Shown: positions 1 to 64,000 of the stretch, piece by piece
Layout: the number at the start of each line of letters is the position of its first letter
How positions within the stretch are numbered: position 1 is the stretch's first letter
IMG/VR virus record: IMGVR_UViG_3300009481_000010
Span: 1 to 64,000 of that record
Length of the DNA stretch: 64,000 nt
Reading direction: 5' to 3' (one strand)
DNA from: a virus
The notes under the pieces: generated by a model
The model's input: the letters and a program-made list of their open reading frames with translations, nothing else
Database searches by the model: none
Told to the model about the DNA's origin: nothing
Made by a program: the position numbers and the translations under genes

Positions 1-357
1 GAAGACGGTTTAGATGGTCTTCATGGTAATGATGCCGACTGTAAGTGTGACGGCGATTCTGGATGTAAATGTGAAGATGGGAATTCAGGTCAGCTATCAA
101 TCGATATTGATAAGCTAGCAGCAACTATCGTCAAAAACTTCGGTACTCAACTTAAGGGAGAGGACGGAGAACATGGCGAAGACGGTGTAGATGGTGCCAC
201 AGGCGGCGTAGGACCAGTAGGTCCACCAGGCACAGTCAATGTTATTATTCAAAGAAAGAATGAATCTACGCCTGATGATTCATATAATGACCTTGTATCC
301 GGGTCTACAGTGGTTGTAGAACTTGAGAGATATGAGGTGGTACGTACCTCCAAATAA
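1..357 (+). CDS. Collagen-like repeat protein, C-terminal part (5' end outside window)
   Basis: The open frame enters from the left edge and stops at TAA 355-357 (118 residues visible). It contains Gly-X-Y collagen repeats (GEDGEHGEDGVDGATGG, then GPVGPPG) and an acidic, Cys-containing stretch (DCKCDGDSGCKCEDG). After the repeats comes a non-repetitive C-terminal tail of about 45 residues. Collagen-like repeats are typical of phage tail fibres and other virion appendages, where they trimerise. A structural role is therefore inferred; the fibre type cannot be told because the N-terminus is missing. Confidence 0.75.
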   Translation, partial: EDGLDGLHGNDADCKCDGDSGCKCEDGNSGQLSIDIDKLAATIVKNFGTQLKGEDGEHGEDGVDGATGGVGPVGPPGTVNVIIQRKNESTPDDSYNDLVSGSTVVVELERYEVVRTSK

Positions 358-375
358 TTAAACAGGAGAATTAAA

Positions 376-588
376 ATGGCAGCAAGTGAAAGAGCCGCAG
401 AGGCAATGGAACATGTTATCGTTACTTCTACTCAGGGTCATGCATTCGCAATGGAACAGGGTAGACTAGGTATGCTAGAAGGTAAGGTTGGATACCGTGA
501 AGGTCTTACTCATCGCATTATCGGTGAATCCGGTGGTGGGCAGACACGTTCACAGCAGGCCGCAGGCCAGGGTGGAACACCTACCTAA
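376..588 (+). CDS. Small hypothetical protein, probably virion-associated
   Basis: A 70-residue protein with start ATG 376 preceded by AGGAGAA at good spacing. It is Ala/Gly/Glu-rich with a polar Gly-Gln C-terminus (ESGGGQTRSQQAAGQGG). No recognised domain. It follows the collagen-like gene by 18 nt and lies before a strong terminator, so it is probably the last gene of that transcript. Function unknown. Confidence 0.7.
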   Translation: MAASERAAEAMEHVIVTSTQGHAFAMEQGRLGMLEGKVGYREGLTHRIIGESGGGQTRSQQAAGQGGTPT

Positions 589-617
589 GAAACGGTAAAG
601 TAATATTTACCAGTTTA

Positions 618-646
618 GGGGGGTGGCTTACGCCGCCCCCTTTTTT
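618..646 (+). terminator. Rho-independent terminator
   Basis: A perfect nine-pair stem (GGGGGTGGC with GCCGCCCCC, one G-T pair) with loop TTAC is followed by six T. It lies 30 nt after the preceding stop and closes the structural transcript. Confidence 0.9.
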
Positions 647-667
647 CATATACGAGGATAGGAAAGT

Positions 668-970
668 ATGCCAAGACAAACAATTACACTTAGTAAAGAG
701 GAACATGTAGAAATCCTCTTAGCTGTTGGTGGCCAGAACAAGATGGAAGTGGGGAGTATCTCTCTAATCAAAGATGGTCAGGTAGTAGAGTATGATGAAG
801 TAAGGCTGGAAGTTGAGAATATGAACATGGTTGTTAGGTCTGTACCAGAAGACAACAACGACTACCGTTCTCTACTGGAACAACGTCAAGCGGAATTTCT
901 TAAATACGGATATGACTCCATACACCCGGACAAGGAATGCCCAAAGGATGATGAGGTGGCTCAAGAATGA
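668..970 (+). CDS. Hypothetical protein
   Basis: A 100-residue acidic protein with start ATG 668 after AGGATAGGAAAG, just downstream of the terminator. Its sequence alternates short strands and charged turns; no motif is recognised. Its last codons overlap the next gene (ATGA at 967), indicating translational coupling. Confidence 0.7.
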   Translation: MPRQTITLSKEEHVEILLAVGGQNKMEVGSISLIKDGQVVEYDEVRLEVENMNMVVRSVPEDNNDYRSLLEQRQAEFLKYGYDSIHPDKECPKDDEVAQE

Positions 971-1449
971 AACTAAAAAAGAGAAACATGAGAAACCTGT
1001 TACCCAAATTTGTTCGAAGACAATTGAGGAAGGACTCGGAAACACCTGTTGGTGAGGCCGCAAAACAGAGATTGGATAAGAGTAGCAAGCTTCATACTGG
1101 ATACGAAGCTGCTTTTACTGATGATATGTATAAACTGCTGGACCATGAAAGGAAAACTAACCAGCGTTACCAAGATGAAAAGGTGTTTGGCGTGAAAAAA
1201 GAAGGTCCAACCTCTGATATAGAGGACTCAGACGGCATGATAATTGCTGATGATATAACGAGAACAGAGATCAAGAATGGTGGTGGACTTCTACAGACAG
1301 TAGGGGCGATGGCCGTGGGTGGTGGCATCTTATGGGGTGTATTGCAAGCTATGCAACCTGCCCCCGCAGCACCAGAACCAGCGGCTCCACAGATTGAACT
1401 TCGAGAATTTGACTATAAGGTAGAAACCAAAGTGATTCCGCCTCAATAG
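967..1449 (+). CDS. Predicted membrane protein with one hydrophobic segment
   Basis: A 160-residue protein overlapping the previous stop. The first ~110 residues are basic and polar. A Gly-rich hydrophobic segment follows (LLQTVGAMAVGGGILWGVLQAM, near residues 105-126), then a Pro/Ala-rich linker (PAPAAPEPAAPQ). It ends at TAG 1447-1449, followed by the promoters of the tRNA region. Function unknown; possibly an envelope or virion membrane-contact protein. Confidence 0.65.
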   Translation: MKLKKRNMRNLLPKFVRRQLRKDSETPVGEAAKQRLDKSSKLHTGYEAAFTDDMYKLLDHERKTNQRYQDEKVFGVKKEGPTSDIEDSDGMIIADDITRTEIKNGGGLLQTVGAMAVGGGILWGVLQAMQPAPAAPEPAAPQIELREFDYKVETKVIPPQ

Positions 1450-1488
1450 CAATTCCAGAAAAATTCTGAAAAAGCCGCCGAAAATCGC

Positions 1489-1516
1489 TTGACAAACGGG
1501 CCACTTCGTGTATAAT
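1489..1516 (+). promoter_or_regulatory. Sigma-70-like promoter P1 of tRNA region
   Basis: TTGACA (1489-1494), 16-bp spacer, TATAAT (1511-1516), with TG just before the -10. First of two tandem promoters sharing the upstream word ATCGCTTGACAAA. Confidence 0.85.
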
Positions 1517-1579
1517 ACATGACGTGGAGACGAGAAAAGCGGATCGGCGGATTTTTTTTGGAATCTTCGGAAGAATCGC

Positions 1580-1607
1580 TTGACAAAACGCCGTGATCGA
1601 GTATAAT
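1580..1607 (+). promoter_or_regulatory. Sigma-70-like promoter P2 of tRNA region
   Basis: TTGACA (1580-1585), 16-bp spacer, TATAAT (1602-1607). It starts 15 nt before the first tRNA gene. With P1 it looks like a tandem duplication; between them is only a short spacer containing an unsupported 25-codon frame. Confidence 0.9.
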
Positions 1608-1621
1608 ACAATACATGAGAC

Positions 1622-1711
1622 GGGAGTGAGGCCAAATGGTGCGGCAGCCGTTTTATAAGCGGTTTAGGATCTGATAAATCCGAGAACAGGGTTCGATTCC
1701 CTGCACTCCTA
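1622..1711 (+). tRNA. tRNA with long variable arm, anticodon loop reads UAU
   Basis: Acceptor GGGAGTG/CACTCCT, D stem GCC/GGC, T arm CAGGG-TTCGATT-CCCTG. The anticodon stem GCCGT/GCGGT encloses TTTATAA, giving UAU (codon AUA, Ile). The variable region is 23 nt with a GGAT/ATCC stem, as in class II tRNAs (Leu, Ser, Tyr), which does not match an Ile anticodon. No CCA encoded. Charging identity is uncertain. Confidence 0.8.
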
Positions 1712-1729
1712 CTTACATGGCGTGAGGAT

Positions 1730-1906
1730 ATGAACATGAAATGTGGATATGATGAACCATATATCGGACCATGTAAAAATGAAGCCTTAATTGATGGAGT
1801 TTGTGAAAGGCATCATAGAGAATGCTCCAACAGACTTAGGGACGGTACAAAATGTACCAATATCGCCCATAAAGGATGTACCGAAGCTTCATCAATGGTT
1901 TTATGA
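1730..1906 (+). CDS. Small Cys-rich hypothetical protein
   Basis: A 58-residue ORF, start ATG 1730 after GTGAGGAT. Six cysteines are spread over the protein with an HH pair between them, suggesting metal binding. Located directly after the first tRNA. No family recognised. Confidence 0.5.
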   Translation: MNMKCGYDEPYIGPCKNEALIDGVCERHHRECSNRLRDGTKCTNIAHKGCTEASSMVL

Positions 1907-2427
1907 CCTAAACTTAGAAGCTAGGGTTTTGGTGCATGTTACCGGACTTTACACGAATATTTCGCGATAAGTAGTGTAGAGTTTATATAGAGGATAGCGT
2001 AACCGCTGCTGCTTGCCAAGTCAAAACTAAGGTCATTAACACAACATGGGGTCTCCGCGTATTGTGATATGGAGTGTCGTAAGAATAAACCTTCAGACGT
2101 ATGCAAACAGGATGGTACGGTAACTAAAGATTATCGCTGATAGGTGTAGTCTCAGCCTACCATGAGCTAAGACCGAGTACTGGTTGACTATAGGAATGAG
2201 AGAATAGTTATAAGAAACATACAGAAATCAGAGTAATGTCGGGTTCGAGTCCCGTCTCTATGAACAGCCTGGTTGGGTTACTCAGTATACAGTGTATCAT
2301 AAAAGGTTAGTTCTAGGTATACTGCGACCTTACTCCTAGAAAGTCGCTGCTCTGCACTCTTAAAGAAAGAAGTCACTGACTTTGCAACTAGATTGAGCAG
2401 AAACGCCAACAAGGTTATACTTCTATA
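1907..2427 (+). other. 521-nt non-coding stretch with tRNA-like 3' element
   Basis: No supported ORF. A T-arm-like hairpin (CGGG-TTCGAGT-CCCG) followed by CTCTATGA ends at 2263. Its only good 7-nt acceptor partner is TATAGAG at 1986-1992, which would make a 278-nt RNA. The 5' part lacks a standard D arm and lacks the GGATTCGAC-type start of tmRNA. The rest (2264-2427) has several short inverted repeats. It may hold an interrupted or degenerate tRNA or an unknown structured RNA; an intron core was not recognisable by eye. Confidence 0.35.
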
Positions 2428-2496
2428 GGGCTTGTCTACAGGGGTAGGAACTTCCCTTGCACGGAAGTTTTTAGGTTTCGAGTACCTACAGGTCCA
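2428..2496 (+). tRNA. tRNA-Ala(UGC), reduced D arm
   Basis: Acceptor GGGCTTG/CAGGTCC, anticodon stem CTTCC/GGAAG with loop CTTGCAC (UGC), T arm TAGGT-TTCGAGT-ACCTA. The D arm is only about 13 nt (CTA/TAG stem), so the gene is 69 nt long. No CCA encoded. Confidence 0.6.
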
Positions 2497-2499
2497 CTC

Positions 2500-2751
2500 A
2501 TGTTTAAGCTAGGATGTGCTAACGTCTAGTCCCGATAGGTACGAGCAGATACAGAGGACAGCGGGTAAAGCCTCTGACTAGCGGGCGGTTTAGCGACCGC
2601 CATAAAACAGTATGAAGTATTCCAATATCCAAGCAATATAGCTAGTGCTGGGTGGCGGGTTGCTTCATACGGCGGTAGGTTCGATTCCATAATTCCTTGG
2701 TAGAGGTGCCGCCAACTACAATTTTGTGAGTGGTGATAGTCACCACGACAC
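2500..2751 (+). other. Non-coding stretch with degenerate tRNA-like sequence
   Basis: No supported ORF. At 2629-2701 CCAAGCA can pair with TCCTTGG (one mismatch) around a TTCGATT T-loop, but the T stem and anticodon stem do not form, so this is at best a decayed tRNA. A separate strong hairpin (GGCGGT/ACCGCC) lies at about 2584-2602. Confidence 0.35.
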
Positions 2752-2823
2752 TCCGCGATGGTTCTAATGGTATGACACTTCTTTGGTAGAGAAGAGATCC
2801 GAGTTCGATTCTCGGTTGCGGAT
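2752..2823 (+). tRNA. tRNA-Thr(GGU)
   Basis: Acceptor TCCGCGA/TTGCGGA, D loop TAATGGTAT, anticodon stem CTTCT/AGAAG with loop TTGGTAG (GGU), T loop TTCGATT. Class I size. No CCA encoded. Confidence 0.9.
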
Positions 2824-2830
2824 TTTACAT

Positions 2831-2902
2831 GCTCTTGTGGTATAATGGCTATTACGTTTCGTTGCCAACGAAGAAATCTCGGTTCGATTCCGTGCTGGAG
2901 CA
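2831..2902 (+). tRNA. tRNA-Gly(GCC)
   Basis: Anticodon stem TTTCG/CGAAG with loop TTGCCAA (GCC). Acceptor GCTCTTG/CTGGAGC has one T-T mismatch, and the T stem CTCGG/CCGTG has a T-T at position 50-64, a mismatch also seen in the Gly(UCC) gene at 12478. Eight nt from the preceding Thr tRNA. Confidence 0.85.
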
Positions 2903-2907
2903 CTCTC

Positions 2908-3153
2908 ATGAAAATCGTTTGGGACTTAGAAGAATACGAAATCAGTAAGGACTTTTACGGAGGTCCGCTTACTGATATACAAGAATTGGACAAAACAAAA
3001 TTCCCTGTTATTGTCTATGAATAATTTGTAGACTGGGGTGTTGCTGGTGATGGGTACAGAACATGTATTCATGAGATTCCAAGAGAATGGACTATTGACA
3101 ACTATTATGCAGACGCATACTTTCATGGTTACAAGGCGGCTCATTCAGGATAG
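2908..3153 (+). pseudogene. Small ORF interrupted by an in-frame TAA codon
   Basis: From ATG 2908 the frame gives 38 sensible residues (start MKIVWDLEEYEI), then TAA at 3022-3024, then 42 more codon-like residues in the same frame (FVDWGVAGDGYRTCIHEIP...) to TAG 3151. Composition is the same on both sides and no start codon follows the TAA closely. Either a recent nonsense mutation or a read-through gene. No tRNA with anticodon UUA was found in the window, so pseudogene is the default. Confidence 0.5.
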
Positions 3154-3224
3154 CGTGAGGAACGAACGTGAAGCCTATTTGGTTACTAGGAAAAGCAATC
3201 TTTGGTGAAGACTAGGGAACCGAA

Positions 3225-3518
3225 ATGGATCAACACAGTAGGGACAGTGCAGTATATTGGGATAAAGACGGTTTCTATACCGTATGGTGGGAAGAGACCG
3301 GAAATAATGATATCCCACATAAAGAGTATATCTACTGTCCTGAAAATCGCAATCGTTTGTCCTTTGCTGAAGAGAATGAGCGTATTAGGGCAACTAAGGG
3401 ACTACAGATCCAAGATCTGAGAGATTGGCTGAATGATAGGATTGATGGAGCTACCAGTGCTGGTCACGATTTCGCTTTTTGCTTAGTTTTGAAAAAACTG
3501 GACGAGTTAGGACTATAG
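3225..3518 (+). CDS. Hypothetical protein
   Basis: 97 residues, start ATG 3225. Aromatic-rich N-terminus (YWDKDGFYTVWWEE) followed by an alpha-helical, charged C-terminal half. No recognised family. Ends at TAG 3516-3518; the same frame stays open for 25 codons to the TAA inside the next promoter, so amber readthrough would extend it. Confidence 0.6.
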   Translation: MDQHSRDSAVYWDKDGFYTVWWEETGNNDIPHKEYIYCPENRNRLSFAEENERIRATKGLQIQDLRDWLNDRIDGATSAGHDFAFCLVLKKLDELGL

Positions 3519-3591
3519 CCCTTCGGGCAACAATTTTCCGCAAAATGGAAAAAGATTAAAGATTTTAGTCTGATTTTAACCGTTACTGGTG

Positions 3592-3597
3592 TATAAT
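3592..3597 (+). promoter_or_regulatory. Extended -10 promoter of HNH gene
   Basis: TGGTGTATAATACAC centred on TATAAT 3592-3597, 17 nt before the HNH start codon; -35 is weak. The leader (TGTATAATAC then ACTGGAGGTG) is nearly identical to that of the LAGLIDADG gene at 34444. Confidence 0.7.
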
Positions 3598-3613
3598 ACA
3601 CTGGAGGTGAGCT

Positions 3614-4129
3614 ATGAAGACTAAACAGTGCCGCAATTGCGGAGAGACGAAGTCGTTGGACGACTTTCACAAAGACGGTAAGAAATCTAGTAAAGACGGT
3701 AGGCATTCGTATTGCAAAACATGCTCTATTGAGAAAGCTAAGGCCGCATACAGAAGACAAACCCCAGAGCGTAAAGCTGAATTAAAACAACAGGCCCTAG
3801 AAAAGAAAAGGGCGATGTATGAAATCTGTAATACAATAAAAGATAAACATGGATGTCAAAAGTGTCCAGAGAAAGATCCTTGTTGCTTAGACTTCCATCA
3901 TCTTGACCCATCAGATAAAGACAAAGAAGTATCTTGGCTCGCAGCCCACAAAAACTATCAAAGGATGATTGACGAAATCAATAAATGTGTAGTAGTATGT
4001 ACAAACTGTCACCGAAAGATTCATGCTGGAAAGCTAAACACTGAGGGTCTTCTTCCCTGTGAGGAAGAGTACGATCCCAAGTGGATGGTACATAAACGAC
4101 GCCCTCATGGTGTAACGGGTAGCACATGA
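3614..4129 (+). CDS. HNH homing-type endonuclease, Zn-finger fused (copy 1)
   Basis: 171 residues, SD GGAGGTG before ATG 3614. N-terminal CxxC...CxxC finger (CRNCGETKS to CKTC, residues ~6-35), then the HNH core: CQKCPEKDPCCLDFHHLDP and CVVVCTNCHRKIHAG, with structural Cys pairs and FHH/NCH catalytic signatures. A free-standing endonuclease that would cut DNA at or near this locus. Its last ten codons are read from the 5' part of the overlapping tRNA-Lys gene, suggesting the gene reached its place by insertion beside a tRNA. Own promoter. Confidence 0.9.
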   Translation: MKTKQCRNCGETKSLDDFHKDGKKSSKDGRHSYCKTCSIEKAKAAYRRQTPERKAELKQQALEKKRAMYEICNTIKDKHGCQKCPEKDPCCLDFHHLDPSDKDKEVSWLAAHKNYQRMIDEINKCVVVCTNCHRKIHAGKLNTEGLLPCEEEYDPKWMVHKRRPHGVTGST

Positions 4130-4172
4130 TGCTTTTAACATTTCGGACGGGGTTCGAGTCCTCGTGGGGGTA
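4101..4172 (+). tRNA. tRNA-Lys(UUU)
   Basis: Acceptor GCCCTCA/TGGGGGT, D arm GTGT-AACGGGT, loop CTTTTAA (UUU), T arm with TTCGAGT. The anticodon stem TGATG/CATTT has one mismatch and wobble pairs. Its first 29 nt overlap the end of the HNH gene. Paralogue of the tRNA at 4272. Confidence 0.85.
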
Positions 4173-4180
4173 CTTTCAGT

Positions 4181-4231
4181 ATGATATACTTAATGATTTG
4201 GCTTGTAGGAATGCTAATAACACTTGGCTAA
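4181..4231 (+). CDS. Possible 16-residue hydrophobic peptide
   Basis: ATG 4181 to TAA 4229, giving MIYLMIWLVGMLITLG, wholly hydrophobic. Lies between the two Lys tRNAs with no clear ribosome-binding site. Reported only because the sequence resembles a membrane peptide; may be noise. Confidence 0.2.
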   Translation: MIYLMIWLVGMLITLG

Positions 4232-4271
4232 GATGAATGATTCACTAAAATAACGCCCATATGGGCGACAT

Positions 4272-4342
4272 GCCTTCATGGTGTAACGGGTAACACTCAC
4301 GCTCTTAACGTGACATTCCGGGTTCGAGTCCTGGTGAGGGTA
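4272..4342 (+). tRNA. tRNA-Lys(CUU)
   Basis: Acceptor GCCTTCA/TGAGGGT, anticodon stem TCACG/CGTGA with loop CTCTTAA (CUU), T loop TTCGAGT. Very similar to tRNA-Lys(UUU) at 4101, so the pair arose by duplication. Confidence 0.92.
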
Positions 4343-4347
4343 CTTCA

Positions 4348-4563
4348 ATGACAGATAAAGAGTTAATTTGGAAAAAACTCAAGCATGACGTAGGCTCTTT
4401 TCATGACTGTGTATATGAGGTCAATCAGGTTTCACATACGGACGACGAACTAAGAGACATCTTTCTCTCGTTACCAGACGACATGATAGGCACAGCATAT
4501 TCATGGGGACTATCAGATACGGTCTTTAGAGATTCGGTTTATGTTTACCTGAGAGAAGGATAA
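4348..4563 (+). CDS. Hypothetical protein
   Basis: 71 residues, ATG 4348 only six nt after tRNA-Lys(CUU), so it would share the tRNA transcript. Acidic, mixed alpha/beta (MTDKELIWKKLKHDVGSFHD). No recognised domain; no strong SD. Confidence 0.6.
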   Translation: MTDKELIWKKLKHDVGSFHDCVYEVNQVSHTDDELRDIFLSLPDDMIGTAYSWGLSDTVFRDSVYVYLREG

Positions 4564-4566
4564 GTA

Positions 4567-4839
4567 ATGGTTGCTAAGAACTACCAGTGGATAACAGAAG
4601 CTAAGATACCTGAAGGTACTCCTACGCGATCATACTACGGTCCCCACTTATGGGCCGCACTTAAGTGTCTTGATGATGGCTATGAGAATAATGCTGCCAG
4701 TTGGATATGGCGTGATGAAGCAGAACTTCATAGAGATTTTAAGCCCGTGGCAGGATCTCTGAGAAGCATAGAGAACGGTATTGAGTACGTGGACTTGGCT
4801 GATATCAATTATGAAGGGGTAGACGGCGATGGCATTTGA
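4567..4839 (+). CDS. Hypothetical protein
   Basis: 90 residues, ATG 4567 after AAGGATAAGTA. Contains WAALKCLDDGYENNAASWIW; no known family. Overlaps the next gene by 11 nt, implying coupled translation. Confidence 0.65.
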   Translation: MVAKNYQWITEAKIPEGTPTRSYYGPHLWAALKCLDDGYENNAASWIWRDEAELHRDFKPVAGSLRSIENGIEYVDLADINYEGVDGDGI

Positions 4840-5089
4840 ACCAGATTATCCAGATTATCCAGAACTTAGAGAACCAGAACACCTTAAGACTATTGCTGAC
4901 CTTAAAAGTCAAGTAGATGAACTTGAGGATGCACTCCAGGATATGGAGTATGATCTTGAGGATGCTCAGCGTCAGTATGAGTACCAGGAAGATCGCTGTT
5001 ACGAACTAGAAGACAGAGTAGAAGAACTGGAACAAGAAGTTTCAGAATTGCACGACGAACTGGATAATTTCGAGCAACTGAGCAAATAA
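4829..5089 (+). CDS. Coiled-coil hypothetical protein
   Basis: 86 residues. After a short Pro/Asp/Tyr-rich N-terminus (DYPDYPELREPEH) nearly the whole protein is a heptad-rich Glu/Leu coiled coil (LKSQVDELEDALQDMEYDLE and on). Such short coiled coils usually oligomerise; partner unknown. Last gene before a tRNA promoter. Confidence 0.65.
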   Translation: MAFEPDYPDYPELREPEHLKTIADLKSQVDELEDALQDMEYDLEDAQRQYEYQEDRCYELEDRVEELEQEVSELHDELDNFEQLSK

Positions 5090-5132
5090 GTCGCTGAACG
5101 ACGGAAATTTGCGAAAACCGGCGAAAAATCGC

Positions 5133-5160
5133 TTGACAAAAGCCAAATGTCGTGTATAAT
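5133..5160 (+). promoter_or_regulatory. Sigma-70-like promoter for tRNA cluster
   Basis: TTGACA 5133-5138, 16-bp spacer, TGTATAAT with -10 at 5155-5160. It shares ATCGCTTGACAAA with the 1489 and 1580 promoters and lies 18 nt upstream of the next tRNA. Confidence 0.92.
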
Positions 5161-5178
5161 AGTAGTAGAGTAATATAT

Positions 5179-5250
5179 GCCGGGGTAGCTCCAATTAGAG
5201 CACTCCCCTTCGAGGAGAGGTTGTAGGTTCAAGTCCTACCCCCGGCACCA
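5179..5250 (+). tRNA. tRNA, anticodon UCG (Arg) or UUC (Glu)
   Basis: Acceptor GCCGGGG/CCCCGGC is perfect, T arm GTAGG-TTCAAGT-CCTAC, encoded CCA end. The anticodon arm can be drawn with loop CTTCGAG (UCG, stem with one C-A mismatch) or CCTTCGA (UUC, four-pair stem). D loop lacks the GG pair. Identity left open. Confidence 0.8.
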
Positions 5251-5274
5251 CATAACGGCTAACGCTGTTCACAT

Positions 5275-5348
5275 AGCTAGTGGCGAATAGGGTTATTCAA
5301 CTGATTTCATAAGTCAGTGCTTTACAGGTTCGACTCCTGCATTAGCTA
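5275..5348 (+). tRNA. tRNA-Met(CAU) or Ile2
   Basis: Acceptor AGCTAGT/ATTAGCT, anticodon stem CTGAT/GTCAG with loop TTCATAA (CAU), T loop TTCGACT. CAU may be Met or, if C34 is lysidinylated, Ile for AUA. D arm is irregular. Confidence 0.8.
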
Positions 5349-5374
5349 CTTTCTAACGAAAGTTAGATAAATAC

Positions 5375-5449
5375 GGGCGTGTAGATCCTAGCGGCTATGG
5401 AGCTTCTTTTACACGGAAGAGTACGTGGGTTCGAGTCCCACCTCGCCCA
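5375..5449 (+). tRNA. tRNA-Val(UAC)
   Basis: Acceptor GGGCGTG/CTCGCCC with one T-T mismatch, anticodon stem CTTCT/GGAAG with loop TTTACAC (UAC), T arm GTGGG-TTCGAGT-CCCAC. Confidence 0.85.
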
Positions 5450-5462
5450 CTTGGAAAAGATA

Positions 5463-5645
5463 ATGTCAGATCTAACAGATAAAACTTTAGAATGGGCAGA
5501 GTTCATTCTAGACAAATATAAGAACAACGACTCTCTAACTCAGATATTTATTAAGGGGCCGTTTGCGGGAATGTCACAAAGGGAAGTTGTGGGTTTGGCG
5601 AAAAGATTCATCGAATCTGATGAAAAATACCCAGTAAACCCTTGA
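5463..5645 (+). CDS. Hypothetical protein
   Basis: 60 residues. Start ATG 5463 (MSDLTDKTLEWAEF) is chosen because GGAAAAG lies just upstream and any earlier in-frame start would fall inside tRNA-Val. Helical; no known family. Its TGA is part of the -35 of the next promoter. Confidence 0.6.
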   Translation: MSDLTDKTLEWAEFILDKYKNNDSLTQIFIKGPFAGMSQREVVGLAKRFIESDEKYPVNP

Positions 5646-5669
5646 CAGTGAGCGAATCGCTGTTACAAT
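5642..5669 (+). promoter_or_regulatory. Sigma-70-like promoter
   Basis: TTGACA 5642-5647, 16-bp spacer, TACAAT 5664-5669. It overlaps the stop of the preceding ORF and would transcribe the following structured stretch and tRNAs. Confidence 0.85.
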
Positions 5670-5820
5670 AGAACAAGACGTGCAAGGGTCGAACGACCTT
5701 CTGAGAGTGCTACTCTTTACAAGAGAAAGCTGCATAGTAAAGTAGTAGGTGACTGGCAGTAGAATAGTGGACCGTACATCCATGTTGACTACCTTATAGG
5801 ATTCCTACCCGTTTTTTAAT
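5670..5820 (+). other. Leader-like non-coding stretch
   Basis: No ORF supported. It starts near the predicted transcription start with a small hairpin (AGGGTCG-AA-CGACCTT) and ends with a T-rich tract (GTTTTTTAA at about 5809-5817) before the next tRNA. Function not evident. Confidence 0.3.
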
Positions 5821-5910
5821 GCCGCCGTGATGAGGATAATGGCTTTCCTTAGTAGTCTCATAAGCTACCCCCTGGAAACAGGGATGTGGGTTCGATTCCC
5901 GCCTCGGCCA
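5821..5910 (+). tRNA. tRNA with long variable arm, anticodon CAU
   Basis: D arm AGGA-TAATGGCTT-TCCT, anticodon stem GTAGT/GCTAC with loop CTCATAA (CAU), a 17-nt variable region folding as CCCTG-GAAA-CAGGG, T arm GTGGG-TTCGATT-CCCGC. The acceptor is poor: GCCGTG pairs imperfectly with CTCGGC, so the exact 5' end is uncertain. CAU with a class II variable arm is atypical. May be defective. Confidence 0.6.
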
Positions 5911-5936
5911 CTCGAAGTCTTTGACTTCTCGATTAT

Positions 5937-6005
5937 CCGCTGTTCGTCTAAACAAGATCCCTGGTACACGAGGAGATAGGGGTTCAAATCCCTTACAGCG
6001 GCCCA
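5937..6005 (+). tRNA. Short tRNA-like gene with perfect acceptor, anticodon unclear
   Basis: Perfect seven-pair acceptor CCGCTGT/ACAGCGG and encoded CCA. T arm AGGGG-TTCAAAT-CCCTT. Only 66 nt before CCA, about seven short, mainly in the anticodon/variable part; candidate anticodon hairpin CCT-GGTACACG-AGG. GUA or UAC are possible readings but neither has U33. Possibly a minimal or inactive tRNA. Confidence 0.5.
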
Positions 6006-6011
6006 CACACT

Positions 6012-6422
6012 ATGCCAAAGCAGTGTTCAAGATGTAAAGAAGTGAAGCTCACTTCTCAATTCAACAAAAATAAGACTAAGAAGGACGGTTTCCAATATTA
6101 TTGCAAGACTTGTCAGGCTGCTGGTACAAAAAAGCATTATGAGGCAACTAAATCAGTTTATATTCAGAATGCGGCAAAACGTAAAATTGAAATGAAAGAC
6201 TGGTTTGAGAACTTAAAGTCTGGGTTAAAATGTAAAAACTGCCCAGAAAATCATCCAGCATGTCTTCAGTTTCATCATAGAGATCCATCCCAAAAAGATC
6301 TAGCAATTTCATCAGCGATGCAAAGTGGTTGGGGGAAGAAGCGAATCTTAGAAGAAATAGATAAGTGTGATGTATTGTGTGCAAACTGCCACTTTAAGCA
6401 TCACTACAATGAACGCCACTAG
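6012..6422 (+). CDS. HNH homing-type endonuclease, Zn-finger fused (copy 2)
   Basis: 136 residues, a shorter relative of the gene at 3614. N-terminal finger (CSRCKEVKLTSQF to CKTC), then CKNCPENHPACLQFHHRDP and CDVLCANCHFKHH, the HNH core. Start ATG 6012 lies just after the CCA of the short tRNA, and the stop TAG 6420-6422 lies inside tRNA-Trp, so the gene sits exactly between two tRNAs. No own promoter seen. Confidence 0.88.
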   Translation: MPKQCSRCKEVKLTSQFNKNKTKKDGFQYYCKTCQAAGTKKHYEATKSVYIQNAAKRKIEMKDWFENLKSGLKCKNCPENHPACLQFHHRDPSQKDLAISSAMQSGWGKKRILEEIDKCDVLCANCHFKHHYNERH

Positions 6423-6484
6423 TTCAATCGGAAGAACATCTGATTCCAAACCAGAAGAACGGGGATCGTAACCTCGGTGGTGTG
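6413..6484 (+). tRNA. tRNA-Trp(CCA)
   Basis: Acceptor ACGCCAC/GTGGTGT, D stem GTTC/GAAC, anticodon loop TTCCAAA (CCA) on a four-pair stem, T arm CGGGG-ATCGTAA-CCTCG with an unusual T loop (A54). First ten nt overlap the end of the HNH gene. Confidence 0.75.
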
Positions 6485-6523
6485 CTACGACTTTTCCAGA
6501 AGTCGCATAAAGAACTGGGATAT

Positions 6524-6612
6524 ACCTCGGTGACAGAATGGTATTGTACTTAGCTGTTAACTAAGAGTCTCCCCTTAGTCGGGGGGTGGAGGTTCGAATC
6601 CTCCCTGGGGTG
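6524..6612 (+). tRNA. tRNA-Asn(GUU) with long variable arm
   Basis: Acceptor ACCTCGG/CTGGGGT, anticodon stem CTTAG/CTAAG with loop CTGTTAA (GUU), T arm GGAGG-TTCGAAT-CCTCC. Between them is a 22-nt variable region with a CCCC-TTAGTC-GGGG hairpin. Asn tRNAs are normally class I with a 4-5 nt variable loop, so this arm is unexpected. Confidence 0.88.
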
Positions 6613-6857
6613 CTTATTACAAAGTGGTGGCTGAAAAGAGCACTGTTCCTTTATACAAGTGTCAAGCAGTTAGTTAGTCTTGGTGCGTAAGACAGGCAAT
6701 TAGTAAGACCTATCGAAGTGTTTAGGGGCAGAAGAAGAATTAGTCACTCTTCCATTCGATCTGACTAATCGGATGATGTAGGTCAGTATATTAACCCTGC
6801 TGCAAGGGGCGTAATAGCTTATACTGGTAATCCTACCCACTTTCGTACATACAACAT
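6613..6857 (+). other. Non-coding stretch between tRNAs
   Basis: No supported ORF. One tRNA-anticodon-like hairpin (CCCT-GCTGCA-AGGG near 6796) but no matching T arm. Either decayed tRNA or an unknown RNA. Confidence 0.3.
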
Positions 6858-6930
6858 ACCATCTGGACCCCCTGGGAGGGATACTACTCTGTCGAAGTAG
6901 TCGTTGCGAGTTCGAATCTCGTAGGTGGTG
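6858..6930 (+). tRNA. tRNA-Asp(GUC)
   Basis: Acceptor ACCATCT/AGGTGGT, D stem CCC/GGG, anticodon stem CTACT/AGTAG with loop CTGTCGA (GUC), T arm GCGAG-TTCGAAT-CTCGT, five-nt variable loop. The convergent HNH gene ends two nt away. Confidence 0.9.
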
Positions 6931-6931
6931 C

Positions 6932-7615
6932 TTATCTTGGACGATTACCGTTTTTATTACGGGACTTAAAGGTATCAAGCTGTGTATCACAGTTAGGACA
7001 AACAAGTCTCACGTTTTCTAAACGCCAGTCGTTCGAAATACCATTGATATGATCTAAAATCATTATCATTGGTTTACCATTCCAAAATGGTTCTTGGTTA
7101 CAGATAGAACAGTTTGAGCCATTTAGTTCGGCTAGACAAGACTTCATAGAAGGTGAACATCTATGTGTATTATTATTGGTAAGTAGTCCAGAAGATTTAA
7201 TTTGTGCTAATGCCTTATTTCGCCTATCTTGACTATAACAGGAATGAGAGCAAAATTTCTTATGTTTATGACTCATAGATCGCATACAAGTCATACATTT
7301 CTTTTCTCGTCTTTTTACCTTATATGTATTTCCATTATTATCATTTTCATAATGAACCCCTTTCTCCCTCTTAGGGGATACTGAATTATTATAAGAGGCA
7401 GAACAAGATTTATTACAAAAATTATGATCGGAAATCTCTGACGGTACTTTTTCAACATCTTTACTACAGTAATCACACTTAGTAATGATCCGTTTACGTT
7501 TTCCCTTCTTAAAACATTCTTTAGAACAAAAGTGACTGACTGTTCTGGAAATATCAACATTCCTTTTTTCAAAGGTTTTGCTGCAAAAGTCACACAAAAT
7601 AGCGGTTTTTGACAT
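6932..7615 (-). CDS. HNH endonuclease with multiple Zn fingers (copy 3)
   Basis: 227 residues on the minus strand, ATG complement at 7613-7615 with SD CGGAGA upstream. Several Cys pairs in the N-terminal 110 residues (CDFCSKTF, CDYCSKDV, CMTCMRSM) precede an HNH core near residues 165-215 (CSICNQEPFWNG, LDHINGISNDWRLENVRLVCPNCDTQ), with DHINGI and CPNC as the nuclease signature. Own promoter on the minus strand; ends against tRNA-Asp. Confidence 0.9.
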   Translation of the reverse strand: MSKTAILCDFCSKTFEKRNVDISRTVSHFCSKECFKKGKRKRIITKCDYCSKDVEKVPSEISDHNFCNKSCSASYNNSVSPKREKGVHYENDNNGNTYKVKRREKKCMTCMRSMSHKHKKFCSHSCYSQDRRNKALAQIKSSGLLTNNNTHRCSPSMKSCLAELNGSNCSICNQEPFWNGKPMIMILDHINGISNDWRLENVRLVCPNCDTQLDTFKSRNKNGNRPR

Positions 7616-7655
7616 AGTAGTCTCCGTGTTGATGAAATGATTCGAAGTTCATTAT

Positions 7656-7661
7656 ATTATA
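7656..7661 (-). promoter_or_regulatory. Extended -10 promoter of minus-strand HNH gene
   Basis: Minus-strand TTTTAGTGTATAAT, 41 nt before the HNH start codon. The same TTTTAGTGTATAAT word precedes the endonuclease gene at 48766. Confidence 0.7.
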
Positions 7662-7682
7662 CACTAAAACCGCGAAAATACT

Positions 7683-7755
7683 GGAACTATGGTGTAGGAG
7701 GTACGCACAGAAGATTGAAGTCCTGCGGGGTCTGGTTCAACTCCAGATAGTTCCA
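7683..7755 (+). tRNA. tRNA-Phe(GAA)
   Basis: Acceptor GGAACTA/TAGTTCC, T arm TCTGG-TTCAACT-CCAGA. The anticodon arm is irregular: stem CAGAA/TCCTG with one mismatch encloses the eight-nt loop GATTGAAG, giving U33 and GAA. Confidence 0.75.
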
Positions 7756-7790
7756 CTTTAAGGCTTGACAACTAGGAAAAGGATAGTAAA

Positions 7791-7991
7791 ATGACTGAAG
7801 GTTCATGGTTTTGCGTATTTGGAACTGCTGTTCTAGTTTTTTCATCTACGGTGATTGGTGGTTGTTGCTATTCTGAAGCGACAAATAGACAGCATATTCA
7901 AAAGATGCACGAGCTTGGTTACAAGAAAGTAGTTGAGCGTGTTCCAAGTGAAATGACAAGTGTTTCTAAGTGGGTTAAAAAGGAAGAATAA
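7791..7991 (+). CDS. Small membrane protein
   Basis: 66 residues, SD AAAGGATAG before ATG 7791. N-terminal hydrophobic segment (WFCVFGTAVLVFSSTVIGGCCY, residues 5-26), then a polar basic tail. Looks like a single-span or lipoprotein-like peptide; function unknown. Stop overlaps the next ATG (TAATG). Confidence 0.65.
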   Translation: MTEGSWFCVFGTAVLVFSSTVIGGCCYSEATNRQHIQKMHELGYKKVVERVPSEMTSVSKWVKKEE

Positions 7992-8173
7992 TGGCTAGGT
8001 ATACAAGTTGTGGTTTTAGAATTCGTGGTAAGAATCATGAAGAAGGTAGACACCACACTTCACAGAACCGAGAAATGCGTGGTAGAGTTAACTCTGCTAC
8101 AAGTAAGCATCGTGAACCTTGGGCTAATGCCCCTAAAGGTTGGAAGCCTCCAGTGTTTATGAATGACGAATAG
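7991..8173 (+). CDS. Small hypothetical protein
   Basis: 60 residues, coupled to the previous gene (TAATG). Basic, Arg/His/Gly-rich (RGKNHEEGRHHTSQNREMRGR), no hydrophobic segment. Function unknown. Ends at TAG immediately before tRNA-Leu(CAA). Confidence 0.55.
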   Translation: MARYTSCGFRIRGKNHEEGRHHTSQNREMRGRVNSATSKHREPWANAPKGWKPPVFMNDE

Positions 8174-8176
8174 CAT

Positions 8177-8253
8177 GGCGATATGAGTGGAACTTGGCAT
8201 ACCTACCTGTTTCAAAAATAGGTGTTTTGTGGGTTCGATCCCCACTATCGCTA
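8177..8253 (+). tRNA. tRNA-Leu(CAA) with short variable loop
   Basis: Acceptor GGCGATA/TATCGCT, anticodon stem CCTGT/ATAGG with loop TTCAAAA (CAA), T arm GTGGG-TTCGATC-CCCAC. The variable loop is only TGTTTT (6 nt), whereas bacterial Leu tRNAs are class II. Confidence 0.88.
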
Positions 8254-8284
8254 CTCAATCTAGGATCTCGAAAAAGAACAATAC

Positions 8285-8431
8285 ATGATCAAACTTCTCA
8301 AGAGAATTATATGTAAAATAGGATGGCATGGAACAAGAACATATACTGGGGATGACGGATGTTCAGTACATGCAAAGTGTAATTGGTGTGGGTATGAAGG
8401 AATGATAGACTCTCAGGGTAATCTATTTTAG
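8285..8431 (+). CDS. Small Cys/His protein, possible zinc knuckle
   Basis: 48 residues, ATG 8285. C-terminal half has CSVHAKCNWCGYEG, a CxxxxxCxxC arrangement that could hold zinc. Short basic N-terminus. Lies between two Leu tRNAs. Function unknown. Confidence 0.5.
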   Translation: MIKLLKRIICKIGWHGTRTYTGDDGCSVHAKCNWCGYEGMIDSQGNLF

Positions 8432-8442
8432 AATATGGTGGA

Positions 8443-8538
8443 ATGATGGAAGACTCTATCTACTTTTTAGGTTTTTGTGTTCTAGGACATGGAATACTAA
8501 ACTTCGTCCGAAGTTGGATGTACTATTCAATTAGATAA
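8443..8538 (+). CDS. Possible 31-residue membrane peptide
   Basis: ATG 8443 to TAA 8536, GTGG upstream. Mostly hydrophobic (YFLGFCVLGHGILNFV). Fits the many tiny membrane peptides of this genome but support is limited to composition and position. Confidence 0.4.
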   Translation: MMEDSIYFLGFCVLGHGILNFVRSWMYYSIR

Positions 8539-8544
8539 AAATAT

Positions 8545-8620
8545 GGCGACGTGACGGGAACTCGGTATACCTGAATAGCTTAAAACTATTTGTTTGTGGG
8601 TTCGACTCCCACCGTCGCTA
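8545..8620 (+). tRNA. tRNA-Leu(UAA) with short variable loop
   Basis: Acceptor GGCGACG/CGTCGCT, anticodon stem AATAG/CTATT with loop CTTAAAA (UAA), T arm GTGGG-TTCGACT-CCCAC, variable loop TGTTT (5 nt). Paralogue of tRNA-Leu(CAA) at 8177; both lack the long arm expected of Leu tRNAs. Confidence 0.9.
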
Positions 8621-8639
8621 CTTCGGCTAACGCCGTTAT

Positions 8640-8712
8640 GAAGACATAGCTCAGTTGGCAGAGCAGCGAGTTCTAACCTCGTGTGTCATGGGTTCGAGTC
8701 CCATTGTCTTCT
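8640..8712 (+). tRNA. Amber suppressor tRNA, anticodon CUA
   Basis: A textbook class I cloverleaf: acceptor GAAGACA/TGTCTTC (7 of 7), D arm GCTC-AGTTGGCA-GAGC, anticodon stem GCGAG/CTCGT with loop TTCTAAC, so U33-C34-U35-A36, T arm ATGGG-TTCGAGT-CCCAT. Anticodon CUA reads UAG only. It is among the best-folded tRNAs of the array, arguing against decay. It lies 44 nt upstream of a gene with two in-frame UAG codons. The amino acid it carries is not evident from sequence. Confidence 0.93.
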
Positions 8713-8756
8713 TGGTTACTAAGTACTTTCGAGAAATTTTACAAAGGAAAATTTTG

Positions 8757-9575
8757 ATGTTGTAGACTCACGACGAATTTCTGAAACACGGCGAACTTGT
8801 TTGGGAATACCTGCAAAGAATCATAAGTGGGGATTGGGAAGGGATGAAGATCCCGGATTGGTTGTTGGAGTATCACTCGCAACTGGTCTCAAACTTACCA
8901 GACATTGAAACACTGAGGCAGTATACTGTATATCACGATTGCGGTAAACACCTCGTAAGATACTATGATGACGAAGAAAAAGTCCATTATCCAGATCATG
9001 TAAATGCTTCTGCGAACTACTGGTTAGAGAATGGTGGTAGTGAAGAGGTTGGTGAACTTATCAGAAACGATATGTTCTTCCATACCTGCAAAGCGAAAGA
9101 TGTTGAAGAGTCAACACTGACCAACGAACAACTTTCAACCCTACTACTTGCATCACTAGCTGAACTTCATGCGAATGCAGAAATGTTCGGCGGTATTGAA
9201 TCAACCAGCTTCAAGATCAAGTACAAACAAGTCAACAGGCGTGGAAAGAAATTTTGTGAGAGACTGAACGATCCATAGGGTCATACCTATGTCTTTGTTC
9301 GGAATGATATCCCTGACTCCCAGAAGGCTGTGCAGGGCGGTCATGCAGCATTAGAATCTGCACGAAAATTCAAAGAGGACAATCATCCATCTTTGGTTTA
9401 CCTTCGGGTAAAGAATGAGGCGAAACTTCGAAAGGTCATCAGGGAACTGATCGATAACGAAATTGATTTCGTAGTGTGGCGGGATGATATCTTCAGTGAT
9501 GAGATCACTGCGGTGGCTACTCAGCCACTGCATGGGGATAAGAGGAAACTGCTTAGGAGATACTCACTATTATGA
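8757..9575 (+). CDS. HD-like domain fused to peptidyl-tRNA hydrolase 2-like domain through in-frame UAG codons
   Basis: One frame from ATG 8757 to TGA 9573, interrupted only by TAG at 8763-8765 (codon 3) and 9276-9278 (codon 174). The start has AAAGGAAAATTTTG upstream, the same leader as the SPFH gene at 15734. Codons 4-29 are coding-like (THDEFLKHGELVWEYLQR) and the frame continues into an HD-like domain (YHDCGKHLVRYY). After the second TAG the frame runs straight into a PTH2-like fold: YVFVRNDIPDSQKAVQGGHA, VKNEAKLRKVIREL, DEITAVATQPL. That domain has no in-frame ATG or GTG early enough to include its first strand. Without suppression only an internal start at ATG 8844 could give the HD part alone. 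PTH2 enzymes cleave peptidyl-tRNA; that activity here is inferred. Confidence 0.85.
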
Positions 9576-9766
9576 GTTATGAAGACAAAAGATATACACT
9601 TTTTTGGGATACTCATGCTGGTGTCGTTGCGAGACCAGATGATGAAGGTGAATGGGTAAGGCATGAACATGCACAATCCAAGATTGATAAGCTGGAATCT
9701 AAAATAGAGGATCTTGAAGAGAGACTGTATGATGCTTGGGAACAGGCAATGGGTGAGGATCTTTAG
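9572..9766 (+). CDS. Small coiled-coil protein
   Basis: 64 residues, ATGA overlap with the end of the PTH2 domain. N-terminus SYEDKRYTLFWDTHAGVV is strand-like; the C-terminal half is a short coiled coil (SKIDKLESKIEDLEERLYDA). Function unknown; co-translated with the HD/PTH2 gene. Confidence 0.6.
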   Translation: MSYEDKRYTLFWDTHAGVVARPDDEGEWVRHEHAQSKIDKLESKIEDLEERLYDAWEQAMGEDL

Positions 9767-9800
9767 CAATCTGGCGATAGCCAGTGGTGACGGGGCGGAA

Positions 9801-9902
9801 ATGACACTGAGGTGGAAAAAACAAGAACATTGGGTCTTGACAGAGGATGAATCCCCTTTACAATACACTATATCAAGTCAGGCTTCAAGAACGTCTGGCT
9901 GA
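9801..9902 (+). CDS. Doubtful 33-residue ORF
   Basis: ATG 9801 to TGA 9900 (MTLRWKKQEHWVLTEDES...). A promoter lies inside it, so it would have to be read from upstream transcripts. Kept only as a candidate. Confidence 0.2.
   Translation: MTLRWKKQEHWVLTEDESPLQYTISSQASRTSG
9837..9864 (+). promoter_or_regulatory. Sigma-70-like promoter
   Basis: TTGACA 9837-9842, 16-bp spacer, TACAAT 9859-9864. It would drive the small zinc-binding genes at 9935 and 10087 and the following tRNAs. Confidence 0.8.
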
Positions 9903-9934
9903 GAGTTTACGAAGATCCTTATGAGGGTTCGAGT

Positions 9935-10090
9935 ATGACTAGAATTCGAGGGTGTGATGTTTGTGAGGGTAGTGGGCTAGTTCCTATGGGTGATGATGCA
10001 AGGGGACTAGAAGACTGTTTGGAGTGTGGTGGATACGGTCATCCGATTGGTGAATTCACCGAAGTCAATCCAGATGGAACAAGTAAATGA
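9935..10090 (+). CDS. Small DnaJ-like zinc-knuckle protein
   Basis: 51 residues with two CxxCxGxG-type knuckles (CDVCEGSG and CLECGGYG), the pattern of the DnaJ Cys-rich domain. Only these two of the usual four repeats are present, so it would form one zinc site. ATGA overlap with the next gene. Role unknown. Confidence 0.65.
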   Translation: MTRIRGCDVCEGSGLVPMGDDARGLEDCLECGGYGHPIGEFTEVNPDGTSK

Positions 10091-10290
10091 ACAACTTAGT
10101 ATTACCAATCTGCCCTAAGTGTAATGATACATTGTTCGTAACTAAACGAAATGACTATAATGGTATGACACATTCATGCAAGCACCACTGTAGTCAATGT
10201 GATATTGTCTGGGAAGGCAATCAAAAACGTAGATCGGTCTGCTCTTATGCAGTTCAAGGTAGTCCGAAATACTATAACCCTAACGGGTAA
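10087..10290 (+). CDS. Small zinc-ribbon protein
   Basis: 67 residues. CPKCNDTLFVTKR and CKHHCSQCDIVW provide two Cys pairs of a zinc ribbon. Overlaps the preceding stop (ATGA). Could be a nucleic-acid-binding or adaptor peptide; no specific family recognised. Confidence 0.65.
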   Translation: MNNLVLPICPKCNDTLFVTKRNDYNGMTHSCKHHCSQCDIVWEGNQKRRSVCSYAVQGSPKYYNPNG

Positions 10291-10294
10291 TTAT

Positions 10295-10365
10295 GGTTCT
10301 GTGGTATAATGGTATTATTCCTGTTTTGTAATCAGGAGATCAGGGTTCGATTCCCTGTGGAACCT
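10295..10365 (+). tRNA. tRNA-Thr(UGU)
   Basis: Acceptor GGTTCTG/TGGAACC, D arm GTAT-AATGGTATTA, anticodon loop TTTGTAA (UGU) on CCTGT/TCAGG with the inner pair open, T arm CAGGG-TTCGATT-CCCTG. Confidence 0.9.
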
Positions 10366-10382
10366 CTTTAGGATAACGCAAC

Positions 10383-10583
10383 GTGAAACCTGTAGGATAC
10401 AAAGACTTCGTTCGTGATGACGGTTACAAGGATCGTCAGAACATGAAGCAACTGGTTGAGAAGATGAATAAGTTCATCAATGAGGGTGAAAGACCCTTAC
10501 TTCCAGTTAATGTGGAAACTCACCATACTGGTGAGGGAGAATTCTTCCTTCGCCTGTGGTATAGAGAAGGGTGGGAGATATAA
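10383..10583 (+). CDS. Hypothetical protein
   Basis: 66 residues with GTG start at 10383. Helical N-terminal half (NMKQLVEKMNKFINEGERP) then a strand-rich end (ETHHTGEGEFFLRLWYREGWE). No family recognised. Stop overlaps the next start (TAATG). Confidence 0.6.
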   Translation: MKPVGYKDFVRDDGYKDRQNMKQLVEKMNKFINEGERPLLPVNVETHHTGEGEFFLRLWYREGWEI

Positions 10584-10831
10584 TGGTTCAAAAGGGATGC
10601 ATTTGTGGATCTGGTGATCTTCCAACAAATTGTTGTAATATGGTTTCTTTATATGATGTTCTGGAAATCATAGACGGAATAGAAGAACTCGAAGGTGAAA
10701 TGCCTGATAGTACATATGAAGTGCTTCTTCGAGTAGCGGCTAGGAAAGAAGCTCTTGAGCAATTTCTTCGAGAAAATATCAGAATGGTAAAAACAGAAAT
10801 TCGGAATGAGGTGCTTGCACTAAATTCCTAA
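10583..10831 (+). CDS. Hypothetical protein with Cys-rich N-terminus
   Basis: 82 residues. Start ATG 10583 is preferred over an upstream in-frame GTG because GTGGGAG lies at SD distance. N-terminus CICGSGDLPTNCC resembles the SEC-C-type CxCGSG zinc motif in shortened form; the remainder is one long helix (LLRVAARKEALEQFLRENI). Function unknown. Confidence 0.6.
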   Translation: MVQKGCICGSGDLPTNCCNMVSLYDVLEIIDGIEELEGEMPDSTYEVLLRVAARKEALEQFLRENIRMVKTEIRNEVLALNS

Positions 10832-10904
10832 CGCCCTATAGTGTAATGTAAGCACACTTCCTTCGGTGGAAGAGGCGGGGGTTTAATTCCTTCAGGGGCG
10901 ACCA
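10832..10904 (+). tRNA. tRNA-Pro(CGG), anticodon arm irregular
   Basis: Acceptor CGCCCTA/AGGGGCG (one mismatch), discriminator A and encoded CCA, T arm GGGGG-TTTAATT-CCTTC. The anticodon hairpin is CTTCC-TTCGGT-GGAAG, a six-nt loop, so the anticodon is CGG if U33 is the second T; UCG is the alternative. Confidence 0.65.
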
Positions 10905-10905
10905 A

Positions 10906-10979
10906 CAGGGTATGGCGTAATGATAGCGTTCTGGTCTTGGATACCAGAGGAGAAGGTTTGATCCCTTCTACCCTGACCA
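10906..10979 (+). tRNA. tRNA-Pro(UGG)
   Basis: Acceptor CAGGGTA/TACCCTG, anticodon stem CTGGT/ACCAG with loop CTTGGAT (UGG), T arm GAAGG-TTTGATC-CCTTC with U56 in the T loop, encoded CCA. The next tRNA starts at the adjacent base. Confidence 0.88.
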
Positions 10980-11066
10980 CAGAGAGTGGGCAATATTGGT
11001 ATGCCGCCTGCCTTGGAAGCAGGAGTGTCGTAAGACTGTATGAGGGTTCGATTCCCTTCTCTCTGA
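10980..11066 (+). tRNA. tRNA with long variable arm, anticodon loop reads UGG
   Basis: Perfect acceptor CAGAGAG/CTCTCTG, D stem GGC/GCC with GG in the loop, anticodon stem CCTGC/GCAGG with loop CTTGGAA, T arm GAGGG-TTCGATT-CCCTT. The strict reading is UGG (Pro), but the 17-18 nt variable region (GTGTCGTAAGACTGT) is class II as in Ser tRNAs. A one-base slip of the loop would give GGA (Ser). Identity unresolved. Confidence 0.8.
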
Positions 11067-11304
11067 TCAATGGGTTGTTCTAATACCTATTTTAGATCAT
11101 GTGACTCAGAAACCTTCGGGGAAATGCACTAGGTCGCTCCTAGGGCATAAATGTGATAGGGAGCTTAAGAGGCGAACCTGTTTACATTCTTGAACCTGTT
11201 GGGAGTATCCACTACTGGGGGCCGGTTAATAATTCCCCGAAAAGTCACCCTGTATGTAGTAGATAGGGTGAGTCACTTTCTTTACGATATATTAGGATAA
11301 AACT
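11067..11304 (+). other. Non-coding stretch with repeats
   Basis: No supported ORF. It contains a direct repeat GAACCTGTT (two copies near 11177 and 11194) and several short stems such as CACCCT/AGGGTG near 11248-11271. Purpose not evident. Confidence 0.3.
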
Positions 11305-11382
11305 ATGGACGATCATGGTAACGAAACTGAATACAAAGATGACGATGTATTTCAACACTTTGCTCACAAGTTAAACACTTAA
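11305..11382 (+). CDS. Possible 25-residue acidic peptide
   Basis: ATG 11305 after AGGATAAAACT, ending at TAA 11380. Sequence MDDHGNETEYKDDDVFQHF. The SD and spacing are good, but the length makes it tentative. Confidence 0.4.
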   Translation: MDDHGNETEYKDDDVFQHFAHKLNT

Positions 11383-11418
11383 CTTTCATATGAGTACTCC
11401 TATTTATGATTGTTAATA

Positions 11419-11502
11419 CAGAGGGTGCCGTCAAGGTGGCAAACGAGGTTTGAACCCTCGGGGAGCGTTAGTTCGTTCGGATTTCGATTATTCCACCCTC
11501 TG
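11419..11502 (-). ncRNA. Promoter-driven tRNA-like structured RNA on minus strand
   Basis: A perfect nine-pair terminal stem CAGAGGGTG/CACCCTCTG encloses 66 nt. Inside, read on the minus strand: GGA-...-TCC at D-arm position, a central hairpin CGAGG-GTTCAAA-CCTCG (T-loop-like) bracketed by AACGA/TCGTT, and TGCC-ACCTTGAC-GGCA at T-arm position. A minus-strand promoter ends eight nt before the stem. The four-arm plan and 84-nt size are tRNA-like but no anticodon arm fits. Unknown RNA class. Confidence 0.5.
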
Positions 11503-11510
11503 CTCTATAT

Positions 11511-11539
11511 ATTATATACGGAAATGGAATAAAAATCAA
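11511..11539 (-). promoter_or_regulatory. Minus-strand promoter for the tRNA-like RNA
   Basis: On the minus strand TTGATT (11539-11534), 17-bp spacer, TATAAT (11516-11511). Expected start coincides with the first base of the 84-nt stem element. Confidence 0.7.
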
Positions 11540-11607
11540 TTTTCGATTCCTTCAGCTTCCGCTTGGCAATCTAAAGGGGTTGCCTAACAGTAGGAAACCG
11601 AAAAAGT

Positions 11608-11811
11608 ATGCAAAAAGTGAATATAGAACGAGTATTTGCTGAAAGAGTTAACCTAGCAGGTAAAATGTGGGAAGACTCTCTTAATAGATATAAATCAACT
11701 TCACACTTTAGACCAATTAAAAAGTTCAGTGCTTGGTTTGATCATATCAGGTGTGGAACTGAATTCGCAAATGCTTGTGATATCTATTATGAGTATTGTA
11801 ATAAGAAGTAA
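11608..11811 (+). CDS. Hypothetical protein
   Basis: 67 residues, ATG 11608. Basic, helical (IERVFAERVNLAGKMWEDSL) with two Cys in the C-terminal half. No domain recognised. Ends just before a tRNA fragment. Confidence 0.55.
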   Translation: MQKVNIERVFAERVNLAGKMWEDSLNRYKSTSHFRPIKKFSAWFDHIRCGTEFANACDIYYEYCNKK

Positions 11812-11850
11812 CGTGAGTGTGATCTAATGGTATCTAGCACTTTTGTTAGA
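11812..11850 (+). pseudogene. 5' tRNA fragment at the end of an HNH gene
   Basis: GTGAGTG-TG-ATCTAATGGTATCTA has the layout of acceptor, positions 8-9 and D arm of a tRNA and is followed by GCACTTTTGTTAG, but no T arm or 3' acceptor follows. The convergent HNH gene reads its last residues and stop from this sequence. Probably a tRNA truncated when the HNH gene arrived. Confidence 0.45.
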
Positions 11851-12462
11851 TTTATAAAAATCAAAAAGCTTATATCCTTTCATCCATTTCTTCACTGCGT
11901 TCCCAGTTACTTTATACTTATTAGCAATAGAAGTGGCATACTTGAGAGATTTGATATCCAATATCAGATCCTCTCTTGAAGGAATATTTTTCTTTTGTTC
12001 TTTAATATAGCAAGATTTACATCTCTGTACACCATGAGAACATTCTGATCCACATTCAGTACATAACGATGGCGATCTAGGTTTTAGGATTTTAGGGGTA
12101 AACAATCCACACTCCAACGAGTGTTCTTCTCTATGGCAATTAGAGCATATTACTACACACTTATCAAGTTCTGCCTTGATTCTATCATTCAAAACAAGGT
12201 TTCTGCATTTAGAAATGTTAAAATCTTTCTGTGTTGGGTCCGTGTGGTGAAAATCAAGTGCGACTATATTATGATCATAACCGCATTTCGTACAAGAAAA
12301 CTGTTGTTTATATCCTAAGCACTGTTTCTTGAAATTCACAAGCTGTTGTTTTTTACGAATAGATTCGCACGACTTACAATAGGCCCACAACCCATTACCC
12401 TTTTTGTAAAATTGTGACGCTGGTAGTTCTTCGAAACAATGATTACATCTTTTAGTATTCAT
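11824..12462 (-). CDS. HNH endonuclease with Zn fingers and C-terminal HTH (copy 4)
   Basis: 212 residues on the minus strand. The start at 12460-12462 (MNTKRCNHCFEELP) is chosen because AGAGAGA lies upstream and the longer frame would begin inside tRNA-Gly. Order: finger (CNHCFEE...CKSC), HNH core (CTKCGYDHNIVALDFHHTDP, CVVICSNCHREEH), second finger (CTECGSECSHG...CKSC), then a helix-turn-helix-like end (YATSIANKYKVTGNAVKKWM). Architecture is typical of phage homing endonucleases with modular DNA-binding parts. Confidence 0.9.
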   Translation of the reverse strand: MNTKRCNHCFEELPASQFYKKGNGLWAYCKSCESIRKKQQLVNFKKQCLGYKQQFSCTKCGYDHNIVALDFHHTDPTQKDFNISKCRNLVLNDRIKAELDKCVVICSNCHREEHSLECGLFTPKILKPRSPSLCTECGSECSHGVQRCKSCYIKEQKKNIPSREDLILDIKSLKYATSIANKYKVTGNAVKKWMKGYKLFDFYKSNKSARYH

Positions 12463-12477
12463 AACATTCTCTCTTTT

Positions 12478-12548
12478 GCGGCATTGGTATAATGGTATTA
12501 CTTTTGTTTTCCACACAAAAAATGTCTGTTCGATTCAGTCATGCCGCA
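12478..12548 (+). tRNA. tRNA-Gly(UCC)
   Basis: Acceptor GCGGCAT/ATGCCGC perfect, D arm GTAT-AATGGTATTAC, anticodon stem TTTGT/ACAAA with loop TTTCCAC (UCC), T arm GTCTG-TTCGATT-CAGTC with a T-T mismatch at 50-64 as in the other Gly tRNA. The HNH transcript runs antisense through it. Confidence 0.88.
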
Positions 12549-12567
12549 TTTAATGAACCGTTGGTAT

Positions 12568-12573
12568 ATTATA
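12568..12573 (-). promoter_or_regulatory. Extended -10 promoter of minus-strand HNH gene
   Basis: Minus-strand TTGGTGTATAATATACCAA, a near-palindrome around TATAAT. It lies about 105 nt before the HNH start, so the mRNA leader would be antisense to tRNA-Gly. Confidence 0.65.
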
Positions 12574-12637
12574 CACCAATTTAGTAACTGAGGTTCGATT
12601 TATTTCACTGAATTCCCAATTTTATGGGATATAGTAT

Positions 12638-12728
12638 GCAGTTAAAGCCAGATATTGGTTTGCTGGGCCTGACTGTGAATCAGGAGACCCCTAACGGGGT
12701 TATGCGGGTTCGATTCTCGTTTAGCTGC
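12638..12728 (+). tRNA. tRNA-His(GUG) with long variable arm
   Basis: Acceptor CAGTTAA/TTAGCTG with G-1 (12638) opposite C73, the His identity pair. D stem CCAG/CTGG, anticodon stem CCTGA/TCAGG with loop CTGTGAA (GUG), T arm GCGGG-TTCGATT-CTCGT. The variable region is 19 nt with a CCCC-TAAC-GGGG stem, unexpected for tRNA-His. Confidence 0.9.
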
Positions 12729-12733
12729 CCTTA

Positions 12734-12761
12734 GCCCGTCCTTTTGGGGCGGGTTTTTTTT
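12734..12761 (+). terminator. Rho-independent terminator
   Basis: CCCGTCC pairs with GGGCGGG-type sequence (seven pairs, one G-T), followed by eight T. Closes the tRNA-His transcript. Confidence 0.9.
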
Positions 12762-12786
12762 ACGTGTAGTGAAATGTGATAGAGTA

Positions 12787-13110
12787 ATGTTCAAATGGGT
12801 AAAAGGTAGATTGGGTACTGGGTATGAGAAATTATGCTTATGTAGCCTTCTCTTCTTTGATGTATACCTAATACGTTTCCCAGAGGGATCTAATATCAAT
12901 ACTCACATTGATACAGTTCCAAGAGGAAGACACTTTAGACTGAACATTGTACTGCGTAAGTGTAAGAAGGGTGGAGAGTTTATATGCTTGAACGCACTTA
13001 TCAACACGCCCCGTATAAAGCTGTTTAGACCAGACGTTCAAGAGCATTCCGTAACGACCGTTTTGGAAGGATCTCGGTTTATTTTGTCAATCGGCTGGAT
13101 TTGTCCTTGA
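12787..13110 (+). CDS. 2-oxoglutarate/Fe(II) oxygenase-like protein
   Basis: 107 residues from ATG 12787 (a GTG at 12769 is the alternative). Shows the HxD...H triad of the double-stranded beta-helix oxygenases: HID in INTHIDTVPRGRHFRL (about residue 42) and the distal H in DVQEHSVTTV (about residue 86), followed by an Arg at the co-substrate position (SRFILSIGWI). It is about half the length of typical family members, so a minimal version. Substrate unknown; small phage oxygenases of this kind hydroxylate proteins or nucleic acids. Confidence 0.65.
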   Translation: MFKWVKGRLGTGYEKLCLCSLLFFDVYLIRFPEGSNINTHIDTVPRGRHFRLNIVLRKCKKGGEFICLNALINTPRIKLFRPDVQEHSVTTVLEGSRFILSIGWICP

Positions 13111-13134
13111 CATTTCGTAAAACGGTGCTACAAT
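13107..13134 (+). promoter_or_regulatory. Sigma-70-like promoter
   Basis: TTGACA 13107-13112 (overlapping the preceding stop), 16-bp spacer, TACAAT 13129-13134. Drives the HAD phosphatase and probably the tmRNA. Confidence 0.85.
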
Positions 13135-13153
13135 GAACGTAGACAAAGCGTTG

Positions 13154-13297
13154 ATGGTGTATGATGAACCATGTGAACTAGGTCCATACGCTCAGAAGAT
13201 AGTAGATATCACACGTAGAAAGCTGGAGGAAATGATGGTAGAATCTAAAAAGGGACTTCGTCAGTGGCTTAGTAATAGAAAGAAGGCCGGTAAATGA
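13154..13297 (+). CDS. Small helical hypothetical protein
   Basis: 47 residues from ATG 13154; the in-frame ATG 13133 is rejected because it overlaps the -10 box. Sequence MVYDEPCELGPYAQ then a basic helix (ITRRKLEEMMVESKKGLRQW). ATGA overlap with the HAD gene suggests a joint role. No family recognised. Confidence 0.5.
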   Translation: MVYDEPCELGPYAQKIVDITRRKLEEMMVESKKGLRQWLSNRKKAGK

Positions 13298-13665
13298 CCG
13301 ACTTTCATATAGCCAACAGACTAACCCCAGAAGGTCAGCAGAAACGGGCTTTCGTAGATATTGACGAGACTATCTGCTTCTACAGCGGCGAACGCCGTTA
13401 TGACCTGTCTGAGCCTCACTTCGATAACATAGCTAAGATCAATAAGCTGTATGACGAGGGATGGCATATCACATACTGGACTGCCCGTGGGTCAGTGAGT
13501 GGGAAAGACTACAAGACTCACACCTTAAAACAACTAAGTGAGTGGGGTTGTAAGTTCCATAACCTTAAGTGTGGAGACGAGAAACCGCATTTTGACTTGG
13601 TAATAGATGATAAAGCTAAGAGGATAGAAGAACTACCTTCGGTAGTGAAAGATTTGGATCATTAG
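13294..13665 (+). CDS. HAD-superfamily phosphatase
   Basis: 123 residues. Motif I FVDIDETIC (DxD, residues ~20-28), motif II TYWTARG (T/R after a strand, ~60), motif III/IV KPHFDLVIDDKAKR (~95-108). The size and DIDETI...TARG...DLVIDD layout match small HAD phosphatases such as the 3'-phosphatase domain of T4 polynucleotide kinase. Located between tRNA genes, tmRNA and RtcB, it could trim 2',3'-cyclic or 3'-phosphate RNA ends or act on nucleotides; which one is inference. Confidence 0.8.
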   Translation: MTDFHIANRLTPEGQQKRAFVDIDETICFYSGERRYDLSEPHFDNIAKINKLYDEGWHITYWTARGSVSGKDYKTHTLKQLSEWGCKFHNLKCGDEKPHFDLVIDDKAKRIEELPSVVKDLDH

Positions 13666-13673
13666 AAAATAAC

Positions 13674-14006
13674 GGGGACGTTTTGGAATCGACTGATAGT
13701 AGAGAGTAATGATCGCGTGTACTGGTTGATCTAAGGGCCAGTTAAAAAATAGATCGAACAATAGATGCAAAAACATCTGTACTAATGGCAGCGTAAGCTG
13801 CGGGCTTCTCTGCGAGCCTTTTTACCCAATCGTAGAATATATCGGATAACAGACGAGAGTAGCGACTTAATCGCCGTGCCCATGAGGGACAAGGTATGAT
13901 AGACCCGCCTGGCGAAGACTATCCTCTGGTATGTGGCACATACCTACACACGTAGAAGTTATTATGATTGCTAATCAACACACGGGTTCGAATCCCGTCG
14001 TCTCCA
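13674..14006 (+). ncRNA. ssrA: tmRNA (ssrA), tag AKTSVLMAA
   Basis: The 5' end GGGGACG pairs with CGTCTCC near the 3' end (7 pairs, one G-T). The conserved TTGGAATCGACTG follows the acceptor strand and the 3' half has a T arm ACGGG-TTCGAAT-CCCGT. Resume codon GCA at 13767 is preceded by ATAGAT, matching the ATAGxx-GCA context of E. coli. It encodes AKTSVLMAA and stops at TAA 13794, ending in the AA that marks proteins for proteolysis. Size 333 nt with pseudoknot-like stems between. No CCA encoded. Confidence 0.93.
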
Positions 14007-14064
14007 ATTCCATTTGGGTGGGAACCAGCGGCACATATGCAGTTTACATGGGAAATAAGGAAAA

Positions 14065-14364
14065 ATGACTGAAGAATACCAACCAATCTCAGAATGGGCT
14101 GAGCGTCTCTATTTAGATGTATGGTCATGTGGTCCTGAATGCTGTGGTGCATACTATGTTGCTATCTATGCAACAGTAAAAGATAGGTGCGGCACTCAGT
14201 TGTGGGAAAGTGAATGGCGTACATTTTGGTACGATGGATCAGACAAGGAAGAAATTGCAGAGTTGAGGCAAGAAGTAATTGCCGCAGCCGATCATTACGG
14301 TATCAAATTGGTTGATATTGATGACGACTGTATCTACGACTGGGAAGGTGAGAGGAATCTATGA
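14065..14364 (+). CDS. Hypothetical protein
   Basis: 99 residues, SD AAGGAAAA before ATG 14065. Acidic, Trp/Cys/Tyr-rich (LYLDVWSCGPECCGAYYVAI), probably a compact alpha/beta fold. No recognised family. ATGA overlap with the next gene. Confidence 0.65.
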   Translation: MTEEYQPISEWAERLYLDVWSCGPECCGAYYVAIYATVKDRCGTQLWESEWRTFWYDGSDKEEIAELRQEVIAAADHYGIKLVDIDDDCIYDWEGERNL

Positions 14365-14555
14365 GACCGTCAAGAACTGATAAAGAACAAGAAAGAATTA
14401 CGGCATTTATGAACAAACATCGCCGTGAATATACTGGTGCTAGTGGTGGACAGTTCTCGTGGATTTACACGCCCACTACACTAGGAACGGTAACTGTAAT
14501 TCGCTGTAATATTAGTAAAGAAGAAGAAGATGTAACTGATTACAGTGAATGGTAA
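14361..14555 (+). CDS. Hypothetical protein
   Basis: 64 residues, coupled to the preceding gene through ATGA. Basic N-terminal helix (RTDKEQERITAFMNKHRREY) then strands (GQFSWIYTPTTLGTVTVIRC). No known motif. Lies directly upstream of rtcB. Confidence 0.6.
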   Translation: MRPSRTDKEQERITAFMNKHRREYTGASGGQFSWIYTPTTLGTVTVIRCNISKEEEDVTDYSEW

Positions 14556-14585
14556 CATGTCGTGAATAAGAGGGAGAAGAGAGAA

Positions 14586-15674
14586 ATGAAACCATCAAAG
14601 ATATTTGCAGAAGTTGTTGAAGACTCCGCTATGGAGCAGTTTGATAATTGTATGGATTCTCCATTTGTTGAGCAAGGGGCTATGATGCCTGACGCCCATA
14701 CTGGATATGATGCACCTATTGGCTCAGTATTCGCAACAAGAGAGGTAATATACCCCGCTTGGGTTGGTTTCGATATAGGCTGCGGGATGAGCAGCATATG
14801 CACAGACGCCGATAGAACTGACGTTGAAGCAAGAGCCGACTACCTATTTCAGAACATCTACCGTGATATTCCAGTTGGTTTTAATACTCATAAGGAAGAC
14901 AAGGTGTGGGTAGACGAAAAACTTCCACATACGGCGATTGCTGAAGAAATGTACGGTCGCCGTAATGCCCGTAGACAGTTAGGTACATTGGGTGGTGGAA
15001 ACCACTTCATTGAAATCGGCTATGACGAGCATGATAAAATTTGGATCGTTATTCACTCAGGATCTCGTGGCCTAGGTCATGGTATTGCGGGTGAGTATAT
15101 GAAAATCGCTAAGGGTGAGGGGCTAGATGGTGCTCTTGATGTAGACTCACAGTTGGGTCAGGATTACATCGTGGACCTAAACTATGCTCTTACTTATGCC
15201 TTGGCTAACCGTGCAGCTATGATTGAAGCTGTAGTAGCGGTATTAGACCGTAGATTGGGAGGTGTGTCTTCAGATTCGAATTCGTTTATCAACCGTAATC
15301 ATAATCATGCGGAATTGAAAGATGGCCGCTGGATTCACCGTAAGGGTGCCACTCATGCTGAAAAAGGGATGAAAGGCGTAATTCCTGGTAACATGAGAGA
15401 CGGTTCGTTCATAGTAGTAGGTAAAGGGAACGAAGAATCCATGCACTCTTCTTCTCACGGTGCTGGTCGCGTCCTAGGACGTAAGGCCGCTAAGAGAGAA
15501 TTAGATGTTCAGGATTTCAAGAAGACTATGGAGGGTGTTCGTGCTAAGGTAGATAAGGATACCCTGGACGAATCGCCGTTCGCCTACAAGGATATTTTTG
15601 CTGTCATGGAACAACAGAAGGAATTGGTAGACGTTACCCATCACGTTAAACCAATTATCAACATTAAGGGTTGA
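14586..15674 (+). CDS. rtcB: RtcB-family RNA ligase
   Basis: 362 residues. Start ATG 14586 is preferred over GTG 14562 for the SD AGGGAGAAGAG. Signature blocks of RtcB in order: MMPDAHTGYDAPIG, GFDIGCGMSS (metal-binding Asp/Cys), GTLGGGNHFIEI, HSGSRGLGHGIA, SFINRNHNHAE, SSSHGAGRVLGRK (guanylylation-site region). RtcB joins 2',3'-cyclic phosphate or 3'-phosphate to 5'-OH RNA ends using GTP and Mn2+. Beside tRNA genes, a tmRNA and a HAD phosphatase, it most likely repairs RNAs cut by host nucleases (inference). Confidence 0.95.
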   Translation: MKPSKIFAEVVEDSAMEQFDNCMDSPFVEQGAMMPDAHTGYDAPIGSVFATREVIYPAWVGFDIGCGMSSICTDADRTDVEARADYLFQNIYRDIPVGFNTHKEDKVWVDEKLPHTAIAEEMYGRRNARRQLGTLGGGNHFIEIGYDEHDKIWIVIHSGSRGLGHGIAGEYMKIAKGEGLDGALDVDSQLGQDYIVDLNYALTYALANRAAMIEAVVAVLDRRLGGVSSDSNSFINRNHNHAELKDGRWIHRKGATHAEKGMKGVIPGNMRDGSFIVVGKGNEESMHSSSHGAGRVLGRKAAKRELDVQDFKKTMEGVRAKVDKDTLDESPFAYKDIFAVMEQQKELVDVTHHVKPIINIKG

Positions 15675-15733
15675 ATAGGTGGGGCCGATGTTCGGTCCCA
15701 CTTTTACTAGGATAGACTGAAAGGAAAATTTTG

Positions 15734-17311
15734 ATGTCAACAGTGTTTTTTGCGGCTTTTATGTTTCTAGCATTGGTTACGTTGGTTCTACCATTCGTAC
15801 CCATTACAAAACAGATTCTTGGCCCTGGTAGATTTGGTCTCTTTTTGTTTACGGGTTTGTTTATCGTACTTACCGGTTGGCAGACCGCCCTTTATGTGGA
15901 TGGTGACTCTCGTGGAATTGTCTCAACAAAGTTTGGGTCTCCACTACAAGGCGGTCACGTAGTAGCCTTTAACGGCGAACGTGGTCCGCAAGCTGCGACA
16001 TTGGGACCAGGTTGGAACTTTGGTCTATGGCCGTGGCAGTATGAACTATCACAAAACCCAAACATGCCTATTCCTGCTGGTAGTATGGGATTGGTAACTG
16101 CTAAGGACGGTAAGGCACTTAGTGGTCAGGCTTATGCTGATGAATGGGATTCTGTAGAAGACATGTTGGATGGTGCTACCTTTGGAGCAAAAGGTTTTGC
16201 AGGTCCACAGATTACAGTTATTCCCGCTGGTAAAACTGTCGCATACAATCCTAACCTATTCACCGTTGAGGTAAAACCAGCACTTATTATCAAGCAGAAT
16301 GAGTGTGTGGTTATTCAGTCTCACCACGGCACTAAGGCCGAAGGTGAAGCGGTATCGACTAGTAAGTTAGTTCCAGTTGGTCAGGTAGGTATTTGGGATA
16401 CACCGTATGGCCCAGGTACTCATTATATCAATACTGAGGCTTACTACCCGATTAAGGTAAATACTACTAAGAGAGTTTACTCTTATACCAGTACATCCCA
16501 GTTGGGTGCTAGTGACCGCCCTACAGTTGACCACTCCATTGGAGTTAAGACCGTCGATGGTTATAAGTTTCCCGTTGATATTAGGGTTGAGGTAACCGTA
16601 AGGCAGGATAATGCCCCTCACCTTGTATCAGAAATTGGTGAACCAGACGTAGATCTAGATAAGGATGGGTTTGATACTTTGGAAACAAAGGTAATTCTAC
16701 CCGCAGTACGAAGTATCTTCAGAAATAACGCTGAACATACCAGTGCCCTAGATTACCTGAATTCTCGTTCTACAGTAGAAACTGAGGCTACTGAACAACT
16801 ACGTGAAGCTATTGCTGAGTTTAAGGTAGATGTTATCGCTGTTCGTATCGCTGATATTGGACTTGATAGCACACCTGAAGGTAAGGAACTACTTACCACT
16901 CAGACTGACCAGGAACTTGCTAAACAGCAGATTAAAGCTTTTGAGGAACAGAAGCTTGCTGCGGAAGTAGAGAAGGATACTGTTGAGGCCCGTACTGCCG
17001 CTAAGGAACAGGCTCGCCTTACAGAATCTAAGATCAAGATTGAAGCTGAAGAGAATGAGGGTCAGGCTGAAGCCCGTAGAGCTAAGGGTGAAGCGGAAGC
17101 TGTTAGAGAGAAGATTTCTGCCTACGGCGGTATCGGATTCTATATTCTTGACAACCTTATTAACAACCTACCTGAACTTGAAGGTGTAGGACCAGAAGTG
17201 CTTGTTATGGGCGAAGGTGCAAGCCTTGACCCAGCGGTAATGGCTGGTATGCTACAGCAAATGCAAAAGCAAAAAGTAAAGGTAAAGGAAGTCACTGAGA
17301 GCAATGAGTAA
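15734..17311 (+). CDS. SPFH/prohibitin-domain membrane protein
   Basis: 525 residues, start ATG 15734 after AAAGGAAAATTTTG. Two N-terminal membrane segments (residues ~5-25 and ~33-53), then a long extracytoplasmic or cytoplasmic SPFH region (~60-340) with VPVGQVGIWDTPYGPGTHYI and DVIAVRIADIGLD typical of band-7 proteins, then a coiled coil rich in Glu/Ala/Lys (QQIKAFEEQKLAAEVEKDTV, ~390-460) and a Gly/Met/Gln tail. Such proteins form membrane ring scaffolds. Neighbouring VWA gene suggests a common membrane assembly. Confidence 0.88.
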   Translation: MSTVFFAAFMFLALVTLVLPFVPITKQILGPGRFGLFLFTGLFIVLTGWQTALYVDGDSRGIVSTKFGSPLQGGHVVAFNGERGPQAATLGPGWNFGLWPWQYELSQNPNMPIPAGSMGLVTAKDGKALSGQAYADEWDSVEDMLDGATFGAKGFAGPQITVIPAGKTVAYNPNLFTVEVKPALIIKQNECVVIQSHHGTKAEGEAVSTSKLVPVGQVGIWDTPYGPGTHYINTEAYYPIKVNTTKRVYSYTSTSQLGASDRPTVDHSIGVKTVDGYKFPVDIRVEVTVRQDNAPHLVSEIGEPDVDLDKDGFDTLETKVILPAVRSIFRNNAEHTSALDYLNSRSTVETEATEQLREAIAEFKVDVIAVRIADIGLDSTPEGKELLTTQTDQELAKQQIKAFEEQKLAAEVEKDTVEARTAAKEQARLTESKIKIEAEENEGQAEARRAKGEAEAVREKISAYGGIGFYILDNLINNLPELEGVGPEVLVMGEGASLDPAVMAGMLQQMQKQKVKVKEVTESNE

Positions 17312-17323
17312 AATCTGCAAAGG

Positions 17324-17410
17324 ATGCAGATATCCAAACGTCAGCATTGGACTGATACAAACGAAGAAGATTTAATATGGTACTTACCAGATCATAAACC
17401 TAAGAAATGA
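17324..17410 (+). CDS. Possible 28-residue ORF
   Basis: ATG 17324 to TGA 17408 (MQISKRQHWTDTNEEDLIWY...), between the SPFH gene and the next ORF. A competing 23-codon frame starts at 17304 over the SPFH stop. Neither has a good SD. Confidence 0.25.
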   Translation: MQISKRQHWTDTNEEDLIWYLPDHKPKK

Positions 17411-17421
17411 TGGAAGAAAAA

Positions 17422-17832
17422 ATGACTTACGAAGATGACCCAATTTACCCACTAAGATCCTTAGTGTCAGATCTTGGGGTGATCGTTGGTATTGTAGAAC
17501 CAAACTTCTATGTCGCTATGCACTCGAATACTAAGAGTATTCGTATGCAATGGGATATTGACTTTCCTGATTGGAAAGATAAGGCCGTCTACTATGTGAA
17601 GTATACGGAGCCTAAGAAGATTGTATCACGACACGAATTCGAAGAACAGAACCCGCAAATCAAAAAAGAGTTCCTTGAGTGGGAGTATGATAACGTACCT
17701 ACTCAATCACTAATGTGTATTCCAGAAGATGGCCTGAATGCGGCCACAGAAGAAGAACACGAAGAAATGATGGAACATATGAGAAAGATGAGAGAAGAGG
17801 AAAACCCCGATTCCCAAATGGAGGAAAAATGA
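17422..17832 (+). CDS. Hypothetical protein
   Basis: 136 residues. Start ATG 17422 is chosen for the GGAAGAAAAA just upstream; in-frame ATG 17407 and 17410 are alternatives. Acidic, with aromatic patches (VGIVEPNFYVAMHSNTKS) and a Glu/Met-rich C-terminal helix. No family recognised. ATGA overlap with the VWA gene. Confidence 0.65.
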   Translation: MTYEDDPIYPLRSLVSDLGVIVGIVEPNFYVAMHSNTKSIRMQWDIDFPDWKDKAVYYVKYTEPKKIVSRHEFEEQNPQIKKEFLEWEYDNVPTQSLMCIPEDGLNAATEEEHEEMMEHMRKMREEENPDSQMEEK

Positions 17833-18494
17833 GACAGGATCTTACAGACCTAACGATGGTTATTGACCGCAGCGGAAGTATGCATAGAGGTCTGAAGCAG
17901 GCTCAAGAGGGCCTGGATGAATTCTTTAACAAGCAAAAACAGGCTAAGGGCGAATGTAATATTAGTCTACTGGAGTTTGATGATGAATTCAATTATGTGT
18001 ATGACGCCGTAAACATTAAGGACACAACTGGGTATACTCTTGAACCTAGGGGTATGACGGCCCTAAATGATGCCATTGCTATGGCTATCAACAAGACTGG
18101 TCAGAGACTGGCCGAACTACCAGAAGAAGAACGCCCAGGACTTGTTATGTTCTGTGTGGTAACTGACGGCGGCGAGAATGCTAGTAAGGAATTCCCAGGA
18201 TATGACAGAGGTAATGAACGCCTCAAGGAAATGATTGATCTACAGACTAATACCTACAACTGGAAGTTTACCTTTATTGGTGCCAACCAGAACGCCGTTA
18301 CAGAAGGTGGTGCCAGAGGATTCGCTAAGAGTTCCTCACTGTCGGTATCTAAAAACTCAAACCTTGCTCATGCGTATAACTCAATGTCTTCCGGTGTAGA
18401 ATGTCTCCGTAACCAGACATTTGAACGTGGACCCGTAGAGATTTACGAGCAAATCGATTACAGCGATTCAGATCGTAAAAAGGCAACTAAGTAA
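17829..18494 (+). CDS. von Willebrand factor type A domain protein
   Basis: 221 residues, start ATG 17829 after GAGGAAAA. MIDAS metal-site motif VIDRSGSMHR (DxSxS) at residues ~10-19, the conserved Thr in EPRGMTALNDAI (~76), and VVTDGGENAS (Asp, ~115). Single VWA domain without membrane segment. VWA modules mediate metal-dependent protein contacts and often pair with AAA+ or membrane scaffold proteins; here it follows an SPFH gene. Role in infection unknown. Confidence 0.88.
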   Translation: MRQDLTDLTMVIDRSGSMHRGLKQAQEGLDEFFNKQKQAKGECNISLLEFDDEFNYVYDAVNIKDTTGYTLEPRGMTALNDAIAMAINKTGQRLAELPEEERPGLVMFCVVTDGGENASKEFPGYDRGNERLKEMIDLQTNTYNWKFTFIGANQNAVTEGGARGFAKSSSLSVSKNSNLAHAYNSMSSGVECLRNQTFERGPVEIYEQIDYSDSDRKKATK

Positions 18495-18607
18495 TGCAAG
18501 ACTATCCCAGAAAAACCGCCCAAGAGGGTGAGGAAAGTAAAGCGTGGATTTGGGTGATTATCGCTGTTTTTGCATCAACTTTCGTATTAGATGCGTTTTT
18601 TGGTTGA
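18494..18607 (+). CDS. Small single-span membrane protein
   Basis: 37 residues, TAATG overlap with the VWA stop. Polar start (MQDYPRKTAQEGEESKA) then a hydrophobic helix (WIWVIIAVFASTFVLDAFF). Its stop lies in the -35 box of the next promoter. Translational coupling suggests it acts with the VWA/SPFH pair. Confidence 0.6.
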   Translation: MQDYPRKTAQEGEESKAWIWVIIAVFASTFVLDAFFG

Positions 18608-18631
18608 CAAACGGAGTAAATGGTGTATAAT
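18604..18631 (+). promoter_or_regulatory. Sigma-70-like promoter for tRNA cluster
   Basis: TTGACA 18604-18609, 16-bp spacer, TGTATAAT with -10 at 18626-18631, 33 nt upstream of tRNA-Leu(UAG). Confidence 0.92.
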
Positions 18632-18664
18632 ACGGGTAGCAGAGAACAAATCTGCTCCCGTTAT

Positions 18665-18747
18665 GGCGGTGTGGTGGAATTAGGGATACACGCATGTCTT
18701 AGGAACATGTGGCTTCGGCTATGCAGGTTCGACTCCTGTCACCGCTA
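18665..18747 (+). tRNA. tRNA-Leu(UAG)
   Basis: Acceptor GGCGGTG/CACCGCT, anticodon stem CATGT/ACATG with loop CTTAGGA (UAG, codon CUA), T arm GCAGG-TTCGACT-CCTGT. The 13-nt variable region with GGCTTCGGCT is class II, as expected for Leu. Confidence 0.9.
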
Positions 18748-18788
18748 CTTGTGTTCAACTGTATGACAGTTAGGACATAGTATAATAT

Positions 18789-18922
18789 GGTCCCGTGGTG
18801 GAATAAAGATTCTCTAGGAGAATCTTGTGGTATACACGAACTGGGAGAGTAGCTGCTCCCGGGGATGCTTGACGAAGCAGAGATTGCATAATCTCATACA
18901 GGTTCGACTCCTGTCGGGTCCA
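18789..18922 (+). tRNA. 134-nt tRNA-like gene with inserted hairpins
   Basis: The ends are tRNA: acceptor GGTCCCG/CGGGTCC (one T-T), D-arm halves GTGGAAT and GGTATACAC, T arm ACAGG-TTCGACT-CCTGT. The D loop carries a perfect nine-pair hairpin AAGATTCTC-TAG-GAGAATCTT. Between D and T arms lie three hairpins (TGGGAG/CTCCCG, TGCTT/AAGCA, GAGATT/AATCTC) where one anticodon and one variable arm are expected. Anticodon not assignable. A TATAAT sits just upstream. Confidence 0.6.
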
Positions 18923-18950
18923 CTTACATCAAAATCGGAGATTTCTCGTG

Positions 18951-19085
18951 ATGCAAACAATTTTCATAGCAGAATTTTGTCCGTGTAAATACGAAAGTTC
19001 CTTTGAGGTAATTTCTGCACATATCGCAGAAGAGAATGCTCAACGGGCGATGGAACAACATAAGGCCGCTCATATGGGTATATAA
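18951..19085 (+). CDS. Small Cys/His protein
   Basis: 44 residues from ATG 18951 (GTG 18948 possible). CPCKYESSFEV near the start and HKAAH near the end give a CxC...HxxxH spacing that could hold zinc; the middle is a helix (AHIAEENAQRAMEQ). Sits between two tRNAs. Function unknown. Confidence 0.5.
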   Translation: MQTIFIAEFCPCKYESSFEVISAHIAEENAQRAMEQHKAAHMGI

Positions 19086-19096
19086 ATCATGTGATA

Positions 19097-19188
19097 CGGA
19101 AGTAATCCGGTTGGATGAGGGGCAAAGTTGCTAACTTTGTAAATCGGCGGGAACGTCGGTTTTAGGGTTCGAATCCCTATGCTTCCGC
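19097..19188 (+). tRNA. tRNA-Ser(GCU)
   Basis: Acceptor CGGAAGT/GCTTCCG, anticodon stem CAAAG/CTTTG with loop TTGCTAA (GCU), long variable arm CGGCGGGAACGTCG, T loop TTCGAAT. Normal class II Ser tRNA. Confidence 0.92.
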
Positions 19189-19259
19189 TTGTATTGGTGT
19201 GTCGTGAAACGTGGAAAGAAAGTTTAGAAAGTGAGAGAGAATGATTTGGTTCACGAATA

Positions 19260-19330
19260 AGGTCGCAGAGCAGATGGAGAGCAGTCTGATTGCAACTCAG
19301 TCAAAGGGGTTCGATTCCTCGTGTGACCTC
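19260..19330 (+). tRNA. tRNA-Cys(GCA)
   Basis: Acceptor AGGTCGC/GTGACCT, anticodon stem TCTGA/TCAGT (outer T-T) with loop TTGCAAC (GCA), T loop TTCGATT. Confidence 0.85.
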
Positions 19331-19349
19331 TACATAACGTGAGAATGAT

Positions 19350-19580
19350 ATGAAAGATGATAGGTATCAAAATCAAATCTTACCGATACGAATGTATCGG
19401 TGGTTGCGATGGAAACCTTACTACTACGTTTCATGTATATGGTGGTGGTTTCGTCAACCAGACCATGAAAGACAAATATCTTTGGGGGAATATCACTCTT
19501 TCTATATGAGTCTGGCAGATGTAAAAATGAATCATATCTACACAATGGATGAGGTCTTTGATAGACTGAAAAAGGACTAA
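19350..19580 (+). CDS. Aromatic-rich hypothetical protein
   Basis: 76 residues, ATG 19350 after GTGAGAATGAT. Highly aromatic (RMYRWLRWKPYYYVSCIWWWF), then a polar region with MDEVFDRLKKD at the end. It may be an amphipathic membrane-associated peptide. No family assigned. Confidence 0.6.
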   Translation: MKDDRYQNQILPIRMYRWLRWKPYYYVSCIWWWFRQPDHERQISLGEYHSFYMSLADVKMNHIYTMDEVFDRLKKD

Positions 19581-19618
19581 ATATTACCCATTAACATATT
19601 GGTAATGTCTGACAACAC

Positions 19619-19689
19619 GCCCTTTTGGTATATTGGTATTATAACTCGCTTTGAACGAGTAGAAGGTGGTTCGATTCCATCAAGGGGTA
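19619..19689 (+). tRNA. tRNA-Gln(UUG)
   Basis: Acceptor GCCCTTT/AAGGGGT, anticodon stem ACTCG/CGAGT with loop CTTTGAA (UUG), T arm GGTGG-TTCGATT-CCATC. Confidence 0.92.
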
Positions 19690-19809
19690 CTTTAGAAGTC
19701 GTGGTAGATTAAAAGTCGCCTCCCGGGAAGAAAGGCACTGTGGGGCACATGCAGGTGTGCCTTACCTGTAAGCATTTGGCGTAGTAGCACAACCTACTTA
19801 CATTTTATT
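19690..19809 (+). other. Structured non-coding stretch between Gln tRNAs
   Basis: Two good hairpins, GGCACA-TGCAGG-TGTGCC near 19755-19772 and GTAAG/CTTAC enclosing GTAG/CTAC near 19778-19802. No T arm or ORF. Confidence 0.35.
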
Positions 19810-19880
19810 ACCCGGTCGTATAATGGTCTATTACGCTAGGCTCTGACCCTGGAGACCGTGGTTCGATTCCACGTCGGGTA
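19810..19880 (+). tRNA. tRNA-Gln(CUG)
   Basis: Acceptor ACCCGGT/GTCGGGT, anticodon stem CTAGG/CCTGG with loop CTCTGAC (CUG), T arm CGTGG-TTCGATT-CCACG. Last tRNA of the region. Confidence 0.92.
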
Positions 19881-19905
19881 TTTTGGAAATCTTCGCGGTT
19901 TTCCC

Positions 19906-19933
19906 TTGAAATTTTGAATAAGCGTGCTATAAT
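19906..19933 (+). promoter_or_regulatory. Sigma-70-like promoter
   Basis: TTGAAA 19906-19911, 16-bp spacer, TATAAT 19928-19933. Start of the long gene block that follows the tRNA region. Confidence 0.8.
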
Positions 19934-19976
19934 GGAGTTGTGAAACACACAACTTAAACCCTTTTGAAAGCATGTA

Positions 19977-20195
19977 ATGTTCGGAGATTTGAAGCGAGCA
20001 TTTGAGGCAATGCAAAAGTCCTCATTTATGCAACTTGTTAACCCTATGACTACTAACAGAAGTAGGGTTATTTGTATTCCTGAAGAAAGATGGAAGGAAT
20101 TTGTCGATGAATACAAGATCTGTTTTGTAGAACCCGAAGATGACACTGAATGGAAAGAGTGGCAAGACGATGAGAGCACTAGTTCTAAACCTTGA
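19977..20195 (+). CDS. Hypothetical protein
   Basis: 72 residues, ATG 19977. Mixed charge, acidic C-terminus (EPEDDTEWKEWQDDES). No family recognised. Overlaps the HNH gene by 26 nt. Confidence 0.6.
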   Translation: MFGDLKRAFEAMQKSSFMQLVNPMTTNRSRVICIPEERWKEFVDEYKICFVEPEDDTEWKEWQDDESTSSKP

Positions 20196-20664
20196 CTACA
20201 CTCCGCTAGGCATTCAGTTTGGTCTACGGAAGATTATTAAACTCTCTTTCAAAACTGATCGTATCACAGTAGTAAAATACTATGATAAGGTAATTGAAAG
20301 TGAAGATGAAATGTTTGAAGTGCCAGCGGTTTTTCACTACAGAAAGTATGTGAAGATCAGCCCTAAGTCTACTCCAAGTAGAAGTAGTATTTACAACAGG
20401 GACGGAATGACCTGTCAATACTGCCTGGCTCCGTTGACTAATAGCACTAAGACTATTGACCACGTTAAGCCCGTTAGTTTCTTCAAGAAGAAGAGTTACG
20501 CTAACACATGGGATAACATGGTAGCAGCATGTAAGACTTGTAACCATACCAAAGCTAATCGTACTCCAGATCAGGCAGGAATGCCTCTTCGGAGTCAGCC
20601 AGGTAAGCCGGTTTACTTCGAGCATCCTGCAAACGCCCCTAAAGAATGGAGAGAATTCTTATGA
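20170..20664 (+). CDS. HNH endonuclease (McrA-like phage type)
   Basis: 164 residues from ATG 20170. Starts MRALVLNLDYTPLG, the usual opening of a widespread phage HNH family, with the nuclease core near residues 78-130: RDGMTCQYCLAPL, KTIDHVKPVSF (catalytic DH), NMVAACKTCNHTKANRTP. Unlike the tRNA-linked copies it has no N-terminal Zn fingers and no own promoter, so it is likely a regular phage nuclease rather than a mobile one. Confidence 0.88.
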   Translation: MRALVLNLDYTPLGIQFGLRKIIKLSFKTDRITVVKYYDKVIESEDEMFEVPAVFHYRKYVKISPKSTPSRSSIYNRDGMTCQYCLAPLTNSTKTIDHVKPVSFFKKKSYANTWDNMVAACKTCNHTKANRTPDQAGMPLRSQPGKPVYFEHPANAPKEWREFL

Positions 20665-20861
20665 CAGAGTGGAATATGAGAGAAAGAATTCTCAAACACG
20701 CTGAAAAGGATATCTTTCCGATGGATGATGGTTTCTACTATTGGGGTCCATGTGGTGGTGGCGGTATTAGCTCATATGAGCTACGTATCATCGCTGAAGA
20801 ATTGGATCGCCGTAATAAGGATTGGGAAGAAACCATTGAAAGGGATTTAGGTGGCAGTTAA
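20661..20861 (+). CDS. Hypothetical protein
   Basis: 66 residues from ATG 20661 (ATGA overlap with the HNH stop). Contains DDGFYYWGPCGGGGISSYEL then a Glu/Arg helix. No family recognised. Confidence 0.65.
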   Translation: MTEWNMRERILKHAEKDIFPMDDGFYYWGPCGGGGISSYELRIIAEELDRRNKDWEETIERDLGGS

Positions 20862-21096
20862 AAGCACTTTCGGGCAGTGGACGGTAAGGCTTCGAGTCAG
20901 ACCGTCCCCTGCCTCTATTGTCGTTGCTCTCAATAAAAAAGATAGACGACCTATTAAGGTTGAACGTTTTGAGGAACTGGGCTATGTCTCATTCCCCAAA
21001 GAACTCCGAGAACTAATAAACAGTGATATCAAGTATGGGAACATCTATGATAAGTTAATAGATAAGTTTTATGACTGGTGGGACAATGAATACTAA
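20851..21096 (+). CDS. Hypothetical protein with structured 5' end
   Basis: 81 residues with GTG start at 20851, overlapping the previous gene. The C-terminal two thirds look like normal protein (KVERFEELGYVSFPKELREL). The first 21 codons contain a 12-pair RNA hairpin, so translation may be regulated there or the true start may lie further in. No known family. Confidence 0.55.
   Translation: MAVKSTFGQWTVRLRVRPSPASIVVALNKKDRRPIKVERFEELGYVSFPKELRELINSDIKYGNIYDKLIDKFYDWWDNEY
20873..20913 (+). promoter_or_regulatory. 12-pair RNA hairpin inside coding start
   Basis: GGCAG-T-GGACGGT pairs with ACCGTCC-C-CTGCC around a 15-nt loop containing TTCGAGT, a T-loop-like word. Too stable to be expected by chance in this AT-rich genome; possible translational operator or remnant of a tRNA-like element. 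Confidence 0.5.
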
Positions 21097-21595
21097 TGAA
21101 GAACAGCAGATTAAGTGGGATCTAAGGTTTCTAAACCTTGCCAGCCACGTATCAACATGGTCCAAAGACCCCAGCACACAAGTTGGAGCGGTTATTACGG
21201 ACTTCAAAGAGATCGTCGCCGTTGGTTACAATGGTTTTCCAGAAGATGTTGACGACCGCCCAGAATGGTACGAAGACAGAGATACTAAACTGGGTTTAAT
21301 GGTTCACGGCGAAATCAATGCTAAGAGATTCGCTGAGAAGGCTGGTCGAGATCTAACAGGGTGTACTCTTTATACTTACCCGTTTCTCCCATGTAAGCCT
21401 TGTGCTATCAAGTACCTCAACTCCGGTATCATTCGCGTAGTGTCTCTTAAGAACACCGTGGAAAGATGGGAAGAGAGTATTCAGGGTAGTATCGATGAAT
21501 TCATCAAAGCCGGAATTGTAGTAGACGACTCATACATCCTTAACGTCCCAGAGGGGTTTGATGAATCTCTCGGTAATATTGAAAGACTGACATGA
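21086..21595 (+). CDS. dCMP deaminase
   Basis: 169 residues; start ATG 21086 chosen for GGTGGGAC upstream (ATG 21071 possible). Cytidine/deoxycytidylate deaminase zinc motifs: VHGEINA (H-x-E) near residue 76 and PFLPCKPCAIKYL (PCxxC) near 104, plus STQVGAVI and NGFP typical of dCMP deaminases. Converts dCMP to dUMP for dTTP supply. Fits the nucleotide-metabolism genes further down (NrdA/B, dNMP kinase, MazG). Confidence 0.92.
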   Translation: MNTNEEQQIKWDLRFLNLASHVSTWSKDPSTQVGAVITDFKEIVAVGYNGFPEDVDDRPEWYEDRDTKLGLMVHGEINAKRFAEKAGRDLTGCTLYTYPFLPCKPCAIKYLNSGIIRVVSLKNTVERWEESIQGSIDEFIKAGIVVDDSYILNVPEGFDESLGNIERLT

Positions 21596-22047
21596 AAACG
21601 AATATAATTCCACTATTACTAGTTGGAGCTATCTGTGGCGTAGGTATGGGTATCGGTATTGAGAAAATGAGATCTCAAGATGCAATTGACTACACGCTCG
21701 AAAAGAACGCAGAGATTATGGATACAGTAATCGCCGTAAACTCCCGTATATATGCTATACAGGATGACTTGTGGCGTGTCGGTCACTACATTAATAAGAA
21801 TCATGGTAAGGGGCGTAAGTTATGTCCAGAATGTGCAGGTGCTCCCCAGGTAACAACTCAGGATGGGATTGATATTGCAGAAGAACTGCCCCCTGAAGAA
21901 TTTCCAGATACAATGGAGACAGTTCTTGAGAACTCAGACGAACTACTAACCATGATAAAGAACATTCATACCACACTCTTCTCATTGAAAATAACCAACG
22001 ATATCATTCTACAGAATGTGAGAGAAGCTAATGTGGAAACCAATTGA
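21592..22047 (+). CDS. Membrane-anchored hypothetical protein
   Basis: 151 residues, ATGA overlap with the deaminase stop. N-terminal membrane helix (IIPLLLVGAICGVGMGIGI), then a helical soluble part with CPECAG near residue 78. Topology suggests a periplasmic or cytoplasmic domain tethered to the membrane. Function unknown. Confidence 0.65.
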   Translation: MKTNIIPLLLVGAICGVGMGIGIEKMRSQDAIDYTLEKNAEIMDTVIAVNSRIYAIQDDLWRVGHYINKNHGKGRKLCPECAGAPQVTTQDGIDIAEELPPEEFPDTMETVLENSDELLTMIKNIHTTLFSLKITNDIILQNVREANVETN

Positions 22048-22168
22048 CATAGCATGGGGCTTTATCGCCCTAATGGAAGGTATAGCAGTCCTCATATTAG
22101 GTTTATGGGTGACCTTCGTAGGCGTTTTAATAAAACTGAAAGGTAAGATATGGACCAGGAAACAGTAA
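22031..22168 (+). CDS. Small single-span membrane protein
   Basis: 45 residues, ATG 22031, inside the end of the preceding gene in another frame and overlapping the next by 19 nt. Hydrophobic helix IAVLILGLWVTFVGVLI and basic C-terminus (KLKGKIWTRKQ). Typical of tiny phage membrane peptides. Confidence 0.5.
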   Translation: MWKPIDIAWGFIALMEGIAVLILGLWVTFVGVLIKLKGKIWTRKQ

Positions 22169-22353
22169 CCAAACTACGTAATCTAGCGGAGGCTCGTCTG
22201 GGGTCAGTACAAGAGGCTATTCAGCAACTTGCGAACCAGAGAGCAGAGATCGAGACTAGAATTGGTCAACTAACAGAAGAATTTAATGACGGCGTTGCTG
22301 CTATTCAGACTTATGATGAAAGTCTAACTGAGAGCACCGAGTCTGATGATTAA
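22150..22353 (+). CDS. Small coiled-coil protein
   Basis: 67 residues, ATG 22150 after AAAGGTAAGAT. Helical throughout with heptads (LGSVQEAIQQLANQRAEIET), acidic tail. Oligomerising peptide of unknown role. Confidence 0.6.
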   Translation: MDQETVTKLRNLAEARLGSVQEAIQQLANQRAEIETRIGQLTEEFNDGVAAIQTYDESLTESTESDD

Positions 22354-22471
22354 CGAATTATTCTATAGGGTAGCAGCTATATTTAAGGTTGCTGCCTTTT
22401 TTTCTCTACTCGTCACGTTGGCGGTAGGTATTTCATTTTACATGCAACTCTATTTTGGGTTAACTAGATGA
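22346..22471 (+). CDS. Small single-span membrane protein
   Basis: 41 residues, ATG 22346 overlapping the previous stop; its TGA overlaps the next ATG. Hydrophobic segment VAAFFSLLVTLAVGISFYM. One of a run of four coupled small membrane or helical proteins (22031-22863). Confidence 0.55.
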   Translation: MINELFYRVAAIFKVAAFFSLLVTLAVGISFYMQLYFGLTR

Positions 22472-22863
22472 TTCACGAGCAGTCCTCTACGGCCTTCGCT
22501 GCAATTATCCATTTCGGTGTTATTCTCTTGGTACTAGGTTGGCTAATTGCCGTAGTCCTGGGTAAGGTCGATTTGGGTGCAGCATTCCGAGACATGGATA
22601 CTTTTGAGATTGCTAGGTCAACTCCTATCTTTCCAGAAGGACATGAGGATATAGGTCTGGTATCTGTAGTAGACAAACCAAAGCCAAAGAAGAAACAAGC
22701 AAAGAAACCGGTGCATTCACTGTTCCACGATTGTGTTCTAGCCCTTAGAGCGATTGGTCACTCTAACATAGACGCCAGGAGGGCTGCTAGTGTTTTTCTA
22801 AAGTCTAACCCTGATACAGACAGTGTGGAGAAATTCCTCACTGAAATATTCAGGAAAAGGTAA
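22468..22863 (+). CDS. Membrane-anchored protein with C-terminal helical domain
   Basis: 131 residues, ATGA start. Membrane helix at residues ~8-30 (FAAIIHFGVILLVLGWLIAVVL), Lys/Pro linker (KPKPKKKQAKKP, ~70-81), then a small helical domain (LFHDCVLALRAIGHSNIDAR). The last part resembles RuvA-C/HhH-like helical domains (ALRAIG...AR.A) but is too short to be sure. Confidence 0.6.
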   Translation: MIHEQSSTAFAAIIHFGVILLVLGWLIAVVLGKVDLGAAFRDMDTFEIARSTPIFPEGHEDIGLVSVVDKPKPKKKQAKKPVHSLFHDCVLALRAIGHSNIDARRAASVFLKSNPDTDSVEKFLTEIFRKR

Positions 22864-22902
22864 TACGCAAGAGAAATTTATCAATCTATGCAAAGAGGTA
22901 TC

Positions 22903-23955
22903 ATGCAGAAATTGAACTTGGTGGCCCCAATCAACTCTTTAGGTTATGGGTACACTTCATTAAACATTCTTAAAGCTCTTTCTAATTGTGCTGAAGTAAG
23001 CCTATGGCCTATCGGGACGCCACAAGCGGCAAGTCCTGAAGATTCTAAGATCATTGAGTCTGCGATTAACAATAACGCGACGGCAGATCTACAGGCCCCA
23101 TGCATTAAAATATGGCACCAGCATGATATGACTCTCCCGGGTCATCTTACGGGACTCAAGATTGGTTTTCCCATTTTTGAGCTAGATACCTTCTCAGAAG
23201 TTGAACTGTATCACCTAAAGTCTACGGATCGCCTGTTCGTTCCGAGCCAGTGGGCTGTGGACATGGTACGTAAAAACGGTATAGAAGTTCCGTGTAAGGT
23301 GGTTCCTCTGGGCGTGGATCTAAACATATTTAAGCAGTACGACCGAGACGCCGTGATCCCTAAAGTCTTTTTTAATTGCGGTAAATGGGAGGTCCGTAAA
23401 GGCCATGACGTGCTGATACAAATGTGGGATAGGTTCTGTGAAGAATTACCCAACCATGACTTCCAGTTGTGGATGATGTGTGGTAATCCGTTCAATTCGC
23501 CTCAAGAAGAGAGATTATGGACTAAAACTTACCAAAGAGGCAACATTAGGTTAATTCCCAGGGTGGAAACGCACGAAGAGGTGTATAATATAATGTCTCA
23601 AGTGGGTTGTGGTATTTTCCCTTCGCGTGGCGAGGGGTGGAATCTCGAACTACTAGAGTTAATGGCAGCAGGCAAGTGGTGTATTACTACCAACTATGCA
23701 GCACATACAGAGTTCTGTAGCCCTGATAATGCAACTTTGATAGAAACCCCGAATAAAGAAGCCGCCTTCGATGGAAAGTGGTTCTTTGGTAGCGGAAACT
23801 GGGCTAAGATAGATGATCAAGAGATAGAACAATTTGTGAAAGAAATGGTTAGTTTTGCTGAGTGGCCCGTGTATAACGATAAGGGTGTAGAAACAGCCGA
23901 GAAGTTTACATGGGACAATGCAGCACGGGAGATAATAAAACATGTATCAGAGTGA
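22903..23955 (+). CDS. Glycosyltransferase, GT4-like (GT-B fold)
   Basis: 350 residues from ATG 22903 (AAGAGGTATC upstream; ATG 22888 in frame is less likely). N-terminal SLGYGYTSLNILKAL, central FFNCGKWEVRKGHDVLIQMW (start of the nucleotide-sugar half), and the C-terminal GIFPSRGEGWNLELLELMAAGKW, the EGxxLxxLEAMAxG donor-binding motif. Transfers a sugar from an activated donor; acceptor unknown. Separate from the large glycan cluster at 51000-64000. Confidence 0.9.
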   Translation: MQKLNLVAPINSLGYGYTSLNILKALSNCAEVSLWPIGTPQAASPEDSKIIESAINNNATADLQAPCIKIWHQHDMTLPGHLTGLKIGFPIFELDTFSEVELYHLKSTDRLFVPSQWAVDMVRKNGIEVPCKVVPLGVDLNIFKQYDRDAVIPKVFFNCGKWEVRKGHDVLIQMWDRFCEELPNHDFQLWMMCGNPFNSPQEERLWTKTYQRGNIRLIPRVETHEEVYNIMSQVGCGIFPSRGEGWNLELLELMAAGKWCITTNYAAHTEFCSPDNATLIETPNKEAAFDGKWFFGSGNWAKIDDQEIEQFVKEMVSFAEWPVYNDKGVETAEKFTWDNAAREIIKHVSE

Positions 23956-24301
23956 TGAAGACCTGGACGGTACCAAAGAAGAACTAGACAACCTAATTGA
24001 CGGTAGTCCTGACTTTCTTGTGAGATATGCACTTGTTAACAAACAAATCATAGTCTCCGTTGATGCCTCAGAAGAAAATTTTGATTTGGATACTCTTGCG
24101 GAATTTATCCACTTCATAAGTTCACCTGATGGTGTAAGAACGACAGTAGAGACTGTAAAAGAAGGTCTTGAAGGAAATGGTAAAGGGGATGACTATAACA
24201 AGTTCATTATCAGTTTTTTAAGACGCAAACAAAAAGATATAGCAAAGTCACCAGGGGGACCATCTGACGGGCCGCTAATCAGACCCATTGACGTGCTATG
24301 A
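23942..24301 (+). CDS. Hypothetical protein
   Basis: 119 residues, overlapping the glycosyltransferase end. Acidic N-terminus (DEDLDGTKEELDNLIDGSP), central strands, C-terminal GPSDGPLIRPIDVL. No family recognised. Confidence 0.6.
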   Translation: MYQSDEDLDGTKEELDNLIDGSPDFLVRYALVNKQIIVSVDASEENFDLDTLAEFIHFISSPDGVRTTVETVKEGLEGNGKGDDYNKFIISFLRRKQKDIAKSPGGPSDGPLIRPIDVL

Positions 24302-24311
24302 GGATACCACT

Positions 24312-24782
24312 ATGCAAAAGAAAATCCTATGGCAGAAATTCGAAGATCTAATCGAAGAACAATTCAAGTCTCCTATAGTTAAGATGATTACAGATCATCA
24401 TAATAACGAAGTTCAAAAACTACTAGAACAAGAAATGTCACCTAATGATGACTTCCTATCTAACGAGTTTGAAGAAATGGAAAGGGAACGCATAACCACC
24501 AAGCCTATGTTGGCAATGCCTAATGATATCAGTAACGAGATATATCTATCATCAAGTTATGATTGTTGGGTAGGACACGCTAACTTCGATATTACAGAGA
24601 AGATGATGATGCAAATCAATAAGGTTCACGGCGTCGAGGCCCTGAAGATCATTACGCGATACAGATTCTTTGTAGGGGCAGGACGTGCCTTCGAGTTTAG
24701 TGACGTAAGAAAAGGAATTGAAGAAACTCTAGGAAAGGGCGAGAACTTTGAATCAGGAAATTCAGGAAGTGTTGGACAATAA
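24312..24782 (+). CDS. Hypothetical protein
   Basis: 156 residues from ATG 24312 (GAGGAT upstream). Helical and acidic; GVEALKIITRYRFFVGAGRAFEFSDV in the C-terminal half. Overlaps the sigma-like gene by 35 nt, so the two are likely coupled; it could be a partner of that factor, but this is only inferred from position. Confidence 0.6.
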   Translation: MQKKILWQKFEDLIEEQFKSPIVKMITDHHNNEVQKLLEQEMSPNDDFLSNEFEEMERERITTKPMLAMPNDISNEIYLSSSYDCWVGHANFDITEKMMMQINKVHGVEALKIITRYRFFVGAGRAFEFSDVRKGIEETLGKGENFESGNSGSVGQ

Positions 24783-25236
24783 GAAGTGTATGCAGATTGC
24801 CTTCTCAGCGGGCTTAAAGTTCGCTGGGAGGCTTTCTGAGGACGAAATTTATAACTGCATTCTACATGCCATTTGGAGAGCTTTAGATAAGTATGATGAA
24901 AAACAAGGTGACTGTGAATTCACTACTTACTTGTATACCGTTGTCAAGTTGGAATGCCTAAACTATCGACAAAGGACCGTAATGAGTAAGGAATTCCCAC
25001 AAGAGCGAGGTAACATTAGTAGACATATTGACTCTGACTATCTCACGGATGATCGAGTAGATATGCTGGACGAACTAGAAACTGTCCCAGATCCAGAGAT
25101 TATGTTTGACAGATTCTACAACAGCATGACTTTACAAGAAATTGCTGAAAAAAACGGCTACCGCCGTCAAAATGTTGCTCAAAAAATAGGAAAAAACCTT
25201 AATTTACTGAAAAGACGACTCCAGTCTAGTGTATAA
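24748..25236 (+). CDS. Sigma-70-like transcription factor
   Basis: 162 residues, TTG start at 24748 with GGAAAGGG upstream. Region-2-like block (SEDEIYNCILHAIWRALDKY ... CEFTTYLYTVVKLECLNYRQ, residues ~28-75) resembles the core-binding and -10 region of sigma factors. Region-4-like helix-turn-helix follows (MTLQEIAEKNGYRRQNVAQK, ~128-147). Size and layout recall compact phage late sigma factors such as T4 gp55. It may redirect host polymerase to late phage promoters. Confidence 0.75.
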   Translation: MNQEIQEVLDNKKCMQIAFSAGLKFAGRLSEDEIYNCILHAIWRALDKYDEKQGDCEFTTYLYTVVKLECLNYRQRTVMSKEFPQERGNISRHIDSDYLTDDRVDMLDELETVPDPEIMFDRFYNSMTLQEIAEKNGYRRQNVAQKIGKNLNLLKRRLQSSV

Positions 25237-25237
25237 T
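25232..25237 (+). promoter_or_regulatory. Extended -10 promoter
   Basis: TAGTGTATAATACC overlapping the sigma gene stop, no clear -35. It would drive the gene at 25310 through a 70-nt leader. Confidence 0.55.
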
Positions 25238-25309
25238 ACCCTAGGAATATAGGATCACAAATTTTCGGGATAATCGGGACAAAGCCAATTTGACGTTGGA
25301 GATTTAATT

Positions 25310-25978
25310 ATGGCTATTGTCGCAGCTTCTGGTGATGGAAACGCTCCATCTACCACAGCAAACAAAGTTAATGACGGAGCTACCGTTCTACATGGTGGTA
25401 ACGTTGACACTAACGCGGGTATAGTAACTCGTAACTTCCAGATGACCGAGACCACAGACGGCGTTCCTGCTAAGTCTATTGGTTCTAAGGTCTATGAAAT
25501 CGGCGGTAGTGGTGCAGCTACTACTGACCGTGCAGGTACCACTAAGGCTGTTGCCGCAGGTACCATCGCTTACACTATGACGGCTAATAACTGGCTGATT
25601 GTTGGTGGTAACCATACTACTACAATTGGTGGTGTAGCAAACACTATTATGCAGGGTGGTAATACTGACTTTAATGGTCAGCAGACTACTCGTAGTTCAA
25701 TCCAGTCTACTCTATCTACCTACAAGTTGGGTGAGGGTGGCGGAACATTCGATGTATACGCTGTACCAAGTACAGACATTACTCCGAACTACACTAAGGG
25801 TTCTAACGCAGGTAGCTTGTCTACTCACGTTGCTCCATCCGGTGGCGGTATTCATGCTGCTACTGATGATGCGGCTAACCCAACAGCGGCAGTTCCAGGT
25901 GAACTAACCTACATGGACGGTAGTGCTGAACCTATTACGGATGAGTATCAGGCTCGCGATTCTGCGAACTCTGTCTAA
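25310..25978 (+). CDS. Gly/Thr/Ala-rich protein, possible virion component
   Basis: 222 residues, SD TTGGAGA before ATG 25310. Low-complexity, beta-rich sequence (GGNHTTTIGGVANTIMQGGN, GPGGTF-like turns) without Cys or Trp clusters, as in phage decoration or fibre proteins. It has its own promoter and terminator, implying high expression. A structural role is inferred; no family recognised. Confidence 0.6.
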   Translation: MAIVAASGDGNAPSTTANKVNDGATVLHGGNVDTNAGIVTRNFQMTETTDGVPAKSIGSKVYEIGGSGAATTDRAGTTKAVAAGTIAYTMTANNWLIVGGNHTTTIGGVANTIMQGGNTDFNGQQTTRSSIQSTLSTYKLGEGGGTFDVYAVPSTDITPNYTKGSNAGSLSTHVAPSGGGIHAATDDAANPTAAVPGELTYMDGSAEPITDEYQARDSANSV

Positions 25979-25998
25979 TCTTTGAAAAGTGATTTCAA

Positions 25999-26023
25999 CC
26001 CCCACTTCGGTGGGGGTCTTTTT
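25999..26023 (+). terminator. Rho-independent terminator
   Basis: Seven-pair stem CCCCCAC-TTCG-GTGGGGG with a UUCG tetraloop, then TCTTTTT. Confidence 0.95.
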
Positions 26024-26048
26024 CAAAGTTCGGAAAGGGGAGTAAGGA

Positions 26049-26444
26049 ATGTTCGAGTTTCTCGTAATAGCCGTAGAAAATGCGGATATCGTTAATAGTG
26101 TAAAAGAGGCCGTAGAGCAAGAGGTAAACAAAGACGTTTTTTGGCAGTTCGTTAAATACGCTACTCCAATAGTCGTTGCGTTATCTGGTGCAGTAACAGT
26201 TCTCTGGAAAGCTGTGTATAAACAAATGAATGATACTCAAACTCAACTCATAGAGAGTAAAACAGAACTAACGGCCAAGCTTGACCAGTGTGAAGAAAAG
26301 CACCACGAGCAAAACTTATGGGCCGTTGCAATGTCTGAAAAAGTTGGTAAACTAGAAGGAATGATGGAGGGTCATAATCAAGCTAGAGAAGACCTGAAGG
26401 AGCTAAGTAACAATGTTATTGCCCTCCTTAAAAAGGATGAATAA
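26049..26444 (+). CDS. Membrane protein with C-terminal coiled coil
   Basis: 131 residues. A membrane helix at ~36-57 (FVKYATPIVVALSGAVTVLW) follows an amphipathic start; residues ~60-125 form a coiled coil. First of three consecutive membrane genes (26049-27114), an arrangement seen in lysis cassettes; spanin- or holin-like role is possible but unproven. Confidence 0.6.
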   Translation: MFEFLVIAVENADIVNSVKEAVEQEVNKDVFWQFVKYATPIVVALSGAVTVLWKAVYKQMNDTQTQLIESKTELTAKLDQCEEKHHEQNLWAVAMSEKVGKLEGMMEGHNQAREDLKELSNNVIALLKKDE

Positions 26445-26887
26445 TGTCCTATCTAGAAATAGCGGAACTGATTTCCGTTATCTTGACAACTCCAACCATT
26501 ATTCTATCAGCCGTCGTTGTGTTTCTTTGGGGTCCGAAGTCTATTCAGATCTTCAAAAGAGGACCACAAGACGCCGCTGAGTGGTTTATTATTGGTGTAG
26601 CAATTGGTTTCCTTGGGGAGACATTAGATAATATGTACTGGAATATCCCGTGGTCGTTAGACTTCATTAGGCATTCCAAGGCAGATGACTTCTTTGAACA
26701 TGGAGTAATTGCTAATATCCCATTCAGACAGATTTTAGGTAGTGTAGCGGCTTTTTGTCACATCAAGAGCTATACTATGCATGAACAGGAATCTGACATT
26801 CAGGACACCTTCTTAAAGAGGGTCACATCTTTCAGTATTGTGCTTGCTATATTGTATGCATGGTGTCTGATTCTGATAAGGGGGTAA
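26444..26887 (+). CDS. Multi-span membrane protein
   Basis: 147 residues, TAATG overlap. Hydrophobic segments at ~5-29 (ELISVILTTPTIILSAVVVFLWG), ~44-63 (AEWFIIGVAIGFLGETLDN) and the C-terminus (FSIVLAILYAWCLILI). Candidate holin by size, span number and neighbourhood; no family match seen. Confidence 0.55.
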   Translation: MSYLEIAELISVILTTPTIILSAVVVFLWGPKSIQIFKRGPQDAAEWFIIGVAIGFLGETLDNMYWNIPWSLDFIRHSKADDFFEHGVIANIPFRQILGSVAAFCHIKSYTMHEQESDIQDTFLKRVTSFSIVLAILYAWCLILIRG

Positions 26888-26892
26888 TCTAA

Positions 26893-27114
26893 ATGACTAC
26901 ACCAACTTCAAAAAAGTTTAAGCTGGATAACAATGATCTTCCAGAATTAGCTAGAACTGCCGCATTTGTCGGATTAGCAGCAGCCCTAACATGGATTGGT
27001 TCAGTAATGTCCGAAATTGATTTCGGTCAGTGGGGTCCACTTGTTGTTCCTGTAGCAGCAGTGGCAATTGATGGAATAGTAAAATGGCTAAGAGATAATT
27101 CTGACGAAGAGTGA
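26893..27114 (+). CDS. Small two-span membrane protein, holin candidate
   Basis: 73 residues, ATG 26893 after GGGGTAATCTAA. Two hydrophobic segments (~21-38 TAAFVGLAAALTWIGSVM and ~48-64 GPLVVPVAAVAIDGIVKW) with short loop and charged ends, the class II holin layout. No endolysin gene is seen next to it. Confidence 0.55.
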   Translation: MTTPTSKKFKLDNNDLPELARTAAFVGLAAALTWIGSVMSEIDFGQWGPLVVPVAAVAIDGIVKWLRDNSDEE

Positions 27115-27130
27115 AAAATTTGAGTTTTAT

Positions 27131-27176
27131 GAAGCGGTTTCACTAGGGCGTTACGTCCTGATGGAGCCGCTTCTTT
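27131..27176 (+). terminator. Long imperfect hairpin, terminator-like
   Basis: AAGCGG/CCGCTT closes a stem continuing through TTTCA/TGGAG and AGGGCG/CGTCCT, then TTCTTT. Probably ends the membrane-gene transcript. Confidence 0.65.
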
Positions 27177-27194
27177 AACTGGCAGGAGAGATCG

Positions 27195-27668
27195 ATGAGA
27201 TTTTTTGTATTGCTACTTTTGATTAGTTTCCTACCATTATGTAGCGTAGAGGTCTACGCACAGGAGGGTGAGGAAGTGGTCGCAGTAACTGCAAAGCAAA
27301 AGTATAAGTATACTATATACCACATGGGAGCCAAGTGGTGTGCTCCATGCATGAGAATGAAGTATAATGTTTGGCCAAATGATGGAGAAACTGAGGACGG
27401 TAGGAAAATTGATCCTAATGACGACATGAAGGATTTTCTAGATAAGAATCGCATTAGATTATTCCTTCTGGACGACACCGTTGATAAGCATAGACCGTAC
27501 TTTAAGAAGTACAGTAAGTTTATGCGTAAGACTAACGATTCTTTAATTAACTACCCTACCATACTCATTTTTTCTAACGATGATCGAGAGAACCCAGTCT
27601 TACAAAGAATTGGGGCTTTAGATAAATCAACTATGATGGGGCTAATCAAAACAGTTCTTAAGATCTAG
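27195..27668 (+). CDS. Exported thioredoxin-like protein
   Basis: 157 residues, SD AGGAGAG. Signal peptide MRFFVLLLLISFLPLCSVEVYA with cleavage expected after VYA. Mature part begins a thioredoxin fold: KYTIYHMGAKWCAPCMRMKY with active-site WCAPC (~51-55), cis-Pro strand NYPTILIF (~124-131). Acts in the periplasm or at the surface, so it is not the cytosolic reductant of the ribonucleotide reductase encoded next. Possible role in disulfide handling of envelope or virion proteins. Confidence 0.85.
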   Translation: MRFFVLLLLISFLPLCSVEVYAQEGEEVVAVTAKQKYKYTIYHMGAKWCAPCMRMKYNVWPNDGETEDGRKIDPNDDMKDFLDKNRIRLFLLDDTVDKHRPYFKKYSKFMRKTNDSLINYPTILIFSNDDRENPVLQRIGALDKSTMMGLIKTVLKI

Positions 27669-27717
27669 GACGAACTTTTTTTTCATTCGTTCCTTTCTTT
27701 CGTCCTAGATCTTTTTG
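27660..27717 (+). terminator. Terminator with 15-bp inverted repeat
   Basis: AAGATCTAGGACGAA (27660-27674, containing the TAG stop of the preceding gene) is perfectly repeated in inverse at 27699-27713 and followed by a short T-tract. Loop 24 nt. Separates the thioredoxin gene from nrdA. Confidence 0.8.
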
Positions 27718-27733
27718 TTACAATAGGGAAATT

Positions 27734-29959
27734 ATGCAAGTTACTAAGCGAAACGGCACGCTAGAGCCGTATTCTGTGGAGAAAATCCATAAAGTAGTTG
27801 AGTGGGCAACTGATGGTCTAGCAGGTATTTCTTCATCAGATATCGAAATGAATGCGGGCCTATCTATTTATGATAAAATTGAGTCTATGCAAATTCATGA
27901 GATTCTGATAAGATCCGCTAATGATCTTATTTCGGAAGCGGCCCCTAATTATCAGTATGCAGCAGCAAGACTCCTAAACATGTCGATTCGAAAAGAAGTC
28001 TGGAAAGGGATGACCCCGCCAGACTTTTTGCAGTTTATACAGGTAAATGTAGACAACGGCCTGTATGATAGGGAGATTCTAAAGAAGTGGACGCCTGAGC
28101 AAATAAGAATGTTCGGTGACTTCATTTCTCATGACAGAGACGATCAGTACACATATGCTGGTCTACAGCAGATGGTAGATAAGTACCTGGTTAAGAATAG
28201 GTCGAACGGCGAATTGTATGAAACGCCGCAGTCTGCCTATATGCTTATTGCTATGTGTTTATTTGACGAACCAAAAGAAGTAAAGGCCGCTTATGATGCC
28301 TATTCTACGTTCAAGGTGAACCTTCCAACCCCTATTATGGCGGGAGTGAGGACTACCATCAAGCAGTTCGCTTCCTGTGTATTAGTAGACGTAGATGATG
28401 AACTTGACAGTATCTTTTCCAACGTACACGCCGTTGGTAAGTACACTGCCCGTAGAGCAGGTATTGGTGTGAACATTGGTAGGATTCGCCCTATTAACTC
28501 ACCCATTAGGGGTGGAGAAGTAATTCATACTGGGCTTATTCCTTATTTGAAGAACTTTGAATCCGCCGTAAAATCCACGTCTCAGAATGGTTTACGTGGT
28601 GGCTCCGCTAACGTGAACATTCCGTTTTGGCATTACGAGATTGAGGATGTACTAGTCCTTAAGGATAATGCTGGCACTGATGATAATCGTGTTAGAAAAC
28701 TGGATTACACAGTTCAGTTCTGTAAGCTATTCTATGATAGGTTGATTGCTAATGAGGATATCACACTATTTTCTCCACATGAATGTAAGGGGTTGTACGA
28801 CGCTTTTGGGGACAATGAAGAGTTTGAAAGACTCTACCTTAAGTATGAAAACGCATACTCTATTAAGTTCAAGAAGAAAGTTCCTGCAAGAAAGGTTGTA
28901 GAGATCTTTGCTAGAGAACGCCTACAAACGGGCCGCATCTACTCGATGAACATAGATCATGTGAATACTAACGGGCCTTGGGATATCCCGGTTAAGATGA
29001 CCAACTTATGTGTTGAGATTACTCAGCCCACTAAGCCTATCTACAATATTGAAGATCCAGACGGTGAAATTGGTATTTGTGTACTATCCGCCCTAAACCT
29101 ACTTGAACTAGATACCGATCAGGATATTCAGAAGGCTTGTGCGATTGTAGTTAAATCACTAGACAGTGTTATAGACTACCAAGATTATCCAGTTAAGGCC
29201 GGTGAGAATTTTACAAAAAAAAGAAGATCTCTAGGTGTTGGCATAACCAATCTAGCAGGATACCTCGCGAAGCACAAGGTCAGCTATATTTCACAAGAGG
29301 CACTGGAAATGGTCCACGAAATGATGGAAAAAATTCAGTGGCACTTACTTAACGAAAGTTGTAGATTAGCAGAAAAACTAGGTCCATGTGAGGGTTTTGA
29401 AGATACCAAATATGCAAAAGGTTTACTTCCGATTGATTGGTACGAAAAAAACGTTGACACAATCGTGGCTCCGTCGTATACAATGGACTGGGAAGGTCTG
29501 CGAGCCAGAATCGCGGAATTTGGTCTGAGGCATTCTACGCTGTCAGCACAGATGCCGTGTGAGTCGTCCAGTTTAATTCAAAATAGCACCAATGGAATCG
29601 AACTCATTCGTGCTTTGCTGTCATTTAAGAAGGCGAAGAACGGCGTCCTGAAACAACTTGTACCGAACTTCTATAACCGTCGCTCGTATTATGACCTGGC
29701 ATGGGATATGGAGAGCAATAAGCCTATTATCCATATGTCCGCAGTTATCCAGAAGTTCATGGATATGGGTATGAGTACGAACTTGTACTACAACTATAAT
29801 CACTATGAGGGCGGTCATATCCCCCTAAGTGCAATTGTTAAGGATCAGGTATACGGATACAAGTATGGCCTGAAGAACTTTTATTACTGTAATACTCCTG
29901 ATTCCGATGGGGATACGGAAAAAGATCTAAATTGTGAGAGTGGTGCATGTGCTATTTAA
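27734..29959 (+). CDS. nrdA: Ribonucleoside-diphosphate reductase large subunit, class Ia
   Basis: 741 residues, slightly shorter than E. coli NrdA (761). N-terminal ATP-cone-like segment (VTKRNGTLEPYSVEKIHKVV). Active-site residues: C215 (FASCVLVD), N424-C426-E428 (NLCVE, radical site), C449 (GICVLSALN), C-terminal thiol pair region ending SGACAI. PxxxSxQ-like SAQMPCESSS near residue 603. Reduces NDPs to dNDPs together with NrdB (31414). TACAAT upstream may be a weak promoter. No intein present. Confidence 0.96.
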   Translation: MQVTKRNGTLEPYSVEKIHKVVEWATDGLAGISSSDIEMNAGLSIYDKIESMQIHEILIRSANDLISEAAPNYQYAAARLLNMSIRKEVWKGMTPPDFLQFIQVNVDNGLYDREILKKWTPEQIRMFGDFISHDRDDQYTYAGLQQMVDKYLVKNRSNGELYETPQSAYMLIAMCLFDEPKEVKAAYDAYSTFKVNLPTPIMAGVRTTIKQFASCVLVDVDDELDSIFSNVHAVGKYTARRAGIGVNIGRIRPINSPIRGGEVIHTGLIPYLKNFESAVKSTSQNGLRGGSANVNIPFWHYEIEDVLVLKDNAGTDDNRVRKLDYTVQFCKLFYDRLIANEDITLFSPHECKGLYDAFGDNEEFERLYLKYENAYSIKFKKKVPARKVVEIFARERLQTGRIYSMNIDHVNTNGPWDIPVKMTNLCVEITQPTKPIYNIEDPDGEIGICVLSALNLLELDTDQDIQKACAIVVKSLDSVIDYQDYPVKAGENFTKKRRSLGVGITNLAGYLAKHKVSYISQEALEMVHEMMEKIQWHLLNESCRLAEKLGPCEGFEDTKYAKGLLPIDWYEKNVDTIVAPSYTMDWEGLRARIAEFGLRHSTLSAQMPCESSSLIQNSTNGIELIRALLSFKKAKNGVLKQLVPNFYNRRSYYDLAWDMESNKPIIHMSAVIQKFMDMGMSTNLYYNYNHYEGGHIPLSAIVKDQVYGYKYGLKNFYYCNTPDSDGDTEKDLNCESGACAI

Positions 29960-30012
29960 GTCAGGTTTTTGATTACTATTGAAGCAAGAATTAAGTTTAT
30001 AGGAAATGGGGT

Positions 30013-30429
30013 GTGAAGGTGGAGTTTGTAGTATCTAATGATATATTAAATTTAATAGAAGATGGGATTGATCGTAACATATTAGTGTACGATTGTGATG
30101 CCCTAGCAGGTAGGTTAACCAAAAGATTATGTTTCCTTATGACCAAAGTAGCTCATAGGAATGAATTGACACCAAAAAGGTTCTATGTTGATGAAACTGC
30201 ATACGACGATTTAATCCAAGAATGTGTTCACAATCCCCTTGATTACAAGGAATATAAACACGAAAGATTAAAATTGTTTCTAGGTATTCCTATAACGGAG
30301 GTCTTTCACAAGACCATGAAAGAGTACCTTAAATGGTATGAGGATGTTTGTAAAGGTGTTTTAGTCTGTAACGATATTGAACTTATGATTTTGGAATGTG
30401 AAGAAGGTACCTTACTAGGAAGTTACTAA
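30013..30429 (+). CDS. Hypothetical protein
   Basis: 138 residues, GTG start at 30013 after AGGAAATGGG. Mostly helical, AT-rich codons compared with neighbours. No family recognised. Overlaps the next start (TAATG). Confidence 0.6.
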   Translation: MKVEFVVSNDILNLIEDGIDRNILVYDCDALAGRLTKRLCFLMTKVAHRNELTPKRFYVDETAYDDLIQECVHNPLDYKEYKHERLKLFLGIPITEVFHKTMKEYLKWYEDVCKGVLVCNDIELMILECEEGTLLGSY

Positions 30430-30614
30430 TGGGAATCAACATTGTACGTGATGTTTTGGATTTGTGTGAGGAAAGTGAAAAGAATCCATACGAACCGCCA
30501 AAATATAAAGAACCTATCCTTGATAGAGGTTGTTTGATTGCGGGCCTTTTGGTGTTGAGCACTTTTCTAATTGGATTTTGTGTTGGTGGAGTATTTGTAG
30601 GACTAATGCGATGA
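30429..30614 (+). CDS. Small single-span membrane protein
   Basis: 61 residues. Polar N-terminal half, then membrane helix CLIAGLLVLSTFLIGFCVGGVFVG. ATGA overlap with the methyltransferase. Function unknown. Confidence 0.6.
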   Translation: MGINIVRDVLDLCEESEKNPYEPPKYKEPILDRGCLIAGLLVLSTFLIGFCVGGVFVGLMR

Positions 30615-31414
30615 GTTTAAGCGTATTAAGTACGTTTGATGGAATATCATGTGGGCAGGTAGCTCTTGAGCGAGCGGGAATTGATACAGAAGTGTATTAT
30701 TCATCTGAGATTGATAAGTACGCGATACAGATCGCTCAAAAAAACTACCCAGAAACCCTTCAGATAGGGGACATTACTACTATCAAGGGAGATTTCCTTT
30801 CTAGATATGACCTAGTTATGGGCGGTAGTCCATGTCAGGGATTCTCATTCGCTGGTAGACAACTGAACTTTGATGATCCCCGTAGTAAACTATTCTTTGA
30901 ATTCAAGAGACTGTTGGACGAGTGTGAGCCAAAATACTTCCTGTTAGAGAACGTTAACATGAAGCAGGAGTCACAGGACGTGATCTCTAAGGCACTTGGC
31001 GTACAGCCCGTAAAGATGAACAGCAGCCTGGTCTCAGCACAACTCCGTAATAGATTGTACTGGACTAACATTCCATTCACTCCCCCTGAAGATAAGGGTG
31101 TTCTACTAAAGGATATTATCCAGGGCGGTGTGGTAGATAGAGACAAGTCCTACTGCATAGACGCAAACTATGCTAAGGGCGGTAACCTGAAACAATACTT
31201 TGAGAAGAGTAGACGGCAGTTGGTCTTCCTGGAGAAGATTGATAGAGACAAAGAGGATCTGGAGTATCGTATGTTGACGCCGTTGGAATGCGAAAGACTT
31301 CAGACTCTCCCTGATAACTACACTGAAGGTGTGAGTAACACACAACGCTATAAAATGATTGGAAATGGGTGGACCGTTGATATGATCGCCCACATTCTGA
31401 GAGGTATCAAGTAA
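30611..31414 (+). CDS. DNA cytosine-C5 methyltransferase
   Basis: 267 residues from ATG 30611. Motif I LSTFDGISCGQVALERAG, motif IV GGSPCQGFSFAGR with catalytic C75, motif VI LLENVNM, motif VIII QLRNRLYWTN, motif IX/X LTPLECERLQTLPDNYTE and YKMIGNGWTVDMIAHI. The target-recognition part is short, as in Dnmt3-like and several phage enzymes. It methylates cytosine in DNA, probably to protect phage DNA from restriction; no cognate nuclease gene is adjacent. Confidence 0.95.
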   Translation: MSLSVLSTFDGISCGQVALERAGIDTEVYYSSEIDKYAIQIAQKNYPETLQIGDITTIKGDFLSRYDLVMGGSPCQGFSFAGRQLNFDDPRSKLFFEFKRLLDECEPKYFLLENVNMKQESQDVISKALGVQPVKMNSSLVSAQLRNRLYWTNIPFTPPEDKGVLLKDIIQGGVVDRDKSYCIDANYAKGGNLKQYFEKSRRQLVFLEKIDRDKEDLEYRMLTPLECERLQTLPDNYTEGVSNTQRYKMIGNGWTVDMIAHILRGIK

Positions 31415-32487
31415 TGGACACACTACTAAACAGAGAGTTTGTAGATCAAAAGAAACAGCCTATCTTCCTGGGAGAAGGTCTAGGTATTCAGATGTACCAC
31501 GATCCTAAGTATCCTGTGTTTGCGGACCTGTTCCGTAAGCAGTGGGAGTTTGTATGGTTTCCTGAAGAGATCGAGTTGAAGAAGGACCGTAATGACTTCA
31601 AAGATGATGCGATCATGACCCCTAATGAGAAATTCATCTTTACCAGTAATCTGAAATATCAGACTATGATGGATTCTGTGATTTGTAGGGGCGTTCCGGT
31701 ACTACAGAAGTTTGTTAGTAACAACGAAGTAGAAGCCTGCTTGAATACATGGGCGGCGTTTGAGCAGATTCACTCATATGCCTATACGTACATTATTCAG
31801 AATGTGTACAATGACCCCAGTGATGTATTCCATAACATTCTAACTGACAATGAGATCATGCGGCGTGCTGACGTGGCCGTAAAAGAATACGATGTATTGA
31901 ATAAGATTGCTCAGGGGCGTTCTAAGAAGGATGTTAAGAAGCAAATCTATATGACTATTGTAAGTATCAACATACTTGAGGCTATTAGATTTTATGTAAG
32001 CTTCGTATGTGCCTTCGCTTTTGCAGAGAATAAGAAGATGGTGGGCAACGCCGATATTGTTAAGCAGATTAAGCGAGACGAAGCCCTTCACCTATACAAC
32101 ACACAAGAGATCCTTAAGATTCTTCACGGAGTGAAGGAAGAAGGATTTATTGAAACGGCAAATGAATGCCAGGACATGGCAGTTAAGATGTTTGAGACGG
32201 CGGCACACGAAGAAAAAGAGTGGGCCTCGTATCTATTCAAAGACGGTAGTATAATTGGTTTGTCTGAGACTGCACTACACCACTATATTGATTGGTTGTG
32301 TATGAGTCGCCGTAAGGCTATTGGTCTACCATACGATAGTGTAGGTAAAAATCCATTAGGTTGGACTGATGCCTGGATGAACAGTGGAGCCGTTCAAGTG
32401 GCCCCACAAGAACATGAGATTACTAGTTACAAGAAGGGAGCTAGTAAGAACGATTTATACGATATGGATCTTGGAGGATTACTATAA
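31414..32487 (+). CDS. nrdB: Ribonucleoside-diphosphate reductase small subunit, class Ia
   Basis: 357 residues, TAATG overlap. Di-iron ligands recognisable: first Glu/Asp near TSNLKYQTMMD, EQIHSYAYTYI (E117, H120, candidate radical Tyr nearby), ILEAIRFYVSF (Glu), and KRDEALHLYN (E, H). C-terminal tail ends in DMDLGGLL, the peptide that docks into NrdA. The methyltransferase and a membrane peptide lie between nrdA and nrdB. Confidence 0.95.
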   Translation: MDTLLNREFVDQKKQPIFLGEGLGIQMYHDPKYPVFADLFRKQWEFVWFPEEIELKKDRNDFKDDAIMTPNEKFIFTSNLKYQTMMDSVICRGVPVLQKFVSNNEVEACLNTWAAFEQIHSYAYTYIIQNVYNDPSDVFHNILTDNEIMRRADVAVKEYDVLNKIAQGRSKKDVKKQIYMTIVSINILEAIRFYVSFVCAFAFAENKKMVGNADIVKQIKRDEALHLYNTQEILKILHGVKEEGFIETANECQDMAVKMFETAAHEEKEWASYLFKDGSIIGLSETALHHYIDWLCMSRRKAIGLPYDSVGKNPLGWTDAWMNSGAVQVAPQEHEITSYKKGASKNDLYDMDLGGLL

Positions 32488-32705
32488 TGCCAATAGAGTA
32501 TGTAAGAGATACAGGTCAAACTGTTGATCTTGATAATCCACCCGATTATTCATGGAGACTTAAGGGTGGTGGCTGCTTAGGATCAATTCACTGTGAAGAG
32601 TGTGGATGCTGGATGTCTGCATCTGGATCACACTGTTTTTGTATGGGAATCTATACCTGCCCAAGGTGTGGATTCAAAAAAGAGAGGTTTAACTATGACT
32701 CTTAA
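32487..32705 (+). CDS. Zinc-ribbon protein
   Basis: 72 residues, TAATG overlap with nrdB. Cys pairs CEECGCWM, CFCMG and CPRCGFKK form a zinc ribbon in the C-terminal half. Its last codons overlap the next gene. Unknown role. Confidence 0.65.
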   Translation: MPIEYVRDTGQTVDLDNPPDYSWRLKGGGCLGSIHCEECGCWMSASGSHCFCMGIYTCPRCGFKKERFNYDS

Positions 32706-33168
32706 ACAAGAAGAAGAAGCAACCAATTTTCATACGTTCAGACATATTGAACGTGTTCGTAATCTTATCAATAGGTGTGTTAATGTACTTATTAGAAGAG
32801 GTGAAACCCATGACCAAAGTAAACTAGAAGAACCAGAGGTCAGTCTATTTACGGAGTATACCCCTAAGCTAGCCGCATGTACTTATGGCAGTGAGGAATA
32901 CAATGGATTTAGAGAGGCCCTGGCTCCAGCATTAGATCATCATTACGCTAAGAACAGGCATCATCCTGAACACCATAAGAATGGTATCGATGATATGAAC
33001 CTTATTGACCTAATGGAAATGTTATGCGACTGGAAAGCCGCATCGGAAAGGCACAACGATGGTAACATTCGCAAATCCATTGAGGTTAATGCAGATAGGT
33101 TCAACATGTCACCACAGTTAGTAAGGGTGTTCGAGAACACCGTAGATATTCTTAGTGGAGACGACTAG
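32695..33168 (+). CDS. DUF5662-like phage protein
   Basis: 157 residues from ATG 32695. Pattern THDQSKLEEPEVSLFTEY ... YGSEEY ... HHYAKNRHHPEHH matches a conserved phage family (resembling DUF5662) with many His/Asp/Glu that could form a metal site, HD-domain-like. Enzymatic function not established. Overlaps the zinc-ribbon gene in another frame. Confidence 0.7.
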   Translation: MTLKQEEEATNFHTFRHIERVRNLINRCVNVLIRRGETHDQSKLEEPEVSLFTEYTPKLAACTYGSEEYNGFREALAPALDHHYAKNRHHPEHHKNGIDDMNLIDLMEMLCDWKAASERHNDGNIRKSIEVNADRFNMSPQLVRVFENTVDILSGDD

Positions 33169-33314
33169 TGAATTACGATAAAACACACGATATTCGTGCA
33201 AAACAGGCTCAATTAGCCAAATTACAGGAAAAATGGGCGAAATTAAACTCGAAAACCTCCCAGAATGTGTATAGAAACACTGATGGGGATCAAAAACGAA
33301 AGGAAGAAAAATGA
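33168..33314 (+). CDS. Small basic hypothetical protein
   Basis: 48 residues, GTG start sharing TAGTG with the previous stop, ending in ATGA overlap with the MazG-like gene. Lys/Gln-rich helix (DIRAKQAQLAKLQEKWAKLN). Unknown role. Confidence 0.5.
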   Translation: MNYDKTHDIRAKQAQLAKLQEKWAKLNSKTSQNVYRNTDGDQKRKEEK

Positions 33315-33667
33315 GCAAACCAGTAGATCAGATTTTGGAAGAGACAGTTACAAGGACATATAACCTGAAAGAAAACTGGGGGGCGTTCGATTCGCTTCAT
33401 GCTACATTAGGAATCTGCGGAGAAGCAGGTGAGATAGCTGATGCCATTAAAAGGTGGCAGTGTTATGATAGAGAACTGGATATGGATAACGTCAAGGAAG
33501 AAATTGGCGATATGCTGTACTATCTCAAGGCGTTATGCCTATGTACAGGGACTGATCTGCAAGAATGTGCAGAACTTAACCAAATCAAGTTACAAAAACG
33601 ATACCCAGATGGATTCACCACCGCTGCCTCAATAGAGAGGGCGGATAAAAATGGGGGTTCAGAATAA
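33311..33667 (+). CDS. MazG-like nucleotide pyrophosphohydrolase
   Basis: 118 residues. The all-alpha NTP-PPase signature GEAGEIADAIK (ExxE) near residue 38 and NVKEEIGDMLYYL (EExxD) near residue 60. Hydrolyses (d)NTPs or (p)ppGpp-related nucleotides to monophosphates; phage homologues may counter host alarmone signals or sanitise pools. Sits with the reductase genes. Confidence 0.88.
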   Translation: MSKPVDQILEETVTRTYNLKENWGAFDSLHATLGICGEAGEIADAIKRWQCYDRELDMDNVKEEIGDMLYYLKALCLCTGTDLQECAELNQIKLQKRYPDGFTTAASIERADKNGGSE

Positions 33668-33684
33668 CCGTAAAGGTCAACAAA

Positions 33685-34359
33685 GTGACAAAAAGAAGGT
33701 CATCAAGAAAAAAAGATGAGGGCTTCAAGTTTAGAAGCGTAGAGGCAAAAACTAATAATCAGAAGGACTACATTATCTCCATTTCGGAGAATGATGTAGT
33801 ATTTTGTACGGGGCCGAGTGGTTCAGGTAAATCCTATATTGCCGCTGGCATAGCCTCTGAACATTTATTCTACAACAAAATCAATAGAGTAGTTATTGCT
33901 AGGCCGCTAGTAGCGACAGGTAAAGAGATTGGTCACCTTCCAGGAGAAATCATGGATAAGATCGCCCCTTACTTGATGCCTATGCAAGAACATTTCAGGC
34001 ACTTCCTTGGTAAATATTACGGCGAATACGTAAACGACGTTCCTCCGAGAATTGAGTATCGCCCTGTAGAAATGATGCGTGGCTCCACCTTTGATAACAC
34101 TTATATGATCTTGGATGAAGCTCAGAACTGTACGTTCGAGCAGATTAAAATGTTCGTAACCCGTATCGGTAAGGGGTCTAAGGTTCTGGTAAACGGAGAC
34201 GTAAAACAGACTGACCTATCAGCCAGAAGCGGGCTTAACCGTTTTATTGAACTTGTAGATGGAATTGAGGGTGTTGGTGTTACACGTATGAGTAACAGAG
34301 ACATTCAACGTCACGATATTATCGGGCGTATCCTACGGGCCGTGGAGAGTGAGGAATGA
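33685..34359 (+). CDS. phoH: PhoH-family ATPase
   Basis: 224 residues, GTG start at 33685. Walker A CTGPSGSGKSYIAAG (~46-60), YRPVEMMRGSTFDNTYMILD with Walker B and DEAQN (~140-150), GDVKQTDL (~173). A P-loop ATPase common in large phages, related to the helicase-like core of PhoH2; RNA-related role suspected. Confidence 0.95.
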   Translation: MTKRRSSRKKDEGFKFRSVEAKTNNQKDYIISISENDVVFCTGPSGSGKSYIAAGIASEHLFYNKINRVVIARPLVATGKEIGHLPGEIMDKIAPYLMPMQEHFRHFLGKYYGEYVNDVPPRIEYRPVEMMRGSTFDNTYMILDEAQNCTFEQIKMFVTRIGKGSKVLVNGDVKQTDLSARSGLNRFIELVDGIEGVGVTRMSNRDIQRHDIIGRILRAVESEE

Positions 34360-34419
34360 TTGTTTGTATGATTTTGTAGAAAATACCAGTTTATTGAGCA
34401 TTCATATACAGATCCAGTG

Positions 34420-34425
34420 TATAAT
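34420..34425 (+). promoter_or_regulatory. Extended -10 promoter of LAGLIDADG gene
   Basis: CCAGTGTATAATACTACTGG around TATAAT 34420-34425, then GGAGGTG as SD. Nearly the same 5' module as at 3592. Confidence 0.75.
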
Positions 34426-34443
34426 ACTACTGGAGGTGTAATA

Positions 34444-35187
34444 ATGAAAGAAATAAACCAAGAACTGGTCAAGCAAGAATTATCCGATGGTGTCAGTATT
34501 ACAGACATCGCCCAAAAATTGGGAGTATCTAGAAATACTCTCTACAGTAGAATGAGAAAATGGGGGGTTAAAAAACCACCAATACTAAATGAGAACTTTT
34601 TTGAATCTATTGATTCAGAAGAATCTGGATACTGGCTTGGATTTATTATGGCTGACGGTAGTGTTGGTTCATATTATGGTGATTCTTTTAGATTAGATAT
34701 AAATCTGAAGCAATCAGACTATAAACATTTAGAGAAATTTCATAAATGTGTCAATTCGATGCTAGAGGTTCGTCAATTAGACAAAAATTCATCTTGCCAT
34801 AGCTCTCATGTGTCTAACAAGCTTTGTCAAGATTTGATGAGCTTGGGCTGTGTGCCAAGGAAAAGTTTGATACTGAAATATCCACAAATTCCCTCAGAGA
34901 TTGATAAACATTTCATTAGAGGATATTTTGATGGGGATGGATGTATCACATTTGATGTGAAAAAATCCAATATTAGACTGGCTATTATTGGAACTAAAGA
35001 AATGTTAACTTCTATTCAGAAAAGACTTGGTATTAATGTTAAGTTATATCAAAGGTCATCTAGGAATACATACCACTTACCTATAAGTGGTAATGTTCAA
35101 GTTAGAAGAATCCTTGATTTTTTATACAAAGATTCTACTATCTATCTGGACAGAAAATACAATAAATATAAGGAGTATTGTAATTGA
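34444..35187 (+). CDS. Free-standing LAGLIDADG homing endonuclease
   Basis: 247 residues, SD GGAGGT before ATG 34444. N-terminal HTH (VSITDIAQKLGVSRNTLYSR, ~17-36), then two LAGLIDADG helices: GYWLGFIMADGSV (~60) and FIRGYFDGDGCI (~158), each with the catalytic Asp. Codons are more AT-rich than neighbours and it has its own promoter, both signs of a mobile gene. Inserted between phoH and a zinc-ribbon gene; target site unknown. Confidence 0.93.
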   Translation: MKEINQELVKQELSDGVSITDIAQKLGVSRNTLYSRMRKWGVKKPPILNENFFESIDSEESGYWLGFIMADGSVGSYYGDSFRLDINLKQSDYKHLEKFHKCVNSMLEVRQLDKNSSCHSSHVSNKLCQDLMSLGCVPRKSLILKYPQIPSEIDKHFIRGYFDGDGCITFDVKKSNIRLAIIGTKEMLTSIQKRLGINVKLYQRSSRNTYHLPISGNVQVRRILDFLYKDSTIYLDRKYNKYKEYCN

Positions 35188-35534
35188 TTCTCTATGAGTA
35201 TGAGTGTTCCGAGTGTGAACACAATTTCGAAATACAGCAGTCCATCAAGGCTAATGTAAAGAGAAAGTGTCCGCAGTGCGGAAAGAATAGTTTAGAAAGA
35301 ATAGTTTTTGGTGGGTTAACCTCTTTTGTAAAGGGGGATGCTACCACTATTGGTCAACTGGCTGAACGTAACTTTAATAAGAACAAGAGTCGAATTAGAG
35401 AAAAAGAAGCCAGGGAATTGGAACTTAATCCACCACCTAAAAAAGAGTGGTGGGAAGCCGATAAAGGTACCAATAAGAAAATCGCAAAAATGAATGCCGA
35501 CCAGAAACGTAAATACATAATGGAAGGTGATTAA
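35184..35534 (+). CDS. FmdB-type zinc-ribbon protein
   Basis: 116 residues, TTG start overlapping the previous stop. MILYEYECSECEHNFEIQQS ... KRKCPQCGKNSLERIVFGG is the CxxC_CxxC (FmdB) zinc ribbon, followed by a charged helix and linker. Nucleic-acid binding or regulatory role plausible. The original SD may have been displaced by insertion of the upstream endonuclease. Confidence 0.8.
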   Translation: MILYEYECSECEHNFEIQQSIKANVKRKCPQCGKNSLERIVFGGLTSFVKGDATTIGQLAERNFNKNKSRIREKEARELELNPPPKKEWWEADKGTNKKIAKMNADQKRKYIMEGD

Positions 35535-35854
35535 TGCGATTCATAGAAGACGAAGTTCTCTTAGAAGAGAATAATGAAGTCTGGTTTAACAAAGATGGCG
35601 GCGTGATTTCCGGCGAAAACGAGAAATTCTTCGCGAAAATGACGACAAAAAACGGCTCCACGGTATATTACGTAAGGGAGTACGGCGGGACGCTTTTCGA
35701 TCCGAACGGCCCCTACAAGTATAAAAAGTTTCACCCCGAAGAAATTCGTATGGTGAGAGTTAGACCAAACATTTTTAATGATTACATGTTGTTTCTCACT
35801 ACGAAGAAACAGACATTCTTAAGATCCGCCGAAAGGGGTAGAACTAATGGCTAA
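35534..35854 (+). CDS. Hypothetical protein
   Basis: 106 residues, TAATG overlap. Strand-rich (FIEDEVLLEENNEVWFNKDG). The first half is noticeably GC-richer with CGCC/GGCG words compared with flanking genes. No family recognised. Confidence 0.65.
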   Translation: MRFIEDEVLLEENNEVWFNKDGGVISGENEKFFAKMTTKNGSTVYYVREYGGTLFDPNGPYKYKKFHPEEIRMVRVRPNIFNDYMLFLTTKKQTFLRSAERGRTNG

Positions 35855-36170
35855 AACAGGACCACTAAACAAGTACGAGAAATATTACATCGAGGGTCAT
35901 ATTGACACTATGAGTGTTGACGAACTGGCTAAAGAAATGGATCGCTCTAAGTCTTCCATTTCCAAGTATGTGCTTGCTCTAGCTGATGCAGAGCAGGAAT
36001 TACACGAAAAGTCTTTCGATGTAGGGCAACCTATTCCTACGCAGAACAACCCGGTTGTAATGACTGAGGGTGAATCTCAGATAGGTGACTTACTACATGA
36101 AATGCGAGGTAGCGGACCTAAAATCACTGATCGTATGTCCAAGTGTATTGCCCCTAGTAAGAAGCAGTAA
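35847..36170 (+). CDS. HTH-containing hypothetical protein
   Basis: 107 residues. Residues ~20-45 read as a helix-turn-helix (MSVDELAKEMDRSKSSISKY) of the kind used by small phage DNA-binding proteins. Polar C-terminal tail. Might regulate the replication operon; unproven. Confidence 0.65.
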   Translation: MAKTGPLNKYEKYYIEGHIDTMSVDELAKEMDRSKSSISKYVLALADAEQELHEKSFDVGQPIPTQNNPVVMTEGESQIGDLLHEMRGSGPKITDRMSKCIAPSKKQ

Positions 36171-36604
36171 TGAACAAGAAGGAAGCTTGGTTAGAAGCTT
36201 ATCGATCTGATAAGTCACAAGTGTGGATCAAGGTCTATCTTAGTAGTGGAGAGTATTTCTTCTTTACTGGGGTGGATCTTGTGGATAAATGGACAGAGGT
36301 CAAAAACATAGTCGAGACGACTGGGGCAGTTATTTCGGAAATGTCTCTACAGTTCAGATCACACGAAGTGAATATAGAAACTAGTAAGCATGGAATGTAT
36401 CTTGCTAAGGCCGCTAAGGGTCAGTTTGGTGGAGATACAATCGAGTTTATTGTTACTGGTAGAGTGAAACGTGGTGGACTAGTCTCCAAACAATGGTGGC
36501 AGGTTCCTGAGTTAGTAGTTGAAAGATCAATGCTGGACCCACTGGAAAAGTGCTTTGAGGATATGGTGATCAACTATGAAGAGAGAACGTTCGGAGAAGA
36601 GTAA
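36170..36604 (+). CDS. Hypothetical protein
   Basis: 144 residues, TAATG overlap. Alpha/beta composition with Trp-containing strands (VWIKVYLSSGEYFFFTGVD); no recognised family. Overlaps the next gene by 29 nt. Confidence 0.65.
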   Translation: MNKKEAWLEAYRSDKSQVWIKVYLSSGEYFFFTGVDLVDKWTEVKNIVETTGAVISEMSLQFRSHEVNIETSKHGMYLAKAAKGQFGGDTIEFIVTGRVKRGGLVSKQWWQVPELVVERSMLDPLEKCFEDMVINYEERTFGEE

Positions 36605-37055
36605 GTACAAGCATGTATCAACTGGTGGCTACTGTACGTGTGCTGCGTTTGTAGCCGAGAAGATGATTATGAACTTTGCGGAGTTTGAGAATGTAGGCTC
36701 CTTACCATACAAGTTCTGGAATCATAAAAAGTGGAGTTGGAAGTTCAAGAAGCAAGTCATGCTGGCACTCGGACTGATAAATAAATATGGTGAAAAGCCT
36801 GTAGTGCAGGCCGTACAATCCCCCGATTTGAAGGGGGTTTTTTCACTTAATAACCAGCGTGTAGAGAGAGCGATCAAGAAGTATAAAAAGATCCTGGATG
36901 CGGCTCCTAAGAAAACTCAGGATCTTGATGTAAAAACAAATCCCGTACAACGCAAGTCTACCTTCGGAAAGAAGGGTGGCATTAACACATTGAGAGGTTT
37001 AGATGGCGGACGACAAGAAGAAACCAAAGATAAACATCAACAAAGTCAAGACTAA
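36576..37055 (+). CDS. Hypothetical protein of the recombination operon
   Basis: 159 residues, basic. Contains GGYCTCAAFVAEKMIM and SPDLKGVFSLNNQRVERA. An internal hairpin AATCCCCCG/..GGGGG followed by TTTTTT at about 36817-36843 resembles an attenuating terminator within the gene. Overlaps the recA-like gene by 53 nt. Confidence 0.65.
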   Translation: MKRERSEKSKYKHVSTGGYCTCAAFVAEKMIMNFAEFENVGSLPYKFWNHKKWSWKFKKQVMLALGLINKYGEKPVVQAVQSPDLKGVFSLNNQRVERAIKKYKKILDAAPKKTQDLDVKTNPVQRKSTFGKKGGINTLRGLDGGRQEETKDKHQQSQD

Positions 37056-38136
37056 GTATGATAACCCACTACTAAACACAATCAATCAAAAGATTGGAAA
37101 GATCGCAAGTGAAGGTCATGAAGTTCTTGATCAGTTACAGGAATTGAAGGTTATTCCGTTCTCCCCAGCACTAGATGATTTACTTGGGGGCGGTCTTAGA
37201 GAAGGAACAGTCAATGTTATCTCAGGCCCACCTAAAGCTGGTAAGTCAGTATCCGCACTAAGTTTCGCAGCACATTGCCAGAAATACCATGACAAGAATA
37301 TTTACTACTTCGATACTGAAGGTAGATTGACTGAGCATCACCTATGCCAGATAACTAACCTTGATCATAAGTCAATGAATATCATTGGACCTACACCGGA
37401 ACAACTTGAGATCTCCGCTGAAATGTATCTTAATACGGCGGAACTATTGGTTAGACAGGTTCCTAACCTTGTATTGATTGTCGATAGTACATCTAACATG
37501 TTACCAGCAGAAGAACTAGCAGGTGAAATCAGATCGGGTATTAGAGCGGGGTTACCTAAGCTACTTGGATCGTTTCTCAAGAGAACAAGTGGAGACGTTC
37601 CGAGAACTGGAGCAATCCTTATCTTCATTACCCATAAGATTGCTAATACTGGTGCGATCTCCCCACGAGCAGCAAAGACTGTTATGGACGGTGGTAACCA
37701 GTTGCAATACCAGGCTAGCACCATCCTTGATCTAGGTGGATTCTCCCCTTGGGAACAAGGTAAGGAATCAATAGGTCAGCAGTTGTATTGGAAGATTAAG
37801 ACTTCTGGTGCGGGCGGTAAGCCTGGATCTAAAGCTGAAGGTTGGTTACGTTGGGGTGTTGGTGTCGATAAGAATAAGGAAATCGTACATCAGGCCGCAG
37901 AACTTGGTTTCATTAAACCCGCTGGTTCATGGTACACTATTACAGCAGCTATCGATAACAAAGACACACCTAAAATGAAAAAGGTTTGTAAGCGTAACGA
38001 TGTAGATCCATCGGACGAAGACGCCGTAGGTAAACTATTCCAATTCCAGGGCATCCTTAACCTTGTAAGGTGGATGGATGATAACCCGGAAATCGGTGAA
38101 CTGCTATATGATGAAATTCAGGCAATTCCACTATGA
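37003..38136 (+). CDS. RecA/UvsX-like recombinase
   Basis: 377 residues. P-loop VISGPPKAGKSVSALS (~71-86), YFDTEGRL (~103), LVLIVDSTSNMLPAEE with Walker B (~151), then ILIFITHKIANTG at the position of the RecA L2/QTR strand. Catalyses strand pairing or ATP-driven filament formation on ssDNA. Lies with helicase, primase and polymerase genes. Confidence 0.9.
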   Translation: MADDKKKPKININKVKTKYDNPLLNTINQKIGKIASEGHEVLDQLQELKVIPFSPALDDLLGGGLREGTVNVISGPPKAGKSVSALSFAAHCQKYHDKNIYYFDTEGRLTEHHLCQITNLDHKSMNIIGPTPEQLEISAEMYLNTAELLVRQVPNLVLIVDSTSNMLPAEELAGEIRSGIRAGLPKLLGSFLKRTSGDVPRTGAILIFITHKIANTGAISPRAAKTVMDGGNQLQYQASTILDLGGFSPWEQGKESIGQQLYWKIKTSGAGGKPGSKAEGWLRWGVGVDKNKEIVHQAAELGFIKPAGSWYTITAAIDNKDTPKMKKVCKRNDVDPSDEDAVGKLFQFQGILNLVRWMDDNPEIGELLYDEIQAIPL

Positions 38137-38549
38137 AATTCAAAGGACTAAACGGGCGGGACTTTACTGTTAATGTACACAAGTACAGGGTAATCGCGGA
38201 TAATGATGGGAGACAGAAACGCTCTGCCCCCCATAGGAAAGCACGAACCTTACTTCAGGATAAGTTCAAGAGTTACCAAATTCTTGAGGAAATGAAGATT
38301 AGTAACAGTAACGCCCGTAATTTATACCTTGACTTCTTCATACCAACACTATCGTTGGCTATAGAAGTTAATGGCAGGCAGCACTATGAGTTTGTTGCCC
38401 ACTTCCATAAGGGCCGTGCAGGGTGGATAGACGCCCTGAGACGAGACAGAATCAAACGGGAGTGGTGCGAACTAAATGATATTCACCTTGTAGTGTTCAG
38501 ATGGGACGAGGAAGATGACTGGGGAAAACAAATTGAATACAGAGACTGA
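38133..38549 (+). CDS. PD-(D/E)XK-like endonuclease
   Basis: 138 residues, ATGA overlap. LYLDFFIPTLSLAIEVNGRQ with D and ExN-G-x-Q spacing near residues 66-87 and VVFRWDEEDDWGK at the end match Vsr/endonuclease-VII-like restriction folds (D...ExK-type, here E-V-N-G-R-Q). Likely cuts recombination or replication intermediates. Confidence 0.7.
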   Translation: MKFKGLNGRDFTVNVHKYRVIADNDGRQKRSAPHRKARTLLQDKFKSYQILEEMKISNSNARNLYLDFFIPTLSLAIEVNGRQHYEFVAHFHKGRAGWIDALRRDRIKREWCELNDIHLVVFRWDEEDDWGKQIEYRD

Positions 38550-39000
38550 TGACAGATTAGAGTCTTTCCTATTACGAGTAGACGAATATCTGGAGAACAA
38601 AGACTTAGCGGCTCCTGTTCAGCTTGACAACTTCAGAGAAGCTGAGTCTTTAAGTATGGATCAACTAAGGGAGTTATCTCAGGACGAGTGCTTTAACTAT
38701 GCTCTCACCCTTATGAGTTACCTCGATCATGTAGCCAGCCAGAAAGCTAAACAACAGGTGGTCATAGACTATTGTGATTACCATATTAGACGTATGGTTG
38801 CCCGTGAGTATCATAATCTGACCGATGTATACGGGCCGTATGAACTTAAAGAGCAGATGCTTATTAGAGAGAATACGGTCGCCGTAAAACTAGATCAGTT
38901 CAGAGAAGTGGCGAAGGCCAGGATCGCGTCACTTACAAGTAAGGACTTCAACCTAAGAAAAAAGATAGACTTATTAAACGAAAAGGGGAAACGGCTATGA
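38515..39000 (+). CDS. Hypothetical protein of the replication operon
   Basis: 161 residues, helical. Overlaps the nuclease by 35 nt and the next gene by ATGA. Long helices (EYHNLTDVYGPYELKEQMLI). Position before DnaB fits a helicase loader or accessory protein, but no motif supports it. Confidence 0.6.
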   Translation: MTGENKLNTETDDRLESFLLRVDEYLENKDLAAPVQLDNFREAESLSMDQLRELSQDECFNYALTLMSYLDHVASQKAKQQVVIDYCDYHIRRMVAREYHNLTDVYGPYELKEQMLIRENTVAVKLDQFREVAKARIASLTSKDFNLRKKIDLLNEKGKRL

Positions 39001-39401
39001 AATTTGCTGACCTATCACCTGAATTTATAGACTCACTAACTGATGATCAGAGGGCGGAACTTCTGAAGAATATGGTTCAGGAAGCACAAGTAGAAGAAGA
39101 ACAGGAACGAGTATCAGAAACGGTTCAAAAAAGGGACCAGTCTGAATTCATCGCTCCAAGTAGAAAGATTAAGGCTAAGAACGAAGCTGTAGCTTGGCAG
39201 GGAAACCAGTGGACAGATGACGGAGCAGAGTCTAAGGGGGAAGAATTTGATACCCCTGAGATTAAGTTAGCGGCACGAGTTAGGAACGCCCCTACGTATA
39301 AGACCGTAAGGTGTAATCTGTGTCACGACGAGTTCGAAAAAAGAGCAGACCACATTTACGGTAAGTACAATGTGTGTAATGATTGTGGAGGAAGAAGATA
39401 A
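38997..39401 (+). CDS. Hypothetical protein with C-terminal zinc ribbon
   Basis: 134 residues. N-terminal helix, charged middle, and a C-terminal ribbon CNLCHDEFEKRADHIYGKYN..CNDCGGRR (two CxxC). Directly upstream of the helicase gene. Confidence 0.7.
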   Translation: MKFADLSPEFIDSLTDDQRAELLKNMVQEAQVEEEQERVSETVQKRDQSEFIAPSRKIKAKNEAVAWQGNQWTDDGAESKGEEFDTPEIKLAARVRNAPTYKTVRCNLCHDEFEKRADHIYGKYNVCNDCGGRR

Positions 39402-40844
39402 GTGGATAGCGTATTAGTGGACGCCGGTGCAGAACGAGCAGTTCTAGCTGGCTTGCTGTCGTATGGTATGGAATGCTATATCGACGTGTCTGACTTTATT
39501 ACCCCTGGGTGCTTCACACATGGTAATAATGCTGTACTATTCAAGTGCGTAGAAAAGGTACTTATGGATGGGGCGGAAGTAGATGTTCCGTCCATCCTTG
39601 GTGCTGCTGGTCACTTGAAGCTTACAGATGTTATCAATACCCCACAGGAACTTGAGTACATTAACCTACTCATGCAGTTCCCTATTCGTAAGGCAAACGT
39701 ATTTCACCAGGCCGTTCAGGTCAAGAAGTATGAGTTTCTACGAAAAGCTAAGAAGACAATGGGTACCCTTATCAGGGAGATTGAAAATGTAACGGGCGAT
39801 GAAAGTATTGACTCTATCATCAACATGATTGAAAACCCCGTAAATGAACTACTAAGGGAGGATTCAACTTCAAAGAATCCTGAACTGATTGGGGAGGCCG
39901 TTGAAGAATACGTTGATTATCTTATTGCAAACAAATGTGATCAAATTGGTATATCTAGTGGCTTTCCTAGATACGATGCTGCCATTGGTGGAGGTTTCCG
40001 CCGTAAGTGTGTTGACTTAATTTCAGCACGCCCTAAGACCGGTAAGTCCGTATTCGCCCTTAATACCGCTATCAATGTAGGCCGTCAGGGAATTCCTGTG
40101 CTCCTACTAGATACGGAAATGAGTAAGGAAGACCAGCTTAACAGATATCTGTCTAATCTATCCAACGTACCTATTAACACGGTAGCAACTGGTGGATTCG
40201 ATGAGAATGAGGAAATGCTGGCGGATCTGTGGGACGCCTCTAAGGAAGTCGCAGAACTACCAGTTCATTACTTAAATGTGTCGGGCGAGCCTATTGAGAA
40301 CATCTTAAATGTGATTAAACGGTGGATCGTAAGAACGGTTGGTGTGGATGAAAATGGCCGTACCAATGACTGTTTGGTCATCTATGACTACCTGAAGCTA
40401 ACAAGTAGTGACGGTCTTAGTGCCTCCGTACAAGAGTACCAGGCCCTGGGTTTCCAGATTACTTCTCTGCATAACATGGCCGTAAAGTATGACTTTGCAT
40501 GTGTTGCACTTACTCAGTTGAACCGCGATGGTATTACATCAGAGTCTACCTCGGCTATTAGTGGTTCTGACCGTTTGATCTGGCTATGTACTTCATGGAC
40601 CGTATTCAAGACTAAGGCCGATGAGGAAATAGCAGAAGACGGGCCGGATAACGGTAACCGTAAGATGGTAGTAGTTGTAGCTCGTCACGGGCCAGGAATG
40701 GAAGATGGTAACTACATCAACCTATTCATGGAAGGTGCATACTCTAGAATAGCTGAATTGCATACTAGGGATGAATTACTTGAGGAACGAAATAGAACCG
40801 GGGCTATCCAAGGTGCGGAAGACCCTATTGAGATAGAGGAATGA
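39402..40844 (+). CDS. dnaB: Replicative DNA helicase, DnaB-like
   Basis: 480 residues, GTG start at 39402. N-terminal DnaB domain (DAGAERAVLAGLLSYGME), RecA-like C-terminal domain with FRRKCVDLISARPKTGKSVF (Walker A), LLLDTEMSKEDQ, CLVIYDYLKL (Walker B), ACVALTQLNRDGI and HGPGMEDG at motif H4 region. Unwinds DNA at the fork; pairs with the primase at 41394. No intein. Confidence 0.95.
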   Translation: MDSVLVDAGAERAVLAGLLSYGMECYIDVSDFITPGCFTHGNNAVLFKCVEKVLMDGAEVDVPSILGAAGHLKLTDVINTPQELEYINLLMQFPIRKANVFHQAVQVKKYEFLRKAKKTMGTLIREIENVTGDESIDSIINMIENPVNELLREDSTSKNPELIGEAVEEYVDYLIANKCDQIGISSGFPRYDAAIGGGFRRKCVDLISARPKTGKSVFALNTAINVGRQGIPVLLLDTEMSKEDQLNRYLSNLSNVPINTVATGGFDENEEMLADLWDASKEVAELPVHYLNVSGEPIENILNVIKRWIVRTVGVDENGRTNDCLVIYDYLKLTSSDGLSASVQEYQALGFQITSLHNMAVKYDFACVALTQLNRDGITSESTSAISGSDRLIWLCTSWTVFKTKADEEIAEDGPDNGNRKMVVVVARHGPGMEDGNYINLFMEGAYSRIAELHTRDELLEERNRTGAIQGAEDPIEIEE

Positions 40845-40845
40845 A

Positions 40846-41052
40846 ATGTCTCCACATAATTTTGAAGACTCTAAGTTCGAAGTACAGTGGGCAAAACCTT
40901 CTGGTTGGTCCTGTAATATTACGGACGGATTAGTATTTAGACCCAGTTTGACACGTAAAATCCCTAACTGGTTTCATAGACTCATGCAACGCCTAATCCT
41001 AGGATTCAGGTGGGAATACACAGGAGAGAGAACAGATGAAAGAGATGTCTAG
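40846..41052 (+). CDS. Hypothetical protein
   Basis: 68 residues, ATG 40846 one base after dnaB. Aromatic (KPSGWSCNITDGLVFRP), basic C-terminal half (KIPNWFHRLMQRLILGFRWE). Unknown. Confidence 0.6.
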   Translation: MSPHNFEDSKFEVQWAKPSGWSCNITDGLVFRPSLTRKIPNWFHRLMQRLILGFRWEYTGERTDERDV

Positions 41053-41140
41053 GTTAAGTCAGGAAATTCTGTTTCAAACTAACAGTTGGCTCAATATATT
41101 AATGTCAATCCTATTTATCGTAATTGCTACGGTGTGTTAA
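41036..41140 (+). CDS. Small single-span membrane peptide
   Basis: 34 residues, SD AGGAGAGAG before ATG 41036. Hydrophobic C-terminus (WLNILMSILFIVIATVC). Short but with a very good ribosome-binding site. Confidence 0.55.
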   Translation: MKEMSRLSQEILFQTNSWLNILMSILFIVIATVC

Positions 41141-41141
41141 T

Positions 41142-41300
41142 ATGGGTATTCCAGCAATAATAATTGCAACATGTTGCTATTTGATTACCGCATTTGATTG
41201 CGTAAGACGTAAGGATTATCCTCATGGATTAGTATGGGCGGCTTACGCTCTTGCTAATTGCGGACTTTTATGGCATTTTATCCAAAATCAGGAGAAATAA
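41142..41300 (+). CDS. Small two-span membrane protein
   Basis: 52 residues, ATG 41142 two bases after the previous stop. Segments IPAIIIATCCYLITAF and GLVWAAYALANCGLLWHFI separated by a basic loop (RRKDYPH). Unknown. Confidence 0.55.
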   Translation: MGIPAIIIATCCYLITAFDCVRRKDYPHGLVWAAYALANCGLLWHFIQNQEK

Positions 41301-41393
41301 ACGCTCGAAAGTGGCATTGGGTACATAAAGACTTGAATATTATGAAAAACAAATTCAAACAAAGCTACTTCCTTGATATGTGTAGAAAAGTAT

Positions 41394-42368
41394 ATGAGTA
41401 CACAAAACACACTGGATCTTAGAAAAGTCGAAGCGGTCGTCCTTGACAACATCGATCTTCTACTAAGTGAACTGAACCTGGACTACACAGAGTACAGTGG
41501 TAGTGTGTTCATGTGCTGTCCTATTCATGGAAGTGATAATGATAAGTCCTTGTCTATATCGTTGGATAAGCGATGTTGGGCATGTTGGAGTCATGAGTGC
41601 CATTCTGATCTTGGTACTAGTATTTTTGACTTTGTAAGCGGCGTTTTAGAATGCGACTTCAGTGGAGCACTTAGCTTCCTCTTAAGTTTGTATAATCTGG
41701 ACGGCGGTCATATCCAAACCGAGCACATCGAGCGGACTGACCTACACGACATTGTGAAGATATTCGGTAAACGGGTAGAAAGAGGTAACCCTCCACCTGT
41801 TATCTGGCCTAATACTATTGGGAAGTCAGAATACTTTGAAGACGAACGCGGCTTTAAGCATGACACCCTTAGAGAATACGGCGTTGAGGATTGCTGGAAT
41901 GGTAGTAAGTACCATAGGCGAGCTATCATACCTATTCACGACGAAGAGGGTAATAAGGTAGCGTTCATTGCACGTAGACTAAAAGAGTTCATGGAGCCGA
42001 AGTACATATACTCGGATGGCTTTAGTAAGTCTAAGTATCTGTATAACTACCACAAAGCTATTGAGCATGTGGAGAGAAACATCTATATCACAGAGGGCCA
42101 AGGTGATATCTGGCGTTTGAATGAGGCGGGTATCCACAACTGTGTAGGTATCCTTGGAAAAAGTATCTCACCTTATCAAAAAGGATTGCTGCTATCCTCT
42201 GGGGCTACTACCCTTACCGTACTGGTTGATAATGATCAGCCCGGTAGAGAGGCAAAGCAGAATATCTTGAGAGACTTGAATCGTATGTTTAGATTGGTAT
42301 TTCCGAAGATGGACAAAAAGGACATCGGGGATATGAGTATTGATAAAGTAAGGGAATTATTACTATGA
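41394..42368 (+). CDS. dnaG: DnaG-like primase
   Basis: 324 residues from ATG 41394. CHC2-type zinc finger (VFMCCPIHGSDN ... CWACWSHECH, ~32-70), then TOPRIM-like domain (NIYITEGQGDIWRLNEAGIH with Glu, TLTVLVDNDQPGREA with DxD, ~225-290). Shorter than bacterial DnaG and lacking the helicase-binding C-terminus, as usual in phages. Synthesises RNA primers for lagging strands. Confidence 0.93.
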   Translation: MSTQNTLDLRKVEAVVLDNIDLLLSELNLDYTEYSGSVFMCCPIHGSDNDKSLSISLDKRCWACWSHECHSDLGTSIFDFVSGVLECDFSGALSFLLSLYNLDGGHIQTEHIERTDLHDIVKIFGKRVERGNPPPVIWPNTIGKSEYFEDERGFKHDTLREYGVEDCWNGSKYHRRAIIPIHDEEGNKVAFIARRLKEFMEPKYIYSDGFSKSKYLYNYHKAIEHVERNIYITEGQGDIWRLNEAGIHNCVGILGKSISPYQKGLLLSSGATTLTVLVDNDQPGREAKQNILRDLNRMFRLVFPKMDKKDIGDMSIDKVRELLL

Positions 42369-43207
42369 AAGTGTTTGGGTTTGCGGGCAAGAAGCAGTCC
42401 GGTAAAGGAACTTGTGCTAATGTAATTCACGGTATGGTCCTGAAAAAGATCGGGGCCATTAAGGATTGGACTATTAGTGATAAGGGTCAACTACTAATTC
42501 AGAATAAGGGGCAGATGGATGATTCCTGGCCCGTATTTGATATTACTCGCCGTGACCCAGAGTTCTCTGAGTATGCGGAGACTACTATCTGGCCGTATGT
42601 GAAGCTGTATAGTTTTGCGGATACCCTCAAGGATATCTGTATTCATATGTTTGGGGTTCCGGCTGAGTGCGTATTCGGGACAGACGAACAGAAGAACACA
42701 AAGATTGAACATCTGTTGTGGGAAAATATGCCGGGGGTGGTGACAGAAGTACCACCCGAAGTCGGCAATAGGGGTAGATCAGTAAGTGGTCGGTTGGGTG
42801 AATACTACAAGAGAACGACAGAGGGTTTAGTGTTTCACCCCGCAGGAGCAATGACTGCCCGTGAGTTTATGCAGTTCTTTGGTACCGATGTTATGCGTAA
42901 GATCTGGGAGCCGGTATGGATCGCAGATACTATGAGACGTATCGTTAATGACGGCAGTGAAATTGCTATCATAGCGGACGTAAGATTTCCCAATGAGGCT
43001 GAGGCCATTCGTAATCTACCAGGTAATGTGTTGAGACTACCGCGTGATATATTCACCGATGGTCATGCCAGCGAAACCTCCGTTGATGATATTGATGAAT
43101 CTATCTTCACCAGGATACTTAAGGATGGTAGTCTACTGGAACTCAAGAAGGAACTTGAACTACTATTCACTCCTATCGTAGACGAATTACCTATAGTGGA
43201 GCAGTAA
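42365..43207 (+). CDS. Deoxynucleoside monophosphate kinase
   Basis: 280 residues, ATGA overlap. P-loop MKVFGFAGKKQSGKGTCANV at the start, AMTAREFMQFFGTDVMRKIW and IAIIADVRFPNEAEAI as in T4 gp1-type dNMP kinases. Phosphorylates dNMPs to dNDPs. A longer central insert (about residues 110-160) is specific to this protein. Confidence 0.9.
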   Translation: MKVFGFAGKKQSGKGTCANVIHGMVLKKIGAIKDWTISDKGQLLIQNKGQMDDSWPVFDITRRDPEFSEYAETTIWPYVKLYSFADTLKDICIHMFGVPAECVFGTDEQKNTKIEHLLWENMPGVVTEVPPEVGNRGRSVSGRLGEYYKRTTEGLVFHPAGAMTAREFMQFFGTDVMRKIWEPVWIADTMRRIVNDGSEIAIIADVRFPNEAEAIRNLPGNVLRLPRDIFTDGHASETSVDDIDESIFTRILKDGSLLELKKELELLFTPIVDELPIVEQ

Positions 43208-43208
43208 A

Positions 43209-43451
43209 ATGAGAGGTAAGCATACTTCGGTCGCTAAAGAGTTACGTAAAAGTGTAACACAACTGGAGAAGCATCCCAAGGTGAAAAAGGTGATTATTGG
43301 TATATCGGAGTCATGTAGACACAAGTACCCGCCGGGAACATTGAGATATATCAGAGAAGTAGACGGCGGAATCAAATTTAGGGGATATACTGGGAACGGA
43401 GTCACGGATATAACCGTTCTTACAGATGACCCATTAACAGATTGGAAATAG
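43209..43451 (+). CDS. Hypothetical protein
   Basis: 80 residues, ATG 43209 after GCAGTAAA. Basic helix then strands (VKKVIIGISESCRHKYPPGT, DGGIKFRGYTGNGVTDITVL). Resembles short DNA- or RNA-binding folds but no family is recognised. Confidence 0.6.
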   Translation: MRGKHTSVAKELRKSVTQLEKHPKVKKVIIGISESCRHKYPPGTLRYIREVDGGIKFRGYTGNGVTDITVLTDDPLTDWK

Positions 43452-43452
43452 T

Positions 43453-44475
43453 ATGCAGTGTGCGTATATCAGAAGTTCTAGTATGGTCAATTACAAGTTC
43501 TGCGAAATGCAGTATTTCATGACCTACGTACTAGGCTATAGAACAGATTCAGGGAAGAAGGCAGAGTTAGGGACCATTGTCCATAAGGTGATGGAAGTTA
43601 TCTCTTTCCTCAAGAAATTTGAGCAGGATAATCCTAAGCGTAAGACTCTCGAATGTACTGACGAGGTAACTGGTAAAATAAGAATCAAGGCAGAGGAACT
43701 TTACACAGACGATTTCCTACGTACCCTGGAAGATCTTTGTTTTGAGTCCTACACTAAGGATTCTAAGCATAAGTGGACTAAGGGCGACCGCAAGGAAGTC
43801 ACTAAACTTGTGAACGTCGTGATGGAGCACGGCGTTTTTGATCCGCGTAAGCGTGATATACTCTACCCAGAGCCTCACTTTGATATGGCTATTGAGGAAC
43901 CTTGGGCTAAATACGACTTCGTAGACGCCCAGGGTAATCATTTAGAGGGCCAGCTTGCCATCAAGGGTACTATCGACCTTGTAACTAAGGTTGACGATGA
44001 CACTATTGAGGTAGTAGACTGGAAGACCGGCCAAAGAAAAGACTGGGTAACCGGCGAAGTTAAGGACTATGATAAGTTGCAGAATGATCCGCAGCTATTA
44101 TTGTATCACTACGCTATCTCCAAGATGTTTCCTGATTACAAAAATGTGATTATGACCATCTACTTTATCAGACCAGACCAGGGTGGCCCGTTCACCTTAT
44201 TCTTCGAGGATGAAGACCGAGATAGATTCCTTGGAATCTTGAAGGATCGATATAAGGACATTGTCAAGAACGATAACCCAAAACCTCTATCAAGAGATAG
44301 AAGTCACTGGAAGTGTACGAGGATTTGTCACTACTGTAAGAATGACTGGGAAGGCACTAATACTAACATGTGCCAGTATGTAGGTGACTATCTAGATGAA
44401 CACGGTATGGATAAAACCGTTGTGGATCTAACGGCCCCTGGTCACAGTATTGGTTACTACGAGGCCCCAGGTTAA
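43453..44475 (+). CDS. Cas4/RecB-type PD-(D/E)XK exonuclease
   Basis: 340 residues. IRSSSMVNYKFCEMQYFMTY at the start (first Cys), KAELGTIVHKVME (His of the RecB motif), IKGTIDLVTKV (D) and IEVVDWKTGQR (ExK, QxxxY follows in PQLLLYHYA). C-terminal CTRICHYCKNDWEGTNTNMC supplies the remaining cysteines, consistent with an iron-sulfur cluster. DNA end-processing in replication or recombination. Confidence 0.88.
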   Translation: MQCAYIRSSSMVNYKFCEMQYFMTYVLGYRTDSGKKAELGTIVHKVMEVISFLKKFEQDNPKRKTLECTDEVTGKIRIKAEELYTDDFLRTLEDLCFESYTKDSKHKWTKGDRKEVTKLVNVVMEHGVFDPRKRDILYPEPHFDMAIEEPWAKYDFVDAQGNHLEGQLAIKGTIDLVTKVDDDTIEVVDWKTGQRKDWVTGEVKDYDKLQNDPQLLLYHYAISKMFPDYKNVIMTIYFIRPDQGGPFTLFFEDEDRDRFLGILKDRYKDIVKNDNPKPLSRDRSHWKCTRICHYCKNDWEGTNTNMCQYVGDYLDEHGMDKTVVDLTAPGHSIGYYEAPG

Positions 44476-44511
44476 TAGTTGGCGTTTTTTGGGAATCTGG
44501 GCGGAAATCGG

Positions 44512-44539
44512 TTGACAAACGGCCCAGATCCCGTATAAT
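44512..44539 (+). promoter_or_regulatory. Sigma-70-like promoter with flanking inverted repeat
   Basis: TTGACA 44512-44517, 16-bp spacer, TATAAT 44534-44539. ATCTGGGC (44495-44502) and GCCCAGAT (44522-44529) form an inverted repeat around the -35 and spacer, a possible operator. Drives the polymerase genes. Confidence 0.9.
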
Positions 44540-44556
44540 ACAGTGTGGAGGATGAT

Positions 44557-44664
44557 ATGATCGAAGTAAACGTTAATGATTCCATTTATGTGAACTGCGA
44601 ATGGGCTATATCTCAAAGAGAAGTGGTACTACGAGAAGAATTTCAGTTGAATTGGATTGACTAA
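44557..44664 (+). CDS. Small hypothetical protein
   Basis: 35 residues, SD TGGAGGAT before ATG 44557. Sequence MIEVNVNDSIYVNCEWAISQ. First gene of the polymerase transcript; its stop overlaps the region just before the polymerase start. Could be a leader peptide or a tiny protein. Confidence 0.55.
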   Translation: MIEVNVNDSIYVNCEWAISQREVVLREEFQLNWID

Positions 44665-44665
44665 T

Positions 44666-46321
44666 ATGTGGTTTCCCCTATGTAACTTCACTCACTACTC
44701 TCTTCTAAGAGGGTTCTCAAAACCAGCCGAACTTGCTAAAAAGTGTGCGAAATGTGAATTCCCCGCCTGTGGTATTGCTGACTATCACTCTATTTCAGGT
44801 TCCGTGCAGTTCTTCAAAGCCTGTCAGAAAGCTGGTATTAGACCGATCATCGGTTGTTCATTTGAGAAATTCAAGTTGTTTGCCAAAAATAAGGATGGTT
44901 GGTTCGATCTAATTAAGATCGTATCGTCGATTGTTGATGGAAAGGTAGACAACCACGTCCTACGTGAGCGTTGTGCTAGGGGAAACCTTATTTCTGTAGG
45001 AGACTATGAGGCCGACTCACCAATCTCCGGTGATGATTTCTATGTCAAGACGGAATTACTGCGTTCCTCATACTACGTAGAGAAAGAACAGGCTGAACTA
45101 CATCGCATATTACTATGTACTAGTCTAAAAACCACTCTCCCTAAGATCAAGAAGGGTAATACCGCCGTTCCTGATGGTCTACACAAATTCTTTGAGTTTG
45201 ATGACTGGTATGTGAGAGATAACGATCAAGTAACGGCGATGCACATGCTGGACGAAGAGAATCATAATTCTCTCCAGGAGATCTTTGATAAGTGCGAAGA
45301 ATACAACATTCTAAGCGGCCCTATTCTACCTAACTTCTCTACACCAAACGGCGAGACTGAGGAAGAATTCCTTAAGGAACTATGTCGTGAGGGGTGGAAG
45401 AGAGAACTGGGTGGTACTAGTAGGATTGAGGGTGAAGGTAGAGACCTGTACGGTAAAAGATTCGAACATGAATTCACCGTTATTAAGGACGCTGACCTAT
45501 TCGGTTACTTTTTAATCGTTTGGGATATCATCAGATTTTGTAGAGATAACGGGTGGCTTACTGGACCCGGACGAGGCTCTGCGGCAGGCTGTTTAATTTC
45601 GTATTTACTAGGGGTGACAACCATTGACCCTATTGAATACGGTTTAATCTTCGAGCGTTTCTACAACGCTGGACGTAATACAGGTGACCATATCTCCCTA
45701 CCAGATATTGATATGGACGTGCCAGCCAGCAAGCGTGATGAAATTATTGACTACATCAAGGATACCTACGGCCATGACAAGGTAGGTCAGGTGATTACTT
45801 TTGGACGACTACAGGGTAAATCTGCCCTTAAGGAAGTTCTGAGAGTCAATGAGGCTTGTGGTTTTGGTGAAATGAATGAAATGACCAAGTTCATTCCTGA
45901 TGAATCTTTGATCTCTGACCAGCTTTCATCTATGGATGACCCATCCATTATTCGTTGGTCGCTCTTACATAACAAGAAAGAGTTGATTGATTACTGTCAT
46001 ATTAACTATGATGGTAAGTTAGAAGGTGTTTTTGCCCCATATTTCCAGCAGGCTATTGACCTTGAGGGAACCTTTAAGTCACATGGTAAGCACGCGGCGG
46101 GTGTAGTAATCTCTAGAGACTGTCTAGCAGATGTATGCCCTATGCTTACAGACGAAGATGGTAACGTTAAGGCGGCATTGGAAATGGGCGATCTTGGTGA
46201 TCTTGGGCAAGAAAAGTTTGACGTTCTTGGATTAACACACTTGGATAAGGTAATGTTGATGGAAGAACTTGTACAAGAAAGACACGGCGGCGTTCTAACT
46301 CCGCTAAGCAACGGAAAGTAA
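44666..46321 (+). CDS. dnaE: DNA polymerase III alpha, part 1 (PHP and palm)
   Basis: 551 residues from ATG 44666. PHP domain (FTHYSLLRGFSKPAELAKKC, ACGIADYHSISG), then polymerase: LTGPGRGSAAGCLISYLLGV (Gly-Ser motif) and LPDIDMDVPASKRDEIIDYI with the catalytic DxD, GQVITFGRLQGKSALKEVLR. Ends at EKFDVLGLTHLDKVM, which in intact DnaE is followed by the fingers. The chain continues in the gene at 47159; no intein sequence is present at this break. Confidence 0.93.
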   Translation: MWFPLCNFTHYSLLRGFSKPAELAKKCAKCEFPACGIADYHSISGSVQFFKACQKAGIRPIIGCSFEKFKLFAKNKDGWFDLIKIVSSIVDGKVDNHVLRERCARGNLISVGDYEADSPISGDDFYVKTELLRSSYYVEKEQAELHRILLCTSLKTTLPKIKKGNTAVPDGLHKFFEFDDWYVRDNDQVTAMHMLDEENHNSLQEIFDKCEEYNILSGPILPNFSTPNGETEEEFLKELCREGWKRELGGTSRIEGEGRDLYGKRFEHEFTVIKDADLFGYFLIVWDIIRFCRDNGWLTGPGRGSAAGCLISYLLGVTTIDPIEYGLIFERFYNAGRNTGDHISLPDIDMDVPASKRDEIIDYIKDTYGHDKVGQVITFGRLQGKSALKEVLRVNEACGFGEMNEMTKFIPDESLISDQLSSMDDPSIIRWSLLHNKKELIDYCHINYDGKLEGVFAPYFQQAIDLEGTFKSHGKHAAGVVISRDCLADVCPMLTDEDGNVKAALEMGDLGDLGQEKFDVLGLTHLDKVMLMEELVQERHGGVLTPLSNGK

Positions 46322-46324
46322 ATT

Positions 46325-46969
46325 ATGCATACCAGGCATATTGTTTGTTTTGACCTTGAAACTGGCGGTAGAGACCCAGATACCTGCCAACCTACTCAGA
46401 TTGCTGCTATAGGTTTACACGGGCGAACTTTGAAACCTATGGGCGAATTTCAGTCTATGATTTGGGCCGAGACTGATGATGAAAAGGCTGTCGCAGCTAA
46501 CCTTGCTCCATTGGAAGCAGACGCCCTTAAAGTAACAGGGCAGACTAGGGAGGAAATAGCTGCTGCCCCTAAGTTGAAGAATGTATGGCCTAAGTTCCAA
46601 CAGTTTGTTAATAAGATGAACCCAAGCGGTAAACCATTCTTCAATCCAGTTCCAGCAGGATATAATATAATTAACTATGACATACCCATTATCCGCCGTA
46701 TCTGTAAAGAATATGGTCCGTGGGACAGTAAGAGAAATGATCAGGCCCTGTTTAGTCAGGTATTCAAGATCGATATGATGGATAACTTGTATATGTGGAT
46801 GGAGAATGACCATGATGTTACCTCCATCAGTATGGACGCTATTAGGAAAATGATGGGGATTGACGGCGAGGGTGCTCATGATGCGTTGGTTGACGTTAAG
46901 CACACTTGCCAAGTTATGACAAGATTTCTACAGACCCACAGGGCTGTATACAAGAACTTGAGATTCTAA
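46325..46969 (+). CDS. DEDDh 3'-5' exonuclease (DnaQ-like)
   Basis: 214 residues. Exo I CFDLETGGRD (DxE, ~9-16), exo II GYNIINYDIPII (~115-126), exo III HDALVDVKHT (H...D, ~188-197). Supplies proofreading for the polymerase III alpha encoded around it; it separates polymerase part 1 from part 2. Confidence 0.92.
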   Translation: MHTRHIVCFDLETGGRDPDTCQPTQIAAIGLHGRTLKPMGEFQSMIWAETDDEKAVAANLAPLEADALKVTGQTREEIAAAPKLKNVWPKFQQFVNKMNPSGKPFFNPVPAGYNIINYDIPIIRRICKEYGPWDSKRNDQALFSQVFKIDMMDNLYMWMENDHDVTSISMDAIRKMMGIDGEGAHDALVDVKHTCQVMTRFLQTHRAVYKNLRF

Positions 46970-46971
46970 CC

Positions 46972-47169
46972 ATGTCTGGTGAGTATAAAATTACTGTTCC
47001 CAGCGGTTACAGATTGACACCACTTGAAGAATTAGCACTAAAGGGCGAGTTTGTTGAAGCGGTTAATGAAGTAATCGATTTTATGGTAGAACATGCTACA
47101 GACGCAAGATGGGATTTTATCCATCGTGCGATGGATATAATGGAGAGTGGTTACAAAAATGATGGGTAG
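46972..47169 (+). CDS. Hypothetical protein between polymerase parts
   Basis: 65 residues from ATG 46972. Helical (PLEELALKGEFVEAVNEVID). Ends at TAG overlapping the start of polymerase part 2 by 11 nt. No domain recognised. Confidence 0.55.
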   Translation: MSGEYKITVPSGYRLTPLEELALKGEFVEAVNEVIDFMVEHATDARWDFIHRAMDIMESGYKNDG

Positions 47170-48730
47170 ATACAGTTTTACACAAGAAATGGTCGAATTG
47201 TTCGCTGAAGGGCGTACAAAAGGTATTTTCCAGTTAGATAGACAGTCAAACTGGTCAAAAAAGACCGAACCAGAAAATCTTGAACAGCTATCTGACTTGA
47301 TTGCTATCATTCGCCCAGGTTGTGTTTCTGGCGACACGAAAGTGTACGTGAAGAAATATGACAAGCGTGGGCATAAGAAAGTGGCAATTAGAGATATATT
47401 CAAAGATAGTGATAAGTATGATACAATAATGTCTTTGGATACCACTCATGGTACGTCTAAACTATACGAAAATACAGTAGAAGACGTTATTTACTCTGGT
47501 AAAAAGGAGTGTTTTCGGGTTAATGTTGTTAGATATCTTCAGGATGCAATTAATCGAAGAATGTCTGGTAATTGGTATAATCTAGAATGTACTGATGATC
47601 ACAAACTACTTACGCCAAATGGTTGGATAGAATTAAAGGATCTAAAGGTAGGAGATAGGATTGCCGTTTTAGCTAAAAATGGCGACCGAACTTCATCTAA
47701 TTCAGTTAAAGATGGATTAACTGAACCCGTGCGTGGGAATAAATATTTTCAGGAGATATGCTATCAAAATTATGAGGTGAAATGTCTATTCTGTGACTGG
47801 AATAAAGCTAGTCTAGATGTTAATCATATTGATGGAAATAGATATGTAGATAACTCGGCAGAGAATTTGTGTTTCCTATGTCCAAATCATCATAGGGAAT
47901 ATACTGAAGGTCAAATTCCAAGATTCCGCCTATTGAGAGCCAGAAAAGAACTTATATTGCCTCAATATAAGGGTTTTGTGTGGGGAACTTTTACTGGAAA
48001 AGAGAGTGTAGGGGTAAAAGATACCTATGATATCTCCATGCTTGCTCCAAATCATAATTTCATTGCTGGGAACGTCGTTGTCCATAATTGTACCAAGGCT
48101 ATAATGGATGGTAAGTCAATGACTCAGTGGTATGTGGACCGTAAGAACGGGACAGAGCCACTAGAATACATTCATATTGCACTAGAACCTATCTTGGCTG
48201 CTACTCAAGGTGTACTTGTATACCAAGAGCAGGCGATGACAATCTCAGTAGAGCTAGCGGACTTTAACTTACAGGAGGCAGATGACCTTCGTAAGGCAAT
48301 TGGCAAAAAAAAGGCCGATTTGATGAAAAAAGTGCGTGTAAAGTTCGAAAACGGGTGTATAATTACAAAGATAGTTAATCAAGAAGAAGCTGATGAGATC
48401 TTCGGTTGGATTGAAAAGTCAGCTAGATACTCGTTCAACAAATGTTTATCCCTAGATACGGTTGTGATTACACCAAGTGGTCAAAAATGTTTATTTGAAA
48501 TCAAGGTTGGTGATAAAGTGCTAGCTCCGATTGAAAATGGGGATGATGAGTTTATTGACGTTCTTGACGTTGTTGATAGTGGCGAGAAGGAATCATATGA
48601 AGTAACTTTAAGTAATGGCGATTCCATCGTATGTTCTATAGATCACAAATTCAAGGTAAAAGATGGAAGAATTCTACCCTTATACCAAATTATCGACGAA
48701 GACTTGGAAATTTTAGTGTATAATAAATAG
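47159..48730 (+). CDS. dnaE: DNA polymerase III alpha, part 2, with cis-intein and N-half of split intein
   Basis: 523 residues. Extein: RTKGIFQLDRQSNWSKK ... LSDLIAIIRPG, then after the intein CTKAIMDGKSMTQWYVDRKN ... LVYQEQAMTISVELADF ... SARYSFNK. These match DnaE's GxFQLES...ALYRPGP and YQEQVM fingers blocks. An HNH-containing intein fills 47321-48088. At 48443 a second intein N-half begins directly after SFNK and runs to the stop. The mature polymerase needs cis-splicing, then trans-splicing with the protein from 49617. Confidence 0.93.
   Translation: MMGRYSFTQEMVELFAEGRTKGIFQLDRQSNWSKKTEPENLEQLSDLIAIIRPGCVSGDTKVYVKKYDKRGHKKVAIRDIFKDSDKYDTIMSLDTTHGTSKLYENTVEDVIYSGKKECFRVNVVRYLQDAINRRMSGNWYNLECTDDHKLLTPNGWIELKDLKVGDRIAVLAKNGDRTSSNSVKDGLTEPVRGNKYFQEICYQNYEVKCLFCDWNKASLDVNHIDGNRYVDNSAENLCFLCPNHHREYTEGQIPRFRLLRARKELILPQYKGFVWGTFTGKESVGVKDTYDISMLAPNHNFIAGNVVVHNCTKAIMDGKSMTQWYVDRKNGTEPLEYIHIALEPILAATQGVLVYQEQAMTISVELADFNLQEADDLRKAIGKKKADLMKKVRVKFENGCIITKIVNQEEADEIFGWIEKSARYSFNKCLSLDTVVITPSGQKCLFEIKVGDKVLAPIENGDDEFIDVLDVVDSGEKESYEVTLSNGDSIVCSIDHKFKVKDGRILPLYQIIDEDLEILVYNK
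47321..48088 (+). mobile_element. Cis-splicing intein with HNH endonuclease in DNA polymerase III alpha
   Basis: 256 residues. Starts CVSGDTKVYVKK (block A, Cys1), block B LECTDDHKLLTPNGWIELKD, HNH nuclease CLFCDWNKASLDVNHIDGNR ... CFLCPNHHREY, block F VKDTYDISMLAPNHNFIAGN, block G VVVHN followed by extein Cys. Insertion point is the RPG loop of the fingers domain. All splicing residues (C1, TxxH-like TDDH, penultimate His, Asn, +1 Cys) are present, so it should splice. Confidence 0.93.
48443..48727 (+). mobile_element. Split intein, N-terminal half
   Basis: 95 residues ending at a stop codon. CLSLDTVVITPSGQKCLFEI (block A), KESYEVTLSNGDSIVCSIDH (block B with the conserved His). It resembles the N-halves of the gp41/NrdJ/IMPDH class of fractured-gene inteins. 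Partner half at 49617. Confidence 0.93.
48719..48724 (+). promoter_or_regulatory. Extended -10 promoter of free-standing endonuclease
   Basis: TTTTAGTGTATAAT inside the last codons of the intein N-half, 42 nt before ATG 48766. Matches the minus-strand HNH promoter at 7656. Confidence 0.65.
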
Positions 48731-48765
48731 CATGATACTTATTACCCTTAATAAAAGGCATACTA

Positions 48766-49653
48766 ATGAATATACCAAAAAACAAATGGGCCAAGTGTAA
48801 GATTTGTGGGCAAGAACTTCAAGAAATAATCGACGAATATGGTGGAGGGGGTACGTATAGGGCTATATGCTTCAAAAATCATATAAAAGAATATCACCAG
48901 ATCTCTCTTGATGAATATTTTGACGACGGGCCAATATGCCCCTGTGGTATATGTGGTAAAAATGTTGGGGTTGGTAGAAAAGGTGCTAACTTCTTTTATA
49001 AGAAGTATGCCTGTGGTAGATTTCCTGGTACTATGAAATGGTCCGAAGAGGCTAAAATAGATAGGAAGGGAAATGGTAACCCGATGTACGGTTCTGAGCC
49101 TTGGAATAAGGGACTCGATAAAACCACTTCAAAAAGCTTAATGTCTGTTTCTTCAAAAATGTCAGGGAGAAAGGTCTCTAGTAACACAAAAAAGAAACAA
49201 TCTATATCAGCTAAAAAAAGAAGTATACATGGACATACGGGCAAAAAACATTCCGAAGAATCTAAAAATAAAATGAGAGAGGCTACTCTAAAAAGAATTA
49301 AGAACGGAGATTTTCTACACTTAGAAACGAAACCTCACCAAGCTATGCAATCTATACTAGCTAACTTAAATATAGAATATGTAGAAGAGTATGTTATAGA
49401 TTGTTGGTCTTTTGATTTTTATCTTCCAAAAATAGATATTCTATTAGAAGTAGATGGAGATTATTTTCATTCTAATCCAAAACTTTACCCAGATGGGCCA
49501 ATCACCAACACCCAGAAAATAAATTGGTATAGAGACCAAAAGAAAAATCAGTTTTGCAACAATAATTCGTTGGATCTAATTCGCTTTTGGGAATGTGACA
49601 TATTAGGAAATGAAAAATGGATATTGCAAAAATTATCAGCATTAAAAAAGTAG
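48766..49653 (+). CDS. Free-standing homing endonuclease, Vsr-like, between split intein halves
   Basis: 295 residues. N-terminal Cys-rich finger (CKICGQELQE ... CPCGICGKNVG), NUMOD3-like repeats (HTGKKHSEESKNKMREATLK), and a C-terminal Vsr/EDxHD-like nuclease: SFDFYLPKIDILLEVDGDYF, then HSNPKL and LIRFWECDI. This is the nuclease type found in fractured genes with split inteins. AT-rich relative to the polymerase exteins. Overlaps polymerase part 3 by 37 nt. Confidence 0.88.
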   Translation: MNIPKNKWAKCKICGQELQEIIDEYGGGGTYRAICFKNHIKEYHQISLDEYFDDGPICPCGICGKNVGVGRKGANFFYKKYACGRFPGTMKWSEEAKIDRKGNGNPMYGSEPWNKGLDKTTSKSLMSVSSKMSGRKVSSNTKKKQSISAKKRSIHGHTGKKHSEESKNKMREATLKRIKNGDFLHLETKPHQAMQSILANLNIEYVEEYVIDCWSFDFYLPKIDILLEVDGDYFHSNPKLYPDGPITNTQKINWYRDQKKNQFCNNNSLDLIRFWECDILGNEKWILQKLSALKK

Positions 49654-49730
49654 GTATAATTCCTACAATGGATATTGAAGTAGATAGTAATGAACATGTT
49701 TTTTATGGTAACGGATTAGTCACTTCTAAT
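49617..49730 (+). mobile_element. Split intein, C-terminal half
   Basis: 38 residues starting at the ATG of polymerase part 3. Block F MDIEVDSNEHVFYGN and block G LVTSN, followed by extein Ser. Length and sequence are typical of C-halves of natural split inteins; +1 residue is Ser, with the penultimate position Ser instead of the usual His. Confidence 0.93.
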
Positions 49731-50780
49731 TCTCATAGCATCTGTTATGCGGCCAATGCCTATGATACGGCATACTACAAGGCCCACTACCCTATTGAAT
49801 TCTTCTGTAGTTCACTTGAATTCGCAAAAGCGAGCCTTGATCCACATGAAGAAGTCAGAGAACTTGCTACAGACGCCAAATATTACGGAATTGACATTGC
49901 TTGTCCTAACTCAAGTGGTTATTCTAAGGATTTTAGGATCATAGATGACCATACTATTAGGTTTGGACTATCTAGTGTTAAGTCTCTTACGGGCGTTAAC
50001 GGCGATAAGTTCCTTGAGTCTATAGGAGAAGTAGAGGAATGGCTACAAAAGCCCCTAGAAGACTTCTCCTGGATAGAGGTATTGTTATTTCTATCACCTT
50101 TGGTAAACAAGAGGGCATTTACGTCTCTCTGTACAATTGGATTCTTTTCACGAAATGGCTCAAAACTAAGCCGCAATAAGGCCCTGTATGAGTATTTGTC
50201 CTTCAAGGGTGTCGTGAACAAGAATGAAACTAAGTGGCTTCAGAGCAACTATGAACGATTTAAGTGGAATAATGCTATCTCCATGCTTAGGAGTCTCGCC
50301 CCCAGCAAGAAAGAGGGTGGCGGAACTAATACTCCAGGCAGGAAAGAGGCTATTAACAATGAAATCTTTGTGCTTGAGAATCCACCTTTTGATTTGCAAG
50401 ATGACCCAATGTGGGTTGCCACTGAGGAAATCAAGCTGATAGGCTGTCCTGTTTCAATTGCTAAGATTGAGTCAGTTGATACTTCTCAGGCAAATACTAC
50501 GTGTAAAGACGTTTTAGACGGTAAGCGTGGCGATCAGATCTATATCGCCGCTAACGTAACCAAGATTCACAATCACAAGATTAAGAAGAAAGGTAAAAAC
50601 GAAGGGAAAATGATGTCCTTCCTAACATTGGAAGACTCTAGCGGGGCCATTGAGGCTATTGCATTCCCAGAAGCACGAGATAATAATGTTCATCTATTGT
50701 ACGAGGATTGCAACGCCCTATTCTATGGTAATGTTGACGATAACGGGACTATGATCCTAGAAAAGATGTACGAATTATGA
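49617..50780 (+). CDS. dnaE: DNA polymerase III alpha, part 3, with C-half of split intein
   Basis: 387 residues, ATG 49617. After the intein half the extein starts SHSICYAANAYDTAYYKAHY, the DnaE block that follows the fingers (SHaxaYAxxayqtaYLKahy). Then FRIIDDHTIRFGLSSVKSLT, helical region, and a C-terminal OB-like domain (IYIAANVTKIHNHKIKKKGK ... FLTLEDSSGAIEAIAFPEA). Completes the polymerase after trans-splicing. Overlaps ssb by ATGA. Confidence 0.93.
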   Translation: MDIAKIISIKKVGIIPTMDIEVDSNEHVFYGNGLVTSNSHSICYAANAYDTAYYKAHYPIEFFCSSLEFAKASLDPHEEVRELATDAKYYGIDIACPNSSGYSKDFRIIDDHTIRFGLSSVKSLTGVNGDKFLESIGEVEEWLQKPLEDFSWIEVLLFLSPLVNKRAFTSLCTIGFFSRNGSKLSRNKALYEYLSFKGVVNKNETKWLQSNYERFKWNNAISMLRSLAPSKKEGGGTNTPGRKEAINNEIFVLENPPFDLQDDPMWVATEEIKLIGCPVSIAKIESVDTSQANTTCKDVLDGKRGDQIYIAANVTKIHNHKIKKKGKNEGKMMSFLTLEDSSGAIEAIAFPEARDNNVHLLYEDCNALFYGNVDDNGTMILEKMYEL

Positions 50781-51067
50781 ACTTGTGTGTATTTACTGGT
50801 AGACTAGACGAAGACCCTGAATTGATTGAACGAGACGGGGTCAGTTTTCTTGACTTGTGCATAGTAGTAGACAACTACAGAACTACTAAGAGCACTAATG
50901 AGAGAAGTAAAACGTCCGCATATCTCTATTGTGAGGCATGGGCCTCTGGTGCGGAGGTCATCGCTAAGTCGTACAAGAGAGGTGATAGCATCACTATCTT
51001 TGCTACGGCTAAGAATATAGATGGTGATGATGATAGATGTGTCTTTAGGATAAATGAGTTCGAATGA
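50777..51067 (+). CDS. Single-stranded DNA-binding protein, SSB-like
   Basis: 96 residues, ATGA overlap. OB-fold pattern of SSB: MNLCVFTGRLDEDPELIERDG at the start, FLDLCIVVDNYR, AYLYCEAWASGAEVIAKSYK, GDSITIFATAKN. Lacks an acidic C-terminal tail of normal length (ends RINEFE). Binds ssDNA at the fork. Confidence 0.85.
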   Translation: MNLCVFTGRLDEDPELIERDGVSFLDLCIVVDNYRTTKSTNERSKTSAYLYCEAWASGAEVIAKSYKRGDSITIFATAKNIDGDDDRCVFRINEFE

Positions 51068-51381
51068 CAAACTGCGATACAATATATACATCAGAATTTG
51101 ATGACTATCCAGAAATTAAGGGGCAGGTAACTGTTGAATATTCTAATGGTGATCACAAACTATATTTGATACTTAGAGATAAGAAAATACCTATATTAAT
51201 CGCATATCGTGATCAATGGGGCGTATACTATATGGTCTGTAATGAAATTATGGTATCCCAAGAGGATAGTACTCGATCATTCATAGATGCTTTAATCAAT
51301 GGGTTACAAGAAATGCGACAACAGTGCGAATTTGACACTAGAGACTCGACAATAGGAAAAATTAAACATGACAAGACGTAA
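51064..51381 (+). CDS. Hypothetical protein
   Basis: 105 residues, ATGA overlap. Strand-rich N-terminal two thirds (GQVTVEYSNGDHKLYLILRD), helical end. No family recognised. Overlaps the start of the glycosyltransferase. Confidence 0.6.
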   Translation: MTNCDTIYTSEFDDYPEIKGQVTVEYSNGDHKLYLILRDKKIPILIAYRDQWGVYYMVCNEIMVSQEDSTRSFIDALINGLQEMRQQCEFDTRDSTIGKIKHDKT

Positions 51382-54136
51382 GAGAATATTGTTTTGTAGT
51401 GAAGCCACCTTCCTTAACACAGGATACGCCACCTATACCCGTGAGATCATGAATGAACTACAGAAAACGGGTAAGTATGAACTAGCGGAAATGGCTTCGT
51501 ATGGTCAGCGTAATGACCCTAGGGCCGCTAACATTCCCTGGAAATACTACGGCGTTATGCCAAATACGGAATGTCACCCACAGGCTTCTAAGGAAGAAAT
51601 TGACTCCTATCACTCCAACGGTGCTAACCAGTTTGGTGGATGGATCTTTGAGCACGTTTGCCTGGATTTCCTACCGGATATTGTTTGCGATATTCGTGAC
51701 TTTTGGATGTGCTTGACCCCTAATACAAATATTATAACAATAGACGGGGTAAAGAAAGTTAAGGATATTATAGAAGGAGATCATGTACTAACTCATGAAG
51801 GTAGATACAAGAAGGTTCTAAATAAATTTGAGAGAGAATACTTTGGTGATTTACACACCATTAATGTGATGAATTGCCCATTTGATGTAACTCTTACGGA
51901 CGATCATCCAGTATATTGCCTAAAGAGAAATGGGGAAGTAAATCTACCTGTTAGCAAGTTTAATAAAGAAAATTTAGAATGGATTGATTCTCAAAAAGTT
52001 GAAAAGAATGATATTCTTGTTTATCCTATAGATAAAGAAGGTGATATTGATTTAGACACGGGTTTTTGTAGGATGCTTGGATATTATATGGCCGAAGGTT
52101 GTATAATGTACGAAGGTCAAAAAGAATTAAATAATCCCAAGGGTGTTCAACTGACTTTCAATTCTTCAGAAACTGAAATGATAACTGATTTTACCAATCA
52201 GATTTATATCAATTTCAAAAAGGCTCCTAAAGTTAAAACGGTAGGTAATACTACTATTGTTAGATGTTATAGTAAGGAAATAGCAGAAACGTTTGTAGGA
52301 TATTGTGGATCTCTAGCTGGTGATAAAAAAATGTCTCCAGAACTTTTCCACTCATCTAATGACTCAATTAGGTCTTTCTTGTGTGGTTTATTTCGTGGGG
52401 ATGGAGGGTACTATTCTGATCGTGCATCTTATTGTACCAAGAGTGAACAATTAGCACATCAAGTATTCCGCCTATGTCTAAGATTAGGTATTCTGCCATC
52501 ATTTAATCTGAACAAGAATAAGATAGATGGTATAGATAAAGATTATTATAGATACATATTCTCATTTAGATCTACAAGTTTTGACGGATTCAAAGTTATA
52601 TACGATAATGAATTGAATATATGCATAAAACCAGCAAAGAGAATTAAAAACGGTTATGCCTGGCTAACTGTTAAGAATGTTACCACTGAAACGTATGGAG
52701 AAACTGTACATAACTTCGAGGTAGAAGAAGATAATACATATGTTTCTTCCTTTTGCATCCATAACTGCGACTTTGCAGAGCGTAGCCCATTTCGCCCGTA
52801 TTTCAAATGGGCGTTAATGCCTACAGTTGACGCTCGCCCACAGGCCAGACAGTGGATTGCTACGTATGCTGGTGCAGATGCCTGCTTTACGTATTCTGAT
52901 TGGGCTGGTACGGTTCTACAAGACCAGGCCGGTGATAAGATCAACTACTTAGGATCAGCACCGCCTAGTGCTCACCCCGCCTATGCTCCAGTTGAGGATA
53001 AGCGTGCCCACAAAGAGAAAATGGGTATTGACCCCGATGCTAAGATCATTGGTACTGTTATGCGTAACCAACGCCGTAAGTTGTACCCTGATCTATTCAA
53101 GGCGTTTAGTCAGTTTTTACAGGAGCGTAAAGAAAGTGGTGATAAGACCGTTTATTACCTGTACTGCCATACTTCATATCCAGACTTGGGATGGGAAATT
53201 CCTGAATTGATTCTAGAGAATGAGATTTCCTCTAATGTAATGTTCACTTATATCTGTGGACAAACAGGGAAACCTTTCTGCTCTGTGTATAAGGGGGCCG
53301 TATGCCAGTCTAAGTACACTGGTGAATGGGGAAGTACGCTATCTAACGTTAAGAACGGGGTATCATATGAGGGACTGTCTGATATTATCAACTGTTTTGA
53401 TCTGTATACTCAGTATGCCAATTGTGAAGGTTTTGGGCTTCCTCAAGTTGAAGCTGCCGCATGTGGTGTGCCTGTATGCGGAACCGATTACAGTGCTATG
53501 GAATCAGTATTACGTAAACTAGGCGGTTACCCGATCAAGCCTGCCGCCCTGTATAAAGAACTAGAGACTGGTTGCCTACGTGCTGTACCTGATAATAAGG
53601 CGGCATCAGAGACATTCCATCAATTCTTTGATCTAACAGACAAGCAACAGGCCACTGCTGGAGCCGTATGTCGTGAGAACTTTGATCGATATTATCAGTG
53701 GGATAAAAGTGCTAAGCAGTGGGAAAATTACTTCGATAGTGTAGAGATCGATGAAGGTGCATGGGCACAGGAACCCAAACTACATCAGCCACAACCTAAG
53801 CCTCCTGCGGAGACTGTGAATACTATCGCGTATAACAACCAGGCTAGATGGCTGCTTGCTAATGTATTAGGGGAGTCAGATAAGGCCGGCACATTCTTTG
53901 AATCGCGTTTAACACGCGATTTGATGTTGAAGAGTGCAACGGGTTCTACGGGCGGTATGTATTTCAATGAGTCTTCAGCGGCCTTTGATGGAAATCAGAT
54001 GCGTGCAGAATTCAACTTTGATGTTGCGTATGATCAAATGAAGAACCTATGCGAACGCCGTAACCATTGGGAACAGAAACGTGTTCAAAGGATTCAACAA
54101 CTAGGACAACAAAATAATGCAAATCAAGAAAATTGA
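51368..54136 (+). CDS. Glycosyltransferase (GT4-like) interrupted by a LAGLIDADG intein
   Basis: 922 residues. Extein N-part: KRILFCSEATFLNTGYATYT ... DIVCDIRDFWM; after the intein: CDFAERSPFRPYFKWALMPT ... DPDAKIIGTVMRNQRRKLYP ... FDLYTQYANCEGFGLPQVEA, ACGVPV (donor-binding EGFGLPxxEA motif), then a C-terminal extension of about 180 residues. Without the 352-residue intein it is about 570 residues. Opens the glycan cluster. An intein in a glycosyltransferase is unusual, since inteins favour nucleic-acid enzymes. Confidence 0.93.
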   Translation: MTRRKRILFCSEATFLNTGYATYTREIMNELQKTGKYELAEMASYGQRNDPRAANIPWKYYGVMPNTECHPQASKEEIDSYHSNGANQFGGWIFEHVCLDFLPDIVCDIRDFWMCLTPNTNIITIDGVKKVKDIIEGDHVLTHEGRYKKVLNKFEREYFGDLHTINVMNCPFDVTLTDDHPVYCLKRNGEVNLPVSKFNKENLEWIDSQKVEKNDILVYPIDKEGDIDLDTGFCRMLGYYMAEGCIMYEGQKELNNPKGVQLTFNSSETEMITDFTNQIYINFKKAPKVKTVGNTTIVRCYSKEIAETFVGYCGSLAGDKKMSPELFHSSNDSIRSFLCGLFRGDGGYYSDRASYCTKSEQLAHQVFRLCLRLGILPSFNLNKNKIDGIDKDYYRYIFSFRSTSFDGFKVIYDNELNICIKPAKRIKNGYAWLTVKNVTTETYGETVHNFEVEEDNTYVSSFCIHNCDFAERSPFRPYFKWALMPTVDARPQARQWIATYAGADACFTYSDWAGTVLQDQAGDKINYLGSAPPSAHPAYAPVEDKRAHKEKMGIDPDAKIIGTVMRNQRRKLYPDLFKAFSQFLQERKESGDKTVYYLYCHTSYPDLGWEIPELILENEISSNVMFTYICGQTGKPFCSVYKGAVCQSKYTGEWGSTLSNVKNGVSYEGLSDIINCFDLYTQYANCEGFGLPQVEAAACGVPVCGTDYSAMESVLRKLGGYPIKPAALYKELETGCLRAVPDNKAASETFHQFFDLTDKQQATAGAVCRENFDRYYQWDKSAKQWENYFDSVEIDEGAWAQEPKLHQPQPKPPAETVNTIAYNNQARWLLANVLGESDKAGTFFESRLTRDLMLKSATGSTGGMYFNESSAAFDGNQMRAEFNFDVAYDQMKNLCERRNHWEQKRVQRIQQLGQQNNANQEN
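51710..52765 (+). mobile_element. LAGLIDADG intein in glycosyltransferase
   Basis: 352 residues. Block A CLTPNTNIITIDGVKKVKDI, block B NCPFDVTLTDDHPVYCLKRN, endonuclease blocks GFCRMLGYYMAEGCIMY and RSFLCGLFRGDGGYYSDRAS (Asp/Glu catalytic residues kept), block F TVHNFEVEEDNTYVSSF, block G CIHN followed by extein Cys. Full-length and apparently active for both splicing and homing. AT-rich relative to the extein. Confidence 0.95.
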
Positions 54137-54311
54137 AATACACCCAAAAAAGTCCTATACAAATGATAGGTGGTTATGGGTAGATAATCCCAATAAGGAA
54201 GTTCCACAAGTAATGACTATGTGGGATATTGTGAAGACCCCCCTATCTAAGGGGGAGCCTTTTGTAGTAGCGGAACCTAAAATTGTGGGAGAAAAAGATG
54301 GGGTGGTTTAA
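54117..54311 (+). CDS. Hypothetical protein
   Basis: 64 residues, overlapping the glycosyltransferase end. Contains WLWVDNPNKEVPQVMTMWDI; no family. Overlaps the next gene by 14 nt. Confidence 0.6.
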   Translation: MQIKKIEIHPKKSYTNDRWLWVDNPNKEVPQVMTMWDIVKTPLSKGEPFVVAEPKIVGEKDGVV

Positions 54312-54573
54312 GAAAGAAAACTTCTACCAAACTATGTGGGAGAAAGAGCACGGCCACATAGACGGCGTACATCGTGTTGATAAAGATGAGTGGACTAGAA
54401 ATAAATCAGCTTTTAATAGGGCCGTTAAGATTAGGAATCGACTACAAGAACGTAGAAAGAGACCTATTACCAATTTAGAAAAGGCTATCATTGACGATCA
54501 GCTTATTCTAATGAACGAAATTTTATCTCCACCACAATTCTGTGGGAGTCACTTGTCAGGAGTAATGGCGTGA
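54298..54573 (+). CDS. Hypothetical protein
   Basis: 91 residues; start ATG 54298 chosen for GGGAGAAAAAG upstream. Basic and helical (NRAVKIRNRLQERRKRPITN). Unknown. Confidence 0.6.
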   Translation: MGWFKKENFYQTMWEKEHGHIDGVHRVDKDEWTRNKSAFNRAVKIRNRLQERRKRPITNLEKAIIDDQLILMNEILSPPQFCGSHLSGVMA

Positions 54574-55709
54574 AAGTATTGTACATTGGACATTATAAGG
54601 AAGATGGGGGATGGGCAACTGCCGCTACCTCTCAGATTCTCGCCCTTGATCATGTAGGAGTAGATGTTGTATGTCGCAATATCACCCTTACACAAGATCG
54701 GGAAAATGTACATCCACGTATTCTGGAGTTAGAAGCTAAGGATACGGCGGATTGCACGCACCTGATTCAGCATATTCTTCCTCACCACCTAGTGGGAACT
54801 GATAAGTTTAAGAAGAACATTGTCTTTACGGAGCTTGAGTCTACTAGTATTAAGCATGTGGCGTGGTTTGAACATCTTCAGCTAGGTACCGAAGTATGGG
54901 TTCCTAATAGAAGAATGAAGGAACACCTATCGCAAGACGGAATAGACAATAAGAGTATTCATGTGGTTCACCACCCATGTGATGAAAATAGGTACAAGAA
55001 GAAGTACGAGCCGATTCATATCGATCAATCGGAAGGTAAGTTCAAGTTCTATTACATTGGTGACCTAAACGACAGGAAGAACCTCGACTCTATGATTCGC
55101 TGTTTCCACAGTGAATTCAATCCGTCTGAGCCTGTTTGTTTTATCTTAAAGGTAAGAAAATTTGGTCATTCATCAGATCAACTAAGACAAATCATGGATC
55201 AAAAGATCTTTGATATCAAGTCTAAGCTTAGAATGTATAGGAACATTACTGACTATCACAACGAAATCACTATTACAGAGGATATCACAGATGATCAAAT
55301 ATGTGCCTTACATCAATACGGCGACTGTTTTGTGTCTGCTACTCATGGTGAGGCCTGGTCTATTCCTACTTTTGACGCTGCCGCGTTTGGTAATTACGTA
55401 ATCACATCAGATCATGGCGGTCCACAAGAGTTTATTACGGCCTCTAAGGCTGGTCACAAAATAATGGGTGACTACACAGTATGTGAATGTACGGACGCCG
55501 CTTTTCCGTTTATCTTTACGGGCCGTGAGAACTGGTTTGTACCATCTGAGCCTGATATTAAGAAGGCTATGAGATTTGCATTCACTGAGTATACAAAGAA
55601 TCCCATAAAGTTTAAGCAGGAGAGGGTATCCTGTACTACAGAAATGATTAGGAACTTCTCCTACTACAATGTAGGCAAAAGAATGAAGGAACTACTAGAG
55701 AATGAGTAG
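54570..55709 (+). CDS. Glycosyltransferase, GT4-like
   Basis: 379 residues, GTG start overlapping the previous TGA. MKVLYIGHYKEDGGWATAAT is the N-terminal Rossmann strand; FKFYYIGDLNDRKNLDSMIR begins the donor half; CFVSATHGEAWSIPTFDAAA FGN is the EAWxxPxxEAAA donor site; SDHGGPQEF follows. Very likely a retaining GT-B enzyme. Acceptor unknown. Confidence 0.9.
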   Translation: MKVLYIGHYKEDGGWATAATSQILALDHVGVDVVCRNITLTQDRENVHPRILELEAKDTADCTHLIQHILPHHLVGTDKFKKNIVFTELESTSIKHVAWFEHLQLGTEVWVPNRRMKEHLSQDGIDNKSIHVVHHPCDENRYKKKYEPIHIDQSEGKFKFYYIGDLNDRKNLDSMIRCFHSEFNPSEPVCFILKVRKFGHSSDQLRQIMDQKIFDIKSKLRMYRNITDYHNEITITEDITDDQICALHQYGDCFVSATHGEAWSIPTFDAAAFGNYVITSDHGGPQEFITASKAGHKIMGDYTVCECTDAAFPFIFTGRENWFVPSEPDIKKAMRFAFTEYTKNPIKFKQERVSCTTEMIRNFSYYNVGKRMKELLENE

Positions 55710-56697
55710 ACAGACAAGCAGTATTATAAACAAGGCTCTGTTTCCAACGAAAGAAAAGTACAACATTCTTACGTTTGATACACACGAGCGATACCAACAG
55801 CAGTTAGCTAAGACGGGGCATAATTTCTATGCGTTTAGGTATGATAATTGTAAAGAGTGGGATAGTGCTTACGCTGTTCCCCCCGATAATTATTACACTC
55901 TTCCTCCTAACAGCATCATTAACGGTATTGACTTTGATTTTATCCTATCTCAATCAAAGTTTGGACAGTTCCAGGTAACACACCAGGTCAACCAAATGTT
56001 GAGACTGCCCGTTATCCACCTGGAGCATACTCTACCTATCGAGAACTGGCCTGAGCAGCAACTAAATGAGTTTAGGCAGATGGTAGGAGATATTAACGTA
56101 TTTATCTCAGATCACTCTATGGAAGAGTGGGCGGTCAACTCGCCGTCTACATTCGTAATTCACCATTCTGTGGATACCAATGTATTCGACCTAAGTTCCA
56201 TTAAGAGAGAAAACACAGTTCTAACGGTTGTGAACGACTTTATCAACCGAGATTACTGCTGTAACTACAAGGGTTGGTGCAATATCACCGAAGGTATGGA
56301 TAACTTACGTATAGTAGGAAAGACTGAGGGCCTATCAGAGCCAGCAGAATCTATCGTAGCACTAGCTGGCGAGTACCAGAAGTGTGGAGTCTACCTTAAT
56401 ACTAGTACAGTTAGTCCTATTCCAACTAGCCTTCTTGAGGCTATGGCTTGTGGAACACCTGTAGTTAGTACGGCGACCTGTATGATCCCTGATATTATTG
56501 AACACGGCGTAAACGGATTTATTTCCAATGACGAGGCTCAACTACGTGGGTTTGTAGATACCCTGCTGGAAGATAGAGAGTTAGCAGACAAGTTGGGCAA
56601 AGCTGCCCGAACAACTATCGAAGAAATGTTCTCTGAGCAGGACTTTCTGGACAACTGGAATAACATTTTTGACGTTGCATACGGGAGAAAAGCGTGA
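55702..56697 (+). CDS. Glycosyltransferase, GT4-like
   Basis: 331 residues, overlapping the previous gene by 8 nt. N-terminal half with FILSQSKFGQFQVTHQVNQM; C-terminal STVSPIPTSLLEAMACGTPV VSTATCMIPDIIEHGVNGFI is the classic SxxEGxPxxLLEAMAxGxPVV motif (acidic residue replaced) with the NGF terminus. Retaining GT-B glycosyltransferase. Confidence 0.9.
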   Translation: MSRQTSSIINKALFPTKEKYNILTFDTHERYQQQLAKTGHNFYAFRYDNCKEWDSAYAVPPDNYYTLPPNSIINGIDFDFILSQSKFGQFQVTHQVNQMLRLPVIHLEHTLPIENWPEQQLNEFRQMVGDINVFISDHSMEEWAVNSPSTFVIHHSVDTNVFDLSSIKRENTVLTVVNDFINRDYCCNYKGWCNITEGMDNLRIVGKTEGLSEPAESIVALAGEYQKCGVYLNTSTVSPIPTSLLEAMACGTPVVSTATCMIPDIIEHGVNGFISNDEAQLRGFVDTLLEDRELADKLGKAARTTIEEMFSEQDFLDNWNNIFDVAYGRKA

Positions 56698-57107
56698 AGA
56701 TCCATATTGGAAAAAAAGATACACAGTTTATCGCGGGTTATGTACCTATCATCGTTGAGGATCAAGAGTTTGATCTCTCCGCTATCTCCGATAATGAATG
56801 TACGGAGATTCTAGCAAATGAGATTCTTGATGAATTCGACCTTGGTAGACTAAATGACCTGGTACAAACACTAATCAGTAAACTGCGAATGGGTGGTAAG
56901 TTGGTTATCGGCGGTACTGATATTCTCTTATTCTGTAAGGGCGTCTTGGATGGATCTCTTACTGAAGTTGAATGGGGTAATATGATCACCCTTAAAAGAT
57001 CTATGACTAAAACCAGCGTCGTTCTCAATGGAATCAGGTCTATGGGTCTCAATGTAGAGATATATGACGTGAACGGCGTACACTATGAAATTACAGTTAG
57101 ACGATGA
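56694..57107 (+). CDS. SAM-methyltransferase-like fragment
   Basis: 137 residues, ATGA overlap. LNDLVQTLISKLRMGGKLVI GGTDI resembles strands 4-5 of class I methyltransferases (LRPGGxLxI) and TSVVLNGIRSMGLNVEI the end. The glycine-rich motif I is missing, so it is either a non-catalytic derivative or a different fold. Low certainty of function. Confidence 0.6.
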   Translation: MKIHIGKKDTQFIAGYVPIIVEDQEFDLSAISDNECTEILANEILDEFDLGRLNDLVQTLISKLRMGGKLVIGGTDILLFCKGVLDGSLTEVEWGNMITLKRSMTKTSVVLNGIRSMGLNVEIYDVNGVHYEITVRR

Positions 57108-57898
57108 AAAAAGTCATCATAAAAAGCCCAGATACTAACGGTAAAGATATTTATGTAGGTAGAAGTTGTAAAGGGTGCATCTTCATCGAAGAAGATTACA
57201 ATTCATGTTGCACAAAGAGAAAAGATAAGTTTGTAGCACGCGGAGAGACTAATTACGAATTAGTTACACGTATGTGTAATATGTACCGTGACGAAGAGTG
57301 GAGACAAAGGTGTATAGATTCTAGTCCTACTGACGATTATCCATGTTGGATGTTAGATGACTTTATTGATAAAGCCAGACAGGAAGTAGAATCCAGATTC
57401 TTGTTCGTACTAGACTCTTTCACACACGGGGCTAAGTATGTCTGGAGAGCCTGTAATGCTATTAAGAAATTAGACTACAATCCTAAAAAGATTGGAGTAA
57501 TAATATCTGGTAAAATAGGTGAAGATGTAGAAGAACTAGTGCATGAGGTTAATGTAATGAAGCAATTTGGTATTCCCTGTCAGTTGGTTCTATCGCATCC
57601 AGATCTACCAACGCCGAATAGAGAATACGAGGTAATGTCTAAAGCCAAGGATTGGTACACCCATGTTATAACTCTGGAAGATTCAACCATAATTTGCATA
57701 GATACCTTACGTATCATCGACAACCTACTAAACGACGATCTTGAAAAAACACTATACGTACTCTTTAAGGATACTGGCCTCCACTGCATATCATACGGTA
57801 TGATGAATAGCATATATCTCAAGTACGGAGCCTATGATGCTATGCTTGACAATGTAATTACAGAATTGAGTGAGTCCGGTATGTACACTATTCTATGA
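57104..57898 (+). CDS. Hypothetical protein of the glycan cluster, Cys-rich N-terminus
   Basis: 264 residues, ATGA overlap. N-terminal 80 residues hold seven Cys (SCKGCIFIEEDYNSCCTKRK, RMCN, QRCIDS, PCWM), a likely metal site. The rest looks alpha/beta (NPKKIGVIISGKIGEDVEEL, FGIPCQLVLSHPD, THVITLEDSTIICIDT), similar in rhythm to GT-A folds with LEDD-like LED. A transferase role is suspected. Confidence 0.6.
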   Translation: MKKVIIKSPDTNGKDIYVGRSCKGCIFIEEDYNSCCTKRKDKFVARGETNYELVTRMCNMYRDEEWRQRCIDSSPTDDYPCWMLDDFIDKARQEVESRFLFVLDSFTHGAKYVWRACNAIKKLDYNPKKIGVIISGKIGEDVEELVHEVNVMKQFGIPCQLVLSHPDLPTPNREYEVMSKAKDWYTHVITLEDSTIICIDTLRIIDNLLNDDLEKTLYVLFKDTGLHCISYGMMNSIYLKYGAYDAMLDNVITELSESGMYTIL

Positions 57899-58644
57899 GA
57901 AGAAGTAGAGAGCAATTCATTGTCTCTCCTAAGAAATCACAGCAGCCCAAAAGACCACAGGAAGTTATTACGGTTGCTATTCTAGGGGAGAATCACGGCT
58001 ATAGAATGAAGTCCTATGGCCCTATATCACTAATCAACCTCCACGGCAAGACACTTTTAGAAAAGCAAATCAATACTATCAAGTCGGCCTACCAGAACTA
58101 TGAAATCATCATTTGTACTGGGTTTGAGACTGATAAGATAGGTAATTACATTAGGGAGAAGTATCCCCTTGACGATATTCGTATGGTCGAGAATCAGATC
58201 TATCTCAATTCTAACTGTTGTGAAAGCACCCGACTATGTGTGAATAACACCCTGAACCAAAGAATGCTTATCATGGGCGGCGGTATTGAAATAGTACCCG
58301 CTCACCTTGAAATGCTGTCTGTAAACCAAACTTCCGTAGTAGTACAGCCACAGTCAAGTGATAGCAATTTTGAGGTAGGGTGTATTATTGTAGATGGTAA
58401 CCTTAGTCATCTTACATACGGTGTTGGAGGACACTTCTGGACAGAAATGATATTCCTACATGGGAGAGATACTATAGATCTCTTTCAGAGAATTGTTTCT
58501 GACTCAGACTTCAAAAACAAGTTTCTTTTCGAGGCCATTAACAACCTTGCGGAAAAGAGAGAAGTCTCCGTAGTAGTTAATCACGAGAAAAGGATAAACA
58601 AAGTTGACAACCTCAAATCCCTACGAAAGAGCATGAAAATATGA
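57895..58644 (+). CDS. Sugar nucleotidyltransferase-like protein
   Basis: 249 residues, ATGA overlap. VITVAILGENHGYRMKSYGP ISLINLHGKTLLEKQINTIK follows the NTP-transferase layout (AxxAGxGxRxxP...P..gkplLe.qi), with the glycine-rich loop changed to GENHGYRMKSYGP. MLIMGGGIEIVPAHL corresponds to the D-binding strand but lacks the usual Asp. Probably a divergent nucleotidyltransferase or GT-A relative. Confidence 0.65.
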   Translation: MRRSREQFIVSPKKSQQPKRPQEVITVAILGENHGYRMKSYGPISLINLHGKTLLEKQINTIKSAYQNYEIIICTGFETDKIGNYIREKYPLDDIRMVENQIYLNSNCCESTRLCVNNTLNQRMLIMGGGIEIVPAHLEMLSVNQTSVVVQPQSSDSNFEVGCIIVDGNLSHLTYGVGGHFWTEMIFLHGRDTIDLFQRIVSDSDFKNKFLFEAINNLAEKREVSVVVNHEKRINKVDNLKSLRKSMKI

Positions 58645-59513
58645 GAACCCTGATTCAGAATTATTCCTCTAACCTATCTACGGAACCATTTTACTTCACA
58701 CAAGCAATCAAGTCAGTAGGGGGAGAAGCAGAAATATGGGTGGATGAAAACATAAGTGCGTATGATATCTTTGATTCATACCAGCCTGAAGTCTTCATCT
58801 GCCACTTTTCTAAAATCACCCCAGATATCATGAAGTACCTATCTCAACACCCGCATATGTCGGTTGTTGTGAACATTACGGGTGCTACTCAGAGCATGGT
58901 TGATAACATTTCTGAGACGTTCATTCAGAACAAAATTACCTGCCCGTTCCTATTCACTAATACGCCGTCTGGAGTAATCCCTATCCTTGGGAGAACTATT
59001 AAGGTGGTAAATCTACTACCGGCCCTTGATATCTTTCAGCGTAAAGAAGAATCAGTATTATTCAGTATTGGAACCGCCATTGTATCTTCTCAGCCCCTGG
59101 AAAACATTAAACCCGTAACAGAAGGTCTGGATACCTATCACCTACTGTCTACATCAGATGCCCCAGGTTATGACTTACCAGTTAATATCCCCGCCCTCGT
59201 AAGTGTATATGACAAGTACGAGGAATTTGTATTGGTAGACGCCCTACCCGTTGTAGTATCCCAACTATTCTTTGAGACTTCTTTCAGGGCGAAGGCTATT
59301 CGTGTTGAACTCAACGACCAAGACCGCCCTAAGTTCGAGAAGTTCTTAGGTACACTATTCAGTGAGCAGAAGTCTGATAGTATTGGGGGCGTAATCAAAG
59401 AACAGATCCTGAAGAAGCACAATGCTTTCACACGTACAGCACGACTAGTACGAAATTTGAAGAACAAGCAACTTGAGCAAGCACTTGATAATACAGGAGC
59501 AAACCTTGGCTAA
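58641..59513 (+). CDS. Hypothetical protein of the glycan cluster
   Basis: 290 residues, ATGA overlap. Rossmann-like strands (PEVFICHFSKITPDIMKYLS, MSVVVNITGATQSMVDNI) suggest a divergent GT-B-like protein, but no donor motif is seen. Function not assigned. Confidence 0.6.
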   Translation: MRTLIQNYSSNLSTEPFYFTQAIKSVGGEAEIWVDENISAYDIFDSYQPEVFICHFSKITPDIMKYLSQHPHMSVVVNITGATQSMVDNISETFIQNKITCPFLFTNTPSGVIPILGRTIKVVNLLPALDIFQRKEESVLFSIGTAIVSSQPLENIKPVTEGLDTYHLLSTSDAPGYDLPVNIPALVSVYDKYEEFVLVDALPVVVSQLFFETSFRAKAIRVELNDQDRPKFEKFLGTLFSEQKSDSIGGVIKEQILKKHNAFTRTARLVRNLKNKQLEQALDNTGANLG

Positions 59514-60234
59514 TATCCTTGTACAATTTCCAACTCTAGGTCGCCCTAAGCAGTTTCTTGAGGTATTTGAACTATACCTAAAGAACCTCAGTGGTAGACA
59601 TATGGTGATATTTAACATCATCTGTGATAAAGATGACTTGTCCATGCAGGCTCCGTCAGTTACTAAAGCTATTGAGGCAATGGTTTTTAGGCAACAGCAG
59701 GAATGCACACATGCCCCTATGTATGATATCTTCTTCGATAAAGGTACGGAGAAGATTAGTGCCATAAATTCCCATATTGATATGACTCACTTCGATATTG
59801 TCATTTGTGCTTCGGATGATATGATTCCGTATGAAGACCTATGGGATGATATCATTGCTACTGATATGGAGACGTACTATCCAGAATTAGCCGGTTGTAT
59901 CACTTATAAGGATGGCCGCGATGTTGGTAACTTGATTACCTTCTCCATTATGGGTAAATCCCTGTATGAGCACTTTGGGTATATCTACCACCCAGATTAC
60001 AAGTCTCTCTACTGCGATAATGAGTTCACAGACGCCGTAAACGCCCTAAACTCCGTTACCTATATTGATAGAACCCTGTTTGGACATGAGCACTATGCGG
60101 AAGATGGGAACAGAAATTCGGGAAAAATCGACTTTGCGGCGAGAAAAACCTTGCAATTTTCGGGGCGGGATGGTATAATCTACGCTAAGAGAAAAGAGCT
60201 TGGTTTCCCAAAAGAAAGAATAACAAATGACTAG
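59506..60234 (+). CDS. Glycosyltransferase, GT2-like (GT-A fold)
   Basis: 242 residues; TTG start at 59506 chosen because GGAGC lies seven bases upstream and the fold begins there. ANILVQFPTLGRPKQFLEVF is the first strand, HFDIVICASDDMIPYEDLWD contains the metal-binding DD at residue ~103, AGCITYKDGRDVGNLITFSI and DNEFTDAVNAL follow. Inverting sugar transfer with nucleotide-sugar and divalent metal. Confidence 0.85.
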   Translation: MANILVQFPTLGRPKQFLEVFELYLKNLSGRHMVIFNIICDKDDLSMQAPSVTKAIEAMVFRQQQECTHAPMYDIFFDKGTEKISAINSHIDMTHFDIVICASDDMIPYEDLWDDIIATDMETYYPELAGCITYKDGRDVGNLITFSIMGKSLYEHFGYIYHPDYKSLYCDNEFTDAVNALNSVTYIDRTLFGHEHYAEDGNRNSGKIDFAARKTLQFSGRDGIIYAKRKELGFPKERITND

Positions 60235-60964
60235 CGAGATTGGTCGCCCTTTTGTATATGACAAGTATACGGAGGTTGACGGTGAAAAGTACATTTATCT
60301 GAATGACGATAATCCCCTCATAGCTTATACGTACCATGATATCTCATTTGTGGCTCAGCCGATATACGGCCCTGAACAGAATAAACGTGCCAGAGTGGTC
60401 CCAGTGCCCCTGATGATGACGGACGAGTGGCCGCGTTTAATTGAAAATGAAGATCTGTGCAGATTACCACCACCCTCCTATGAATTTGGTTTTATCGGTC
60501 AAGCTAACTACGCTGGACGGCAGGTTTTGGCCCACTTGGATCTAGAGAATTATCTGTTTGAAGATACTAATCCGATCTACAATTTACCTACGGAGGAAAA
60601 ACGTGAGAAGATTAAAGCATATCTACTTGCTACAAGTGCTTGTGAGTTTACCTTTTGTCCACGAGGTATTGGTTCCTCATCTTTCCGTCTATACCAGGCC
60701 TTTATGGTTGGATCTATCCCGATTGTTACGGGAATGAACGACTACCCATTCTCTAATGTGGTAGACTGGGATAAGATGTGTATTAGGGGCGAACTAAAAA
60801 TCCTACCGCAATTGATCAGAAAAGCGAAAGAAATGTCTACAGGTCAAAGGTTAGCTATGTCGGCAGAAGGTAGGATGTTCTGGGAGAGTTATTGTAAGCA
60901 TGACGAACTTTATCGACACATACAAGAGATAGTGAGAAATCATGAAAAAGGTTTACCTGTATAG
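60227..60964 (+). CDS. Exostosin-like glycosyltransferase
   Basis: 245 residues. EFGFIGQANYAGRQVLAHL and TFCPRGIGSSSFRLYQAFMV GSIPIV are the donor-side motifs of exostosin/GT47-like proteins (CPxGxGxxSxRxxEAxxxGxIPVI). Overlaps both neighbours. Related in motif to the partial gene at 63278. Confidence 0.85.
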   Translation: MTSEIGRPFVYDKYTEVDGEKYIYLNDDNPLIAYTYHDISFVAQPIYGPEQNKRARVVPVPLMMTDEWPRLIENEDLCRLPPPSYEFGFIGQANYAGRQVLAHLDLENYLFEDTNPIYNLPTEEKREKIKAYLLATSACEFTFCPRGIGSSSFRLYQAFMVGSIPIVTGMNDYPFSNVVDWDKMCIRGELKILPQLIRKAKEMSTGQRLAMSAEGRMFWESYCKHDELYRHIQEIVRNHEKGLPV

Positions 60965-61496
60965 TTCTGGTGGGTGTGGCACCCGAATGTTTCATAAGTG
61001 GTTGGACTCTAATGGGTTTTACACTAATGATCAATCTGCTGTTCATAGAATGGTATTTCCTGATACTCTCGATAAAGACGAGTGTATGATATACCTTCAT
61101 GGTAACCCCGTAGACTCCGTTTTGTCTTTTTACGGAAAACATTACTCTGGACATACTCGCTTCCTGGAGCAGCACTGTGACAACCTGGAAGTCCCTACTG
61201 TTCCTGATGATATCAGAGAGTACGTAGCCTCTAAAAAAGACTTGTTTGGTCTTTTGGATCACCAGTTTAGGTGGCTGGCCCAATTAGAACAATACGGGTA
61301 CAGAGAACAATCCATGTACTTGGACTATGACTCAATATGGGAATATTATCCTCAGCGTATGCTACGGGAACAACTGAATTTCATAATCAACTTCCCAAAA
61401 GAGCAACCTAGATCTCCGAAGCCCTGGGTGACAAAAGACATACTGAACGGATTAGAATACATTTACGGTAGACCATCGAGCGTTAATTATGACTAA
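60942..61496 (+). CDS. Sulfotransferase-like protein
   Basis: 184 residues. KVYLYSSGGCGTRMFHKWLD at the N-terminus matches the PAPS 5'-phosphosulfate loop of sulfotransferases (SxGGTGSx), CMIYLHGNPVDSVLSFYGKH the 3'-phosphate strand (RDPxDxxLS). Short but with both parts. Would add sulfate to a glycan or other acceptor if active. Confidence 0.7.
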   Translation: MKKVYLYSSGGCGTRMFHKWLDSNGFYTNDQSAVHRMVFPDTLDKDECMIYLHGNPVDSVLSFYGKHYSGHTRFLEQHCDNLEVPTVPDDIREYVASKKDLFGLLDHQFRWLAQLEQYGYREQSMYLDYDSIWEYYPQRMLREQLNFIINFPKEQPRSPKPWVTKDILNGLEYIYGRPSSVNYD

Positions 61497-62301
61497 ACTA
61501 GTAATACCAGGGAGTGATGCAGGTTTCTTCTCAGTATTCCGTGGCACAGTAGGTGCTTTTACGGCGTGTGAGTCAGTTCCTGATTCAGCCCCGTTCCCAT
61601 TCTGGACTAATACTATTTACGACGATTGGTCTATGCACGATCAGTTTGGAAGTAATGTGTGGGAATGGTACTTTGAAGTAGATTTCCCCTCACATGGGGA
61701 GAAACTAATAAACCACCCACATATAATTCTCCCTAGGGAATACCAAACTCGTGTTACCATGCACGAAATGATCAAAAAATACGTGAGACCGCTACCGTAC
61801 ATCCTAGAAGACCTAGCGGACTTAATAGAAGCAGTCGGTCCTAACCCCTTGGGATTGCACATTCGCCGTACTGATAAAAATGAATGTACCAGGTTTGGCG
61901 AGCCAGAAACGGGTAAACCCGTGCCGCTTTCAAAATACATCGAGCACGCCGAAAAATATCTCGAAAATCGCCCGGAATCTCGGATTTTCCTTTCCACAGA
62001 TGACTACTCAGTCATAGAATGTATGCAGGAACACTTCCCGAAGCGAGTTTCCTTCCAGAAAGACTGCATTAGATCTACTGGTAACATATCAGTACATCAC
62101 GGCGATAAGTTGAATGGATACAAAAAGGGCAAGGATGTCCTTATTGATTGCCTTATGCTGTCTCAGTGTGACCATATTATCAAGGGTATTAGTAACGTGG
62201 CCCTGTGTGCTATGTTCTTTAACCTGGATCTGACTGCTGAAAACATGAACTCAATTTACAACTGCGATACAAGGGAGGATTTTGTCAATGACCTACGGTG
62301 A
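61489..62301 (+). CDS. Fucosyltransferase-like protein (GT23/GT11-type GDP-sugar binding)
   Basis: 270 residues. GLHIRRTDKNECTRFGEPET holds the HxRRxD motif of alpha-1,6/1,2 and O-fucosyltransferases, and LSTDDYSVIECMQEHFPKRV and DVLIDCLMLSQCDHIIKGIS NVALCA the remaining core (D..ml..c...i...S.fs..A). Likely transfers fucose from GDP-fucose; no GDP-fucose synthesis genes are in the window. Confidence 0.8.
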   Translation: MTKLVIPGSDAGFFSVFRGTVGAFTACESVPDSAPFPFWTNTIYDDWSMHDQFGSNVWEWYFEVDFPSHGEKLINHPHIILPREYQTRVTMHEMIKKYVRPLPYILEDLADLIEAVGPNPLGLHIRRTDKNECTRFGEPETGKPVPLSKYIEHAEKYLENRPESRIFLSTDDYSVIECMQEHFPKRVSFQKDCIRSTGNISVHHGDKLNGYKKGKDVLIDCLMLSQCDHIIKGISNVALCAMFFNLDLTAENMNSIYNCDTREDFVNDLR

Positions 62302-62545
62302 TATGTGCGAAGTGATTGCTGGTGATTGGAATAGAGAACAGGATATCCTCATAGGAGAGGATAATGATCCTACCTACTTAACAGGTAAAGATGTTTGGGA
62401 TATGGATCTTGTGGGACAATTTCCTGCGTTGTATGTACCTATGCTGTATGAGGCCGCTAAGGAAGAACAACTTATTGGTCTGCTGCTTACTGATGAATCC
62501 TGTTCCGGTATGTTTTTGAGGTATCTCTCAAGGAAAGAAAAATGA
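62288..62545 (+). CDS. Hypothetical protein
   Basis: 85 residues; ATG 62288 chosen for AGGGAGGA upstream. Acidic, helical. ATGA overlap with the next gene. No family recognised. Confidence 0.6.
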   Translation: MTYGDMCEVIAGDWNREQDILIGEDNDPTYLTGKDVWDMDLVGQFPALYVPMLYEAAKEEQLIGLLLTDESCSGMFLRYLSRKEK

Positions 62546-63285
62546 GAAAAGAAACCAAAAAGTTCGAGCCAAAAGTTGGTATGATGTCATGTGTGGGTAT
62601 CGGGGGAACTAAGTATCCCTTATCCTTTGGTAATTATATGGTCATCAATACGGGTCCGTACATCTGTAATATGTGGGCAGAAAACCTCAAAGAATGGGTT
62701 AAAAACCATCCAGATATTGGTCACATTGAGGTAACTATCTTCCACGACGAGTGTTATGGTTGGGGCGATAGGTCAAAAATCTACCCATTTCAAATTGGTA
62801 TTATTACCGATAGCCGTATCCCGCAAAGCTGGTTAGCACCTACTCTACATAGATTGTGTGTTACTGGTCATGGTTGGGGAACAGTAGCTATTGGTAAGGC
62901 CGTTCATGAGCATCTAGGGATGGAGTTTACGGATTACTGCGGGTGTGAGGATGAATATACCTCTCCGTCTTTTTCTACGTCATTTGTTCCAGATGATGGT
63001 ATTAAAACCAGCACCTGTTGGAACTGTAAGAAAACTGAGACTATTCAGTACAAAAAACCTATGACAGAAGAAGAGAAGAGTATTCGTGACGAGAATATGA
63101 AAAACATAAAAATTAAGTTCTATGAAGAACCAGGGGCTGCGATTTTGGATAACCGTAGGGTTATTGAGGGCGATTTTTATGTAGAAAATTTAATAAAGAA
63201 CAAAGTCGGGTCTGGTAATCTAATTGTTTCTGATGAAGCTATGGAAGATATCAAGACCTGGTATGAAGAAGAAGAAGATGTTTGA
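62542..63285 (+). CDS. Hypothetical protein of the glycan cluster
   Basis: 247 residues. Gly/Tyr-rich first half (SCVGIGGTKYPLSFGNYMVI), CGCEDEY and CWNCKKTETI in the middle (possible zinc site), acidic helical end. No family recognised. Confidence 0.6.
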   Translation: MRKETKKFEPKVGMMSCVGIGGTKYPLSFGNYMVINTGPYICNMWAENLKEWVKNHPDIGHIEVTIFHDECYGWGDRSKIYPFQIGIITDSRIPQSWLAPTLHRLCVTGHGWGTVAIGKAVHEHLGMEFTDYCGCEDEYTSPSFSTSFVPDDGIKTSTCWNCKKTETIQYKKPMTEEEKSIRDENMKNIKIKFYEEPGAAILDNRRVIEGDFYVENLIKNKVGSGNLIVSDEAMEDIKTWYEEEEDV

Positions 63286-64000
63286 AAACATTTCTAGTGC
63301 TCCATATTTAAGCGGTTATACCTACCGCACGTTTGCTGATCACGCAATTTGTGACCCTGGCGATACTACGCACATGCAAAAAGTATGTCACGGTATCAAT
63401 CCACAGGGGGTACAACCCGGAGATATTCTATACGTAACAGGAGTCAAGGTAAAAGAATTTTTCACTAAGATAGCCCCAGCTATCGATGTCCCGTTTTTTG
63501 TTATTACTGCCCAGTGGGACGCTGGACCAGATGAGTCGTTAATCCCTCTCTTCTCTCGCCATCTGGTTAAGTGGTTTACTATCAATGCAAATATTGTGCA
63601 TGAAAAGATAGTACCGATCCCACTGGGTCTTCAAAATTTGCACTGGCGTCATAATGGTAACATACAGAGTGATCCATTGACCTATGCAGGGCGAGCCGCC
63701 GTAAGAAAGAATAAGACTCTGTTAGCCTCATTCTCTATGCATAATAACATTGGGGAGAGAACTACTTGTCTCAATATGGCCCACAGGGCCTTTGGTGGTA
63801 TGTTGGACGTTAGACAGGTTCAGCGTGGAGATAGAGAGAATGATGCTTTCGTAAGAGACTATTTCAATAAAGCATCCAGGTACAAGTTTATTCTATGTCC
63901 GTGGGGTGCTGGTATTGATACTCACAGACTCTGGGAAGCTATGTATATGGGCTGTATTCCTGTTACCAAGTATCATGAGTGTTACCGAGATTTCAAGAGA
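63278..64000 (+). CDS. Exostosin-like glycosyltransferase, partial (3' end outside window)
   Basis: ATG 63278 after AAGAAGAAG; 241 codons are open to the window edge with no stop. VPFFVITAQWDAGPDESLIP in the first half; FILCPWGAGIDTHRLWEAMY MGCIPV is the exostosin-like donor motif, as in the gene at 60227. Continues beyond 64000. Confidence 0.85.
   Translation, partial: MFENISSAPYLSGYTYRTFADHAICDPGDTTHMQKVCHGINPQGVQPGDILYVTGVKVKEFFTKIAPAIDVPFFVITAQWDAGPDESLIPLFSRHLVKWFTINANIVHEKIVPIPLGLQNLHWRHNGNIQSDPLTYAGRAAVRKNKTLLASFSMHNNIGERTTCLNMAHRAFGGMLDVRQVQRGDRENDAFVRDYFNKASRYKFILCPWGAGIDTHRLWEAMYMGCIPVTKYHECYRDFKR

Follow-up and report, generated by a model that had tools for sequence, protein, structure and literature searches.

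What is a suppressor tRNA for when it stands just ahead of a gene that is interrupted, twice, by the stop codon that this tRNA would read? The arrangement lies in the window analysed here, the first 64 kb (64,000 nucleotides) of the 154,328-base IMG/VR virus record IMGVR_UViG_3300009481_000010, a record in which ARAGORN and Rfam find 25 tRNAs and one tmRNA. The features concerned are these:

8640 to 8712, plus strand: suppressor tRNA with anticodon CUA, CCA not encoded (ARAGORN cloverleaf; Rfam RF00005, 65.2 bits)
8744 to 8749, plus strand: ribosome-binding site AAGGAA (inside AAAGGAA), upstream of the ATG (sequence)
8757 to 8762, plus strand: start ATG and codon 2, TTG, preceding the gate (sequence)
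8763 to 8765, plus strand: gate UAG, codon 3, next base A (sequence; gates of relatives)
8766 to 9275, plus strand: HD-domain part of the protein (PHROG 14850; conserved HD ligands; AlphaFold2 pLDDT 96.9)
9276 to 9278, plus strand: second UAG, codon 174, immediately 5' of PTH2, next base G (sequence; gates of the separate PTH2 genes of relatives)
9279 to 9572, plus strand: PTH2-domain part (Pfam PF01981, E 1e-6; PTH2 fold of a fused homologue)
9573 to 9575, plus strand: TGA that ends the joined frame and shares bases with the start ATG (9572) of the following ORF (sequence)
13674 to 14006, plus strand: phage tmRNA (ARAGORN; Rfam RF00023, 76.1 bits)

By Rfam score the tRNA is the best of the window. 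As an earlier note on this DNA had claimed, it is well formed; 44 nt separate it from the ATG at 8757, which has a strong ribosome-binding site (the 3' end of AAAGGA lies 8 nt ahead of it) and opens a joined frame of 273 codons whose sole interruptions are UAG at codons 3 and 174. The second UAG does fall between an HD-like and a PTH2-like part: the latter scores 29.4 bits against PF01981 (curated cut-off 23), and the former, a weak match to Pfam HD (E 0.02), clearly belongs to the phage family PHROG 14850 (E 8e-53), to which no function is assigned. DNA searches of phage records turned up nothing closely related to the window and nothing related to its tmRNA; the protein has relatives in large phages at roughly 31-45% identity.

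The metal ligands of the HD family (H...HD...D) are kept, with H8, H57, D58, H78, D102 and H106 present in 52-53 of 53 rows, and the nearest solved relatives, HD domains of tRNA-processing enzymes (PDB 3wfo-3wfs), are nearest both by profile (E 4e-4 over 67 positions) and by fold (a weak Foldseek match, E 0.02, TM about 0.5), a kinship that is suggestive but weak. For PTH2, the fold of the fused homologue L028 clearly matches the PTH2 structures 2zv3, 3erj and 1q7s, Bit1 being among the matches. In archaeal PTH2 the GKGK lysines have a role in catalysis; they are missing from the phage PTH2, which has a conserved glutamine in the aligned stretch, and to judge from its sequence their absence makes hydrolase activity uncertain. 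Starting at the first ATG past the gate, at 8844, would drop the conserved H8-G9 of the HD family, and PTH2 cannot begin after UAG174 with its first strand intact because no ATG, GTG or TTG lies between 9279 and 9330, as the earlier note had noticed.

Profile scans of IMG/VR yielded 62 PTH2 and 80 HD loci, which were then dereplicated; the loci are related by descent, so that counts are not of independent events, and some records are fragments. A stop codon lies between the ATG and the PTH2 or HD domain in 96 of 120 deduplicated loci, the window included, and this sequence comparison confirms that the observation is much larger than the window. The gates remaining after dereplication comprise 122 UAG, 5 UGA and no UAA; among these 127, codon 3 is the commonest position (61), followed by codon 4 (37) and codon 5 (14), within an overall range of codons 2 to 9. 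Homologues are gated in 13 sequence-checked cultured phages and in many uncultured ones, with the two domains fused, swapped in order or separate. A fused HD-PTH2 gene that starts MK#T (# standing for UAG, at codon 3) is found in Stenotrophomonas phages RAS14 and CM1 and in Xanthomonas phage XacN1. In Cronobacter GAP32, Pectobacterium CBB, Serratia BF, two Erwinia SNUABM phages, Kaldavass and XbC2, PTH2 and HD are separate genes in swapped order; there PTH2 begins M(A/T)(Q/H)#, with UAG at codon 4, and the UAG of HD stands at codon 47. The same scheme occurs in Acinetobacter ME3 (MT#), phage Arash (ML#) and Tenacibaculum pT24 (a PTH2-HD fusion, MK#). Several cultured-phage records annotate the gated genes as shorter or split ORFs.

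The earlier note had set against its own reading the case of HD and PTH2 as separate genes with normal starts; where the two genes are separate, one or both are usually gated, and this objection fails. Those for PTH2 carry their own gate just 5' of the first strand, matching the place of UAG174, and a second UAG at the HD/PTH2 junction was found in the window phage only and in none of the relatives. A fusion retaining both gates is the simplest history for this one sequence. Unlike PTH2 genes, HD genes often have an ATG between gate and domain, in many about 10 codons downstream. On the PTH2 tree, a quick tree built on few columns, gate state requires 13 changes compared with 27 for shuffled labels, and the gate is therefore inherited yet repeatedly changed. 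Gated HD-family genes with a CUA tRNA within 1 kb were also found in bacterial assemblies (L324, L328 and L329), and the HD-family genes of Psychromonas, a Crocinitomicaceae MAG and a Pseudomonas serbica plasmid (L326, L327 and L330) lack both an ATG-stop gate and a flanking CUA tRNA. A search, run without a positive control, for an HD gene in the 30 records whose PTH2 locus had none did not find one. At the other end of the gene, four loci (L030, L036, L067 and L077) have UAG as the PTH2 stop followed by roughly 20-37 in-frame codons, a possible suppressible C-terminal extension.

Could these gates be accidents? Among ORFs of at least 70 codons with an early stop, those for HD or PTH2 have TAG in 123 cases, TAA in none and TGA in 5, whereas all others in the same DNA divide into 109 TAG, 124 TAA and 131 TGA. 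The TAG excess is thus confined to HD/PTH2 genes, which argues against chance because accidental ATG-stop pairs would spread over all three stops. The context of the stop differs as well: the base at +4 of the gate UAG is A in 98 cases, G in 19, C in 5 and U in none, compared with U 65, A 59, G 54 and C 40 for terminal TAGs (Fisher 8e-22), and amber suppression in E. coli is raised by a purine at +4, a change from C to A giving about 10-fold for SupE (PMC6266110). Moreover, differences over the first eight codons past the stop number 381, 313 and 734 by codon position, the third-position excess of coding sequence, whereas the 24 nt upstream of the ATG have a flat pattern.

The gates also go with a tRNA that fits them: in 0.94 Mb of flanking DNA, tRNA-CUA outnumbers every other tRNA (71 genes versus 18 for the next). 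It lies within 1 kb of the gene in 45 of the 65 loci that have a suppressor, and by our tally ARAGORN finds a matching suppressor for 67 of the 96 gated loci, 49 in the flank and 18 elsewhere in the record, as in RAS14, XacN1 and XbC2; for the other 29 it was not confirmed (fragments, or tRNAs missed by patterns and ARAGORN). The strongest test of the fit between gate and tRNA that sequences offer is the covariation of UGA gates with tRNA-UCA, which was found in three of three testable UGA-gated records: L081, with two tRNA-UCA, has a UGA gate in its PTH2 gene as well as in its HD gene, and L137 and L142 have UGA in HD with one and two tRNA-UCA in the record, respectively. Because L137 and L142 cluster on the PTH2 tree, this pairing amounts to about two events. 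Since UGA also ends ordinary genes in all three, we rejected translation by code 4 as an account of the UGA-gated loci. Conversely, the PTH2 genes of Klebsiella RaK2 and Erwinia Hallingskeid are ungated, and a search of both records gave no CUA tRNA.

The association is not strict. At about 14 loci a CUA tRNA adjoins a PTH2 or HD gene that lacks an early gate, and a group of ungated PTH2 genes (L038, L053, L057, L064, L068, L072, L074 and L075, around 4000-4550) has tRNA-CUA directly downstream, at 0-161 nt; because an ungated PTH2 can adjoin a CUA tRNA (as in L068, L074 and L075), tRNA and gate are separable. A gated PTH2 had been predicted for Atu_ph07, which has an opal suppressor, and for Phosso, which has a CUA tRNA, and no PTH2 of the family studied here was found in them. 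By eye, the tRNA that ARAGORN calls 'tca' in L087 seems mis-called. Five further genes (L264, L269, L274, L279 and L280) are, judged by eye, CUA tRNA-like with odd D arms, were missed by ARAGORN and are absent from the Rfam report; two of them stand some 60-150 nt ahead of a gated PTH2. Two other suppressor candidates, L278 and L288, proved to match the 3' part of tmRNA instead, with scores below Rfam's gathering level; each lies about 200 nt from the gated PTH2-HD fusion that follows it (in L094 and L092).

Genes for other ribosome-related functions also occur in these neighbourhoods. tmRNA genes, mostly permuted, lie within 4 kb of PTH2/HD genes at 14 of 119 loci (for example L081 1815-2159, L085 804-1167, L101 2826-3175 and L146 1288-1620), and proteins with an RF-1 domain were found near PTH2/HD genes at six loci; both could be a coincidence of tRNA-rich regions. 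The tmRNA of the window possibly shares one ribosome-rescue theme with the gated gene. As a separate observation, four release-factor-like genes (RF-1 domain, GGQ) about 3.5 kb or less from PTH2 (L038 ~290-960, L074 ~310-977, L075 ~490-1164 and L055 ~1850-2532) are each broken by a single in-frame UGA whose place is conserved (GGC TGA; VG@IN in three, EG@LN in L055, @ marking the UGA), in DNA where UGA is also an ordinary stop. They have the motif PPT, which we take to occupy the place of the RF1 PxT motif. In L042, an ORF without Pfam match at 5954-6433, about 25 nt before three tRNA-CUA genes, may also be gated, with a Shine-Dalgarno sequence, an ATG, UAG at codon 3, 157 open codons and no early ATG.

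Several other accounts of the interrupted frames have to be weighed. Stops that break conserved domains might reflect sequencing errors or a decaying pseudogene, an account to which we give practically no credence and which we rejected: the same type of stop stands at the same place in divergent phages, including the separately deposited RAS14 and CM1, and selection for coding acts directly after it. Hardly more credible is a reassignment of UAG throughout the genome (code 15), with the gate as one UAG-coded residue. A tRNA-CUA is indeed present, as in recoded phages, but TAG ends 28 of 136 non-overlapping ORFs of at least 100 aa in the window phage genome (the gated HD frame included) and 218 ORFs of at least 120 codons in the loci of relatives, early-TAG ORFs outside HD/PTH2 are no commoner than early-TAA ones, and XacN1 has 18 amber stops genome-wide (PMC5852040). 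The pattern of a recoded phage, with UAG frequent inside many genes and rare as a terminator, is thus absent, and recoding was rejected; the window phage is not recoded, because UAG serves it as an ordinary stop elsewhere in the genome. Improbable too, if less so, is that ATG-x-UAG forms a tiny regulatory ORF, a leader minigene after which ribosomes reinitiate just past the gate, the tRNA being incidental. In its favour, the gate is followed in 52 of 122 cases by ATT, a codon that can serve as a weak start, many HD genes offer an ATG about 10 codons downstream, and two-codon minigenes, the topic of PMC10192219, cause drop-off of peptidyl-tRNA, the substrate of Pth. Reinitiation would, however, be indifferent to the type of stop, whereas the gates never have UAA and those with UGA accompany tRNA-UCA; many post-gate codons (AAC, AAT, ACC) cannot be starts; the Shine-Dalgarno spacing suits the ATG upstream of the gate; and 29 of 30 such PTH2 loci have TAG, with no ATG before the first strand.

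A different kind of alternative accepts the lock and disputes its use, which might be timing or safety, HD and PTH2 being delayed until the tRNA operon is expressed, or a harmful protein being kept silent outside infection. We give this close to an even chance, and rate a simple timer or safety catch about level with the governor role described below. The same sequence evidence supports it, and a PTH2 without the archaeal lysines is not assured of a role in tRNA rescue; the tRNA-related look of the gated families is left unexplained, as are the nearby tmRNAs and RF-1-domain genes, unless the latter are coincidental.

The earlier note had read the locus as a readthrough switch with its own suppressor tRNA. 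That reading is strongly supported by comparison of the sequences, which demonstrates the gate, its specificity for stop type, its +4 context, its physical linkage to the tRNA and its covariation with the anticodon. We infer actual readthrough and charging of the tRNA, to which the covariation lends indirect support, and a ratio of two products, and we hold it very probable that standard-code phages place a translation lock on tRNA-acting proteins that their own suppressor tRNA opens. The mRNA offers a good ribosome-binding site and an ATG, yet its codon 3 is UAG, with a next base that favours suppression. Where charged phage tRNA-CUA is lacking, release factor 1 would stop translation after two residues and no protein would be made; once the tRNA is transcribed, processed and charged, UAG3 would be read and the HD protein produced. 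In the window phage, a second suppression at codon 174 would add PTH2, giving HD alone and some HD-PTH2, so that UAG174 may set the ratio of the two, as the earlier note had proposed. In relatives, the gate stands ahead of PTH2, of HD or of both, a UGA gate pairing with tRNA-UCA. Many large phages would thus probably make gated tRNA-handling proteins only when the matching tRNA works.

What the lock might serve is a more tentative matter. Because the gated proteins resemble tRNA-acting enzymes (a peptidyl-tRNA hydrolase fold, and an HD domain nearest to tRNA-processing enzymes), they could form a governor, in which proteins that handle the peptidyl-tRNAs or damaged tRNAs left by suppression would be produced only in the presence of suppression and in step with its strength. 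We think it possible, at somewhat less than even chances, that they deal in this way with tRNAs or ribosomes affected by suppression, with an output proportional to it; the missing GKGK lysines weaken the proposal. More conjectural still is a closed loop of a so far undescribed kind, in which the suppressor tRNA would be the inducer and the gated PTH2 and HD would act on that tRNA or its peptidyl-tRNAs; with tmRNA and release-factor-like genes taking part, standard-code phages would in this way meter how strongly stop codons are suppressed in the infected cell. Such a loop might sense translation stress, as the earlier note had suggested.

If true, the lock would explain why phages with an ordinary code keep suppressor tRNAs, which so far lack a known target; a gated gene, in a family commonly annotated as truncated or split, is a candidate in XacN1 and other large phages. 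The authors of the XacN1 genome reported two CUA tRNAs, looked over the 18 amber stops of the whole genome as if they were read through, and found no target gene (PMC5852040); ORF364, with MK# upstream, is a candidate target. Because about a fifth (28) of the larger ORFs in the window phage end in TAG, a suppressor that is active would lengthen some of the phage's own proteins as well. We found no earlier description of the gate in the open-access literature searched. If true, the lock would also be a natural counterpart of a synthetic-biology design, the stop-locked gene opened by a matched tRNA.

How does this arrangement compare with known systems? On the protein side, the phage PTH2 shares the Pfam domain and fold of the archaeal enzymes and human Bit1, but has a conserved glutamine in the stretch where the archaeal enzymes have the GKGK lysines; the HD protein has its best solved relatives, weakly by both profile and fold, in the HD domain of the tRNA nucleotidyltransferase type (3wfo-3wfs), but lacks a nucleotidyltransferase domain. 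In stop-recoded phages (code 15), as here, a phage tRNA-CUA decodes UAG inside genes; they reassign it in many genes, whereas here UAG still ends genes in the ordinary way and gating is mainly confined to a single gene family, at codon 3 or near it. Pyrrolysine and selenocysteine are alike in that a special tRNA gives a stop a new meaning in a few genes while the genome keeps the standard code; the pyrrolysyl-tRNA synthetase profile TIGR02367 matched control genomes and had no match in the window phage genome, and the gate differs in adjoining the start, where no special residue is expected, and in alternating between UAG/CUA and UGA/UCA. In viral programmed readthrough (gag-pol, Q-beta A1), ordinary tRNAs misread a leaky stop and the upstream product is functional. 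The likeness lies in a leaky stop that governs an extra protein, and UAG174 of the window resembles this; here, by contrast, the phage encodes its own suppressor, and what is made upstream of the stop amounts to 1-8 residues.
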